64,000 nt of DNA from Polytrichum commune. Lineage: Eukaryota > Streptophyta > Polytrichopsida > Polytrichales > Polytrichaceae. The first letter of the stretch is position 1; each line of letters opens with the position of its first letter. The stretch is taken from positions 71,627,554 through 71,691,553 of the forward strand of contig OX485803.1 in NCBI GenBank assembly GCA_950295325.1. The letters run 5' to 3'. The notes beneath the pieces are model-generated. The model ran no database searches. It was not told the DNA's origin and saw only the letters and a program-made list of their open reading frames with translations. Of this stretch, positions 1 through 64,000 are shown one piece after another. Position numbers and translations under genes: made by a program.

Positions 1-79
1 GATTGATTGTTACGAATTTGGCACCGATTTCGTTGGTCGAAAGCCGTTTGGAACGTGAAGATATGTTTCGCATGAGTAG

Positions 80-286
80 GTGAGAATGGGGTTCCAATGC
101 ACCAAAGGATGCTTCATATTGAATAATGTATGTTTTAGGGTTGTCTCAGTAGATGACCCAAAACCAACACACGAGCTGGACGTCAAGGCGTCAGATAGAC
201 GCAATTTCAATCCATACTTATTGGTGCAAGATTTCAGGGTTTCGACGTTGAGTGGGGTGTTGATTTTAGCACTCGTTAACTTGTAA
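80..286 (+). repeat. Dispersed repeat with GTGTTGATTTTAGCAC end, copy 1
   Basis: TTCCAATGCACCAAAGGATG and TGCAAGATTTCAGGGTTTCG plus GTGTTGATTTTAGCACTC recur in the same order at 18.10-18.25 kb. The open frames over it share only short stretches with the second copy, so I treat it as a non-coding repeat. Confidence 0.5.
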
Positions 287-1348
287 TAATAGTCGATATC
301 ACGCACCATCTACCGTAACTCGGCAACCGTATCGCCAAGCTATAAAGAAGGCGCGGAAAGCTACTAGTTCACACTTTATTTTATTTTATAAATGTTTTTT
401 TTCCCCTTCTTCATCTTCTTCTTCTTCTTCTTTCTATTTCTCAACACACCATCACGGCGCATCTCACCATGAGTCCGGGACAAGTTATAACAACCCAACA
501 ACACACTCCTCCTACAAATTGGGATGGGATGGCAAGGCAATGCCTCTTTTGGGACCAGGTTCAATGAACCTACAGCTTGTGGCTCAAAAGCGTTCTCAAA
601 ACGGTGCCGTTGATTTCAAGCTTTTGGGCAGATCGTTGGACGTTTTATTATTTTTATATGGGTCAAATGAATCCTTTGGGTACTACTACTACTACTACCA
701 CTCCTATTACTATTCTTGGACCTTATCTATACATAACTAGTGCGTTCCCATTCAACATTTCCAAAACCGGTCACATGGGTAGACCTAAACCTGACACTAT
801 GTATCACGATTGTCATTTGGAGGTTTCAAGTGTTATAACGATGGTACATAATGTTGGGGTTTGGGCTTAGGATTCGTGTTGCTCGAGTGAAGGGGTTTGG
901 TTCCATGAAACAACCTCACCCTCCTATAAGTTTTATGGTGGATATATGTCAACACCGATTCGGGGGTTACTAACGTAAATTTCGGGGTCAAATGTGCTAT
1001 ATATATATATATATATATAATTTTTTTTTAAATCGTGTTTGACATGTATATGAGGGTTTCACATTTTTCACCTCAATTTACTCGAGTGGCACAAATCCTT
1101 GGGCTTGCTTTTGGGTGTCTCTTTCTTGAACTGTTACGCAAAGGTAAAGATCCAAGTGATTAAATAAAAACAAGTAAAAAAGAAGAAGAAGAAAAGGTGG
1201 TCATTCACATGCTACCTCCTAGTTATTATGGTCTTTTTCTCTTTCTTTCTCTTTCCTTTATAGGGAGGGGGGGGGTCATTCAAATATTCTTCATATAGGA
1301 AAACCATCTTTCCGTCTAAGGATGTCACAAACTAATGGTTTCAAATCG

Positions 1349-1605
1349 ATCACTATATTCGTTAATTTGGGACTTTTTCGGCATTTTGAGACAATTACAA
1401 ATATAAGAACATGCATAAAATCACACAGATATTGGAGAATGTTGTAAGATGCAAATACTTTGAAGCGGGTGTTCATATCAAGAACCCAATTAAGAACTCA
1501 TATCAAGATGGTTTAGGTAGGACGACCCAAACATTAGACTATGTTGTTGTGGTCCATATATTAATTTGAGACAAGAGAAAGTCTCAAATTAACGAATATA
1601 GTGAT
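1349..1605 (+). mobile_element. Family B MITE copy 1 (~257 bp)
   Basis: ATCACTATATTCGTTAATTT at the left is mirrored by AAATTAACGAATATAGTGAT at the right, a long and nearly perfect inverted repeat. The same element with diverged arms is nested in the family A MITE at 12.9 kb. No coding capacity. Confidence 0.8.
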
Positions 1606-4600
1606 TCGATGTTTTATGTTGAACCCGACCAGAAAGTGGCAATAGCTTGTAGGTGAAGAGACTCTTCATTTATGTTCTCGATGCCCCAAGAAGTTAGTGC
1701 ATATGTCATTGTAAGTCACTCCCTACAATGAGGGATAGAGGGAATTGTTCCACAAGAGCGTACATCTCATATGTCATTTAAAAAAACTTGTCCTCTATAG
1801 TGTTGTGGTAAATAAATGTCGAAAGAGAGAGACGGCGCCAACCTTCTTGGGGAGAACTTATGCTTCACCTTGATCATAGCTGCGAGCTCATATAGAAACC
1901 TGAAGCATGTTTACTAATATAGGGCTATGGGACAAGTGCTATTTTTGGTGGCATGTACATGTTACAAACATGTTATGGTAGATTTATGTCAATAATTGTG
2001 TCTCACTAACCTAATTTTGAAGTTTTTGAAACTCCTTCTAATGTCACATGAAACCAATCTATTGTGTACATGTACATTGATTTGAAGCAACTTTGTAAGA
2101 TGAAAGAGAGGCAAATTGCTCATCTGCTTTAACTCCCAATTGCCTAGAAATGTGGATCGGAGCACCTTCTAGCTTTCATACTCCAGCTACAAACATTCCT
2201 CAAACTCATAATTAAGAAAACTAAATATGTTTTGCAAACTCTAGATGTTTAACTTGATCCTATGGGTGGATCCATGGACACACTTTTAGTAGATTTATTT
2301 ATATTCCATGAGAGATACGTAAATGTCCGACTATTAGTTGAATATCATAATATTGAAATATGATGACACAAATCAATGTTATATATTTTTGAGGCTAGTA
2401 AATATAATTATTTTGCAGATGAATGGTGTAAACATGATCAAAATTTCTACTCCAATCTTATCACAATCATGTCTATGTGTGCACACTCAGTGAATGATCT
2501 TATCATACAATTCAGACATGTTGAAATTATAGACTATAACTTGATCCAATTTTTACAAAAATATGAGGGTTTATCTTAGTTAATTATATGTGCCACTCGA
2601 TTGTTCCTAAAAGAATCTTGTCAAGTGTGTCTAATAGTTCATGACATTCATAAATCGATGTGGCAAATCCGGTTGTTCACAAGCTCTAATTGGCAAGAGG
2701 ATTGATAAGATCCCACGGGGTTGACACTCCTTGAAAATTGGAAACTACGTGCAACAAAGAGAGGGTCTTTTTTTAATGATGCTTTACAAAAAAAAAAAAA
2801 TGAAGTGGCTTCAAAAGCATGTAGGCCCCACACAATATGCAACTTTGAGTGGAAAATAATGTAGGGTGTTATAAAGTCCATGGTATTAGGTTCTTATTAT
2901 TTCTAAGATACCATGGTATAATTGTTTTTGCAAAAGGCTACACATGCCCATGGTGAATGAAAATTTGAGGCTAAACCGCATTGCAATGACTTATTGGCTT
3001 TGCCTTCTAGGATGGTTTTTGAAATGAGCTGAAGTTTGGCCTTGGTCAGACAACCAACTAGAATTGCCCACGTGTGGAGGATAATCACAGGGCATAGCAC
3101 TCTTCCAACCATCCACTTGTTGATTTATAATCAACATATAGTACATGAAATGACTAACTTCAACATTTCAAAGTAATTGAAAGGTACTACAAAATATACA
3201 CAATCAGAAAAGTACCCAATTGATGGTTATTTAATTGCTTGCGAGCAAGATAACACCCAAAAAAACAATTGTACCCTCGCCGCATGTGTTTTTTTGTAAC
3301 TCACACCAAATGTTAGCCCCATGTGAAACCTAGGAGATGGCACTTTAACTAGAATCACTTATACTTAAATGTAATCATTGATCCATACTCTTTTAGGTTG
3401 GTTCCCGATCATTTTCTCAATAATTGACGATCTTGAGTTTTTTTTAAAATAAAATAAAATAAAATCAATGCTACTCACTTTGACATAATCACAAACGAAA
3501 TTCTTGGAGATGTAGTAAGGTAGATCACAAGTAATTATAAGAGTCGGCTCCTTATGGAGCAAGCATCTTTGAAGGGCCTCTTCATTAGCAAGCTATTGCC
3601 TCCTTTAGGGGAGGGCTCAATTCAAGGTAATCGAGGGTAGATCACAAATCTATACTTGTTACTTTCAATATTTTAACATGTGGAAAAGACCCGGAACAAG
3701 GTAAAATTTACAAGGAGTATATCACTAAATATAATAATAATAACAACATTAGCATAGCTACCGACCTCGGGGGGGGGGGGGGTAGTCATTGGTTGGAGTA
3801 GCAATATTCGTGCGAACAAATGATAGGGTATTTTAAAAACATGGGAGCAAAAATTTATAATTGGGCTTAAGAGTAATATAGGGTATCAAAAATGGCACTG
3901 GACATCTTTAAAGTACTATAAGGTATGGAATAATAGGTAATTTGAAATTATAAGTAATGCAAGCCATTTTTCTATTAACCCAAAGTAGAAATTTACATAA
4001 TGATAGCATGTGAAAAAAAGAAGAGAATTGAAAGTAATACCCCCCTATAAAATAGTGGTTGTTCGCACCTATATCCTTAATTTTTTAACACACTGCCCCC
4101 CCCCCCCCCCCCGAGCTACCGACCAATTAGTTTGGAACTAAAATGGGAATCTTTTGAAACGTTGGAGTGTTTCTTGTATATATATCTTCTTGCATAATCT
4201 TGCTCTCAAATGTGTACACCTATTTTAGACTTGAATACATACACATGCATTAGAAACCGCAGAAGAGTAGTGTTTGAATAATAAGATGTGTCCAACTTAT
4301 TGTGTGATTGGGTTTGGGTGGGGTGGGGGGGATCTTTAAGCCTACTTATAAGGTTGGCATGCCTTATTTGGCTACTAATCTTAACCATGTTTATATTTGA
4401 GTTGTAGTGGTTTGGTGCTCCAAGAACATGTAGCAAAATGACGCGTGTTTGATAGGGATTGGACTGTGTGTTCAATCTATGGTAATCATTCTAGGCTCAA
4501 TAGTCAACATAAATGGGTGGGGGGGGGGGGCTTTACATGACCATTTACTAAGCACCATAATCTTCACTTTGATAATGAATAAGAAATTCATATGAACTTT

Positions 4601-4727
4601 GAAAATTATGAGGAAAGTGGTTGCGGTCTCTATTTGGATTTGGTAACCATCTCGTACTAACCGCGTGTTTCATATTCTAGGAAAAGTGGACTAGTCAGGA
4701 AAAGTAATCATTTAAGACACGATTTAA
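1606..4727. other. Gene-free AT-rich stretch
   Basis: I see no supported coding region, only short unrelated frames. It contains a G14 run, a C17 run and scattered A/T runs. Confidence 0.6.
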
Positions 4728-5227
4728 GGGTCACTTCACACACGAGATCGAGAGCCCGTGACCATTACACTTCAAGCACTCTCATTGGTGGCATAGGTGG
4801 AGCCGGTCCAAAAATGCTTCGCACTACAGTTAAGGGACCAACGGAGTATGTGAATGCAAGATGGATGTAAAGCCTACATGGATTCCTACATGGCATCAAA
4901 TAAATCATGTTTCATGGTCACTCGGATTATTTTCAAAAACCACCTCTTGGAGATAGGTCTAACACAAGACCATGGTACCATGGCACTCCAAACATTCACA
5001 CCCGTTGATTTATTCTATAGTAACATGCGTGAGGACCCTGCATGAATAGAATGTCGTTGAAATAGCATTTGGTTGAGGGCCCGGTCACATATGACATCAC
5101 ACTACACTTGAGGGTTTGTGACCACACTACATGATTTTGGAGGTGTGTTGGGACGGCCTTTGGACACTTTCTTTTGGGCTCTCACAATCTCATGGTCACG
5201 GCTCTTGGCTTGTGTGTGAAGTGGCCC
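4728..5227 (-). mobile_element. Harbinger/Tourist-like MITE, family A copy 1 (~500 bp)
   Basis: The ends are GGGTCACTTCACACACGAG and its inverse CTTGTGTGTGAAGTGGCCC, flanked by TAA and TTA. The interior matches the reverse complement of the copies at 37.1, 47.2 and 63.0 kb over essentially the full length. GGG/CCC termini and a 3-bp T-W-A target are typical of PIF/Harbinger MITEs. No transposase is encoded. Confidence 0.85.
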
Positions 5228-6368
5228 TTAGGTGTTGCTTAAAGTGAGGGAGACAATCGATTTCATCAAGACTAGAATCTTATCCACTTCACAGGATATT
5301 CCGTGTGAGTGAATATAAATTTGTTGAGAAAGTAGAAATTGGAATGCATGGGACATCATCGTTGGGAGATGTGTCCTTTTGCTTCTTCTTAATAAAGACC
5401 TTCGAAAATCTATCGTCTCATTTGTTTTAGTGTGTGGGGGGTCTTTATGTGGGCACTTCCACTCCACAAATACCTTTGACCATTGCATCGTATCACGAAA
5501 GGGTCAATATATATGGTTAACAATTACGAATCACGAAGATTATCCTTTCAAATCTAGGAGTTGGAGTTGATGTACAAAAGTTAAAAGGTCCGGGTCAAAT
5601 TGAAGATGATTATTTTTTGTCTTCAGGTGATAAAATCATAACCACATAGGCCCTCCCAATTGTGTCAACTACTCAACTTAGAAAGGTGTCTTTACTTTGC
5701 GCACATAGTCCAATTTTAGTGTAACAAGTGTTTTTTTGGTGTCCAATTCGAACTACAAGCCTTGCCGTATACCACTCAAATGTAGGTGTTTGCATAAGAC
5801 TATATTTTGATCAAGGCATCCATATCTTATTTGAACATTTTATGAGTGGGACTGATTGCATATGAGTGCCATCCGACACAAACACCTTGACATCAAAGTA
5901 TGTGATCTAGAGTATGATTTTTCAAATTGATTTCACGTTGTAATTAGTCTCAAAGACCCCTATGTAAGTTGGGGATACGATCAAAATGGATACACCCCAA
6001 ACCTATAGAGGGCATGTTTTAAATATAGACGGGTGAGAGGTATGCTCATATGCAACAATTACTTCGCTTCCTCAACGTACCTTGTTAATAATTTGTGTCT
6101 TGAATAAAATTGGAAAGTTATAAAAGTTACTCACTACCTCCTACACATTTGTATGGTACTTACAACAATAAAAAATAATAAGAAAAGGAAAGTGAGTGTT
6201 CTCATACACAAACGTGCGAAGTCTGTTCACCACCTACTCCTCACGTCTGTGTGGCTATGGGGAGCGAGGGTGGCTTAGTTCCTCTTTTCGTACTTACAAC
6301 AACCAAAGGGCCATTTACACATAATAACTCGAGTGGTTGTGGTTCAAGCCCACCTTCAACGGGTGGGT

Positions 6369-6631
6369 CTAAATACCCCCATCGAGCGTGGCTCGGAGGC
6401 CAGGTTCGGTGGGGTTCATTTTTTTGGCCCTCCCCATTTTGGTCCCTTGGGGAATTTTTTTGGTTTTTTTTTGCTAAATTTGGGTCCTGTGGCCCCAAAT
6501 TACTCTAGGAAGCCCCCTATGAGATCAAGTAAGGCCCCACCCAATTAAAAAAATAGGGGGCATGTTTTATCCCAACCCTACCACCCCCTCCCGAACCTGG
6601 CCTCCGAGCCACGCTCGATGGGGGTTTTTAG
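6369..6631. mobile_element. 263-bp near-palindromic MITE with ~41-bp arms
   Basis: The left arm CTAAATACCCCCATCGAGCG continues through TGGCTCGGAGGCCAGGTTCG. The right arm is its reverse complement with about one mismatch. The GC-rich arms surround a T/C-rich core. The near-identity of the arms suggests recent insertion or gene conversion. I could not assign a superfamily because no target duplication is clear. Confidence 0.8.
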
Positions 6632-7156
6632 GCAAATCACACCTTCAACCACACATACATTTATTTTTCCGTATACATGCAAGGTGAAGTTGTATTTGAA
6701 AATTGGATTTGATCTCGATTGTTGTGTGCAATTAGGTCTAGATGGGTGACAAACAATTTTTGGATTCTGGTCCAAAATTTGCCTAAGAGTAATTGTCTCC
6801 TACAATTTGTCTCCCATTCATAAGATTCTATCCCAATGTCACGTACTAACCACAAACAAAATAGAAAACATAGAAAGTAAACAACAACCATCATAATTAC
6901 ACCCTCAACTACGCAATGTATCATACCTAGTTGGTGACTCTAAAAGTAGTTGTGATTGTGGCTATCATCAATGCACCTCATCCATCTTTATCACTCGGAA
7001 ATAGAACCAAAGAAAGTGAACGACAAACATTGTGGGTGTGGTTAAACATGGCCCTTGAGAGCCCCATGGGCACTCAATCAATTTCTTAGGGAGCAAGGAC
7101 AAGCCTTTTGGGGGAGTCGTAGCTATTGAAACTTGGAGAAATTGCGTGAAATTGAC

Positions 7157-7285
7157 ATGGTCTTACCACTCATCCCTTGACCACATATGGCCGTATATGA
7201 TCTATGGAGGTGACAAGTTATAGAATAGTGTCTATAGATTTTGTAACCATCTAGTGGCCAAGAATAAGTGGTAAGACTCCGTCAC
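7157..7285. mobile_element. Decayed family Q hairpin repeat
   Basis: CATGGTCTTACCACTCATCC is mirrored by GAATAAGTGGTAAGACTCC across about 130 bp. It contains the family Q inner phrase TAGATTTTGTAA also seen at 9.1 and 10.87 kb. Confidence 0.5.
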
Positions 7286-7450
7286 AAACTCCTAATCACC
7301 GACAGGATGTAAGAACTTAGAGGGTTGTAACCCATGGGGTGGACGGATTCTTCATTCCACGTATGAACTGATGTGAGTGTAAAAAAGGATATTATTTGAG
7401 GCATTAGTGTACATAATATGCATATGGGAGAGGTATTAATTTTCTCTAGT

Positions 7451-8160
7451 GGGGTCCATTCACGATTGGGGTACTACTTTTGGGACAAAGAAACCAAGGA
7501 CTATGTCGCATTGGATCTCGATGTTTTTTATTTATTTACTATAATTTAATTAATAAATATCAAACAAATATGAGTAGATAGGTCATAGGACTTGTTCAGG
7601 CCACATCAATAGCAATCTCATTATTGAAGTGTACATTGGAGGTGAATTATTTCCTATTTTCCATCCTACTACCTTGGCGTAAGTGTCATGTGTCCATACA
7701 TATATTTTATTATGTCCAATTCTATTTCTAAATGTTCCTTTCACATGTAGCCATGTTATTGTGTAATGTTGGCCCATGTTTGGTGTCATACATAAAGTTG
7801 TACAATTGGTATGTAATACATCTTTGGTTTTATTAGTACATAATTGAACGACAAGTGTGAGGAAGAAAATTGGGATCATTTCAATTAATTTTTTGTTGTC
7901 CTTTTCATTCCGTAATCTTAAGGTCAACAATCCTGATATCAACCATAGATAACAGTTAAGGAATCGAAATGATACCTTAGATAACCCTAATCCTTGTAAA
8001 CTAACTTTGTCGATGTATTCATCATGGAATATTAAATGTAGGCATGATCCAAAATATGCTCCACAATACAAATCTAAGCACACCAACTATGTAAAGTTAT
8101 CTACTTTAGTCCATTTTCCGTTAGACACTCATTCTTGGCACCCCAATCGTGAATGGCCCC
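7451..8160. mobile_element. ~710-bp TIR element with a 167-codon open frame
   Basis: The left terminus GGGGTCCATTCACGATTGGG is mirrored by CCCCAATCGTGAATGGCCCC at the right. Inside, the minus strand is open from 8086 to 7583. The predicted peptide is hydrophobic and Leu/Cys-rich and matches no transposase motif I know, so it may be chance in AT-rich sequence. No clear target duplication. Confidence 0.6.
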
Positions 8161-9018
8161 GATGTGTGTACATTTAAAAAGGTTATGAAGAATTATGAAG
8201 TGAGGCAAATTTAGAAAAGGGACCCTAAGGCACAAAATGTTTTTTTTGACAAGAGATGTGTTAGTTTCATCCAATTCCCATTTTCATCTATTGTTGTCAT
8301 AAGTTAATAGTTCTCAATGATTGCCTTGTGCATTCTTGTTAGGGTTTGCATTTGAGTTATTGGCTTATTCAAGTTGGAGGCTCTTCGAGCCTCAAGGGGT
8401 GGACTCTTCGTTGGAAACATAATGACATGCATGAGTCACAATGAATTAGATCCCCTGTATACAAGAAATTTAGAGAGAAAAAGAATGCCTACGTAGTAAC
8501 AATAGGCTAGAAATGAACCCCTATATTCATACGAAGCTTTTCAATTTAACATGATAAATGCCTCCACTATGACATATGACTATGACATAAACCATATGTC
8601 ATGAACCATATGTTATGACATAAAGTCTAGTGCATCTTTGGGAAGCCAAATTGCATTATGCATTATGATGTTTTTGATGACAAGTGGAGAGTGTAGAATT
8701 GGTAAAGTTTCATGACATATCGAAGGGAAGTTGAAAACACATAAAAATATTTTGTATAACCTAGTGGTTTCTATTTTGAAGACAACTTTACCCTAATTTG
8801 GGGTCAAAGATCCCATTTATTCTAGTGAGACCCAACTGAAATGAATTAACAACGAACATGGGAGATGTTACCTCCCCCAACATATGTCATGAACCATATG
8901 CGTGTAGGACAAGTGAAACTTTTTTTAATTTAAAAAAAAAAAAAACTACGTAGGCATATCTTACTAACTACACCAAACACCCAAACTCAAATACTATGAG
9001 AGGGAGATATTATCATCA

Positions 9019-9164
9019 CATGGATTTACATGGTCTTACCATTGGTTCCCGGTCATCAAATAGGTACATGTAAATCTAGGAAAATAATAGATTTTGAATC
9101 CGCATTTGAAGCTTTTGTAAACACCTAGTGTTTGGAAACCAATGGTAAGGGCATGCGATCCATG
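9019..9164. mobile_element. ~146-bp hairpin MITE, family Q
   Basis: The arms CATGGTCTTACCATTGGTT and AACCAATGGTAAGGGCATG are inverted, continued outward by CATGGAT/ATCCATG. Related but more decayed copies are at 7157-7285 and 10800-10930, which share GTCTTACCACT and AGTGGTAAGAC ends. Confidence 0.65.
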
Positions 9165-9530
9165 TTTACAAAGATTCTAAAAGTGAAAAGCATACTTACA
9201 CGGCTACCTTCGTCATTGACGAAGCAACTTTGGAAGAACCAATGATATTATATACCAAGGTTCTATACGACCAACATGTTTCCTTACGGCCTTTGGCCAA
9301 AATGTACTACATTGAATTGGACACGGATGAATGTGTGGAAGGTGGTCCCAAGATTGGACCTACATTGGCAAACCATGATCTTGTAGAATTGTCAACCATT
9401 TCTTTGAGATTGATAGCCAAAGTGTCCATTCTCATGATTATTGGGCAAGATCGTCATATTTTGTCCCAAAATAACTCCTCAATCCCTTAAACCTTTGTAG
9501 ATTTGTAGATTTTTTTTGTGTGATTGCTTT

Positions 9531-9677
9531 CATAACATTATTTAGATCCACAATAGTGTTATATGGGACTGACATTATTCCATGGAATATTCATCACATT
9601 CAGTATGAATGTGGGCAATATTCCATGGAATATTGTCATTCCCACATAACATTGTTATGAATCTGAATAATGTCATG
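9531..9677. mobile_element. 147-bp palindromic MITE, family E copy 1
   Basis: CATAACATTATTTAGATCCA at the left is mirrored by GAATCTGAATAATGTCATG at the right, with a second inner inverted pair TTCCATGGAATATT around the centre. A close relative sits at 57.05 kb. The RNA or single strand would fold into one long hairpin. Confidence 0.8.
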
Positions 9678-10924
9678 TTGTTCTTTGAGCAAAGTCCACA
9701 TATCATAAAGGTAGGCATCACATGGGGCGCGATAAAATACTTCAATAAAAATCCAAGAGTCGACTTCGAATGAGCATGGAATCACGCCATCATAACCCCC
9801 AAGGTAAAGTGTTAGAGAATAAAGATGGAAGTTTCCATGTTGAATATCATTTGCTTGGGTAGTGGTAATGGAGACACAAAAATATAACAATGTAAAGTGA
9901 GGATTTTATTTATCTTAAAAAAATCACATGAACCCTTCCAATTGTGTTGATCAATGAACATATTATATGCATGTTAAGCATATAGTCCAATCTCATAGTA
10001 ACACATATGACATTGATGTACATTACATAGACTTCTTATATGCCACTCAAATATAGGCATCCAATTAAGAGGAGTAACCACATAAAGCTCAAGAGGAAGA
10101 AAGGGTGAAGGGGGGGGGGGTCGTTTTTTCTTTACATTTCTTTGTAAACCATGTGGGTACAAAGGGTACTTTTTGAAGGGCTGTAAGTAATACTCTTGAA
10201 AAAAATTCCTTTGTAGAATATTAGAAGAATGTACTTCCATGGGATTTTTTGAAGACCCTATTCTACTTAGAAACTCACGAGCTTTTCACTTCTCGGAGAT
10301 AAGTGGCAACCCACATTTGGACTCACATATACTTCTAAGGAAAACTCCATTGACCCCACCAAGACATAAGGCCCACATGCCTTAGATTGACTTTGGACTT
10401 CGTGCTCTAGAGAACCATGCAAGATGGATATAAAGTAGTAGTGTGCCATGAGAGCAAGGAGAAGGAAAGAATATTAACTCTTGTCTTTGATGCCTTCAAG
10501 AGCCAATTCAAACCCTATATAATTCACTTGGGGATTATGCCATTCTAACCCTAAAGTGAATTGACCCTAGTTGATTTCCATATGTAGGAAGCATATGAAG
10601 ACCACTTCAACCCCATTCTATAGAGTGGCAACATACGAGTCTTCCTAGAGCACAAGTCATGCGCAATTGAAAATGTTCCCAAACTATCATAATAATGATG
10701 GATTTGTCAAATTTGTCAATTACGCAAGACTTGATATATGTTTGTAGTGATAACTCCATAACTCTTCAGAACCGCTACCAATCCCTATGGGAATCACGTG
10801 TTGTTACCCATCTCGCACATTAGATGGTTCTATGATCTTTGAAGGTGGTTGGTTTTGAATCCATTGTAGATTTTATAAATTTCTACCGGTCCACACAAGA
10901 AGTGGTAAGACCGCATCGTCCATG

Positions 10925-11109
10925 TACACTCAACTATTTGAATTTACGCAATGCTATAACTTTTGACTGATAGTGAGATTTGTTATCGATGAAAGTTGTT
11001 GATGTGTTGTAATATCCAAACAACCCATTTAACCGTTGTTGGTTTTAAGAGATTAAAATTAAAAAATGATGGCGTTGTGTAATTTTGAATGATAAGTCAC
11101 ATTAAAGAT
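10925..11109. mobile_element. Family G MITE, decayed copy
   Basis: TTTACGCAATGCTATAACTT is mirrored by GTTGTGTAATTTTGAATGAT and AAGTCACATTAAAGATCC. It also contains the family phrase ATATCCAAACAACCCATTT. Confidence 0.55.
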
Positions 11110-11669
11110 CCCTCAAGGGGTGCACACAATATTGGTTGTACCTACCCACATGGGTACACAAAAGGGGCATGGGATACAACATATGCACAACTATAGAGCA
11201 TTAATTTCTTCAATGCTGGTCCGAGATGACCCTAAAGTACCGGATGAGAGTGAAGAGGTACCCCCAAACCAAACGGAGTGGTTTGCGGTTCGATTCCCAA
11301 CTGTGAAATCGTTTCTCTACTTGACATAGACTAGCCAGGTGGTCAAGTGCCTCCTATATTCCAATTTTTTTTTAAATTACAAAAAGATAAAATTTCTTCA
11401 ATGTGTAGAAATACTCAACTATTTCTAATGGTAACTTAATGTTATAATCATCATGTTTTTGGGATATATGCTTGTAAAACATTCCAATATCTATTGATTT
11501 TCCAACTTGTGCAAAAAGGTGAGGCTAACTCTTACCTATAAGTTCACATATGTATCCTTTTTGTGGCCTAAAATTTTCTATATGGGACCTAGGAGTTTCA
11601 AAATAGACATTCAATTTGGATATATGTGCTTCCCCCAATCTAATACCATAAACAATGTACACCCTTTAA

Positions 11670-11880
11670 TATGGTATTGAGTGTGACTTATTATTCGGAG
11701 TTACGCAATGTTATTTATTTTAATATTAATTTAAGTTTTCACCAAGTAAAGATGTTAATGTGTTATATATATTTGTCCAAACAACCTATTTGACATGTTT
11801 TGATAAAAAAAATATTTTATCTAGAGTAGATATTTATAATATTGCATAACTCCAAACAACAAGTGACATTAAATACCATA
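11670..11880. mobile_element. Family G MITE (~211 bp, ~45-bp TIRs)
   Basis: The left arm TATGGTATTGAGTGTGACTT continues into ATTCGGAGTTACGCAATG. The right arm runs ATTGCATAACTCC to AAGTGACATTAAATACCATA. The core contains ACCAAGTAAAGATGTTAATG and GTCCAAACAACC, as in the other family G copies. Confidence 0.72.
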
Positions 11881-12235
11881 ACCAATGTATATTATATACA
11901 TTGTTTATGGTGTTTAGTTTCATATACGGAATAATGTCATTAACCCAATTATGATGCCAATGCTTAGGTTGCACTAATGGGCAACAACTTGACCATAAGT
12001 GTAACCTCACAACACTTGGCGTTAGTGTGCTCACTAATACCTTGATATTAGTAGATTCATTGATATTATGAAGCCTCATCATGGAGTAAACAAATGGTCA
12101 ACAAGTTGACCATAAGTGTAAACACATGACATTTGGCATTAGTATGGTCAATTATATCTTCCTCTTGTATACTAAAACATAACACATGTCACTTGCCATT
12201 AATATGTTAAATAATATCTTCCCTCTTGCACAATT

Positions 12236-12528
12236 CTCCCTCTGTCCCAAAATGATTGTCCCACCTCCTGGGTTTTTTTTGTCCCAAAACGATTGTCCGG
12301 TTTATTTGCTCGGCTAGAAATTTGAGGCTCAAAGTCAAATATTTCGCACCAAACTTTCTATATCAAGAAATATTTCAACACCAGAACTTCGGGGGGGGGG
12401 GGGGGTGTTTTGTAGTAGTTGTTGTTTTTTATTTTAAGAGTCATACTTACAACTACTAGGTCAATGGTCAGTGGGCCTTAATCTTGCCAAAGCTAGGAAC
12501 ATGGACAATCATTTTGGGACGGAGGGAG
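12236..12528. mobile_element. Stowaway-like MITE, copy S1 (~293 bp)
   Basis: CTCCCTCTGTCCCAAAATGA is mirrored by TCATTTTGGGACGGAGGGAG, the classic plant Stowaway-type TIR; TA follows the right end. A second GTCCCAAAACGATTGTCC sits 40 bases inside the left end, a local duplication of the terminus. The core contains a G15 run. Confidence 0.85.
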
Positions 12529-12763
12529 TAGAATGTAAAACTATTATCTCAAGCAATCCAATGTGCTACAATAAACGTCATACCATAAATAGTTATGTAC
12601 TCCAAGAAGTTACTTGTGTTCACAAAATAATTTCAATTTGACATTCAACGGACATGACACTTCTAGGTTTCTAGGCATCTAGTTTAGACCGTTCACCAAT
12701 AATGTATGTGATACCATAAATAGTGTATTGGATGTCAGCTTCAAAAACATTAATTAGCCCTAA

Positions 12764-13340
12764 GGGCCACTTCACACATGAGCCAAGGGCCGTGACCATG
12801 AAATTGTGGGGGGCCTTGATTATCATCCACATGCTATGCACACTGACATGGTCTTGCGTCAAGCCTACCTCTCAGAGGTGGGCCTGCCGCAAATTCCGGC
12901 AGACCATGAGACATTATCTATCATGTAGGAATCATCACTATATTCATTAAACGAAGACTTTGGAAAGTTTCAAAATAAATGCAAATGGTTTAATGTTTGG
13001 TCCAATTTCTTATTTTGATGACACATATTTGTGCCAAATTGGTTAGTGCCGCCCATGTGAATTAGTTTATTAAATCAAATCGAATATGTATTTGTCTTCT
13101 CCTTTTTCATTTATTTGAAAACCATGTCCTTAAGTAGTCTCAAAATCATGAAAAAGTCTCCAATTACTGAATATAGTGATAATCCTTGTGGACCTTTTCA
13201 TCCATGATGCTTTCTTTGGGCCCTTAGGCCTTCACATTCTAGTGTGAAGCGAACTCGGACGGTCTCAACCTTTTCGACCAATAAGAGATCTTAGAATGCA
13301 ATGGTGACGGGCCTTCAGTCCCGTTTGTTGAAGTGTTCCT
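12764..13340 (+). mobile_element. Family A MITE copy 2, interrupted by a nested MITE
   Basis: The left end GGGCCACTTCACACATGAG and left part match family A up to 12,933. The match resumes at 13,185 and continues to a decayed right end near 13,340. The interruption is a family B MITE (12934-13180). The left part is also shortened: most of the central segment present in other copies is missing. Confidence 0.75.
12934..13180 (+). mobile_element. Family B MITE copy 2, nested inside family A copy 2
   Basis: The arms ATCACTATATTCATTAAACG and CAATTACTGAATATAGTGAT are inverted. The bases AATC flank both sides (12930-12933 and 13181-13184), consistent with a target duplication. Intact family A copies read GTAGGAATCCATGTGG at this place, so they serve as the unoccupied site. 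Confidence 0.8.
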
Positions 13341-13709
13341 AAAGGTCGACCATCTTTCACCCTAACACCTGGATTATTTAGTGCACCACTCGAATTTTGA
13401 CACATCAGCCGCACATGACACTTGGCAGCATCTTACTCCTCATTGCCTCTTTTTTTGCCACGTGGCAGCACTGCATCTCCCTTAGTTACATAAAGTGAGG
13501 CTTATCATGTTGAAGGCTATGATAAACCGGACATTAAATTCAAGCCTGACAGAACTAAATTAAGTACACGTGACCGTGCATTCTATGGCATGGGATTTGT
13601 GGTGTGTACGTAAACCATCCATTAGCAAAGTAAAAATACATCGAACTATTTATAGTTTGTAAGTAACTATTTTTACAACATTTGACTTTTGAAATAGTAC
13701 TAGAGGCCC

Positions 13710-13916
13710 CAAATTAGTGTCATTTGCTATTCGGAGTTACGCATTGCTATAACATATTATTGGTAATATTTTTTTGTACCAAGTGAAGATGTAATTATTC
13801 TACAGCGTCCAATCATCTAATTTGACCTGTTTTTCTTTTGGTAAGAAATGAGATCCATAGAATCAAATTTAAAGCACCAGGTAACTCCAAATAGTAAGTG
13901 ACACTAAATACCATAA
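13710..13916. mobile_element. Family G MITE, second clear copy
   Basis: ATTCGGAGTTACGCATTGCT on the left is mirrored by GGTAACTCCAAATAGTAAGT on the right, ending ACACTAAATACCATA. The same inner phrases (ACCAAGTGAAGATGTAAT, CCAATCATCTAATTTGAC) appear in diverged form. Confidence 0.7.
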
Positions 13917-14654
13917 GTGGTGTAGTGGACTCCACCCCCCAACCTTGTAGGGGACCTAGATTTACTAGAGCCCCTTCATCCACAATGGATGAGTCTAAAT
14001 AGAAGCCACGAACCCCAAGCTGCATGCATTTCATGGGTGCCTCTCCATGTTATGACACCTCAACTATACGACGCATTTCCCGTCAACAAAACTTTCTAGT
14101 ATTAATTTACTTCCATACTACAAGTACACCGGTTATGGCATCTAGTGTCACATGCGTAATAATGACAATTACCTTATTTTGAGGTGTATGCTAGGTTGCA
14201 CTAATTGTCAACAACTTCACCGTTAGTGGCACCTCATGACACTTGGTGTTCAATTGCGCTTACTGATATCTTGGCATGAGTATGTTCATAGTGTTATGAG
14301 GTGTAATATTGCCTATGTTACACAATGGCCTACAAGTCGACAAAAGCGTACACACTAGCATGCTCAAGAGCATCTTCCTCTTGCATACTAAAATGTAAAC
14401 ACGTCACACTTGCCATTAGAATGCTTAGTGAAAAAATTTCATCTTGCATACTAAAATGCAGTAGTATCATCTCAAGTTTTGCAATGTGCTATGCTAAATA
14501 TCATAATGTAAATAAATTTTCACTCAAATCAATTACATATGTTGATGAGTAGCATCATATTGGCAATTAGCGGATGTGACACTTTGAGACCTCTGGCATC
14601 TAGTTAGGCCCTTTGCAAATAGTGTAAATATGTGACACAAAATACCATCCATGG

Positions 14655-15010
14655 TGTACAACGCTCGTAATATGACATTTTTCTAGGTCCAATTCATCTT
14701 GTAGGAAAGGTTATTAATGTGCATTACTGATGGGACCCACATGTATATCAAAGTTCACATGCAATTAGTACATAGGAACATGCAAGAGAATGTTGGGGAA
14801 CCTTGGGGAATGTTGTGAGCATATTTCTTGAATGCAAATGCTCTTCCGTACTTATCGGGTACTTATGTATCATCATTATGTACATAACATGGCATTTTAC
14901 ATTGAAATAGGCCATTCTCTTGGAAAAACCTCATAGTTGGTACAACATTTGAGGCCACAATGTCAATTTACTAGAAATACAACACTTTCTTGCATGACCA
15001 AACGTGTCTA
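14655..15010 (+). repeat. Direct repeat unit, uninterrupted copy
   Basis: It shares TAATATGACATTT, the GATGGGACCCACATG-like step, GGGGAATGTTGTGAGCATAT and GAAATAGGCCATTCTCTTGG with the 15.15-16.01 kb copy in the same order. The superfamily is unknown. Confidence 0.6.
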
Positions 15011-15144
15011 AATAAAGGAGAGCAGAACAATACAATCCAACCTCCATATTAGTACAACACTTCAATTGTATGACACCTCGACCATATGACGCATTTCCTA
15101 TCAACCAAACTTTCCAGTCTTAATTTACATCCACACTACAACTA

Positions 15145-16010
15145 CGACGTTTGTAATATGCCATTTGTTTAGGCCCAAGTTGTCATACAATAGAGGTAAT
15201 TAATGTACACAAGTGATGGGTCCCATGTATTATTTCAAGGTTCATATATGTGATTAGTATTTCGGAACATACATGAGAACCTTGGAGAACGTTGTGAGCA
15301 TTGGGAAACTTTGGGGAATGTCGTGAGCATCGAGGAGCCTTAGGAAATGTTGTGAACATATTTCTTTCACTAGAAATGTTCTTCTACACTTATGTATATT
15401 CATTATGTATCACAGGGAGGTCACTCCATTGTCAAGTTGTACACCATGAGCGAACAAAGTTTGCTACCCCTATATTACATGCCATAGATAATTTTAAAAC
15501 TTTCGATATTTTTTCAACACATACATAACCATTGACAGTATCTTTTGTATATATTTTTTGACATTTTTAATCATCTTCATTCTTGTAGTAGTTTTTGAGT
15601 TCAATTCTACATCATTCTAGTTAGAAACGGTATGTTTTACAAAAAAAACCAAATCATCAAATTTAATTACCATTTGTTATTATTATTTAATAGGACCGTG
15701 TATGTCTACTCATGAAAAAAAAATTGATTTAAGTTTGACCCATTTTGGTGCTGCTTTATGTAAAAAGCAAGATTTTTTTACACGTAAAGTGTTTGCATGT
15801 GGTTGTTCAACTTTGCAATGGAGTGACCTCCTTGTCTTGTGTACGAAAATGATATTTCTCATGGAAATAGGTAATTTTCTTTTGGAACGCCTCGATAGTA
15901 AGACGACATTCGAGACCAAAATGATCACCATACCAAGAATACGACGTTTGGATACATTTCAATGCTTTCATGCGCGACCAAATGTATTATAATAAGGCGG
16001 GAGAATAGTA
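15145..16010 (+). repeat. Direct repeat unit, copy split by a TIR element
   Basis: 15145-15415 and 15832-16010 align to the 14.66-15.01 kb unit. The 416-bp TIR element accounts for the gap. GGGAAACTTTGGGGAATGTC and GGAGCCTTAGGAAATGTTGT inside are a short local expansion. Confidence 0.6.
15416..15831. mobile_element. ~416-bp TIR element inserted in a duplicated repeat
   Basis: GGAGGTCACTCCATTGTCAA is mirrored by CTTTGCAATGGAGTGACCTC. The surrounding repeat (14655-15010) runs uninterrupted in its other copy, which supports insertion. The core is AT-rich with a Met-initiated 60-codon frame that is probably chance. Confidence 0.7.
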
Positions 16011-16279
16011 GCCATCAATTTGCCCATTGACTCGGTCGCCTAGATGGAATGGTAAATTTTATGTTGAGATCTACAATGTGTGGATGGTACGATGCATGTC
16101 TCCCACATCGGCCAAGGTGGTGTGTGTGCTAGTGTGTTTGAGTGACAAGTGGCACATATGCATTGAAGGTGTCCTCCACACATCTTGACAAGTCGGTTGC
16201 ATTGTAACACCACTAGCTTATTCTGCATGGTTGTGTTCCGTTCTATATTTAGCATCGGACATGCGCCTCCACTATCTAA

Positions 16280-16873
16280 GGGCCGCTTCACACTATGGCC
16301 GGCCAAGTTGAGAGGTTGTGGTTTTGAATGGCCAAACTTTGTTGAGAGTGCAACGAAATGGGCTGAAAATAACCGCCAATAAAAACATAGGTACTGGAGA
16401 CTTCGGCCGGGCACTGCAGTGTGAAGCGAGCCTCCAAAGGCCAAGCCCTGAGTCCAGACCTTTGGCCAGGAACTCCCACGGCCTCTCGACTTGGATGGCC
16501 ATAGTGTGAAGCCTCCAAAGGCCAAGCTCAAAGTCCAAAGGAAGAAGGAGCATCCCACTTATGTTCCGTGCCCAGAACAACCCCTCTAATCTAACGGCCA
16601 AGGTCTTGTTAGTGTTTGATTTCTTAATAAACAAACACCGATGGTCTCTCGGCCATAGTTTGAGTTTTTAGTCCCGTAAGACCCAAACTTCCTTTGAGAG
16701 TCTGTCGCCTTCGTTAAAAAATATTGCCATGTAGGCATTTTGGAGAGCGACAACCTTTGGACTTTGGCCTCTAGTGTGACGGGTCGAGAGGCCAAATTCT
16801 TGGTTTCTTGCAATCTGATTGGTGGAAATTGATGGCCTCTCGACCTTCGGCCATATTGTGAAGCTAGCGGCCC
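16280..16873 (+). mobile_element. GGGCCGCTT-type Harbinger-like MITE, copy C1 (594 bp)
   Basis: The ends GGGCCGCTTCACACTATGGC and GCCATATTGTGAAGCTAGCGGCCC are inverted, with TAA and TTA outside. The interior is unusually GC-rich for the window, with repeated CTCGACTTGG/GGCCTCTCGAC palindromic blocks. Several overlapping open frames in it look like chance products of GC content. It shares terminal logic with family A but not its interior. Confidence 0.8.
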
Positions 16874-18094
16874 TTACCTTCGTGGAAGAAACTTAGAAAA
16901 CACGAAGAAATTGATGCCAATATGAATAATGAAAAATGCCGGTATGAATAGTAAGAATAAGTTATGAATAGTGTTGGTATTTTCAGCAATAATGTTGCTA
17001 TGAATAGTGTTTTCAATGAATATTACCGGGATGAACACTATTTTTTTTATAAACACTAGTTAATGTGAATAGTATTTGGGAGTATAACTTGAGCCAAATT
17101 TCCAAGTGTCAGCCTTAATGTATGAATAGTAAATGAATATTCATACTTTTTACAAGGGCCCCATAAAATATAATTGACATATTCCATGATCATGGAACTG
17201 ACCCACATGGCTGAACAATGTTACGATGCTAGTCTCAACAACTTAATAAGACATTTGATGACTCATCTGTCACTGATCAATGATGATGACAAATTGATGA
17301 AACCCAAAAAACGATGAACCCATGTTGTCAAACATAAGGTAGATGGGTCTTAAATGGCTACCTTTTCCAACTAGCCCACTTCCCCTAGGATTTGAGACAC
17401 ACGACTAGTATGATGTGGTTAGCAAATCCGAATTGAGGCCGTAGCCACTTTCCTCATAAATTTTTGAGCTCACAATAATATATTTATTATCACAAGGAAT
17501 ATTCTCGTTCTCATTACATGGTCATATAGTCCACCCTTCCCCAATTGTGTCGATTATTGGTTCTCGGAGCCACACCAAACCATGTCATATCGCTAGAATA
17601 TAGGTGCATGATTAAGAAAAATAACCAAATAAGGCACCTCCGCCTTGTCAAAAAGAGAAATATGATAGTTCCAAACTAAGTTTAGGTCATATTACATTGC
17701 TACACTAAGGTAGGCGAACTTAAGGTAGATGATGCTAAGCCCACCACTTTAAGTGCTGAAAAATAGATACTATTGGCAATGGACTCTCGTAGACTCATAA
17801 AAGGCCCCAAATGTCGCCTACCAAGATGATCTTAACGAATTCGATTCGACCTTGGGGGGGGGGGGGGGGAAAGCTCTTATTGTGACCTGGAGCAACTTAA
17901 TGGCCACGTCGAAGGTTAGGCCCCAGATGGGCATTATTTGTTGATTTCCCCTCGGTTTGTGTTGGTTCTCCCGAGGTGGTTGTATTTTGGTTATGTTCTT
18001 GCAATTAAAATTTCAATTTGTGACAAAAAAAGAAAAGAAAAGACTATTGTGAGGTCCTATCAATTTTGAATGGCTTTCATTAGCAAAGTGGCCC
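16874..18094. other. Gene-free stretch
   Basis: It holds a local patch of repeated TATGAATAGT/GAATATT phrases (16.92-17.15 kb) and a G16 run. The 3' part ends in an A-rich tract near 18.03 kb that could be the tail of an old retroelement. Nothing coding is supported. Confidence 0.5.
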
Positions 18095-18255
18095 ATGAAT
18101 TCCAACGCACCAAAGTATGTGACATGTCTGATTTAAGTTCCGTGTGCAAATATTATAAGGGTGTTAGAAGTTTTATAAGTGGACGACCCAAGATTTCAGT
18201 GCAAGATTTCAGGGTGTTGGTTTTGGGTGGGATGTTGATTTTAGCACCATCTATC
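18095..18255 (+). repeat. Dispersed repeat, copy 2
   Basis: TTCCAACGCACCAAAGTATG, GTGCAAGATTTCAGGGTGTT and ATGTTGATTTTAGCACC match the repeat at the left edge of the window. Isolated variants of the last motif also occur near 46.63 and 49.05 kb. Confidence 0.5.
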
Positions 18256-18879
18256 TTATACCTGCTTCAAGGACGCTTGGCCTATTATGATGGGTGACAA
18301 ATAATAATCGATTCCTATTGGAGAAAAATCATCTCGTTTACAGATCTTGTATGAATCCAGTGCCATAAGAATGAGATCAAATAAGTGACAAAATGTCAAT
18401 CATGATAGGTTTCCAAAGAGTACATGTTTGCTTAAGTGGTTATTGTAGAGGGGTATTTGGTTCAATACTTTGAACTTTTTAAAGTATGTTCATCTAGAAG
18501 TTTTGTAGGGTCCCAAACAACGCCATAACGACACTCGGCAAAATCAAAATGTCAAAATGAAGCAACTTTTTTGTATCATTGCCATATGTTTGAAATTTCT
18601 AAAGGTAGGCATGTGGTACAAAATGTGTTCGTACTTAGCGAATTTTGCACATAAAGACGGCTTGGGATTCGTGGCATCTATGTAAACTCATCCATCGTAG
18701 ATGAAGAGGCTTTAATTAAAAAGGGTCCCCTATAAGGTTGAGGGTTGATTCATTCCAACCAGACTCCAGTAAACTAATTCGGGGTCTTTGATGCTATTTT
18801 GCATAGTCAAATCGTCTAGAATTGATCATTTATAGGATATATTATAATTCACTGTGTTTTCCCCTCCATAATGAATAAA

Positions 18880-19790
18880 TTTACGCGCCCCATGCAAGAT
18901 CACATTTGCCCAAGGTTGGGCCCCGCCCTCGGCACGCCTCCTTCACTCCTCGGATGAAGCCCATGCTCCCTGCCCACCCCGCCCAACTTTGAAAAATAAA
19001 ATTGCCCTTGCATTCTTGAAGGCCACTTGTCCATATAAACCATATTGAGTGCACTTCATCTTCAAGGTCCACAATCCAATTTATATATATATGTTCACTT
19101 CCATTAAGAAAATAAGCAATTAATTGGGATTTCATTTTTGAAGTGAAACGGTGAATAAAGCATGTAATTAACTTGGAAGTCAAAAACATTACAAAACCCT
19201 CATTAGCATTGAGTTTATAATTTTTGTGACTTACCATTGAAAGGGTCATTGTTATTCTAAAAAGGAAATAATTAAGCACATCATTCTTCATATTTGAATT
19301 AAATCATGATCAATTCTAGTAAGTGCATTTTATAATTAACTTGGTAAGCATACTTTTTGATTTAACTGGACTTAATTAGGATTAATTAGGATTAATTACA
19401 TTTAATCACACTTAATTAGAATGGCAAAGCCCCGTTCAATGTTAAGTTACAAAAAATTATAACCTGAATGCTAGTGAGGGTTTTGTAATATTTTAGACTT
19501 CCAAGTTAATTACATGCTTTATTGATGGTTTCACTTCGAAAATGCAATCCCAATCAATCGCTTATTTACTCAATGGAAGTGAACATATATATTGGATTTT
19601 GGACCTTGAAGACGAAGTGCACTCAATACAAGTTATATGGACATGCGATCTTCAAGAATGCAAGGATGATTTTATTTTTTTAAGTTGGGCAGAGCATGCA
19701 GGGAGCATGGACTTCATCCGGGCAGTGGAGGAGGTGTGCGTGGGGCAGGGCCTAACCTTGGGCAGATGTGATCTAGCCCGGGGCGATTTA
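18880..19790. mobile_element. Fold-back element with ~340-bp inverted arms
   Basis: The left arm (18880-19225) and right arm (19440-19790) are reverse complements at high but imperfect identity, separated by about 215 bp. The outer ends read GCGCCCCATGCAAGATCACA and TGATCTAGCCCGGGGCGATT. Both arms encode a similar peptide running outward (SEHIY, DLEDEVHSI, CDLAWG or CDLARG). This is the structure of MULE-like or Foldback elements with long TIRs. No transposase is present. Confidence 0.72.
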
Positions 19791-19791
19791 T

Positions 19792-21253
19792 GTAGACACC
19801 ACGGATCCCTAGCCCATGAAGTCTCCATAGTGGCCCCATAGTTGTTGAATGTTTGCGATGGAAGGAAGTTTCTTACTCTTGTTAATTGAGGCCTTTCCAA
19901 AAACAAAACAACACTAAAAATGTATAATATCATATTCTGAAGACAAAAAGGGAGAGGCCTCAACCTCAATTTCCACACGGACCCCTTTGCTTTGAGGATC
20001 GATCATCGATAGACTTTGCATCACTTCCACCTTATAGCACGATTATTTTACAAGACAAGAAGCCGAAAATTCAAGAGAAGTTTAGCTATAATGGGGCTAT
20101 GATACCCCTACAATACACTAAGTTACCCACTTGGAGAAGTTATGCCAAGGTGCCATTTGCATCTCGTTTTCACTTTCTCAAAGGTTGATGTGAGTTCTCA
20201 ATGGCAATTTATGCATGGTACTTATTGCGTAAACGACGTTGTAGGACAATCTACACTCATCTTAACATTACTGAACATGTAGCTGATGGCCTCTTTCCAA
20301 AGAAAGAGGTTGCGATTAAAAAAATTATTGTAAATTATAGTTGTTTGTCTCATAGTACACAATCTAAATGTTCCTTATAAATGAAGAATCCTAGAATAAA
20401 GGAGGATTATGCTCGTCCAGTGTTTGGTCCCACGAAACATAGTCAAGGAGCTGAGTAATGTTTATGATGACATAAAACATGATTTTTTTCAAATAGAATG
20501 GACACCTTGAGCACTAAAAAATTGATATGTAAGGTAAGCATACTCAAACCGAACAATACGCAACATTGTCTACATATAAAACCCTCACACAAAATGGTTG
20601 TGGTACGTAGTGTTGGTGTTGGGTAGATGTCCCTTTGAATTTATGAATATTCTAGTAGTTGCACAAAGCACAAGAAATTGGTCAAATGGGTAAGTACATA
20701 AGCTTATCTAGTACACTCTTTTGGTTACATGTACGCTCGTATGATTAGAGGTCTCTCTTTTGCGGTAACGGAACGGGCACGGAAGTTAGGTTCCTTGGAT
20801 TCACTTTATAACACCAAAAAACATAGAAGAAACTTTTTACGTGGGCCAACTTTATGTAATTTACCGATAAATTCACCGAAAAACGACAATGACCTGAAAA
20901 GCGAAGCGTATCGAGACCCAATGGACTACTCTACTCATCCTTCTACTTAATACTTTTATTGTTCGGCCTTTGATGAATGATTCCAAATTAGGATCAATAG
21001 GCTTTGTTTTTTTCCAAGGGGATGAGAAGCCGCACATTTGTATCATGCCTTTACACATGCTAATGTGTCCTTAATGCATGTCATATTTTAACACTCTTGT
21101 ACTAAAGAATCAAACACTATGTGATGGCGGCACCGGCCACACCGTTAGTCAAGGGGTACTAGGCATTGCTAAGCAGTGCCAAGGAGACGTGTTAGCTTAA
21201 CTATTAATTGCTGTATTTTTATTTGTGTTGCCCACATTGCCAGTTAAAGTAGC
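19792..21253. other. Gene-free stretch
   Basis: Only short frames without recognisable domains; no clear TIR element. Confidence 0.5.
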
Positions 21254-21663
21254 TACACTAAATATGATATTTAGTGTTTGATACACTAAATACAAATGCA
21301 TGCACTAAATGTCAATAACCCTATGTAAGTAAGTAACATTAACTGTAAACTCAAACACTAAAATGATCAACTATGGTAATATGTGGAAGTTACATGTTTG
21401 ATTTTAGTGTTGGTAAGGATATGAAAAAAAATGCCATCGATTTTGATAGATGAGAGATCAGCGAGCAGGAAGGTGGGACGCCATCCCTAAAATCACAAGT
21501 CCAATGAAATCCATGCTTCACAGGAAGGGAGGTGGCAGTAGGGAAAGTAGCGGCACATTTATGTCTAACACTAACTGTCAAGGAATTGAAAATTAGTGTT
21601 GAGCAAAGTAGGGTGGTAACAACATTAAATATAATCAAACACTAAATATCATATTTAGTGTAG
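21254..21663 (+). mobile_element. Family K TIR element (~410 bp)
   Basis: TACACTAAATATGATATTTA at the left is mirrored by TAAATATCATATTTAGTGTA at the right. The motif TTTAGTGT recurs through the interior in both orientations. A shorter reverse-oriented copy lies at 62.42 kb. It contains non-coding sequence that I cannot assign. Confidence 0.75.
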
Positions 21664-22993
21664 TGTTGAGGTTTGAGTGTTTACACAAACTGTCCAGAAC
21701 CCTAACATCCTTAGTTTCGGCACATAACTAGTCTTGTGAAGTTCACAAAATCTTGACCTACTAAAGATGTTCGAGTTTGGACACACAACTTCATTGCTTA
21801 TGGTAAATATTGTGGACACGTTTTTATAGTGTGATTTAATTAGTACCCTTCGATGCATTACTGTATTACGTACGTTGTCATTAAGAAGTTATAGCACTGC
21901 GTAAATCCGAAGAGTAAGATGCACTAATTAGGGTAATCAGTGCAGTGTGAAGTGGCCCTTAGATAGTTTCTCAATTACAGTGAACCAAATGTGAGAAGAT
22001 CGATCAGGGTCCCACCTATTCCAAGGAGCTCAAACTCATTCCTGGTGGTCCGTAACTTAGGCATGGGATATCGTTCTACTTTGTGGTTGTTAGAGACTCC
22101 CGCGAACGAGGACTAAACTTAGATATGATACCTTACCCATCTCCTGCCCTCGTCACCCTATTCACCAGTATCTCACCTTCCCGAATCCCACTGCGACTAT
22201 GGAACGATTCCATCTCGTAACATCACATGATCCTAGGCTCTAGCTTCAGAGCTAGATGCATCATGATTCGCACCCTGGCCATGCAGATCGCAGGCAGAGC
22301 GAGGAAATATCATGAGCTGATCAATCGATTAGCTTAGAACTATACTAATCGCGAATGTAGAGACATCATGATTCGGCGTTGCAACGTGGAGCAATTGCAA
22401 CCAGAAAATTTCAAATAACAACATGTGTGTGGTCGTGTTTCACCCTTGTCATCCGTTAGTACTGTTTTGATGGACGACCCTCCATAGCCGGATAGCCTCA
22501 CAATTTGGTGTCTACTGACCCAATGGAAGAGCACTACCAATAGTGCTGATGACTGCAATGAATTGGCCAGCTTCATGGATAAATCATTGAATTGTTCAAG
22601 GAAAATGTTCTGTTGTGGCATCAAAATGTAGAAGGAATGTCTCATTTTCAATTGTAGACGGAAATTCCTTATCCCAAATGAAATGGTGCAGCAAATGCAT
22701 GGTTTCACAATGAGGATGAAACTGCCCCCAAGGGCTGCTGCACCTGAAACTTTGCTCGCCTTGTTGGTCAGGATTCCACCAGTCTTGACAGGATACCTCC
22801 ATGCCTCCCTGTCATTGTTTAATGTTAAAAAACGGTAGTACGCTGACATCTTGTTTACCTTTCGTACACTGGCAAAATATGATTTACTGCTAACCTGACC
22901 TGGAAGGTGTTAGTCCTTATTTTTAATATGATGAAAAATGTGGTCTGGGATAATGTACCTATCACACGAGGCGAGGAAGGTTATAAGGATGAT
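21664..22993. other. SWEET 3' flank
   Basis: The minus strand is open for 169 codons at 22849-22340, just downstream of the SWEET stop. The peptide shows no known domain and may be part of a long 3' UTR or chance. The solo MITE end lies near 21.95 kb. Confidence 0.4.
21938..21958 (+). repeat. Solo Harbinger-like MITE end
   Basis: CAGTGTGAAGTGGCCCTTAG matches the right terminus of families A and C, but no matching left end is found nearby. It is probably a truncated copy. Confidence 0.4.
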
Positions 22994-25759
22994 TTATGGT
23001 TGATCTCTGCATAAGGCCATGAGGGCAGTATTGTTCTCATTGAGAAGTTTTTTGGAATTTTGGGAGACGTCAAAGTGGTCAGCCGAGACTTCATGAGTTC
23101 CCATGCTCGGTTGTTGTGTGAGCTTGTTCGCGGTGAGCATGTCAATGGCATGTTGGGTAGTGGCTGAGTCAATTGCCGATTTGCGCACACCTTTCTTGTA
23201 GTAAGTGCACCATAGGAATAACTGCCCGAGTGTGAGAAGAGTGCCTAGGCCATTTGGGATCTGTAAGAGGCCATGTGGGCACATGCATTTTAATTTCACA
23301 TGACAAATCTCCACCTGGCATTTTGCAAGCATGATCACAAATCAACCCGAGAAAAAAAAAATCATGATGGGGTTAATTAAGGAATGGCGTCTTACATAGA
23401 TAAACTTGTCTTTCTTGATTACTCCATATGAAGTCCATACGAGGCTGTTGCAGAAGGATGCAAATGACAGTAAAAAGGGCATGCTCTGCACAGATTGTGA
23501 CCTAATCACCTCTTTCTGGCCAACACCATCAAAACACACATCTCTAAATCAGTGTAATAGATAACCATTTCATTTTTCTTGAACGGAATCACTGACATGG
23601 ATTTGAAGCCACACTGGATAAATCAGTTTGAAACAACAGTGGAAAATTCAATGATGGTAAATCACAAACCTTTCTATGGACTTCCATATGGATTGAACCA
23701 AGTACTGATTGCAAATGACTGAATATCTTTCTTATCCTTCAGAAGTGCATTAGGTTTAACAATAGGGGGAAAATTTGGCATTTTCACTGCAAGTTTAACA
23801 GAAAAGATGTTGAGGCTTTACCATGACTACGAGAGGGGATGCATACATAAGTACTCCAATGATGACACATATAGATCCAACTATTACACCTCGTTGGTGC
23901 TTCTTTGTGATCAGCAACAGACAAGCTACCATGACCCCGTAGAGCACGCATATCACTGCGAGCAGTGCAGTGATTTTCCTCTGTTTTGCTCAAGCAGCAC
24001 ACCATGAAACATTAGCCTGGAAACATCCTGACATTGGGATGCATATTCAACAACCAGTAACTACAGTCATTGGACATCTTACACTCATGTTTGCTACTTC
24101 AATGTGTGCAGTGACAACAATAAGGCAGAAAAAACTATGATAATTGGGTCACAGACAATAAAATCAATAGCCCTGATCGAACAATGATTATACTCTTAGT
24201 CAGGCTATTGAAACACTACCATCACAATTACTAAACCTCGGCTCACTGGAAACGTTACAAAATCATACAGAATACTACAACTGACGCCATTGCCCTCAAT
24301 GTTTAACCCTGTGAAATGTGGACATCTCTTGGACATCTTCCTTTGGGACACCTCCCGGGATGACGACGATGTCCGCCTCTACTACCATTTCTCAGGTGCC
24401 TTACTTTATCTAGTCAAAGGGGGAATCTGAACAAGCAGTCATATCCTTCTTAAGAAATTGTTGCCACACGATCCATCACGGAGTTATGTTTGAGACGGCA
24501 TTCGAGTATACCCTGCTTTTTGGGGTGCCGAAAATGAGGTGAATGGTGACATAAGTGCCTTCCAATACCAATCCCGCAACATTGATGGACACCACGAAAA
24601 TAAGTCCTGCCACAGCCGGAGCTCCATAGAATGTCCATAGCATGCAATTGAGAAGAGTTGCGACGTAGGGCAGGCCTGAGTATTGCCCTGTTGTCTTCCT
24701 CTTGCATATCTTATAAAATGTTGGCCTGTGAATTGTTCCATAGCGTTCGTTCAGTAGGGGAAAAACATCGGCGCATTTTACCTTTTTGCAGTTCTATGAA
24801 GCAGATTCATACATTAGCATGTTATGTATCCAGTAAGTTTTCATATAGTGACCATTATTGGCATCAAGAGTTGCGTTTGTTTCGAGCTCACATCGGTGAC
24901 ATGAACAATCCCATTGACATTATGTTTCCTGCAGAACACAAAACCAGTCTGTCAGAATTTGCTTATGAAGAATCGCACGTCCATTTTTCTCTACATGGAA
25001 CTTTCTTTCTCAACTCTGACATCGACATCCACGATTGTTGTGTTTCTTTCTGCAATTTAATGCTGCAGCTCTAATAAAGATAATCCAAGTGTGGATATTC
25101 AGAGGAGAAATGTACAGTGTCTGTCAAAATAAGTTAAAGTAACCCTGAACCATACTTTCGGTAGAATGTTTCACACCGGTCTGGTGACAATTTCGACCCT
25201 TGTGTTACTGCGAATCGAATTGCTTAAGAGGTTCATACTGCATGGAGGTAGATTGTCTCAAAAGTGTGAGGTTAATTGTAGTTTATACACTTTTCAAATT
25301 GTGTCCACCTTGGAACGGGATATAATTGATCTCAATTTCTGCCATCCTACGTAAACTGTAAAGTTCTACGGTTGGAATAGGAACTATTTCCATATATCAG
25401 TACTTTCCAAATTCATTCGGCGTTATAATAAGAATACTCCACATGAAATCATAAAAACTGCTATTCAGGAGGATACGATTTGGTATCTTACGATACTGAG
25501 TAATCATAGATGCATCAAGAAAGTTGCGGAAAACTCAAAAAGGTGCCGTGAAATCGAGTAGGGAAACCAAGCTGTTGGGAAACGATTTGTCCTTTAGACA
25601 ATTTGAACATTGGAATACGTTTGGCTGTTGGTGATCTAAGGTGCCACTACTTGATGATCATTTCTAACGCTGGTTGATAATTCTTAAAGGGTGAATAGCC
25701 CTTCACATACCTATGATTCCGAGCACTGTCAAAGCAATGTCCGTTCCTGAGCTCACCAT
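22994..25759 (-). CDS. SWEET (MtN3/saliva) sugar transporter, six exons, complete
   Basis: Membrane uniporter moving sucrose or hexoses down a gradient across the plasma membrane or tonoplast (family knowledge). Exons on the minus strand: 25759-25711, 24928-24892, 24725-24512, 23980-23822, 23515-23396, 23260-22994. All junctions are GT/AG with matching phases and give 281 residues, a normal SWEET length. Two MtN3 repeats are visible. Repeat 1 has MSPMPTFYKI, YSGLPYVATLLNCMLW (W59) and SINVAGLVLE (N77). Repeat 2 has MYASPLVVM, SMPFLLSFASFCNSLVW (W180) and IPNGLG (N196). The conserved proline of each repeat helix and the paired Trp/Asn pocket residues of the family are present, so the protein looks functional. 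The C-terminal tail (about residues 215-281) is hydrophilic and cytosolic by family topology. Which sugar it carries cannot be told from sequence alone. The 5' flank overlaps pyrimidine-rich sequence to about 26.5 kb. Confidence 0.93.
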
Positions 25760-27312
25760 TTCGTTGGATCTGTAGAGAGAATGTTAGATGAAGTAGGTTT
25801 TAGAGCTCACGTGTGTCGTGGCAGATTTTACTTGGATATATCACCTGTTCAAGCGCTCAATGCTGAATCTATGTGATTAGTATTTGCGGGACATTTGCAA
25901 AAGCGTGTGGCGGTTCAATGCGGGATCACTCAATGCTGTAAACACACAATGTAATATACCACAGGGTTGAGGCAGTTCAATTCATTAGTGCAAGTAATTT
26001 AATTGGAGTGATTTCCTCGAGCATCTGCTTAAAGGACGTATCTGCTCACAACTCAGTGAATGCACATAGTAGCGGAGCTAACGTAGACATAATTAATTCG
26101 CCAGAGTGGATATTTCTTGCGCCACACCGGGGATGGCAGCCAAATTTACCAGAGCCAAGAGATCACAAAAAGAGGTCTGCAATCTACTGTTGGCGACCGA
26201 ATTCAAGAAACTTAATATCTAAAGGAACATGATAGATGGAAAGCATAACAGAGTTCACTTGACAGACATACGACAAGCTGAACTACACTCATATATAGCT
26301 GCAGTAAAAAATATCGCCAGATCTGTATATTTGTATACAAGGTTCGCAGCAATACAAGAAGAGGCGGAATGGAGGGCAAGAAAGAGGAATTTGAATGAGA
26401 TGGAGGGAGATCAAGAAGAAAGGGAAAGGGAAGGGCAGAGAAGGAGCAACCGTTACAAAGGGGAAGGCGACAGTTATGATGCCACCTCATTGTCTTATCC
26501 ATTGTCCAAACTGCCGATCCATATATGTACGCACGAGTCACCATCCCTGCGAGCAGGGTAGACAGCAAAACTGATGTGAATGAACGTCCTCGAGAAGCCG
26601 ATGATATAGCGGGATGATAGTCGAGAACAACGAGATGACTCGAATGGCCTTTCCTAACCGTAGCACAAAACGGAGGCTCGAGCCACCATAACTACGGGCC
26701 CCAACAGCAACAGCAGCACAGTCACTTGGTGCGAAGATTTGAGAACTCTCTCTGCAATTTTCAAGGGAACATAAACTCGCTGAAAAGGCTCGTCAAAGAG
26801 GATCGGACCTGGTTATTTTGTTCTTCGGCTACATTGATTTAAGATTTTCCATGAGCAGTAGTTTGCAGTCGAATTCTTTTTTGTCTAGGGCTCGGTTGAC
26901 CAGAAAGAAGGAACTCCTTTTGTGAGAACGAGGTCCAGAGACAGAGCATTCATATTAACCAAAGGACTGTTCTGTTACTTGGTAGTGTTAAGTTGCAATA
27001 TATGAGTTGTTTAGAAAGATCATCAGCAATGCTTCCTAATGTGTCTTTCCAATCAAATTTGAACCACTTATTGTTACGATGTGGACGATCGCGCTCAATG
27101 TCCGGGTATCTACTTATTACATAGAGAGCATGGCCAAGAAGAACGATTTGCTGACGTTCTTAAACTCACATTTGCCACGAGGACTTGCAAGCAGAACTTG
27201 AACGACTGCATGATTTGATGTTTCCTGGTTGAACATTTTGGCTGAAGGTTTGTGCTCTTCACTTCCCGCTAAACTTGTGTTTGCAGACATATAGTAGATA
27301 CCTTCTCGCCAC

Positions 27313-28257
27313 ATGTTGAACGGGTTCTACGAAGGGAGAAGGAGCGCCATGAATCTCCGTGGATCTTTAGATCCGCAATCGTTTCGTTGGTCACGAAATT
27401 TGCGAGTTCATGAACATAATCAGCAAAAGCTTGAAAAGAGTATGGAATCGAAAAGGAACAGAAGATCGAAAAAGCTCCTCGATGACCAAATGATAAGTCC
27501 GGAGGAAGAAACCTCATCACAAAGTCCTTCGCAGACCGCTTCTCAGACTCCCGTGCAGTCTCCTCAATCACCAAAAGTTAAGAAAGCAGTTCGAGAAGCC
27601 AAGAAACTGCTCAGAATCTTGAATCTTGATCACATGATTTCCGATGTTGATGAAGAAGAGGTAGAGAGAAAATCTGAACCAAAGAGATTGAGTAAAATGA
27701 ATGGGAAGAGAGAGAAGAAGAGAACTGACACGAGGAGAGTAGATTGGTCACCCAATCCACGCGGATCTGACGGCGAAGACTCCGAAAAGGATAGTGACAA
27801 CTCCTCAGTGTGGTCGTCATCCAGAACAATTAGCTGTACCAAAGTACTGCAACAGAAGCTAAACGAAAGAAGGGAAATCAATGCACGAATATCAGGGCAA
27901 CATGTGGTTCGAAAACGAGAAGATACAGATATGGCTGTAGAAATGACGCGAAATAGCAAACCTGTGCCAAGAGATGGTCAAAATGGAAAAGATCCGAACG
28001 GGAAATTTGTCCAGACTAAGGACGTTCCAAACGAGCAAGTGCAATTGGAACTGGAAAGTCTAAGGAACACAGTGGCAGAGATGAAGAAGTATCATGCAAA
28101 AGCCATCCTCGAATTTACAGAGAACCTTGAGCAACATACTCGACAGATTGGACTTCTGCATAAATCAAACTCAAAGTTGTCTCTGAAAGTGGAGACTCTG
28201 GAGAAAGAGATGAGGGTCCTCAGTGCCATGCAGTTTGTTTCCTCATCGTTGCCCTGA
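27313..28257 (+). CDS. Hypothetical coiled-coil protein, 314 aa, intronless
   Basis: I do not recognise the family. The single open frame is long for this AT-rich window and has a coherent protein composition. Residues 1-60 are basic (KRNRRSKK). Residues about 65-90 are a Ser/Gln/Thr/Pro-rich stretch with repeated SQSPSQT-like steps. Residues 90-105 hold a basic amphipathic segment (KKAVREAKKLLRILNL). The middle is charged and Ser-rich, likely disordered. Residues about 241-305 have heptad-like spacing (LELESLRNTVAEM, then LSLKVETLEKEM) typical of a coiled coil. No signal peptide or membrane segment is seen. The start is the first Met of the frame; an in-frame Met at residue 13 is an alternative. 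It runs toward the 3' end of the minus-strand KNOX gene. A nuclear or cytoskeletal scaffold is possible, but that is a guess from composition only. Confidence 0.68.
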   Translation: MLNGFYEGRRSAMNLRGSLDPQSFRWSRNLRVHEHNQQKLEKSMESKRNRRSKKLLDDQMISPEEETSSQSPSQTASQTPVQSPQSPKVKKAVREAKKLLRILNLDHMISDVDEEEVERKSEPKRLSKMNGKREKKRTDTRRVDWSPNPRGSDGEDSEKDSDNSSVWSSSRTISCTKVLQQKLNERREINARISGQHVVRKREDTDMAVEMTRNSKPVPRDGQNGKDPNGKFVQTKDVPNEQVQLELESLRNTVAEMKKYHAKAILEFTENLEQHTRQIGLLHKSNSKLSLKVETLEKEMRVLSAMQFVSSSLP

Positions 28258-29933
28258 CGTCGCTTTTACAACACATCCATGGTTACTTACCAATGTGCTT
28301 GGAGCTCTCTGATATTTCAACCTTTATGTATATTTTAAAGGTTGGAGATGTATATGATGTCTAAATATCTCTCTCCAGACAGGGGTTGCAGATATTCGGA
28401 ATATACTCAGCCGTAAGCTCTTCCGAAATGCCTTGGTGTCGCTATGGTGAGTGGATTTTTTCTTCACTTGAAACAGTGGTTTTCAAGTTGTTTGAAGGTT
28501 GTCCATTCACTCAATGCGCATGTTGAACTGAATATCTCCATCATTACTGAAGAGCTCTTCACAGTCGGATGGTGTCCTTGCCGGACTGCAACCGTCAATT
28601 CTTGCTTCGCCGCTTTTGCATCACCTAGTTCTGCCGTCCTGGTGAAGATGAACTGTATACTGCAGCTGACGCAAGGCACCTATTCCATAAGAGTAAGTCT
28701 ACTATAATGAAAATTATCTCCACCTTGAAATATGCTCTTACACTTCGTAGATAAATTTTCTTACCATGTAGCATTTTTATTTACTAGGAGGCCGGTTCGA
28801 TATACTCGTAGATAAGGCTGGAGGCTAGGGTTTCCTTCAATCTGGAACTGATTGATGTCGAGCCCTGGACTAAACAAGGTCTTCTGGGCAATCTAATCGG
28901 AGATTTACGATCGTACAACTGACAACTTAATTTGCAGTTCGCAGCCGGCGTTCGTTAATAATGGAAAGTTAACGTTCTCTACTTGGAAATAGCTTCATCC
29001 TACTTCTCTCAAACTTTTCAGCTATTATCTGAGTAATTCCGACTCTGTTCGGATGAGCTATTGATGTCAAGTATCTGTCTCAATTTACTGGCAAGTACAG
29101 TAGAGAATGCATTTGACAACCTCCCGTAATTGCTCAATTTTACTCTCTGGCAAATCTGTCACCTGCAGTCCAATATTGTGCCAGAAACAGGAAGGCCGAC
29201 ATAAAAATCAGTCAGTCATAGCTACTTAACCTGGAGATACCCATCACATTATGATCATGCCCCTATCGTCTTTGTTCTCACATACTTTAATTCGTTACCA
29301 ACAGAAAGTGCTCTACTGGAGCATGCACATCCTACGAGTTTCGGCCACTAACACAGTCTGTCTTATCGTTGTCTCAACGTATTTCTGTTTGTCCTGTCTC
29401 GTGACCTAAACATCAGTATGCTTGGAGTGTGCCATACCTATCATCTCACACATATTTATTATACAGACTTCCCTAAAGACCATTCTCTTGCAACATGTGA
29501 AATCCATCTTCGGAGAAACTTAGCATTGAAAGGTCAAACAACTGTGCAGGTTTATGTGGTAAGCGTTATTTCACTTGAGTTGGCAATACGGGATATCAAT
29601 TTGGCAATGCGTTTATCTCCATGCTGGTTTCCTCGACAGACCTTTACGCTCGGCTTGATCTGTTTGGCCATAACGTTTACAAGGTCAGTAGTCCTTACAT
29701 GGCTTGGACTTATAATGGTCAAAATCAACAGAACAAATGATAGGGTTAGAGCTAATTATAAATATATTGAGCATGCATTGTGAAACTAAGTATCTATGCC
29801 ACTGTCAAACATAGATAGTTCCACAGGAAAATCGAATTAGAGGGGAAACAAACACATGTATTATTTTGTGAGGCCATGATAGATGTTTCTGTCCTGTGTT
29901 TATGTCAAACCCTGCATTGATAGCTTTCGTTAC

Positions 29934-31481
29934 CAAGCTTTCTCCGGCAGGCCTGCTGAAATTTACGAGTAGCAAACGACTTCACATCCTTTTCGATGTC
30001 ATCGCAGAATCTCATTGATCTCTGAAAAGATTCTTGCAGGTCATCCTCGTATGTTGTGAGCATGGCATGAAATCTGTTCTGGAAATTTCCATTCGCGAGA
30101 ACAAATCAACCTTTGTATATAATAGAGGAAAAATATCAAGTCTTCTTACAATTGCAATATTATTATGTGCAGGTCAGGTACGAATTTCGATATTCAGAGT
30201 TAGTTATATCCACATCTAATTTTCTATGCACTTCCCAGTGCTTGTTGAAGCATGGCAAGGAGGAACTTACAACGCTTTCATTTGAGATTGGGGAAGGCTG
30301 CCAATCTCGCATCTGTGCCTGCAGGTCTTCCAACTTTGCTTTCATCTCCGGGGACGCACCCACCTACCCCACCTCACTAATGCCACTCTTACATATCACA
30401 CCTTCAGAAAGATATAAAATATCGGACACCACACTGGCCTGGATACAGCAATCGTATTGTCCTCTCACCTGAGTTCAAGTTCAGATCAAACTGTAGACCT
30501 TGCACCCACTCCGGCCGTATTGCACAAGAAGGACCACGACGTTGCAAAATATATTATTTCTAATTTTACTTAGTTCCAATCGCACCCTAAGAAGGTTGTT
30601 AAAAGGTTCGCGTTCCCTTTCGGAGACCAAGAGTATCAAATGCTGATGGATTCGAGGCTTCTCTAAGCTTTTAACGAATCATTACAAGTTGCTTCTCCAT
30701 TATGTGAATACAGCTTTAGAGGCTGCTACATATCCACCCTTGATCTGCTCCAAAACCCTCACTAAACCCTAAGGCGTTTGAACTGGCAAGATGTGTTGTG
30801 CATGACAAATGAAGCAGAAATTGCGTTAATTGGAAACAGAATTCGAGAGCTAGAGCTTTCTTTAACCTTGCGGTGCTTAATGTAGGCATCAACAAGACGA
30901 GGGTAAAACCCGTGGCAAAGGATACTCGCTTTCATGCTATCGAGCCGGGTTGCCGTCACTGGCCTCTGCGCCTTCTCAATAGTCTCTTTATGCGCATCCC
31001 TTAGAATTTCTTTCACAGGCCTTGTTGTGCCCGGTGACTGCGATGGTTGGCAAGTATTGCGAATCGTCAAATTCTCAAGCTTGTTCATTAGCTTTTGGCT
31101 TGAGCTTCTCAGCTGCGTTTGGGCCATATTGTAGAGAGGCCCGAATGAGCTGGGCGACTGAGAACGATCAAATTTCATCCCCTTGCATGAATGTTCCCCT
31201 GCAGCTTTAGGGTTCACTCGATGGAGGGTTTGAGCATAATTCTCATTTTCAAGTTGCTCAAGCTCGCGACCACGCTCTTGCGGGGACGAGGAGGGTGAAG
31301 CCAGGAGCTCCGCCAAGCCTGACAATTCAATGTCCGGTAATGAGTCACACGAGCTTCGCAGCGAATTCTCAGAGAGGCATGGGGATGGTGGCCGTCTCCT
31401 CGCCTGTAGTTGAGGTTGACGGAATCCCCCTTCATTGCTTAATTTCTCTGCAAGATGTGCAGACAGTGGCAACCAGCGCAT
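29934..31481 (-). CDS. KNOX/MEINOX protein lacking a recognisable homeodomain (3' end unresolved)
   Basis: Three exons are supported on the minus strand: 31481-30867, 30363-30271 and 30078-29934. Junctions are GT/AG and phases 0, 0, then 1. The protein is at least 284 residues. Residues 1-180 are Ser/Pro-rich and unrecognised. KNOX1 spans about 181-225, with ILCHGFYPRLVDAYIKHRKV continuing across the first intron into GASPEMKAKLEDLQAQ. KNOX2 spans about 237-284 (NRFHAMLTTYEDDLQESF, then CDDIEKDVKSF). In KNOX proteins these domains mediate dimerisation with BELL-class TALE partners, and an ELK plus homeodomain normally follow. I scanned the plus strand from 29,930 down to 28,260 for the complement of a WF-x-N helix-3 codon pattern and found none. 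A short last exon is possible near 28,675-28,625, where an acceptor is followed by about a dozen codons and a stop. This resembles KNATM-type proteins of angiosperms, but a remote or split homeobox exon is not excluded. Confidence 0.8.
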
Positions 31482-31934
31482 AAATCTTAACTCAAGTATC
31501 TGTCAAGTCAAATCATCAATTACAGAGCCAAAACGTTTTCGAATTCCCAATTCTCTCACAAGGTTTGCATACAATCATAATTACGAATAAAATTCTCACT
31601 CGTCAAGAACCAGACAAGCTGATCATCTGTAACGTATCCGGGAAATACCTAAATCCCTTCACTGTTCTTTGCAAGCTCTACCGAGCTATTATTAACGCAT
31701 TTGTTCCCTTATCAGCATTGAAGGTCTTCACAACTCCACATTTTCGAGCTCATTTCAGTTCCAAATGTGGCCTGCTAGATTCAGATTCTTCAAAGCCCCT
31801 AAGAACATTGTTTGATTCTTCGATGTCATTCGCTGCATCTGTTTGCTTAGATTCAGACATCTAGATTTGCTAGAGTTCAACTTAGGTCTAATTATATAAA
31901 TAGACTATTTGATTACATTTTTCAACATGTGATA

Positions 31935-32007
31935 GCCGTCCTAGCTCAGTTGGTAGAGCGCGAGGCTCTTAACCTCGTGGTCCAGGGTTCGAGCCCCTGG
32001 GGTGGCG
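31935..32007 (+). tRNA. tRNA-Lys (anticodon CUU)
   Basis: All cloverleaf parts are visible. The 7-bp acceptor stem GCCGTCC pairs with GGGTGGC (two G-T wobbles). The D arm is GCTC-AGTTGGTA-GAGC. The anticodon arm CGAGG-CTCTTAA-CCTCG places CTT at positions 34-36. The T arm is CAGGG-TTCGAGC-CCCTG, and the discriminator base is G. The A box and B box promoter elements are intact. There is no intron and no encoded CCA, as expected for a eukaryotic nuclear tRNA. It lies between the KNOX gene and the Cys-rich gene. A TTTT run about 35 bases downstream may serve as the Pol III terminator. Confidence 0.95.
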
Positions 32008-32052
32008 GCGAAGAGTGCGTTTGCGATCCACTTTCACATCTAGCTTTTGTAT

Positions 32053-32191
32053 GATCCTAGATCAAAATTTAGGTTCTGACACTTGGGTTACTCATAGTCC
32101 AATGACAGCATCAACTGCTTCTTTCTTTAATAAGATCCTAGATCACAATTAGGGTTCTTACACTTGGCTCACTCATAGTCCAATGCCAGCT
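32053..32191 (+). repeat. Two-copy direct repeat, ~81-bp period
   Basis: GATCCTAGATCAAAATTTAG at 32053 recurs as GATCCTAGATCACAATTAGG at 32134, each followed by CTCATAGTCCAATG-type sequence. It lies between the tRNA-Lys and the proposed terminal exon of the Cys-rich gene, and the second unit overlaps that exon. Confidence 0.7.
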
Positions 32192-33056
32192 TCGAACAGC
32201 ATCAATTGCGAGTTGCGCCACCTCTGAATATTTTGAACTGTTGCCATAGCTAACCAGGCTTGGAAAACCTCAAAGCAAAACTTTCGTAGCACGATAATTT
32301 TGCAAATACCGTGATCGAATTGAATATCTAAGCAGATTCTTGTGGTAATCCAAGTGGTGAGAGATGCGGAGTAATAAGAGAATATCGATGTGAATATTAC
32401 TTACTCGGTAGAGCTGACAGAAGGCCTCTCGAGGATCCCAAGCACTCCTGACTTTTGCTGCTGCAGCAATCTGCGCAGTGCTTTAGCTTCTTGGTACACC
32501 CTTTCCCGCCTCCAGCACAGCCGTATCCACAGTTAAATTCTTCACGTAGATAGTCACAGGCGCCACTTACTTCAGATCCAGATGTGCAATCCTTGAACGG
32601 CGAAGCTGTTTGGTAATCGCTGCAGGCGCATCGAGGTTCCTTTGGTTCATCTCCTACATGTGCCCCCTCGTGGCTTGATTCCTTCCGCATGCACTCTGTC
32701 TCCGCTTTTTGTTCCGCTCCTGCTTGTGCCCGTTCGTGGCTTGGATCTTTCCGCATGCACTTCGTCTTCGGCGGCACTGGGGTAAAGTGACCATCGTGGC
32801 GGATGAAGTCTCGTTTCCGTTTTCTCTGGCGTAAGCCCCCGAGTGTATGAATAGACCTCGCACCCTCCCTCTGCCAAAGTCGCTCGAAAAATAATTCATC
32901 TCGAGCACACCGTGTGCTGCTGCAGAGGTATTTGGACCTTACAGGCCTGCTCCTCTCCCATCTGCGCTTCTGGACCCAGTCGCGAAGGCCTTCGGTATAC
33001 GAAGCAGGTTGCTGTAATTGCAGATTCGGATCAAAGACTTGTTGAATCACGACCAT
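32138..33056 (-). CDS. Cys-rich protein of unknown function, two exons, ~260 aa
   Basis: Exon 1 runs 33056-32405 and ends at a consensus GTAAGT donor in phase 1. A plausible exon 2 (32268-32138) restores the frame and adds 42 residues before TAG. Without splicing the frame stops two codons later. Residues 1-75 contain a basic, Trp-containing region (GLRDWVQKRRWERSRP) and a KRKRDF cluster that may be a nuclear signal. Two imperfect tandem units, CMRKDPSHERAQAG and CMRKESSHEGAHVG, follow at about residues 98-137. The C-terminal third has about twelve cysteines (RCACSDY, NCGYGCAGGGKGCTKKL, HCADCC). The spacing loosely recalls AWS/pre-SET or CXC zinc clusters, but no SET domain follows. I do not recognise the family. 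Exon 1 is fairly secure; exon 2 is uncertain because it overlaps a local direct repeat. Confidence 0.55.
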
Positions 33057-34697
33057 CTTTGCTTGGACCAAAGCAAGTGTAAGTTGTATGAGGCTCTAGC
33101 TCAACCGGAAGCTGATGAGTCAGCAGACGGCGGTGTGCCTTAATCTAGTCTGCATAAATAGTAGATTTCCATAGAGAGGGTTTACGTACAATGCTATTGT
33201 ACATTGCTGCTTACCGCACCTCAAATCATTGAAATCGGCCGGTGGTGGTCGACAATGTAGTTGAAAATAAGGCACACTTTGTGTCGGAGTGTCTCCTCTA
33301 CAAGTTACAATATAGGTTTCTTTCCCTATTTCAGAATGTATGACTAGATCATCTCAATTCTTTCTTCCAGTCGGACCAGCAAGTTGATATTAGCCTCTAT
33401 CTCACTGAGCCCACTGCACTCCCTCTCCGTTACTCTAGAGAAATGGAAAGTTTGTCACCATCTTGATGTGCTTTTAGTCCCATAAGCATCCTGGCTTCCC
33501 AAACTTTAAAATCATTTCATTTACTACGCTCGCGAAGTTGCATTGATGCTTCAAATCTAGTCTGGTTATTAATCTTCTAGTTTCGTAGAGTACTCACAGT
33601 CACTCTGACATCATCGGAAGGGGTACAAAGTCAGATAAGAGTTTTTAATTCGTTTGAGTACTACTAGGATTAGAACATTCACGAGTTAGTTGGAGCAAAC
33701 ATAGTGGACTAAGCTTATAATCATTCCAGGAGTAAGTACTGGCAAGTGACGATAAAGACCTTCACCAGTACGAGAGTAATATATATATCCATAGCTGCAA
33801 ACAAAGTTGAAATCGAATTCCAAATGTTCATAGCAGGTTTTGCGCTGAACTTGTTCGGAAAATTCTTCTGGATCTGATAAATAGTTTCTGTGTTATCCAT
33901 AGTGGTGGAAAATGTGCAATGAAGGCACTCGACATCTTCCCCCAATGTCCTCTCCAATGCAAGAACGCACAGAATAGTTCGGTGGACTCAAGAACTCCGC
34001 GAAACGTTCATGGCTCACATCCTTCCGCACGTACGGTGTGCCTCATAGATCTTTTTGAGTTTGTTCCACAGTTACAATCTGTGGGGAGGAGATACTTGCA
34101 GCACCGCGCCATTAAGGAGAGGACGCTACGTGCCTGTTGGCGACGCCGAAGCAACGCCACGGTGTCTCGCCATAGCCTGGCGACTGCTGCGACACTCTCG
34201 CGATCCCAAACAGCCCGCCCCCCTTCAGATCCAGCGGCCTCGCTGGACCGTCCGATCGAGTCAATGGGCCAGATCCTTCCTCCTAACCAAAGCCCTTCGC
34301 TTGGGGAACCTCTATTGGCTTTGCCGCAGAATAGGGTATAAGGGACGTGGGTGTTACATTTTTCATGTTCTCCAACTTCTCCCCATTAGATTTACACAAC
34401 AAAACTAGTGTTGCATTAGCAAGTCCTTGATGGAACATCTTCAAACTTTGGACCTCCCTTGATTTAATGATGGTTATCGGAAGTGCGTGTTTGTTGATTT
34501 CTTATAATTGAGTGTACAGTAGCTATTCATATTTGAAATGTAGTCCAATTCTTTTTTTTGAAACATGCATTATTGTTATGATGTTTGCTCTGCGATCCTC
34601 ACCGAACCAAATACCAGTCAAATCTAGGAGTCCGATTAAGAAAACTAGCCACTTAAGACCCATCTACCTTATGGACCATAACTTATCATATGGTTAT
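33057..34697. other. Mostly gene-free, with a GC-rich patch at 34.07-34.34 kb
   Basis: The 270-bp GC-rich patch is open in two plus-strand frames (one with RGRYVPVGDAEATP, the other with ERTLRACWRRRSN). Two overlapping open frames suggest composition rather than coding. It may be a promoter island or an old repeat fragment. Confidence 0.4.
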
Positions 34698-35038
34698 GTG
34701 GTCACTCCAAGCGCAGATTTACACACAGACCAAGAGCCGTGACTACGAAAATCTAAGGGCCCTTGAAAATCGTTCATAGGTTGAACCTTGGGAAATACAT
34801 ATCCAATTTTGTAGTCGATGGGCCCTCGAGCTTAGTGTAAAGAGAAGGTGGACTATGTTGAAGGACCACAACATATGTTTAGGTACGTGCAGTTTTTTTC
34901 ATTCATTTGAATTTCTTTGGTCCCTCACTCCTTCAAGATCTAGTGTAAATCGAACTTGGAGTGTCTCCAGCTTCTTGACCAATCACATAATTTTTATAAC
35001 ACATGTCAAGGACCCTCAAAGTCTAGTGTAAAGTGGCC
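34698..35038 (+). mobile_element. Diverged, shorter family A-like MITE
   Basis: The segment begins near GTGGTCACTCC and ACACACAGACCAAGAGCCGTG. It contains a family A-like AGTGTAAATCGAACTTGGA and ends AGTGTAAAGTGGCCAT. It is about 340 bp with a degenerate left end, so it is a deleted, older relative rather than a full copy. Confidence 0.5.
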
Positions 35039-37067
35039 ATACTAGTTTTTTTTACACATGTGACCAAGGGCCTTGAGAAAAAATTGATTATAAATTCTTG
35101 TGGCACTAGTCAACAATTCAAAGCCATGACTGAGAGAAATCCACCTCATGTTTTAAAGCCTTCTCACGGGGCATAGTGTAATGGGGATTTAGACTGGGAT
35201 GGAGTGTTTTATGGAAATTTAAAGCATGTCGCCCACAAAAAACAATCAATGGATAATATTATTACTACAAACAAATGGACTAAAAACAATTCTATTTCAT
35301 TTTTGCATGTCAAAGGTTATCTTTTTATCCTACTAAGACAATATATTTATGTTGTGTTACCATAATCTTGATCATCACCAACCATTATTCATTTTAGACA
35401 TGTAGGATTCCATGTCACTTTCTCATCAATTATTTGACATTATCGATCTTAATTATGGGAACCTTGTGTGAATTGAAGTGGGATTGTACCAATGAGGGAA
35501 TTTTCTAAGAACAGTGGTCATAGTCCGTAGTGACTATTGTAAACATGCCCTAAATTTAATAGTCACATGATGTATAGCAAGGCTTTTAGTTAACCGGTAA
35601 AAGATCAAGGGCTCAATGTATGGCTGGATAAGCACATAATTTCTATGAGCATCACGAAGTCTAAGATTGTTCTTAATTTATTGAGTTTAAACTTAAGTTA
35701 TATATATTTCTCAATATGCCATGGTGATATGTATGTATTGATTGAAATACAAAGTCTGCATTTGCATCCGAGAACACCCATGCAATGTATTTTAAACCAA
35801 ATGTTCTTTAACTTTAAGGTATTTAATTGATTTTAAAAGTGTGCTAGAAGAACGAGTTAATCTTAGCTAAGGTTACTTTTGATGCTATTGAGTAAAACAA
35901 GTACGTAACTTTAATACATTTTTTATACATATGGAGGCCTAGATTGGTGTTCTTATGAATAGAAACTCATGGCTTAACAATGGACTCCAAACACACACAT
36001 GATACGATTAGATTGAACTAAATGCACATAATATAAAACACAATTCTAGGTTTAGTAATTAAATTAACACAATTGGGAGGACCTATGTGATCACTTAATA
36101 CCTAACTTTCCGAGAGGCCCTTTTTTGGCTTATGGATGACTCTTGAAGGCAAACTCATCCCAAAGGAAGGTGTGAGGTAGGTCAAAAAGGTATCCTTGTG
36201 TTCCTCGTGAAATTTCTTGGTGACACTAATCCCATTCCAATATGAAAAGATGGTTGTTCACAAGAAAAATGTAAAGTCAATAATGAACTAAGGATTCCCT
36301 TTGTTAATACATTATTATATATCTAGTAACTTCATATTATTTTGATTTAAAATTTTCAATTTTCCATGGACTCTTTTTCTTACCTCAAAGCGTATATCTA
36401 TTCTTAAATATAATCTTGAAAGTCTGGACTATAACTTTGTTGCATATATTTATCATAATTTCTCAAATTTTAATGATTATAAATATATTATTAAAATTTA
36501 CTAAAATATTATTATTGGTACTCATATAAATGTGATCTTAAAATCATTAGCAACTACTTTTTTTTTAAGTATAGTGAAAATTGAACCCTAGAAATCTTAC
36601 CTTTTAGATGATCTAATCCAACCACCGTACGCGCCATGAAGTCAAGGTGTAAATAGAAGAGACTTTACTTTGATCTCTTGTAACTTTCTTGTCTCATCTT
36701 CATTTTTAAATCCCCCCCTCAAAAATCCAACTTTCCCTATAAATCAATCACCGATTCACCTTCTCCAAGTTAAAATAAAATGCACTTTGTGTCATTTAGT
36801 TATTTTTGACCAACACTCCGGAGATTTCCCTTAGTTGGAAAAGTGTCCCTTCCAAAAATGTCGACCCTACCCTTGAGTATAAATTCCTATTATACAAAAT
36901 TTGGATATATACACTAATATTGTCATATGGTTTTTTATGTCATCATGGTAACTTTTCTAGCAACCCTTTTTATGAATAAGTTCACAAGTACTGTCCTCCC
37001 AACTTACTTTTGATTCATGCAAATCTCTATTTCTATGACATTTTTTGGGGATGCGTCATGTGACTGA
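35039..37067. other. Gene-free AT-rich stretch
   Basis: Very AT-rich around 36.3-36.55 kb. No supported genes or clear TIR elements. Confidence 0.5.
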
Positions 37068-37569
37068 GGGCCACTTCACACACGACCCAAAAGCCGTGAC
37101 CATGAAATTGTGAGAGCCCAAAAGAAAGTGTCCAAAGGCCGTCCCAACACACCTCCAAAATCATGTAGTGTGGTCACAAACCCTCAAGTGTAGTGTGAAG
37201 CCATATGTGACCAGATTCTCAACCAAATGCTATTTCAATGAATTTTTATTCATGCGGGTCCTCACACATGATAAAATAGAATAAATCAACGGTTGTGAGC
37301 ATTTGGAGTGCCATGGTCTCCTGGTTTTGTGTTAGGCCTACCTCCAAGAGGTGGTTTTTGAAGATAGTCCAAGTGAGCATGAAATATGATCCATTGGATG
37401 CCATGTAGGAATCTATGTGGACTTTACATCCATCTTGCATTATTCACATACTCTATTGGTCCCTCAAGCATAGTGTGAAGTGAACTTGGATTGGCTCCAC
37501 CTTTTCCACCAATGAGGGTGCTTGAAGTACAAAGGTCACGGGCTCTCAGTCTCGTGTGTGAAGTGGCCC
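37068..37569 (+). mobile_element. Family A MITE copy 3, full length (502 bp)
   Basis: The perfect terminal match GGGCCACTTCACACACGA is mirrored by TCTCGTGTGTGAAGTGGCCC at the other end, flanked by TGA and TAA. It is the cleanest full-length copy in this orientation. The interior carries further inverted CTTCACAC motifs. Confidence 0.88.
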
Positions 37570-38526
37570 TAAGGCAAGGTGACGAGGTTGGTTACTAGAT
37601 AAATATTTTTACACACATAATTGATTCATCCAAGTTGCAACGCAACGGAACACAATGCTAGTGCCAATTATTGAAACAAAGTTTGGAATATTCTGCATCC
37701 TAACATCAATGTTATAAAATAGTATCATGGATGAATGACATTTGGATGAAAACACACTCAGTAAGTGACATTAATTGCAACATGGTAAATCTATAATACC
37801 CATAATTATTATTATTTTGACAAGAAATGACAAGTAATGTTAGGTTCACATTGAGTGTTCAAGGTGACACACACACACTACACAGGCGGTATCCAATTAG
37901 TATTGAGCAAAACGAATAGAATTGGTGACACTGAATACAATATTTAGTGTAGTGTTGATGGATGAGAGATAACATATTAGACACATATGCAACATTTTGA
38001 TACGGCCCCTTGATTGAGGAATCGTGATACCTAGGTTAGGTGGTTTGTATAAAAACACACCCCTTATAGATTTGTTGTTTATTCATCTCATCTAATGTCT
38101 TGAGGGGGGGTCTTTGATACCAAAGTATGGGACCCAAATTCCAATCTATGACGTGTTCCCCGTTTTTCACCTTTAGTCTGCATAGAACCTTGAATCTAAG
38201 TTCTCGGTGGGTGAGCAGCTGGGGCGAACCAACCCGTACACTGGTTAATTCCTTGGAGGCAAGGGTGAAAGTAAAGAACACCTGCAAAGGGGGAGGACAA
38301 ATTAGGGGAGGGAAGGATGAAAACTCTCACCATTGATGTAGAGCGCGGGTGGTTTATCGTTTTAGGAAATATGACCCCTAAAATAGGATCATAGACCCCG
38401 CTCCTTGAGTTTAGTCTAGTGAGCTTAAATTGAGATAAGTTAGCAACCAACTTATAGGGGCAATGTCTGTAATACTAGCCCTCGGTAGGTGTGATGAAAC
38501 TAAACAGTCTCAAGTACTAACTTATA

Positions 38527-38816
38527 CTCCCTCCGTCCCCAAATGATTGTCCGTGTTCCTAACTTTGGCGAGATTGAGGTCCAATGACCATTGACCAAGT
38601 AGTTGTAAGTACGACTCTTAAAATAAATAAACAAAAACAACAACTCCTCCAAAACGCCCCTCGAAGTTGCGGTGTCGAAAGACTTCTTGATATTAAAAGT
38701 TTGACGTGAAAACATTTGACTTTGATTCTCAAATTCCTAGCTATGCAGATAAACTTGACAATCATGTTGGACCAAAAAATCCGAAAGATAGGACAATCAT
38801 TATGGGACGGAAGGAA
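38527..38816. mobile_element. Stowaway-like MITE, copy S2 (~290 bp), TA duplication
   Basis: The left TIR CTCCCTCCGTCCCCAAATGA and right TIR TCATTATGGGACGGAAGGAA are flanked by TA on both sides. The interior matches S1 in reverse complement (the ACTACTTGGTCAATGG segment). Confidence 0.85.
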
Positions 38817-41800
38817 TACTAAAAGCTAAGGTGAAAATCCAATTGCATTTATTCCCAAAGTTGAGGATGGATGTGGTAGGCCACACTGCAAATTTAATTC
38901 ATGTTGTCTTCAGTGAAATTTTTTTGGGGTTTAGGTGTAGGGTTTAAAATGCATGAAATCGCTGCAATCTATCCAATTTTGGAAAGCTACCGTTGTTTAT
39001 TGGATGGAAGTACATATAAGTAAGTTTGGATGCATGATTACTTTACACCATTGTTTCTTTCATCCTTCGTCCAATAATATGGATGTAACTAGCTTCTCCT
39101 CTCTTCTCTTTAGAAGATTCCTTTATAAGCTTTTGAAAATAAAAATAAAAATAAAAATCCCCGGTTGTCTTTTACTCTAGTCGAGCCATCTTTGCCGTAC
39201 AATGTAATCATCGTCCGGCCCCTCTAGTAAAGTAATGTGACCTTCAAAAGCATTTGTGAAGGTCAACGCCTGGGTTTTGATCATCATGTTGTCTACTTCA
39301 CACTCATGTATTCAATTGACGTCACCGATTGCAAGGAAAGCGCTTGCTTGTCCCCCATAATTGTTTAAAATAGAATGATATCCGTCTCACCGTTGTAATC
39401 AATGAAATGAGCCATGTATTATTGTCATTTGGGGGTTGGGCCTTCCCATTAGCCTTCCCCACACTCTTGTGTTGTGTTGTGTCTTTTGTGACATGCAAGC
39501 ATCGTCTCGACATCACCATGGGTCCCATGTGTGGATTATATTGTGGGGTAGCAAGACCTCGGGTGAGAATCTTTAGGTAAGAAAATAATGGTTGTTGATT
39601 GGTGAGAATCCAAAGATAAAAGCATCGTTGGCACTTGGGAAGCAGAAGTTTCCCTCTTAAACATATTGCAAGGATGCGTAACATATGTTGGGTGGGGTCG
39701 GGAATAAGCCAACTGCTATTCATAAGTATAGTATGTTTATTCTCACAACATAGCATTGCACTTGTAGATTCAAGCTGAAAAAACACGGGTGAAGCAGTAA
39801 ACTATAATTATCATGATGGAACGACTGAAAGTAGTTGAATGATGTTATGATGTTCATCATATTGGTTAACAACATGATGAATGACAAGTAGGTTTCCATC
39901 TCACAAACTAAAGCACGCCTGAAGGCCGGGCCATGACATTACACAACTCCCTGGTTGCGTTCCGTGGGAGTAGGGATCACATGAGCACAATTATCTTTCA
40001 ATTTCAGCATTCTTTGTTTATGGGGAGCACTTATGTTGTGTAATGTAAACTTTCCAACAAGTAGTTGTAAACTATTAGATATTTGAAAATTGCAACCTCT
40101 TGCTTGGAAATAGACCATCATGTACTTGCTTAGGCGAGCCCAGTGAATCAAAATTGATTTTGAAGTCGAAGAAGTTGAAAGGCTCATGGGACTAGAAGCA
40201 CATCAAGGTGGAATAGTAATACTCTAAAGTAACGCAATGCAGTGGTTTCAAATGTGAGGTAAAAGGCTACTATCCGCATGCTCGTCATCATGATGATCAA
40301 GTGGGTAGTAAGACTTGAGACCACTTGGATCTACACTATGAAATATGACATCAAACCTCTCTTTCATTGGAGTTGTAGAATGGCATTCCACCACAAAGTG
40401 TGTCCCTCATTCTTAACTATTATGTAAGAGCAAAATTGGTACGATATGTCCTCTCCGTGGATTGGGATACTTGGCCACCGACCAATTTCAATGACAAATC
40501 TATGATTTTTGTGATTCCAACCGCGACAAAGTCGTAATACACCCTACTTCGTTATCATGTGGTCATAAGATGCATGGGATCTCCCCCCCCCCCCCCCTTT
40601 CCTCGTTTCAATCCAAGGTTATGTTGTTTGTGCAATGGATGATACATGTGAGGTGAAGAAATAGAAGAAATTAGTTTCCAAGGATAGCGTGACCCTTGCT
40701 TGCGCGGTGTCTCTATCTCTCTATAGAGAGAGACCATCCGGTCTTTAGTAGCCCAAGCCCAAAAATTCATGTCAAGCCCTCTTGGCTCTTTGCGCAACTT
40801 TTGAAACAAAAGTTGTACACAAACACATACTATGGAAGTCCATGAAAATGGACCCTACGATCAAACTAAGAAAATTTTGACGTTCTGGATTTCCCACGGG
40901 AGTTGACCAATTCATCACACTATTACCGATCCTTGAATGTCATAGGTGATCAAAATGGCCATCATCTCAAAATCACTTCTTTTGTGGCTTCATTGGACCA
41001 CATGAGAGAGTTCCGGCCTTGAATTACGTCAAAGGTCGAACAATTTGGTACATTTACCACATATCGGTAGGATCTCTTTGAGCCAAAACCGAGCATTTGT
41101 GAGTCCCAAGACACCCGATACCCTAGAATGTTGAATTCGTCACTTGAAACACTATTCTAAGTAGCATCACCGATGCGCATTGATTGGTGTGCGGCGACTC
41201 ATACATTTGACATACAAAGTATTGAATTCGTGTCACATGCATATCGCATTGAAAAGAAAATCTCCCATTTGCGTATCTACAAAAGTGCCAAGTTCATCAT
41301 AGAATATGCCTACATGGAGTGCACGTGTGCGATTTGAAGAAACTTAACAATCAAAACAAAGACTATTGTTTTCAATGCAATCTAGGCGTTGGCTTGAGTT
41401 TTGGCCTTTTGGTCTTGTGAAGTAAAAGGAATAGGAATAGTGTGTAGAATAGGAAAGTGTAATTTGGTCAAACTTGGAGACTCGACCTTGATTTCTAGAC
41501 TACAGACTAGTCACCCTTTGTAAATGTTCAAAGAATGCCTTAGAAAACATCATGGGTGGAAGAGAGGCACTCAAGAGTCAACCCTCCCCTAAGCCCCAGA
41601 AAAGAAGTAACAAAACAACAAATAAAATACCCATTTTTTTGTGTATCTTTATTTGACGACCTTAAAAATTTTTGGTGAAGTTTAAAGTCGATCTCCCATT
41701 TGGTTGAAATGTCATGAAACAACGGCAATGCACCCGTTGTTCATGTAGCACTTTTTGGTGGTTTCAAAAACACCCTTTACATGCCCAAGATTTGGGTAAG

Positions 41801-43504
41801 CTCGTCGATATAAAATAGACTATTGCCTTTTAAATTAGTATTCCAAATACAAACATAATCGTCTTAAACCTTGAACCATGAAGTAAGCATGACATATACA
41901 TACCTTTATGTATATTGCATATTGTACAATATGTAAACTTAATTAGTGAATCATATATAAAAGGTAGTTTAGTACTCTACACGATAGTGGGTGAGGTGTA
42001 ACATTTGCCACATGATGTAGAGGACCATGTTGTCTAATTTTCTCAATACCAAAAAATGCAATTTTTTTTTTATTGTTGTCTAGATTGCATGAACTTCTAA
42101 TGTGTGTAAGTAATGAGGTTTGTGGTAGGTTTGAATGACCAAATACAAGATTGACATGCAAGTTTGCATGAAGGAGTTGGAGGGTGTATGTAAAACTTCA
42201 AGGTACCCTTCAAACTGCCACAGAGCAATGTTTGGTTCAACACTTTGAATGCCAAAAAGATGATTTATACGTTGGATTGAGCATGATCTTGACCGATGTG
42301 GGTAGTACACGTGGCATATCCTTCTAGAAAAATAATTATTATATGTGATACCAATCAACACTCTACAATATCCATTGGTTTCTATGTCATACTGAAAATT
42401 GTTTACAAATTGTGCACCCATAAACCATAGCTACAACTTCCATGTGCTAGCCTAGTAGTCACAAAAGCCCCTAATGACAAAAAGAATGACCAGCAATCCA
42501 CATGAAAACGTGAGAAATTCTAACATGAAGGACAAGAATTGGTGGCCAACACAATTTTAGGAATAAGTTGGACTCTGAGTATGGGGGGCTTAACCACCTC
42601 TCTATTCCTAAAACTTATTGTTCAGTTGGATTTGAGCAAGGATTTCTTTTTCTTTTTCTTTCAACACCATGTTGACAAGGCGTGAGTTGCCATGTCTTAC
42701 ATTGAGATTTTTTTTATAGTACCGTAGTACCTTTACCACTTCAACACCAATTAAACTATTCGTAGACATTTTGAAAAAATAAAATCTCAAAAAATAATAA
42801 GGAAATTTTGAAACTCCTTTTAGAATATGGGATTACCGAATCTAAAAATATGATTTATAACAATCATTTGCTTGTAAATAGGCAAAGTGGTAAGGTACTA
42901 CGGTATATTCATATTATTCAAAGTCGAGTCCCAAAGTTTTCATTTATTATAAATTATTTTCATTTTTTAAATTTTAATATGTAAAGCTCAATAAATGCAC
43001 GCGTTAACGGCATTCAAAATGGGTAAACAAGATGCAAACCACATTCCAATCTGCATGTTGAGGTATGTATACCCTAAAACCAACCCTTGTAATTTTGCAT
43101 AATAAATACATATCAATTGTGAGGATATATACCCTCAATACATATGATATAGGTGTTGACTTTAGGCCTAATTCATGTCGCCTACAAATGCAACTTTAAA
43201 CCTTCATAGCTTTTGCATGTGATATCCAAACGATGTGGCCGGGTTTTTAGTGCATTGGGATCTTCTTGATATCGCAAACAACACTATGTAGAATCTCAAG
43301 TATGTTGAGCGCTCACCCTACCAATTTTGGGAATAAGCTACGTGGCTTAGACATTGATCATTTTCAAACCACATCTACTCTCATGTTTTGACCACCACTT
43401 CCACATGAAAAATGCTCTCCCAACAAAATGTTAACATATCCAATCTAAAGCTTCTCCAACATTGACGAAACCCTAATTTTCCTTTGTGGGACGATTGGCA
43501 CATA
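38817..43504. other. Gene-free stretch
   Basis: The longest frame (154 codons, minus strand, 39786-39322) has no recognisable domain and is probably chance or an old transposon piece. C15 run at 40.58 kb; CTCTCTATAGAGAGAG palindrome near 40.72 kb. Confidence 0.5.
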
Positions 43505-44300
43505 CAGTCCTACCTCTTTAATATGACACGTTTGGGAAACGAGAAAAAGGTCGTATTATCGAGGTGTCACATATTCAATAATATGACAAATTGGACCTGG
43601 TTGTCACAATAACGAGGTACTTCATAAAAACACACTTGAGATATTCTGCCATATATAAAAATGAGTATTCTTTCAAATGTATTACAAATATGCAAATTCT
43701 CCTCACTAAAGCTATGTGGACTTGAAGAAGGAATCAATAGTCCGCTGATGTTGTCACTTCAAGTTAGCAACAAATATCTTATTGAGCTTCTCTACTATGC
43801 CCTGCAATTTCATCAGATCTGCTGGTGTGAAGTCTAATGAATTGTCCATAAAAAATGTAGCTAATAGTTGAGCATGTTGTTGAGCATCCGTTAGTTTCAT
43901 GTTGTAAGAGTTGTTGCGAAAAAGACACCAACTGATGAGTGTTGTGAGTGTCAGTAGGGTTTTAGAAAGAGAACCTAGTTCCCATGGTTCTCATGTTTAT
44001 TTTCTCATGGTTCTCATCATTTTACATTTAAACTTCCTTAATCCAAACTTCATATGTATAAGATTTATGAATTTAACATAAATTATGTATTTCTGTATAT
44101 ATAAGTGTGTGGGACCCACCATATACATGCATTTATTACCTCTATAATATGACATTTGGGGGGGTCTAGGAGTGTCGTATTAACATTGTCATAGTCTTAG
44201 TATAGAGGTAGATTTGAACTAGGAAGTTTGGTTTACGAAATTTGTGTCATAATATCGAGGTTGTTGTATTATCGAGTGTCGTATTAAAGAGGTAGGACTG
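43505..44300 (-). mobile_element. pogo/Emigrant-like DNA transposon remnant, 796 bp
   Basis: The termini are 25-bp inverted repeats beginning CAGTCCTACCTCTTTAATA, with one mismatch, flanked by TA on both sides. This is the TIR and TA target duplication pattern of plant pogo-like (Tc1/mariner) elements and Emigrant MITEs. On the minus strand, about 43,930-43,715 keeps a transposase C-terminus in one frame (TDAQQHAQLLATFF, then KLQGIVEKLNKIFVANLK), an in-frame TGA, then QRTIDSFFK. Tigger/pogo transposases commonly end in such a leucine-rich stretch plus a QxxIxxFF motif. The DDE catalytic core is absent, so this copy is internally deleted. Confidence 0.85.
43715..43960 (-). pseudogene. C-terminal fragment of pogo/Tigger-type transposase
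   Basis: The frame reads from about 43,960 down through TDAQQHAQLLATFFMDN, DFTPADLMKLQGIVEKL and FVANLK, then TGA, then QHQRTIDSFFKST and stops. QRTIDSFF (43747-43724) fits the PCNA-interacting peptide consensus Q-x-x-I/L/M-x-x-F/H-F/Y; pogo transposase is known to bind PCNA. The internal TGA and the missing N-terminal and catalytic parts mark it as dead. It lies inside the element bounded by the TA-flanked TIRs. Confidence 0.7.
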
Positions 44301-44345
44301 TAGAAGACTCGGTCCCATAAACCTCAAACCTTTATTGGAACTCCT

Positions 44346-45462
44346 ACATTAAAAATTGTATTTAGTGTTATCGATCGTATTTCTGGATGAGTGCCAATTG
44401 TAAACCGCCAATGAAGTGTCACCAACACTAAATGTGAACCTAACATTACTTGTCATTCCTTGTCAAAATATTTTGGCATTATAGGTCTACAAAGTTACAA
44501 TTACTATCGCTTATTAAGTGTTTTTTCATCCAAATTTCAATCACCCATCAGGCGCAAGCACGGTCAAGTACACAACTCCATTGCTGTGCATAGGTTTAAG
44601 TGAAAGTGATTTAAAACTTTACATTGACCTTGAATTTCGTAAAAGGAAAAATTATAAGCATTTGAAAAACACATTGATCTACAAAGCCAAGCAAGTTATG
44701 ATGATAAGATGTTATTCAAGAAAAGTGTACATATTTTAGAAGATGCTCCAAGTAGTCATTGTGCAAGTGGGTATATTGAACACGTACTTGTCTAAAATTA
44801 GTCTAAAATGTGATAAAATTGTATTAGGTTGATGTTTATCTACAATTTTGTAGTGGTGCCCTCGAGTTCACGACGAATTCAAGGAATATGGGGAAATAAT
44901 CCAACTTCGAAATATTTAAGGTGATGAAATTTAAGTCCAAACAAGATTTAGCCAATACCTTTTGAGCTGCACTTTAATGATAAGATTTGACAATCTCATC
45001 TTGATACTCTATATTTGAGTACCTAACACAACAACAATAGAGGGCACCATGACAAAACAAATCCGATTCAAACAACACTTTGCTACTACTTCTAGATGTT
45101 TGATCCAAAAAATGATGGGTTTTAGTACACCGGAGCCTTTTTTTTCTGTATACTTGAATGTGACTGCTCCGCTTGACAACAATATATTTCTTTACGGAAT
45201 TATTAGAATGCACACCATATCCACTTTTATTTCAATGACTGCCATACATTCCATGCATTCGACTACAAAAAGAGTAGGCAAGCAAGAGTAGACATGGAGC
45301 TGCACGTCAACAACCCCGCAAAACAAATAAGGTTTTAGGCTGTGGATAACTAAAAGTAAGTTGGGATAACAATGCTTGTAAACTCATTCATAAGAAGTGT
45401 CATCAAAGAAGTCACCACGATGACATAAAATACCATATGACACTAAGCACAATATTTAGTGT
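44346..45462. mobile_element. Possible ~1.1-kb element with family K-like ends
   Basis: ACATTAAAAATTGTATTTAG at the left is roughly mirrored by AAGCACAATATTTAGTGT at the right. An inner segment (TGTGAACCTAACATTACTTG) also occurs inverted at 37.83-37.85 kb next to another TTTAGTGTAG end. Ends are degenerate and no target duplication is clear. Confidence 0.4.
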
Positions 45463-46305
45463 GGCACATACAAAATTTCCCTAAACCTTAACCTTTATAT
45501 GAACATGTATGTGTGTAAATAGGGATATATACACATAGTAATCATGGAATCATGGAAGTCGTAGAAGTTTGAAATTGCTTGTACGAATCCTCCTCAATGT
45601 GCAGAGACTCAACAGTCATCATAAACTTCCTAAGCATCTAATACGTCAAGTAGCATATTGGAATGTTTGTGGAAAAAATGATTTGGGTGTCAGCCTCATC
45701 ATCAGTCATCTTTGGAGGATATCCATTCATGGTTGTGGGCCTTCAATAATGTTGGGCATTGGAGTAGGGCCAACGAGCTCCAATTCACGTTAATGGATAA
45801 AAACACTTATTATTATTTTTTCTAAAATTTTCAAGGCAGCCATGATACAAACATCTGCATGTGACTATGATGTCGTTGTCCCCTTATGATGCCACTTGCC
45901 CGGACACACTCGTAGATTGCATGGTTGTGGTATACCTAATGTATGCAATAAGGTGTGTGTGTGTGTGTGGGGGGGGGGGTGTTGTTTGATGACTTTTCTT
46001 GATTGGACACGTGTATTTGATTGGTGTGTGGATAACAAACACCAATACATCATATTTATGATAAGATAAGCTTAGGATATGGTAAATTTTGAACACACAA
46101 TCCAGTTCCTTATAAACATGTGTATTTTTGGTGTCTACTCTTAGATCCACACCTAAATAGACATACCACTCAAATAAAAGTTTGTAATTATGAAAATTGA
46201 CCAAATTAGGGTTTCTTGGATTAGACAAAACACAAACTCTTCTTCTTCTTCTTTGTAAAAACTTACCTAATCAACTATCTTTTGTAACCAGTTTGCTTTT
46301 AAAGT

Positions 46306-46339
46306 TTTTTTTTTTTTTTTTTTTTTTTTGGGGGGGGGG
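46306..46339 (+). repeat. T-run followed by G-run homopolymer junction
   Basis: A run of more than 20 T is followed directly by about ten G. Other long G or C runs are at 3769-3782, 4096-4112, 12391-12405, 17854-17869, 40583-40597, near 48043-48056 and 51366-51389. Confidence 0.8.
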
Positions 46340-47200
46340 CATGAAGACATGTTTTTTCTTATTGATATAGATTCTACACACCAAACGTGAGGACCTAGAA
46401 TTTAGTTGTAGGTTAGAGCTAGAAGTGCCAAATCATGTAGACTTTCATATCACCTCTTATGAAATCTACATAATGATGTTATGTGTACGACAACCCAACA
46501 TATATATTAATCTTACAAACAACCTTACTAAACATTTTACTACACCTCTTATATCTACTTCCAAAAATTCCTAAACCCATATCAATCAATCCACCTATTT
46601 TCAACCAAAAATGCCCAAGTGCATTTAAGTAGGGTGTTGGTTTTAGCACCCTCTTACAACACAACCAACACTTCAAAAAGTGTATTTATTTCAATATCGA
46701 AAGGGAAAAAAGAAAAAGAAAAAGAAAAAGACTTACTCTAACACTTTCTTTCTTTCTTGCTAACCCGGGAATATATTTTTGGGGTTCACATGGCTACCAA
46801 AAATACCTTAACTTCTTGGGTTTAAGGTGCTGCTAGCTTACGGGTTAACAAGCTCGAATGCAAGTCTTCACATGCAGCCTGCCTGGAGAGGTGACTACAA
46901 CATTCTTTCCTGAAGCTTATAAAAGCTTCTATGAGTTGTTCACAAGTGGAAAGAAAACTTTTATAATTATTGTGAAGCTTTTAGAAACTGTAGCAGCTTA
47001 ACTAATACTTTTGGGCTACTATATTACCTCTATGCCAGGAAAGGCAATGCACTATTGTATTAAAATCATGCCGGGAGACACTGTTCCATTATGAGACTAT
47101 GGCAACTTGCGGCTTAACCAAAGGTCCTCTTTTATTAGGAATAAGTATGTGTGTTTGTTTTACATGGAAAATACACATGAAGCATGGCAGCAAGCGGGTC

Positions 47201-47710
47201 AAGCCACGATACTACATACGAGTCAAGAGCCGTGACCATGAGATTGTGAGAGCCCAAAGGAAAGTGTCCAAAGGCCGTCCCAACACACCTCCCAAATCAT
47301 GTAGAGTGGTCACGGATCCTTAAGCGCAGTGTGAAGTCATATGTGACCAGGCCCTCAACCCAATGCATGTTTCAATGAATTTCGATTCATGCAGGTCCTC
47401 ACACATGATAGAATAGAATAAATCAACGATTGTGAGCGTTCTAAGTGCCATGGTCAGTCTCCCGGTTTTGTGTTAGGCCTATCTCCAAGAGATGGTTTTC
47501 GAAATGGTCCAAGTGACCATGACACATGATCCATTCTATGCCATGTAAGAATCCATGTAGACTTTACATCCGATTTTGCATTATTCACATACTCTATTGG
47601 TCCCTCAAGCGTAGTGTGAAGTGAACTTGGACCGGCTCTGCCTTTTCCACCAATGAGAGTGCTTGAAGTGTAATGGTCACGAGCTCTCAATCTTGTGTGG
47701 AAAGTGACCC
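47201..47710 (+). mobile_element. Family A MITE copy 4, with decayed left end
   Basis: Interior sequence from about 47,215 to 47,705 matches the copy at 37.1 kb nearly base for base. The left TIR has drifted to AAGCCACGATACTACATACG. The right TIR reads GTGTGGAAAGTGACCCTAA. It is presumably older than copy 3. Confidence 0.82.
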
Positions 47711-48109
47711 TAATTATCATCATCATCACAAACATCTAAATTCATACATTATCAATGAACTCACATTGATTTCTTCACATCTAAGATTCACAACATTGAA
47801 TCGATTCACACGAAACATAGAGTTGCATTTTTAATCTTTGGTTGCTATAATCATAGCTAGTTGCAAGACCGAATAGGTTGATTTATGAGTTGAGAATATC
47901 ATTTAAGCTAGATGTCAAGTTACAACTTAAAAGGATGATATTATCCCTTGAGAGGTAATATGTATCAACAATGACTCAACATTAAACTAAGATCACTTGC
48001 ATTTTTTAGATGGTACTGAAATTAAGTGATAATAGAGTGAACCCCCCCCCCCCCGTCCCCTTTTCCCTAAGGGGAAAGGGAAAAGGGAACTAAGGGAAAA
48101 GGGAACTAA

Positions 48110-48644
48110 GGGCCGCTTTACACCTAGAGACCGGGCTAATTCCCCTTGAGGCCGATTGCATGAAATTTCAACCCCTTTTGGGCTGGAGGCCGGCCTCAAC
48201 TACACATTATAAGAAGATTATAATGAGGGCCAATATTCCCATATGTAAAGGCCTTAGGGCCAAGAAGCTAGACCGATTCAATAAATCTAGCATAATCCAA
48301 TGGATCTAGCATAACCTAGCATAGAGCCATTCATATTTCCACATAACCCAATGGATATGGTTTGCTAAAAAATCATATTTTTATTAAAAAAAGTTGTTTT
48401 TATTGAAATTTGACATTGGCCCCAAAGCCAAGAATTGGCCTTCCATTTTGGGTGCACCCAATTCAATGAGCTCAGGCCATGTTAGACCATGCATTTTTTT
48501 ATTAAAAAATTCATACCACCAAATCACCCCAACCTCTAGGTGTAAAGGGGTTTGGACCGATTTCAGCCTTTTGACCAATCACAAGTGAGGATTTCAAACC
48601 TCTTACACAAGGAATTGGCTCGACCTCCAAGTGTAAAGTGGCCC
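48110..48644 (+). mobile_element. GGGCCGCTT-type Harbinger-like MITE, copy C2, TAA duplication
   Basis: The left end is GGGCCGCTTTACACCTAGAG; the right end is CTCCAAGTGTAAAGTGGCCC. TAA lies immediately outside both ends (48107-48109 and 48645-48647), a clean 3-bp target duplication. There are no coding traces. Just upstream, GGGAACTAAGGGAAAA is repeated in tandem. Confidence 0.82.
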
Positions 48645-51600
48645 TAAGTTTATGAATGAAACTTACTTGCAAGGAAAGAAGAAAAACTTTTCAACGTGTT
48701 CGTCTGCTTTTGTGGGGAGAGGAAGGTCCCTTTTTTTACCACATGCTGTGCAAAAAACACATAATATTATTAGGATTTTTTTCATCCTGTCCCACCTCAA
48801 CTTCCTAACAAGTGCTCTTATATTCCAAGGCACGTGACCACAAAGCCGTCAATGCATGTCAATAAAAGTTTGAGGAGTTTGTAGTGCATGTACCCAATTT
48901 ACTATAATATATTTAGTGGTGGGCACAAGTTTAGCGTACTATGTTTATAAACCGTGTGCATAATATTTGTGGCAAGAAATTGACAAAATTCTTAATCATA
49001 TAAAGATTAAAACATAGGTTGGGTGTAACAACTCCAAGAGACTTTTGTTGACTTTAGCACCGAGCATGGCAATATGGTCCTAGTAAACTACCCCTCCCTT
49101 CCAAATTAGGCTATGGTTAATTTCTTCCAAACTGGATCTCAAATCATAACTACTTATGGGTCCTTGATACTAATTACGTGCAAAGTCGAATGAGTTAAAG
49201 GGACCGTATTATAGAATAGTTGATTGTAGTTACACCTTAGTGGGGTCCACCTCAAAGAAAAAGATATCTAAGCCTAGCTCATAGTGACATTGTTCTATAA
49301 ACGTGGAACTGGCATTTAAGTGCATTTTGACAAGTCATTTGTCCAAAAATAATAAGGGATGTGCACTTGCGGGGACCAAAAACATCAAACGACAACAACA
49401 AAAACAATACATCAGCCACAATTTCGAACATTTGTATTTCATGTTCGCCAACCACCATACTTACTAGTTTTACGACCTAGTGTACATCATATGGGCGGTT
49501 GAGATTGTCCAAAATTAAGGCATAAGTCCCAATAGACTTAGATCCTAGTATGGAGGCTCAATCCCGATTAGTTTTTGGATGACATTCGTTTCAATGCCTC
49601 AAGTTCATCGCCTTTACCCGAATATAGAGAAATATTGATAGGTTTAGTGCCATTTTCACCAATGGTGCCATGATACATCCACTATTGAATTGTAGATATT
49701 GGACTAATATATGAGGTGACCTTGATTTTTGGGGCCAAGCTTATGAATTACAATGATCATGTTTGGGAGCTCCACCCTAAATGAAGCCCCCAATATAACG
49801 CTTCCGCCAAAGCAACCCTAACCCTAACCCTACCCTATGAGGCGACGTGGCCGCCTCAGAGGGCATCATTTCGGCAGGAGGCTCTAGGCCTCCTCCTCGA
49901 ATAGCTCAAGCTAAAGCTTGCAAGTTTGCAATTTTGGTGGACCAAGGTAAACGAATCTAGACCCTAAGCTCACACGTGCCTAAAATGGTGAAGCTTTGGT
50001 TCATCTTTGGTTAAATTGGATTGATTCTCAAGTCCAAACCAAAACTTTAACTTTTTTACTTTTCTTTTTGGCACAAATTGAAAAAATCAATTGCAAAAGT
50101 AACCCAAAATACAACCAACCCGAGCGAGCCAGCGTGGCCAAAACTTGAACTATAGTCATTGAACTTGATATTTCTACAAGCTCAAGTTTGAGCATGAACT
50201 TGAACTCATAGTCTTCAAACTTGATAATTCTTCAAGTTCAAGCTTAAGTTTAGGCATGGACTTGTAAATCAACCCTAAAAAAGAAGTGACACCAATCTTG
50301 AGACAAAGCTCCTCCATCTTTGGGATGGGCTCACATTCCTTGACCTTGGCCTACCAAATTTTGCAAGCCCCATGCAAGCTTGTCGAGCTTCAAGGGCTAG
50401 CAATGCGGAACTTCATGGCAACCCCATGAGAGTCGGAGCGACACAGTTGATGATCCGGTGGTGATTACAAGGTGGCATTCGCAAACCATTAGTGACAGAA
50501 AAATTATTAGGGCAACATGATCGATCTGGCTGCCTCCGCCGCGGTGAATTTCAGGTTGTTGGGGTGAGATTTGGGTACACCTACTTTACGATCGACAGTA
50601 CTGCCTGAATCCTGATGCATGATCATAATTCAACTAACGATGCTATACTTTACAGACGATCGACGACTCTGGCGATTCAGATGACGATGATGGTGGTGTG
50701 GTAATTGTAGACCATGCAGGCAGGCAGGCAGGCAAGCAAGCTGCAGGCAGCGTTTGAAGGTCTACTTCAATGACTTAGATCTAGCTTTTGTGGCAGCGGT
50801 TGAAGTGGCGAAAGGGTTTTAAAGGCTGGAGGAGTCTGGATGATTGAGATGATGTTTGTGGGGCCATGGGACGCGACTGCTGAGGTTCATGGACCACACC
50901 ACTCCACTCTTGCGCCCCAGCCCTTCGAATCAGTCACCGAATCAGAATTACCGTCACAGAACCGTAAGTTGAGATGATTCATACACGAGTAAGAAAATAT
51001 CATCATCATCAGGGTTCAGGTGGAAGATTTGAGTATGCAAAGTGAGTTGCAGGGAGCTGTTTCCGGGTTTCGAGTCATTGACAGCTGAGAATCTTGCAGG
51101 GATTCAGATAGTTGATGCAGAATTATAGGATTGAATGAGAAGTGCAGCAGCTGACAGGATTGCAGCTCGTTGTGGGTAATTTAACCCTCTGTGATTGGGA
51201 CAGAATTCCTGAGGGTTAGCGGCCGTGGGCCCCCCCTCCCCACCCAGGTGAGGCCGGACCTCATGAAGGTGTGCGATGAGTCCTGCTGCAATCATCACGC
51301 GACGACTCATGTGACCTTTTCACGCGCTAAAGCAAGCATTTCCAACCTAGCTACTTATTACCGCCGGGGGGGGGGAGGGGGGGGGGGGGTGTTGCCGGGC
51401 GCTCGGAATCGGGATCAGACCATGTTATAGGATGTGGATCTAAGAATCATAACATTTGTGTGAAACATTCAGGTAGATCTAAATTAACCCTTCGAGTAAG
51501 TATGCTAATTAACTCATGATCAAAGTTGAGAGTAATAAATCGCTAGCTTGCGAGTTTTAAAATTCTATTTAGGGAATATAATTACATCTTCCGTTGACAT

Positions 51601-52433
51601 GTGCTGGTATGAGGTATTTGTGAGTGAGGTGAGATGTCATTGGTGGATCTAAGGGCTCCTGTCTGTCTGTCTATGAAGTGTCGAAGCCTCTCTGGTAGGG
51701 ACGTAGGGACATTTCCGACCACTTTTGAAACCAGTTCGACCACTTGGGGGATTTCGAAGGTGGAAGAGCAGAAAGTCATGATAACATGGTCAGTGTTGAG
51801 AATGTAAGTAGAGCGAGGAGATTGGGGAGAAGCCGAAGGTCTTGAGGGGTCTGTCCCCACATGAGCACCGCTCCGTTGGCATCGAAGCCGGAGCAAGCTG
51901 GCGCGCGTGCTTCTTTCTTGACATCCTGTAAGAACTGTGCAGGAAGAATTTGTCAATTAGCTAGTCGTTTTATATGATCCTATTGAGATTCAGTGGAGGA
52001 GGGAAGAATTTTGCAGGTTAGTTGAGAGTCCTATCATTATAGGGCGTGATAGAATTCGTAGTAGCGAGTGACCTTTTCTGTAGGCAGCTCCTGGAGATTG
52101 TTTGGTTGCCGCCGGGCACTGGTGTGTGTTCGAATAACTTTATAATCGTCTTCTAGTTTCGCACTTTGAATCTCATTGTCTTTTATCTGGGAGTTCGAGA
52201 TATCCATGATTTCGACAAAAGTATTGTCAGCAGATCCGTCCGTGAAGCAATGAAGTTGCCACAGGTCGTTGGTCTAATTTGAATCTGCAAACTTGAGGGC
52301 AGTCCTCTTTTCAATCTTCCCATGTTGCTGGCGTTCTGACTCTGGTAGCATCTGTGCTCTGGATTATATGCAGATTGATTGATGGGAATCCGGAGATGAA
52401 TTGAATTGATCTTTTGACCACCAAGCTTTCTTG
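48645..52433. other. Upstream of the GH16 fusion gene; weak coding hints only
   Basis: At 50.5-50.76 kb an acceptor-like TTTACAG precedes TIDDSGDSDDDDGGVVIVDH on the plus strand, ending soon after a (GGCA)n microsatellite; no convincing first exon was found. A 125-codon minus-strand frame at 51956-51582 has no recognisable domain. Broken G-rich run at 51.37 kb. Confidence 0.4.
49809..49837 (+). repeat. Short telomere-like CCCTAA run
   Basis: Three AACCCT units (AACCCTAACCCTAACCCT) sit in otherwise ordinary sequence, matching the plant-type CCCTAAA/CCCTAA unit. It is too short to be a telomere; it may be an interstitial scar or a telo-box-like promoter motif. Confidence 0.5.
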
Positions 52434-54912
52434 ATGGGTACCCCCATCAGATTTGACTTGTACTGTCACAGATGGCACTCTCTAAATCTTACGGTAAGCC
52501 TTCTTTTTCTTCTTCTCTCTCTCCCAACCTCATCCCACGCGGGTCGCCAAATTAGCACCCTCAACCTGGCGTCCATGCGCATCGCCACCGCGAAGTCGCA
52601 GCTGAAGGAAGCAGCCGGAAGCACCAAACTCATAGTCCTGCAAGAGATTTGTAGCACCGAGCTAGCCGGCTTGCAAGATGGCTTGACCACCTCCCAGGCG
52701 AAGGTGATCTCCGACCCTGACGATGCACGCAGGGATCTTGTAGCGATCGAGAGCAATATTGAGACATGCATCGCAGCCATGGGAAAGGACCAAAGCTCCA
52801 CAGACGCATATGCGCTTCTCACAAAGGTGGAGCAGAGCGTGGTGTCAGCCGAGAATCTGATCGATCAAAGTGTCACCAAACCTGAACAAGATCTCACACA
52901 GAAAGTTCTCGATGAGGACGGTGGAATACAAGAGCCAGACTCAGAAACAGGTGCGGCCATGGCCGATGTTGGAGGCGATTACTCGCCACCGCAACTGCTG
53001 AGCACTGATGGCGGTCCAATCGAAGGCCAAGAATCATCACCCTCGGGTCCTTTGCAGGGGACTCTGAATCTTCATCCTCTAGCTCCCACGGTGAACATGT
53101 TCATGGAGGAGACGCAGGTAGACTATTGCCCAGGCCATGTCCACTTGCAAGGCTCCTCAGCCATCATCCGCCTCGACAGTGAGTGCGGGGGAAAATTCCA
53201 TACGCACAAAAAATACTCCTCCGGTGTGTTTTCTGTACGGATGCGGGCGCCTTCGAACGCACCTGGTGTTAGCAATAGCTTCTACATCTCCTCCAACGAT
53301 GATGGTGCAGACATGATCAGTTTCGACTTGATTGGGAACCTGCCGAGCCGGGTGCTCACAGCCTACGCTGTGAATGGAGTTCACTCTGGGACACTCGAGA
53401 CCTTTCACATGGATTTCGATACCTCGCTCCACTTCCATGAGTACACCATCAAGTGGGACAAGGTAAACTCACCTGTGCTCATTCTTTCCCATGTCTAAAT
53501 TTTTCCATGTCCTGAAGGAGGTTGCTGTATTGTATCTGTGCACACAACCCCCTTCCATTTCTCAAGAATCCAAGTTTTGTGCTGACTAACCTCCTTGGCG
53601 GTCGCTTTCCATCCTCAAACATCCAAGTAGCCGAGAGAGAACTAATTGTCGCATACGAGCGTACCTCTCACTCATCCAACGCAAGAACTTGGTCCCTTAG
53701 AGGTTTGCGAATAATCCATCTCAAATGGCTTCGAGTAAACTAATGCGGTGTCATTGTAATCACCTTCAAGAAGGTTGATCATTGCCTTCTACAAAAAAGA
53801 ACAAAGCTCTTGTAAGTGGAAGTATCCGGGTGGATCGATTACCGAATTTATTTTCAAGCAGCCATGTGGGAATCAGGTGCTAGTCCACACCCGTTCAAGG
53901 TGTTCACCTTTGAAAGGAGGCAATAAACTTCAGGGGGCCTCTAGAATTAGACCAACTCGAAGATGAAGCAACACCAGAATGCATCCCCAGTGGCAACAGC
54001 GGAGTCATCTCTTTCTTCATACTTCGAAGAGCTGATTCATGTGTGATTTCGCAGGAGAGCGTGGTGTGGATGGTGGACAGCACCGTGATTCGCACTTTGC
54101 GATCGTCTCGTGTGCACGCGTTTCCTTCGAAAGCTGGCCATGTGTATGGATACTCCTGGGACGCGTCCTACGTCGCAGAGGGCGGGTGGGCGGGGAAAAT
54201 CGATTGGGACGCTGGCCCGTTCCTTATGCACTACAACGATTTGCAAATCACGTCGCCATTGTCAGCGGGGCAATGGAGGGTGCCTCCACAGCTTCCAATT
54301 CGAAGAGACGTCCCGCTCCCAGTTCACCCTGTGGTGATCGACTATTGCGCTTCCAACATCGGAATTCGCCAGGACGCAAGCATGACGATCGCATTCGACA
54401 AGTTCGGCTGCGGTGGCCGCATCCGAAGCTTGAAGGCTTACTCTTCGGGGAGATTCACTGGTAGCATCAAGTGCCCGGATGGTGATACGAGCGGATTGCT
54501 CACCAGCTTGTATGTGTCATCCGGAGAGGGAAGCAGGAACCAAGACGAGATAGATTTCGAGTTTCTCGGTGACAACAAGCGCATCGTGCAGACGAATTTC
54601 TACGTGAATGGAACCGGGGGGAATGAGCATTGGGTGGAACTCGATTTCGATTGCTCCCACAGGTTCCACACTTACTCCATCCACTACAACAAGCGGAAGA
54701 TCCAGTGGTTCATCGATTCCAAGCTGGTGAGGACGGTGCTCCGGGACCAGCAGATCGCCAAGGAGAAACCTTACCCAGTCAAGAATGTGTTTCTGTATGC
54801 TTCAGTGTGGAATGCTTCCAGTGTGAACGATGGCCTGTGGACGGGCAAATGGCATGGCTCAGGGTTACCCTTTGTTGCCAAATTCAAAGATGTCACAATT
54901 CAATACCCATAA
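52434..54912 (+). CDS. Secreted PMEI-like / GH16 / GH16 fusion (XTH-type), two exons
   Basis: Exons are 52434-53462 and 54055-54912, with GTAAAC donor, TTTCGCAG acceptor and phase 0, giving 628 residues. A signal peptide is seen at residues 1 to about 36 (hydrophobic TVSLLFLLLSLPTSSHA). Residues about 45-150 resemble the second half of a PMEI/invertase-inhibitor helical bundle (ICSTEL and SNIETCIAAMG). An acidic Ser/Pro linker follows. GH16 domain A, about 215-430, crosses the intron; its active-site strand reads DMISFDLIGN. GH16 domain B, about 445-628, has the canonical DEIDFEFLG (E508 nucleophile, D510, E512 acid/base in family terms) and ends at FKDVTIQYP without the Cys-containing XET_C extension. 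Domain B should act on beta-glucan or xyloglucan in the cell wall. Domain A has Met, Ser and Asp at the three catalytic positions, so it is probably a binding or structural domain. The TTG three bases upstream is not the start; the ATG is. Confidence 0.88.
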
Positions 54913-55910
54913 ACCCTAAGCCCAGCTTCCTGCACAACGATCCAGCCTGCTGCAGCCAGACTTGTGATCACCCTGAGTTGTCTTGACTCGATTCTTTCAA
55001 TCACCAGTCTTGAGAAATTCTCAAGTCATTCATTTTTGTAACGCTTATCAAAGTATACACATGTCAAGCTCAATGTACAGTAGGAGCCGATCAAAGCTGC
55101 AACTTTTTCCCTTCACTTAAAAAAAATCATGTGGCAGTTTGATGATATATACACATAAACTTCAACCCAGTATTTAGTCAATTGTCTGCCCCTCTTGTGG
55201 GATGTACACATAATTATGAGATCATCACTGTTAGGCTGGAACTGATCTGACAGTCTTCGGTGTTGAGGACCGAATCAATCTTGTATACTGAGACCACAAT
55301 CACTTAACCTCATTATAGGTTCCTCAATTAGGGTTAGGTTGAGTCAAGTTCATGGAGGCGACCCAAACCCGCAATACATTAATTAATTGCTGAGGCAGCA
55401 GATGCCTAACAATAATCAAAGACCCTTGCTGTAGGTGCAGTTTGGCTGATGTGATCTCCATGTCAATCACTACATTCAAGTGGGTCACGTCCGAATCTGC
55501 TGTTGATACATCACAAATTACTTGCTCGAGATGTCAATAAACCGATCGTGAAATAAGCCAAATGTCAGGTGCTGATAGTAAAATGTAAATCGAGCCCCGG
55601 CATCTGTGCCTGTAAGTTATGTCTTCCCCCCTCCTCCTGGCCCTTGGGATCATGATGATATCAATAAAGTGGTCCGAGGCTTCCATTCTAGTAGAAGAGT
55701 CCTTGGATATTGGTAGACTCTCTAAATCTGCACAAAGTGCCACACCTCTCTTTTATGTGACACCATCGATGAACTTCTTTTTATTAGAAGAAGCACTGAT
55801 TGGCCATCTGATTCTTGGCTAACAAATTTGGGGAGTTAATTTTCATCTTCTTGAGAATTTGGTCAGATTGATGCAAGTCCTGCAAAATCCAGTCGTTTGG
55901 TATTCTAAGT
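54913..55910. other. 3' flank of the GH16 fusion gene
   Basis: Short frames only. Contains an AATTAATTAATTG patch near 55.38 kb. No gene is supported. Confidence 0.5.
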
Positions 55911-56110
55911 ACACTGATCATCCCAATTAGTGTGTGTTACAGTAATTTGGAGTTACTTGCTATAACTACTTGATGAGAATGTAATATTGTACCAAGCAGT
56001 CATTTATGTTCTATAATGTCCGAACAACCTAATAAACTTCTCGTTAGCAAGAATTGGACCTCTGAGTAAGACTTTGTTGGGGTTAAAAACCCGAGTCCCC
56101 AACCCGGGAT
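55911..56110 (+). repeat. Family G-related repeat, uninterrupted copy
   Basis: ATCCCAATTAGTGTGTGTTA, TTTGGAGTTACTTGCTATAA, TACCAAGCAGTCATTTATG and GTCCGAACAACC occur in the order seen at 56.93 kb. It forms a direct repeat with that copy, about 1 kb apart, bracketing the 56.1-56.9 kb segment. Confidence 0.65.
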
Positions 56111-56256
56111 TTCAAGGACATCCTAGGCAGCTATCTTTTGTCTGATGTAAAAATCAAGAGTTTCAGAAATTCCTTCCGCTTATTTCTTAACCCTCCAGTT
56201 TCTTCCCACTGTGGACACTCATCTCCTCCCTCCTTCGGACGTTCTTTCCATCCCTG

Positions 56257-56508
56257 CAGGTGCCTCGAAACCCAAAGAGAATCCTGCCCGATTTTGATGT
56301 TCCCATATACATAGAAACATATAAAAAATACATGCATCCCGGAACCATCCACACGAAATGCTCGCCACTTCTCTCGACCTCCTTCCTACCCCTGGCCCGG
56401 GGGATGGGACCCATCGACGAAGTCTCCTCGAAGGAGTCGCTCGCACTGCCAACCATGGAAGTCAAGAAAGAGGAGGCACACGAGTTCGAAGCTCTGCGGG
56501 AATCGTAA
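56257..56508 (+). CDS. Possible exon of an unknown protein (~83 codons)
   Basis: A plausible acceptor (TCCATCCCTGCAG) precedes an open frame reading VPRNPKRILPDFDVPIYIET and ending EEAHEFEALRES before TAA. Local GC content is higher than in the surrounding repeats, and the peptide has a normal composition. I find no start codon or upstream exon and do not recognise the family. The minus strand is also open over part of this stretch, so the coding strand is uncertain. Confidence 0.25.
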   Translation, partial: QVPRNPKRILPDFDVPIYIETYKKYMHPGTIHTKCSPLLSTSFLPLARGMGPIDEVSSKESLALPTMEVKKEEAHEFEALRES

Positions 56509-56930
56509 GAGGAACAGAGAATACCGCGACGCATTTGGTGGTTGGTCGGTCGACATTCGCAGCTCGAATTCGAATGATCAAGCAGGTGGGTGTGAAGGTT
56601 GGAGGCGATTCCGGGGGCAGTACGTAGTACGAATTAAAACGCGACGCGAAAGAATGAAAGAAAAATGATTAAATAAATAATGAGCGAATCATCCCGGACG
56701 GCCCATCAACAGGAGAAGGGGGCCAAAGGCTACGTTACGCATCGCATGCCTCAAAAGATTGCAACTTTGGCTCACGGTGTTGCTGCATTGCTCTCTACCA
56801 GGCCCACCCAATCACTCAGGGCATGGAATCGGGAGGAGGGGGAGGCTTCATCGCACTGGCCTCAGTCAATAATTCAACTCGAGCTCGTCCAGGGTCCCAC
56901 CCTCGGACACGGCATGGGACAAGGCCACGA

Positions 56931-57262
56931 CACTGATTATCCCAATTAGTGCGTGTCACTATTCAGAGTTACAAAAGTGTAGCTGTAACTGTAACGGGAA
57001 CGTAGTATTTTACCAAGCAAAGTCATTGATGTTCTACAATGTCCGACGTAACATTATTGAGATCTATAACAATGTTGTGTGGGACCGATAATATTTTGCA
57101 GAATATTCTCCATGTTCAGTTTGAATGTGGGGAATGTGGGAGAATATTTCATGGAATACTGTCAATTCCGCATAACATTGTTATGGATCTGAGTAATGTT
57201 ATGGAACAACCTATTGAGCTTTCGTTTGTAAAAAAAAAATGAGCTCTTGAGTAAGACATTGT
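56931..57262 (+). repeat. Family G-related repeat split by a family E MITE
   Basis: It begins ACTGATTATCCCAATTAGTG and follows the 55.9-kb copy to GATGTTCTACAATGTCCGAC. It is then interrupted by the family E palindrome and resumes as GAACAACCTATTGAGC and TGAGTAAGACATTGTTG. Confidence 0.68.
57047..57203. mobile_element. Palindromic MITE, family E copy 2, inserted in a family G repeat
   Basis: GTAACATTATTGAGATCTAT is mirrored by GGATCTGAGTAATGTTATG, and the interior matches the 9.5-kb copy. The host repeat at 56.03 kb reads through this point uninterrupted (GTCCGAACAACCTAATAAAC), which identifies the inserted segment. Confidence 0.78.
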
Positions 57263-60200
57263 TGCACTGCATAATTAGTTCAAATATAGTGACACGAACC
57301 AATTGGGATGATCGATGTAGCTACCAAACATGATGATATGTTAAGGTAGATGGGTCTTCCATGGCGAGTTTGTTTTCTCCAACCTAGCCCACGTCTCCTA
57401 GGATACTATGATAACATGTCATTAGTACAAGATGGTTAGCAAATCCAAATTGGAGGCCAAGCCACTTTTCTCATAGATTTCGGAGCTCGTATCAATATCT
57501 TATTCATTATCAAAGGGGAGATTCTTACGCTCAATAAATTGTCAGATAGGTCTCCCTCCCCCAATTATGTTGACTATCAAAACCTAGGATGGTTATCATA
57601 TTTTGAACATGCAGTCCAATCTTATTCAAACAAATGTCTTTTTGATATTTGTTCTTGGAGCCACACCAAACCACATGCTTACTCAAATATGGGTGTCTTA
57701 ATGAAAACAAGTTTAGCTGAATAAGGGTTGTGTACATTAGGTGTTTAGAGACCGACTTGGGCTTGCCTAAGTTGCAAAATTACTAAACCTACAGTAATAA
57801 TTTTTTTTTTGTGTTTGGTGGTGTTGTACTTGGGAACTATTGGAAGATATACGAGATAAGCATGCCCAATTTGGTTACTAATCTTAAACAAACGCCTATA
57901 TCTGAGTGATGTATGGTTAGGTGGGGATTTAAAAACATGACCTACCAAAAAGTCATGTGTTTAAAAGAAATTGAACCATGTGATCAAAATTTGTTAACCA
58001 TTTTACTAGACTCAACATTCAATTTAAAATTTGGGAAATTACATGGTCATTTGATGAGAACATGTATTTTCACATTGATAATATAATGAGATATTCATAT
58101 GAGCTCCAAAGATGTTGAGAAAAATAAATGACAAGGGGCACAATTTTGAGTTGCTACCTAATCATCTTGCGCTAACTTTTCATGGTTCATATCCTACGAG
58201 TTGGTTGCAAAGCTAAAAGTGTCAATTTAAAATCCACTCACCTTATGTACCATTATGTTGCTAGAGAAGTGCCATTGGGTTAGGTTGCACGATATGGTGA
58301 CATGTAAGGAGGGGTGGGTACATGCTCATAATATCTAGCATTGTAGAAGATGAAAACGTTGATTCCTACATAGATCATGGTGATTATTGTTTTTGTTAAC
58401 CCTAAACCCCAAAATTTTGTCACTCGCATATTAGCCCATCTTACCATCCTCTTTAATTTGCTTCTTCCTCAAGTGTCTCATATGAGGCCCACAGACAAAT
58501 GCAAGCAATTATGATAAGTGTAAATGAAATAAAATAAAATTGGGAAACAAGAATTGATTTTTTTTCTCTATTATTTAATTTGGATCCATCATCACCATAT
58601 TCATGTAGGATAACTCTCACTCTTATATGCACAAGAATATTTCTAGCATTCCTACGCCTTCATTGCGCATTGTGGGTGTTGTTTTGGGCCCTAAATGAGA
58701 CTACTCGTGATGGCGGTCCCATTTGAAGCTGCCTCGCTCTCTTAGGAGGGGTATTTGTTTAGGGCACTTTATTTTCGAAACATGATTAAAGGTTCCTTGT
58801 TTAGAGTCTAAAGGCTCCATCATAGAAGTGAATTAATATAGAGTGATTAAAGTACCAAGTGAATTTTTGATAAAAGAATTATAACCTATGATGTTATAGA
58901 TATTTTTTCCATGCGATGCTATTATAGCATGTAGAATGTATTTACAAATGCACCATTTTTTTCTTTACAGTGGTCTGTAGATGTATAAAAACAAAGACTT
59001 TAAGAAGAAAGGTGAAGGTGTAAGGATTTAAAAAGGTGCAATGATCCTATACATACATCGCCTCATGTGGGGTTGTAGGATACAATTCCTGTAGGACTTT
59101 GCCTGATTTTGTTGCTTTTGGATCCTATCAACACTCGTTTTTTTCTTAAATAACCATCATGTGATTAAAGAAAATCGCGAAATGCATTGTAGAGATCGAA
59201 AATTCAAAATCATAACATTTTAGGGAGAATTGAACAGTTGCAAAGTTCCAAGTTATGCCATGCACACAATACTTTTGAAACTATGGTATTTTCCAAAACA
59301 ACCACATATACCAAGTAGTTGTACCCTATAGATATGAAAATGGAACAATACAAACATTTAACATAAGTATGTATGCTTGAACCTCTAGTACCCAATTTTC
59401 TTTTCCTTTTTCTTTTTTCTTTTGTCTTTTTTTTGGGCGGGGGGCACAAATTGAGAACTTTCATTTGATTTTTAGATGCATATGATGTTCATGTAATGTA
59501 AAATTTTACTTTTTGCATCATAGTTGCAATCTCTAAAGGTATTAATTGACCTGAATAGGAGTTATTTCCAAACTAGCAACTTGTTGTTAGCAATGGTGTG
59601 TGATGTGATAACCTCCCTTGATGATTTGGGGTTGCATCATATATTGCATGGTCTTCAAGGTTAAATTACATAGTTAGTTAGATGTAATCAACTCCTTAAG
59701 CTTGGAACATTGAAAAACATCTCAATTTCACGTGGAACTTATTTTAGCATGATTTTTGAAATTATAAAATAGTAAAGTCTACAATTTTGTACAATGTCGT
59801 AGATTCAAATTTAAAGGAAAAAGACATATAAAATTAATAAAATTTCATTACATGTTTAATTATGAATATAAATGTTCACCCATGTGTACTCTTTAGGTTA
59901 TGTTGGACATTGGATTCAAGTGTGCATTGCAATTTTGTTAAATCAAGTGCTCAAGAACATGAGGATTATTGAACACGTATGTACCTATTCGGCCCAAACA
60001 CTTTCCAACATGACTACGCGGGTACGCAACTCCCATATTATATGCAGGGGACAACGGATTAAAAACAACTTTGAAAACGGCTTTTGTAAAAATTATATCA
60101 AATAAAAAAAATAAAAAACTTGGGTGAAGACCATATTAAATAAAATGAGATGTAGAAAAAGTTGGGTTGCATATTTATTTATCAAAAAAATCCACAACAG

Positions 60201-60861
60201 ATATAAAAAACTAATAAAATTATTATTTTTACTCTATGCTTGTGCATAATTTAAAAAAATCCACATAAGTAGTTGCCTCCAATTAAAATTAATAATCATT
60301 AAAAATATTTTATTTGTAAAATAATCTTAATTTTTATTATTAAAAAGCCCATAAATTTGAATTGTTTTGCCTATGGTATTTGTATTAAAAAAAAACTCAT
60401 ATAATTAGGTTTTTAATGCAATAATATGCTTCAAGGACATGATATTGTGCATCTAATCCAGATAATGATGCATCTCATGTAAACTTACATCATGACAAGC
60501 ACTCGCCAAACTCATCTCGAATGTCCTTATTTCATTCGTGTCCAAAGCTTACTTTTATTTTCACACTCGATATGAATGAAATGAGGTCTCTGCATTACAT
60601 CTGTAATGACAAGTAGGCCTGGAATCCCAAAAGCATGAGAGAGAGATCTTTTGCCGACTTTCTTCAATTTAGGAGTAGCAGAAAAAAGTGCATTTCCACG
60701 TCTTTTCGATTCACATCAGACGAGATAACACCACGAATGTGTACGGTATTTGCAGCGTGTATCACAACCCAAGGATCATGGGCCTGCATCAACTGCACTC
60801 AATTCATAACAAGTCTGAAGCAAAAGAACTCTTTGACATCTTGTGATTCAAATGTTTGAAA
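57263..60861. other. Gene-free AT-rich stretch
   Basis: Long A/T-rich runs from 59.8 to 60.4 kb and a C/T-rich tract at 59.40 kb. No supported gene. Confidence 0.55.
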
Positions 60862-61487
60862 TTATGTCAAAGAGTGTTTGAAATTGTTCCTCTCCAAATT
60901 CATTTGTTGTGCCAGCTCTTCCATGTGCATTCTTAATCTGCTACTGCAGCAGCTTCAGTGCCTCCACACCAGACTGCAATTCATGCTGGAAATCTTAAAA
61001 ACCTCCATTTCCAGGTTTCGAGTTTTTCCCCATGTTGTCCAAAGTGTTTGTAACTCCGAGATCAGGGTTGTCGCCTTCCTGTCCGTCATCGTCCTGTCCA
61101 AGGTGAAGAACCACAATGCAAGGTGCAAACAGAAACAAATCAATCTGATTTTGAGATGGTCGATGTACATGGATATACGAATGCGGAAAGAAAAAAGGAT
61201 CTGATTGAAGAAGATTGACAGTCCCAAATCGACGTGACATGAAGTCAGGAAACTACCCTGACTGTTAACTGACTAAGAAATGCTCTGAAGGATGAGCCAT
61301 GCAAAGATACTTGCCGGAAATGCTCCACGAACTCGACAGAGTTTTTTACACAGAAATTAAAGCTCCAAAAGGCATATGTTTCATCATTCTTCCAAAACCA
61401 GTTGCCCTTCCAGATTCCCAACTTGCACAAGATAGATCTTGCATAAAATCTCAACCATGAATGTGAACTCGATAAGAAATGATCCAA
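60862..61487 (-). pseudogene. Possible decayed gene fragments, unassigned
   Basis: Short minus-strand frames here have protein-like composition: WLRFYARSILCKLGIWKGNW, then IDHLKIRLICFCLHLALWFF with TTLISELQTLW, then MHMEELAQQMNLERNNF. A hydrophobic segment followed by a helical, charged tail could suggest a membrane protein with a coiled coil. The frames are broken by stops and I can find only weak splice sites. I do not recognise it. A real multi-exon gene or a remnant are both possible. Confidence 0.2.
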
Positions 61488-62420
61488 AAGAGGAGTGGAT
61501 TTTATTCAGGGTCTAAGCTCTTCAATCATGCAATCAAAAGGGTCAGGATTCATGAACTCCTTCAAAACATTTGAATTTTAAGTCTCCAACCATGAAAAAA
61601 CATCACATAAATTTGGAGGTTTAAACCTCTACACAATGAAGAAACTGATCTGACACATGACTCGTTCGTTTTCACATAAATCAAGGTGGGTCCAAGACCA
61701 AAGAAACTCAAGAATTGAGCGATCCTACTGGTTGATTAGCAAAATTTCGGACCCAAGTTCACATTAGGAGTCCCGGTCTAACATTTGGAAAACTCAAGTG
61801 GCTGTATCACTTTCCTGCCAAATCTCAGCAGTTGTCACTCAAGAAACTTTTGCACACACTTGCTCAGGGGGATTTGCAGGTGGAAAGTGCACCAATTTGT
61901 GGCAAGTAATTAGGGTTCATTGTAAGATCACATACCAAGCTTGCTGCCAGAATAAAAATGCGGACACTCAATACACTTTTGGAAGTACTGGATCTCACCT
62001 ACATGAAATGAACTTGCTGCCTTTGTTCGATTGATTGAGAAAACTTGCAACTAAGCCTGTGTGTATGACTTAAGTGGTCACTTGTCTGATGTGGTGCCCT
62101 GTTTCTATGTTCTTCGTGGCCACTAAACCTCTTTACGTGAGCAACAATTTCACCTTCATGTAAGGTAAGCGGTTCTGAAATGGATACTTTGTGATCAGCA
62201 GCCACTTCTTGTGGGATATGAAACATGCAACTAGTACAAACAAATCCAAATCGTGCCCATAGCCATTTTCCTAATAATTTATGGAGCTCATGCAAATGTG
62301 GCTACACACCTGAGCCAGCTTCACAATTACCACTAGGGCATCGATTGCCAGAATTCCCACAATTTTGCACTTTGTAATAACCCACGTGATATGTCTTGCA
62401 TTTGTCACTAAGACTATTGT

Positions 62421-62701
62421 CACTACACAAAATATGATATTTAGTGTTGTTACCACCCTACCATGCTCAACACTAATTTTCAATTCTTTGACAACTAGTG
62501 TTAGACATAAATGTGTCGCAACCTTCCCTACTGCCACCTCCCTTATTATATCCTTTTTTAAATATCCTTACTAACACTAAATTCAAACATGCAACTTCCA
62601 CATATTACCATAGTTGATATTTAGTGTTCGAGTTTACATTTAAAGTTACTTACTTTCACAAGGTTATTGATATTTAGTGTATGCGTTCGTATTTAGTGTA
62701 C
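62421..62701 (-). mobile_element. Family K element, internally deleted copy (~281 bp)
   Basis: It matches the reverse complement of the 21.25-kb copy: CACAAAATATGATATTTAGT, then TTGTTACCACCCTACCATGC, TAGTGTTAGACATAAATGTG and CTTCCACATATTACCATAG. About 110 bp between CTGCCACCTCCC and ATATCCTT in the longer copy are missing here. Confidence 0.75.
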
Positions 62702-62990
62702 CAGAAAGGCATTCAAAGCTACATGAGCCATGTCCACAATCAGAATTGCTATTGATTAACTAGGTGGGGAAATACAGTGAGATGATGATGTTGGTCTCAT
62801 GTACATCTATTTCTTACACCTTCTTAATCACAGTCTCCAAACTTAGACTGGATTCGGAAGCTAAGCTTATAGTAAAGATTTGAGCCGGATTTGCAGAGAG
62901 CTATGGTATGAGGTGGTGTTACAACTGCCACAATTCAAAACACTGATACCCATGACATACATATATAGCATCCATTACTTGTAAGACTTA

Positions 62991-63492
62991 AAGCCACTTC
63001 ACACACGAGCCAAGAGACGTGACCATGAAATTGTGACAGCTCAGAAGAAGTGCCCAAAGGCCGTCCCAAGGCACGTCCAAAATCGTGTAGCATGGTCATG
63101 GGCCCTCAAGTGTAGTGTGAAGATATATGTGACCAAGTCCTCAGCCGTATGCCATTTCAATGAATATCTATTCATGTTGGGCCCTCACACATGATATAGT
63201 ATAAGAAATCGACGGTTGTGAGATTTCGGAGTGCTACGATCTACTCGTTTTGTGTTAGGTCTACCTACAAGAGGTGGCTTTTAAAAAAAAAATAGTCCAA
63301 GTCACCATGAATATGATCCATTTGATGCCATGTAGAATCCATGTAGACTTCACACCCATCTTGTGTTCGCTTACTTTGTTAGTCCCTCGAGCATAGAGTG
63401 AAGCGAACTTGGACCAGCTCCGCCTTTCCAACCAACGAAAGTGCTTGAAGTGCAATGGTCATGGGCCCTCAGTCTCGTGTGTGAAGTGGCCC
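62991..63492 (+). mobile_element. Family A MITE copy 5, TTA target duplication
   Basis: The TIRs are AAGCCACTTCACACACGAG and CTCGTGTGTGAAGTGGCCC. TTA lies directly outside each end (62988-62990 and 63493-63495). The interior is colinear with the copies at 37.1 and 47.2 kb. Confidence 0.88.
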
Positions 63493-63687
63493 TTAAGTTT
63501 TATAAAGAATTCTCAATCCAGACCCAGATTGGCATTAATGGAACCTGCATAATCCGGGGTTTAGGGTTTAGGGTGTAGGGGTTGCTATTGGGTGGGTTCA
63601 GAGCAATTCAACACAGTACACAGACTGTCGACTGCAATGAAGCTACTCTAGTAGCTTGTGTGCACACCATTCTGGAAGCTCACGAAA

Positions 63688-63851
63688 ATGGCCAGAAACT
63701 CAAACAATGTCAGTAGCTTACTATTATTGTTCCCGTGTTTCTTCACAGCAGTGCCCGGGACGTTTTTGGGCAAAGTCGGTGAAGATCCTAGTGATTCTAA
63801 ATCTAACCAGTTACATGTTGACATCATCCGGGTTTTATTTATTCATTTGAG
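63688..63851 (+). CDS. Possible first exon of a secreted protein, runs toward window end
   Basis: ATG at 63688 opens MARNSNNVSSLLLLFPCFFT followed by AVPG, a good signal-peptide profile with a basic residue, a hydrophobic core and a small-residue cleavage site. It continues as TFLGKVGEDPSDSKSNQLH. A GAG/GTACAT donor-like site lies near 63,851. About 120 bases upstream are two TTTAGGG units, a telo-box-like arrangement often found in plant promoters. The downstream gene is outside the window, so the family is unknown. Confidence 0.3.
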
Positions 63852-64000
63852 GTACATTCTATAGATTCTTCTAAAATGATCTGTAATCCTCCTGAAGTCT
63901 CGAACTTCAACCGGTTATTTCTCAAACTCAACCGTTTCATCTGTAACTAAACGCCGGTTCTCCGTGGACAGTGCTTCACAGCTAACCAGTGTGATCCTTT

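Follow-up and report, generated by a model that had tools for sequence, protein, structure and literature searches.

The plant EG16 proteins, among them the endo-beta-glucanase PtEG16, act on mixed-linkage glucan and xyloglucan, and to our knowledge they are generally devoid of a signal peptide. Published descriptions have EG16 connecting the licheninases of bacteria with the XTHs of plants (PMC6572274) and its enzymes as heterotransglycosylating and of broad specificity (PMC5722204, citing McGregor 2017), and an algal group, EG16-2, has been proposed as the ancestor of XTH (PMC9569819, PMC12737017). The preliminary description of the locus reported here had stated that XTH and EG16 proteins normally have a single GH16 domain. 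This stands, with one exception found: the poplar XTH gene model PagXTH26(A) likewise has two GH16_XET domains in one gene, and its authors compare it with two fused XTH genes (PMC11870306). Tandem GH16 domains alone are therefore not new. PagXTH26(A) is set apart from the present gene by its description as an XTH and not an EG16-type protein, and the accessible part of that paper mentions neither a dead domain nor a helical region. The plural "GH16 domains" of a sunflower paper refers, in the text available, to the domains of two proteins (PMC13417130). Among the papers listed in the literature searches, we found neither a tandem of EG16 type nor a dead GH16 domain, nor any comparable helical fusion.

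The window analysed here is a stretch of 64,000 nucleotides of Polytrichum commune (contig OX485803.1, positions 71,627,554 to 71,691,553), and searches outside it covered 408 Mb of genome, which we judge from its content (21 XET_C and 14 PMEI places above cut-off and at least 110 pectinesterase matches) to be that of a land plant. A spliced frame of 628 amino acids plus stop lies on the + strand of the window, as do all its features given below. It is made of exon 1 (52434–53462, residues 1–343) and exon 2 (54055–54912, residues 344–628 and the stop), joined across a GT-AG intron of 592 bases (53463–54054) with the donor AAG|GTAAAC at 53462/53463, the acceptor TTTCGCAG|G at 54054/54055 and both junctions in phase 0. 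The order of the encoded parts is a signal peptide, a helical region of 114 residues, an acidic linker, GH16 domain A and GH16 domain B, and no XET_C follows. Exon 1 carries the first three and the start of domain A; the remainder of A, a short linker and the whole of domain B are on exon 2. The Pfam-A scan of the protein returned PF00722 in two stretches (whole-protein E 4.8e-70) and no other family, thus confirming the single spliced frame with two GH16 domains that had been proposed. Both exons, of 343 and 285 codons, are free of stops, and none of 5000 single-base shuffles of either was stop-free. The third-position G+C was 0.63 in the part encoding the signal peptide and helical region, 0.69 and 0.71 in the two parts of domain A, and 0.68 in domain B. 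The two linkers were lower, at 0.40 and 0.54. For total G+C, the intron had 0.45 and the whole window 0.40.

The splice junction was predicted from the frame, the splice signals and the domain homology across it. The intron interrupts domain A, and the alignment to VvEG16, the EG16 of grape, passes through the junction (residues 226–343 in exon 1 and 344–412 in exon 2). It is very unlikely that the gene model is wrong and that two transcripts, or an exon not seen, part domain A from the helical region or from domain B. The frame of exon 2 is open upstream to 53914, as such a model might have it, but domain A is continuous only across the proposed splice. Moreover, the second half of A and all of B are in one open exon, and the signal peptide, the linker and the first half of A in the other, so domain A would be broken if the locus were divided into two ordinary genes. 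Homology of this intron to that of XTH genes was considered and rejected because the two differ in place and phase: the intron in domain A falls after the second codon past a W in phase 0, and the XTH intron, as read in two XTH genes (L018 and L021), inside the sixth codon past the W in phase 2. The intron sequence is mostly made up of short dispersed repeats, with matches of 73–94% identity at 53506–53755 and 53849–54028; such matches make up 52 of the 54 places listed (40 of 1320 candidates scored), and some of them form series spaced by about 220–335 bases on C2 and C3.

Domain B (residues 430–628; 54313–54909) is nearest to EG16. Exon 2 gave E 3.3e-45 with PF00722, and among solved structures it matched VvEG16 (5sv8, 5dzg, 5dze and 5dzf) over the residues of domain B with E values of 4e-49 to 6e-49, XTH-type structures being far behind (1e-22 to 1e-19). 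The "cellulase" entries 2uwa-c and 2vh9 are presumably nasturtium XTH-type enzymes. The active-site motif DEIDFEFLG at residues 507–515 (54544–54570; E508, D510 and E512) is intact in the sequence and in the alignment to VvEG16, so that domain B has the ExDxE of EG16 together with VvEG16 (PDB 5dze/5dzg/5sv8) as its nearest solved structure, which shares with it the intact motif and the want of XET_C. When columns fixed in three single-domain EG16 rows and also in at least 80% of XTH rows were taken as common to EG16 and XTH, domain B kept 27 of these 30. The absence of an XET_C tail, which had been noted from the sequence, was borne out by the Pfam scan of the protein and by a genome scan with PF06955, in which none of the 26 places listed (21 over cut-off) falls in the fusion gene; the gene thus lacks the XET_C that follows GH16 in an XTH. 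In common with XTHs it has the GH16 fold and motif and a signal peptide, and KIDW stands close to the end of domain A, as it does in some XTHs of the genome. The absent XET_C, the other place and phase of the intron and the tandem of GH16 domains set it apart. Domain B is of EG16 type, but the protein as a whole is no ordinary EG16, which has one GH16 domain without N-terminal addition; the fusion differs in having two GH16 domains, one of them dead, a signal peptide, a helical region and a linker. The two single-domain EG16 genes of the genome show none of these additions.

Domain A is encoded by 53109–53462 (residues 226–343; PF00722 positions 4–120, E 5.2e-18) and 54055–54261 (residues 344–412, with WDASY..EGGWAG, placed by alignment to VvEG16), and VvEG16 is the closest solved relative of this domain as well (E 1.6e-26 when spliced). 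At the place of the active-site motif, as aligned to EG16 and XTH, it has DMISFDLIG (residues 293–301; 53310–53336), so both motifs were found in the spliced frame as they had been reported. The three catalytic positions E, D and E are replaced by M294, S296 and D298, respectively, which upholds the view of domain A as catalytically degenerate. The rearranged motif could in principle serve another catalytic activity, kept or gained, and DMISFD does retain the acids D293 and D298; such an activity is highly improbable, as the nucleophile and the acid/base glutamates are both replaced and methionine cannot act as nucleophile. Domain A keeps 21 of the 30 columns shared by EG16 and XTH, and its losses are 5/8 in the motif region vs 4/22 elsewhere. 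The latter comprise N to A at column 91, R to L at column 100 and S to Y at column 159, together with one change from L to M. The 18 columns kept outside the motif include W, Y, H, D, G and P residues, and the tryptophan columns 121 and 161 are retained. As judged from sequence, domain A is a maintained pseudo-domain, having the pattern of a fold that was kept after the loss of catalysis.

The end branch of domain A, at 1.2–1.3 changes per column, is about twice as long as that of B in both the 9-row and 20-row trees, as would be seen if the gene were decaying or unexpressed, the tandem accidental and domain A on its way to disappearing. We consider this quite unlikely, because the exons are stop-free, the splice sites intact and the third-position G+C of A similar to that of B, and domain A has held on to its shared columns despite the divergence. 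A neutral stretch of the length of domain A with that many changes per column would be expected to have acquired stops, and from the intact frame we infer that constraint has acted on it.

The signal peptide (residues 1–36; 52434–52541), judged by hydropathy and by eye, has the hydrophobic core LTVSLLFLLLSL with a Kyte-Doolittle value of 2.61 over 12 residues and a likely cut after SSHA, the cleavage site also being placed by eye. The claim of a secreted protein thus agreed with the hydropathy at the N-terminus. The other two EG16-type genes of the genome, both single-domain, are at 4.98 Mb on C3 (two exons) and at 17.56 Mb on C1. Their best 12-residue hydropathy in the first 40 residues was 1.22 and 0.67 vs 2.61 for the fusion, and their starts (MASSKAEG... 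and MVLLHRLINQ...), which are in-frame ATGs chosen by eye with room for an upstream leader exon, show no clear signal peptide. The paralogue on C1 (C1:17556966–17557487) encodes seven glutamines from CAA repeats directly before DEIDFEFLG, and seven histidines come before its probable start.

The helical region (residues 37–150; 52542–52883) had been likened to the second half of a PMEI domain. The proteins of this family have four conserved cysteines and a hairpin (PMC8990755), in addition to the four-helix bundle. By sequence no such relationship was seen. Pfam and NCBIfam scans up to E 10 gave no family for the region (the filters of the Pfam tool drop most matches above 0.1), its phmmer search against PDB yielded a single chain, from a bacterial surface protein (E 0.23), and the list of 15 PMEI matches in the genome does not include it. 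A profile of the 14 PMEI domains of the genome gave it 3.6 bits, a score that 199 shuffles equalled or exceeded (2000 made; 1993 sequences scored in all). A three-block PMEI motif score was equalled or exceeded by 1374 of 5000 plain shuffles and 1339 of 5000 with the cysteines fixed; the third block of this motif came from 10 of 14 PMEI rows, and 13 of the 14 rows, which were also the training set, scored 78–129 and the remaining one (L016) 10. The search of the genome for relatives of the region returned itself and one match at E 7.9. The assignment to PMEI by sequence was therefore rejected, and an eye-drawn fit to the PMEI motifs given in the published text (PMC3741192) is worthless alone, since all the sequence tests are negative. 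The preliminary description had made its PMEI reading depend on a profile search of residues 40–150, and no similarity was found there. By its sequence the region is not a member of the PMEI family.

The predicted fold gave a different picture. Two AlphaFold runs were made from the single sequence without an alignment (residues 37–169 and 36–150), and both returned four helices, with pLDDT of 69 and 77 and pTM of 0.54 and 0.69 in the best models; the four other models of each run were poorer (pLDDT 49–63 and 50–56). Among the solved four-helix bundles compared, PMEI and invertase inhibitor entries took ranks 1–8 by Z in both runs, with Z of 16.1–17.8 and 15.7–17.3 and deviations of 1.6–2.2 Å over 106–114 residues. 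The next-best match was an engineered ROP bundle (Z 14.2 and 14.8), and five mostly helical models that lack a clear match typically reach a best Z of 14. The best Foldseek E values were weak (0.017 and 0.024), and copper storage proteins and a ferritin-like entry were mixed among the PMEIs. The bundle superposes on the AtPMEI1 entries of the PMEI/invertase inhibitor family (PF04043) over residues 31–149 at 1.8–2.2 Å, and the match begins at AtPMEI1 residue 31–32, past the hairpin. Hence the likeness spans the whole four-helix bundle and not a second half as had been thought, and what is missing is the N-terminal hairpin and the first cysteine pair. Apart from Cys73 and Cys112, no cysteine occurs from the end of the signal peptide to the start of domain A; these two are 39 apart vs 40–66 for the matching third-fourth pair in the 14 PMEIs of the genome (40–50 in 13 of them, 66 in L016), and no hairpin pair with the spacing of the genome PMEIs occurs in the region. 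An up-down-up-down bundle like that of PMEI may be present in it, but the four cysteines with a hairpin (PMC8990755, in the part available) are not, and it differs from PF04043 proteins further in having no sequence match and in being joined to GH16 and not to a pectin methylesterase. On the models, the region is probably PMEI-like in fold, and is probably a bundle with one disulfide, Cys73–Cys112. The suggestion that it ties the enzyme to pectin found no support: no residues linking it to pectin or enzyme binding were seen, and the accessible text of PMC8990755 has these domains binding their enzymes and is silent on pectin binding.

These features together led us to a tentative proposal, to which we give somewhat less than an even chance, that the gene encodes an EG16-type beta-glucanase rebuilt for export to the wall, in which the dead domain A holds glucan beside the active domain B. 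In this mechanism, the signal peptide would direct the fusion protein to the wall, where domain B would cut or re-join beta-glucan as EG16 enzymes do. Domain A, with its fold and part of its cleft kept and tethered 17 residues before B, could hold the chain as a built-in binding module. The helical region, acting before or beside this step, would be a folding, sorting or protein-docking module and no pectin binder. That domain A has become a glucan-binding module, as the earlier account had put forward, is plausible from its sequence; it is a guess, because some cleft-side residues are also gone and, with columns 91, 100 and 159 changed, the cleft may no longer bind glucan.

The same changes in the cleft, lying beyond the catalytic three, would suit a regulatory or scaffold role in which domain A, packed against B, governs access or stability, or one in which A and the helical region form a pro-region that is cut away once the protein has been secreted, with no glucan binding by A itself in either case. 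The predicted fold of the N-terminal module resembles the pro-domain ahead of many pectin methylesterases, and of the 14 PMEI domains that pass the cut-off in this genome, 12 have a pectinesterase match (at least 110 in all) no more than about 2 kb away and are probably pro-domains. RRLL-like motifs act as processing motifs, and none was seen in the acidic, low-complexity linker of 75 residues (residues 151–225; 52884–53108), which has 14 D/E, a single K/R and no Pfam match. Domain A, too, retains the tryptophans of columns 121 and 161 together with the fold's Y, H and D columns, and we regard a regulatory or pro-region role as doubtful. The PMEI domains at C3:28791892 and C1:68908403 had no pectinesterase among the matches listed nearby.

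The origin of the two domains was addressed in trees of 20, 9 and 7 rows. The 20-row tree held domains A and B, the two paralogues, VvEG16, NXG, ten XTH rows, and one Bacillus and three alphaproteobacterial rows as outgroup. The ten XTH rows came from 12 loci; L017 and L022, which did not have three good exon matches, were dropped. Neither L024 nor L025 was used, and the bacterial relatives, from one scan with 3 loci, served as outgroup only. Both B (93/92) and A (89/83) were placed between EG16 and XTH, in a tree of few rows and long branches. This is where EG16-2 would lie, and it is a lead, as the tree holds no EG16-2 row. In the 9-row tree, A was beside XTH and not with EG16 (86/85), and the 7-row tree of fuller rows resolves no grouping. 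Grouping A and B with the three EG16 rows in one clade was disfavoured (p-AU 0.035), this group having been picked after the 9-row tree was known. These placements are to be read with A as a long branch, the XTH rows starting after the first 27–35 columns, and no algal EG16-2 row among them. Holding A and B as sisters was rejected neither with 20 rows (p-AU 0.145) nor with 7 (0.257). Private columns do not decide on internal duplication because A and B share no more of them than either does with other rows: A has 4 with B and 4 with ExoK_L041, and B has 4 with VvEG16 and 4 with one paralogue. A cysteine pair at columns 10 and 30 is found in both A (C232/C251) and B (C441/C462), and in none of the 5 other rows covering column 10; native VvEG16 (5dze) has the first cysteine of it. 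The pair fits either an internal duplication or a parallel adaptation to secretion, and it would suit a secreted setting.

Taken with the systems described above, the fusion is rated as an enzyme of EG16 type that carries a pseudo-domain and to which a leader and a helical module have been added, known from one genome. A bolder formulation, which we hold to be rather unlikely in its entirety, is that a plant lineage made an EG16-like domain into a non-catalytic holder of glucan and joined it to an active EG16 as well as to a signal peptide and a stripped-down PMEI-like bundle, whereby a leaderless enzyme became a wall-resident, self-positioning glucanase. An exported EG16-type protein with a dead sister domain would allow the action of EG16 in the wall to be tested, and the dead domain A would allow testing whether plants use the GH16 fold as a module for binding. 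Should the helical region really descend from PMEI, the PMEI fold would be in use outside the control of pectin methylesterase and invertase.

A fragment of domain B was also observed elsewhere in the genome, at C3:36122914–36123185. Its 272 bases align to 54465–54742 of the window with 264 of 278 aligned columns identical, and it carries the active-site motif in an open frame of 125 codons with a 6-base in-frame gap. Nothing else of the fusion gene was found near it among the matches listed, and it is, as it appears from this identity, a recent copy of a gene fragment. Within the window, the longest open frame after the two exons of the fusion gene is one of 319 codons at 27298–28254 on the + strand, and the sole RNA family match over the gathering score is a tRNA-Lys (CTT) at 31935–32007.
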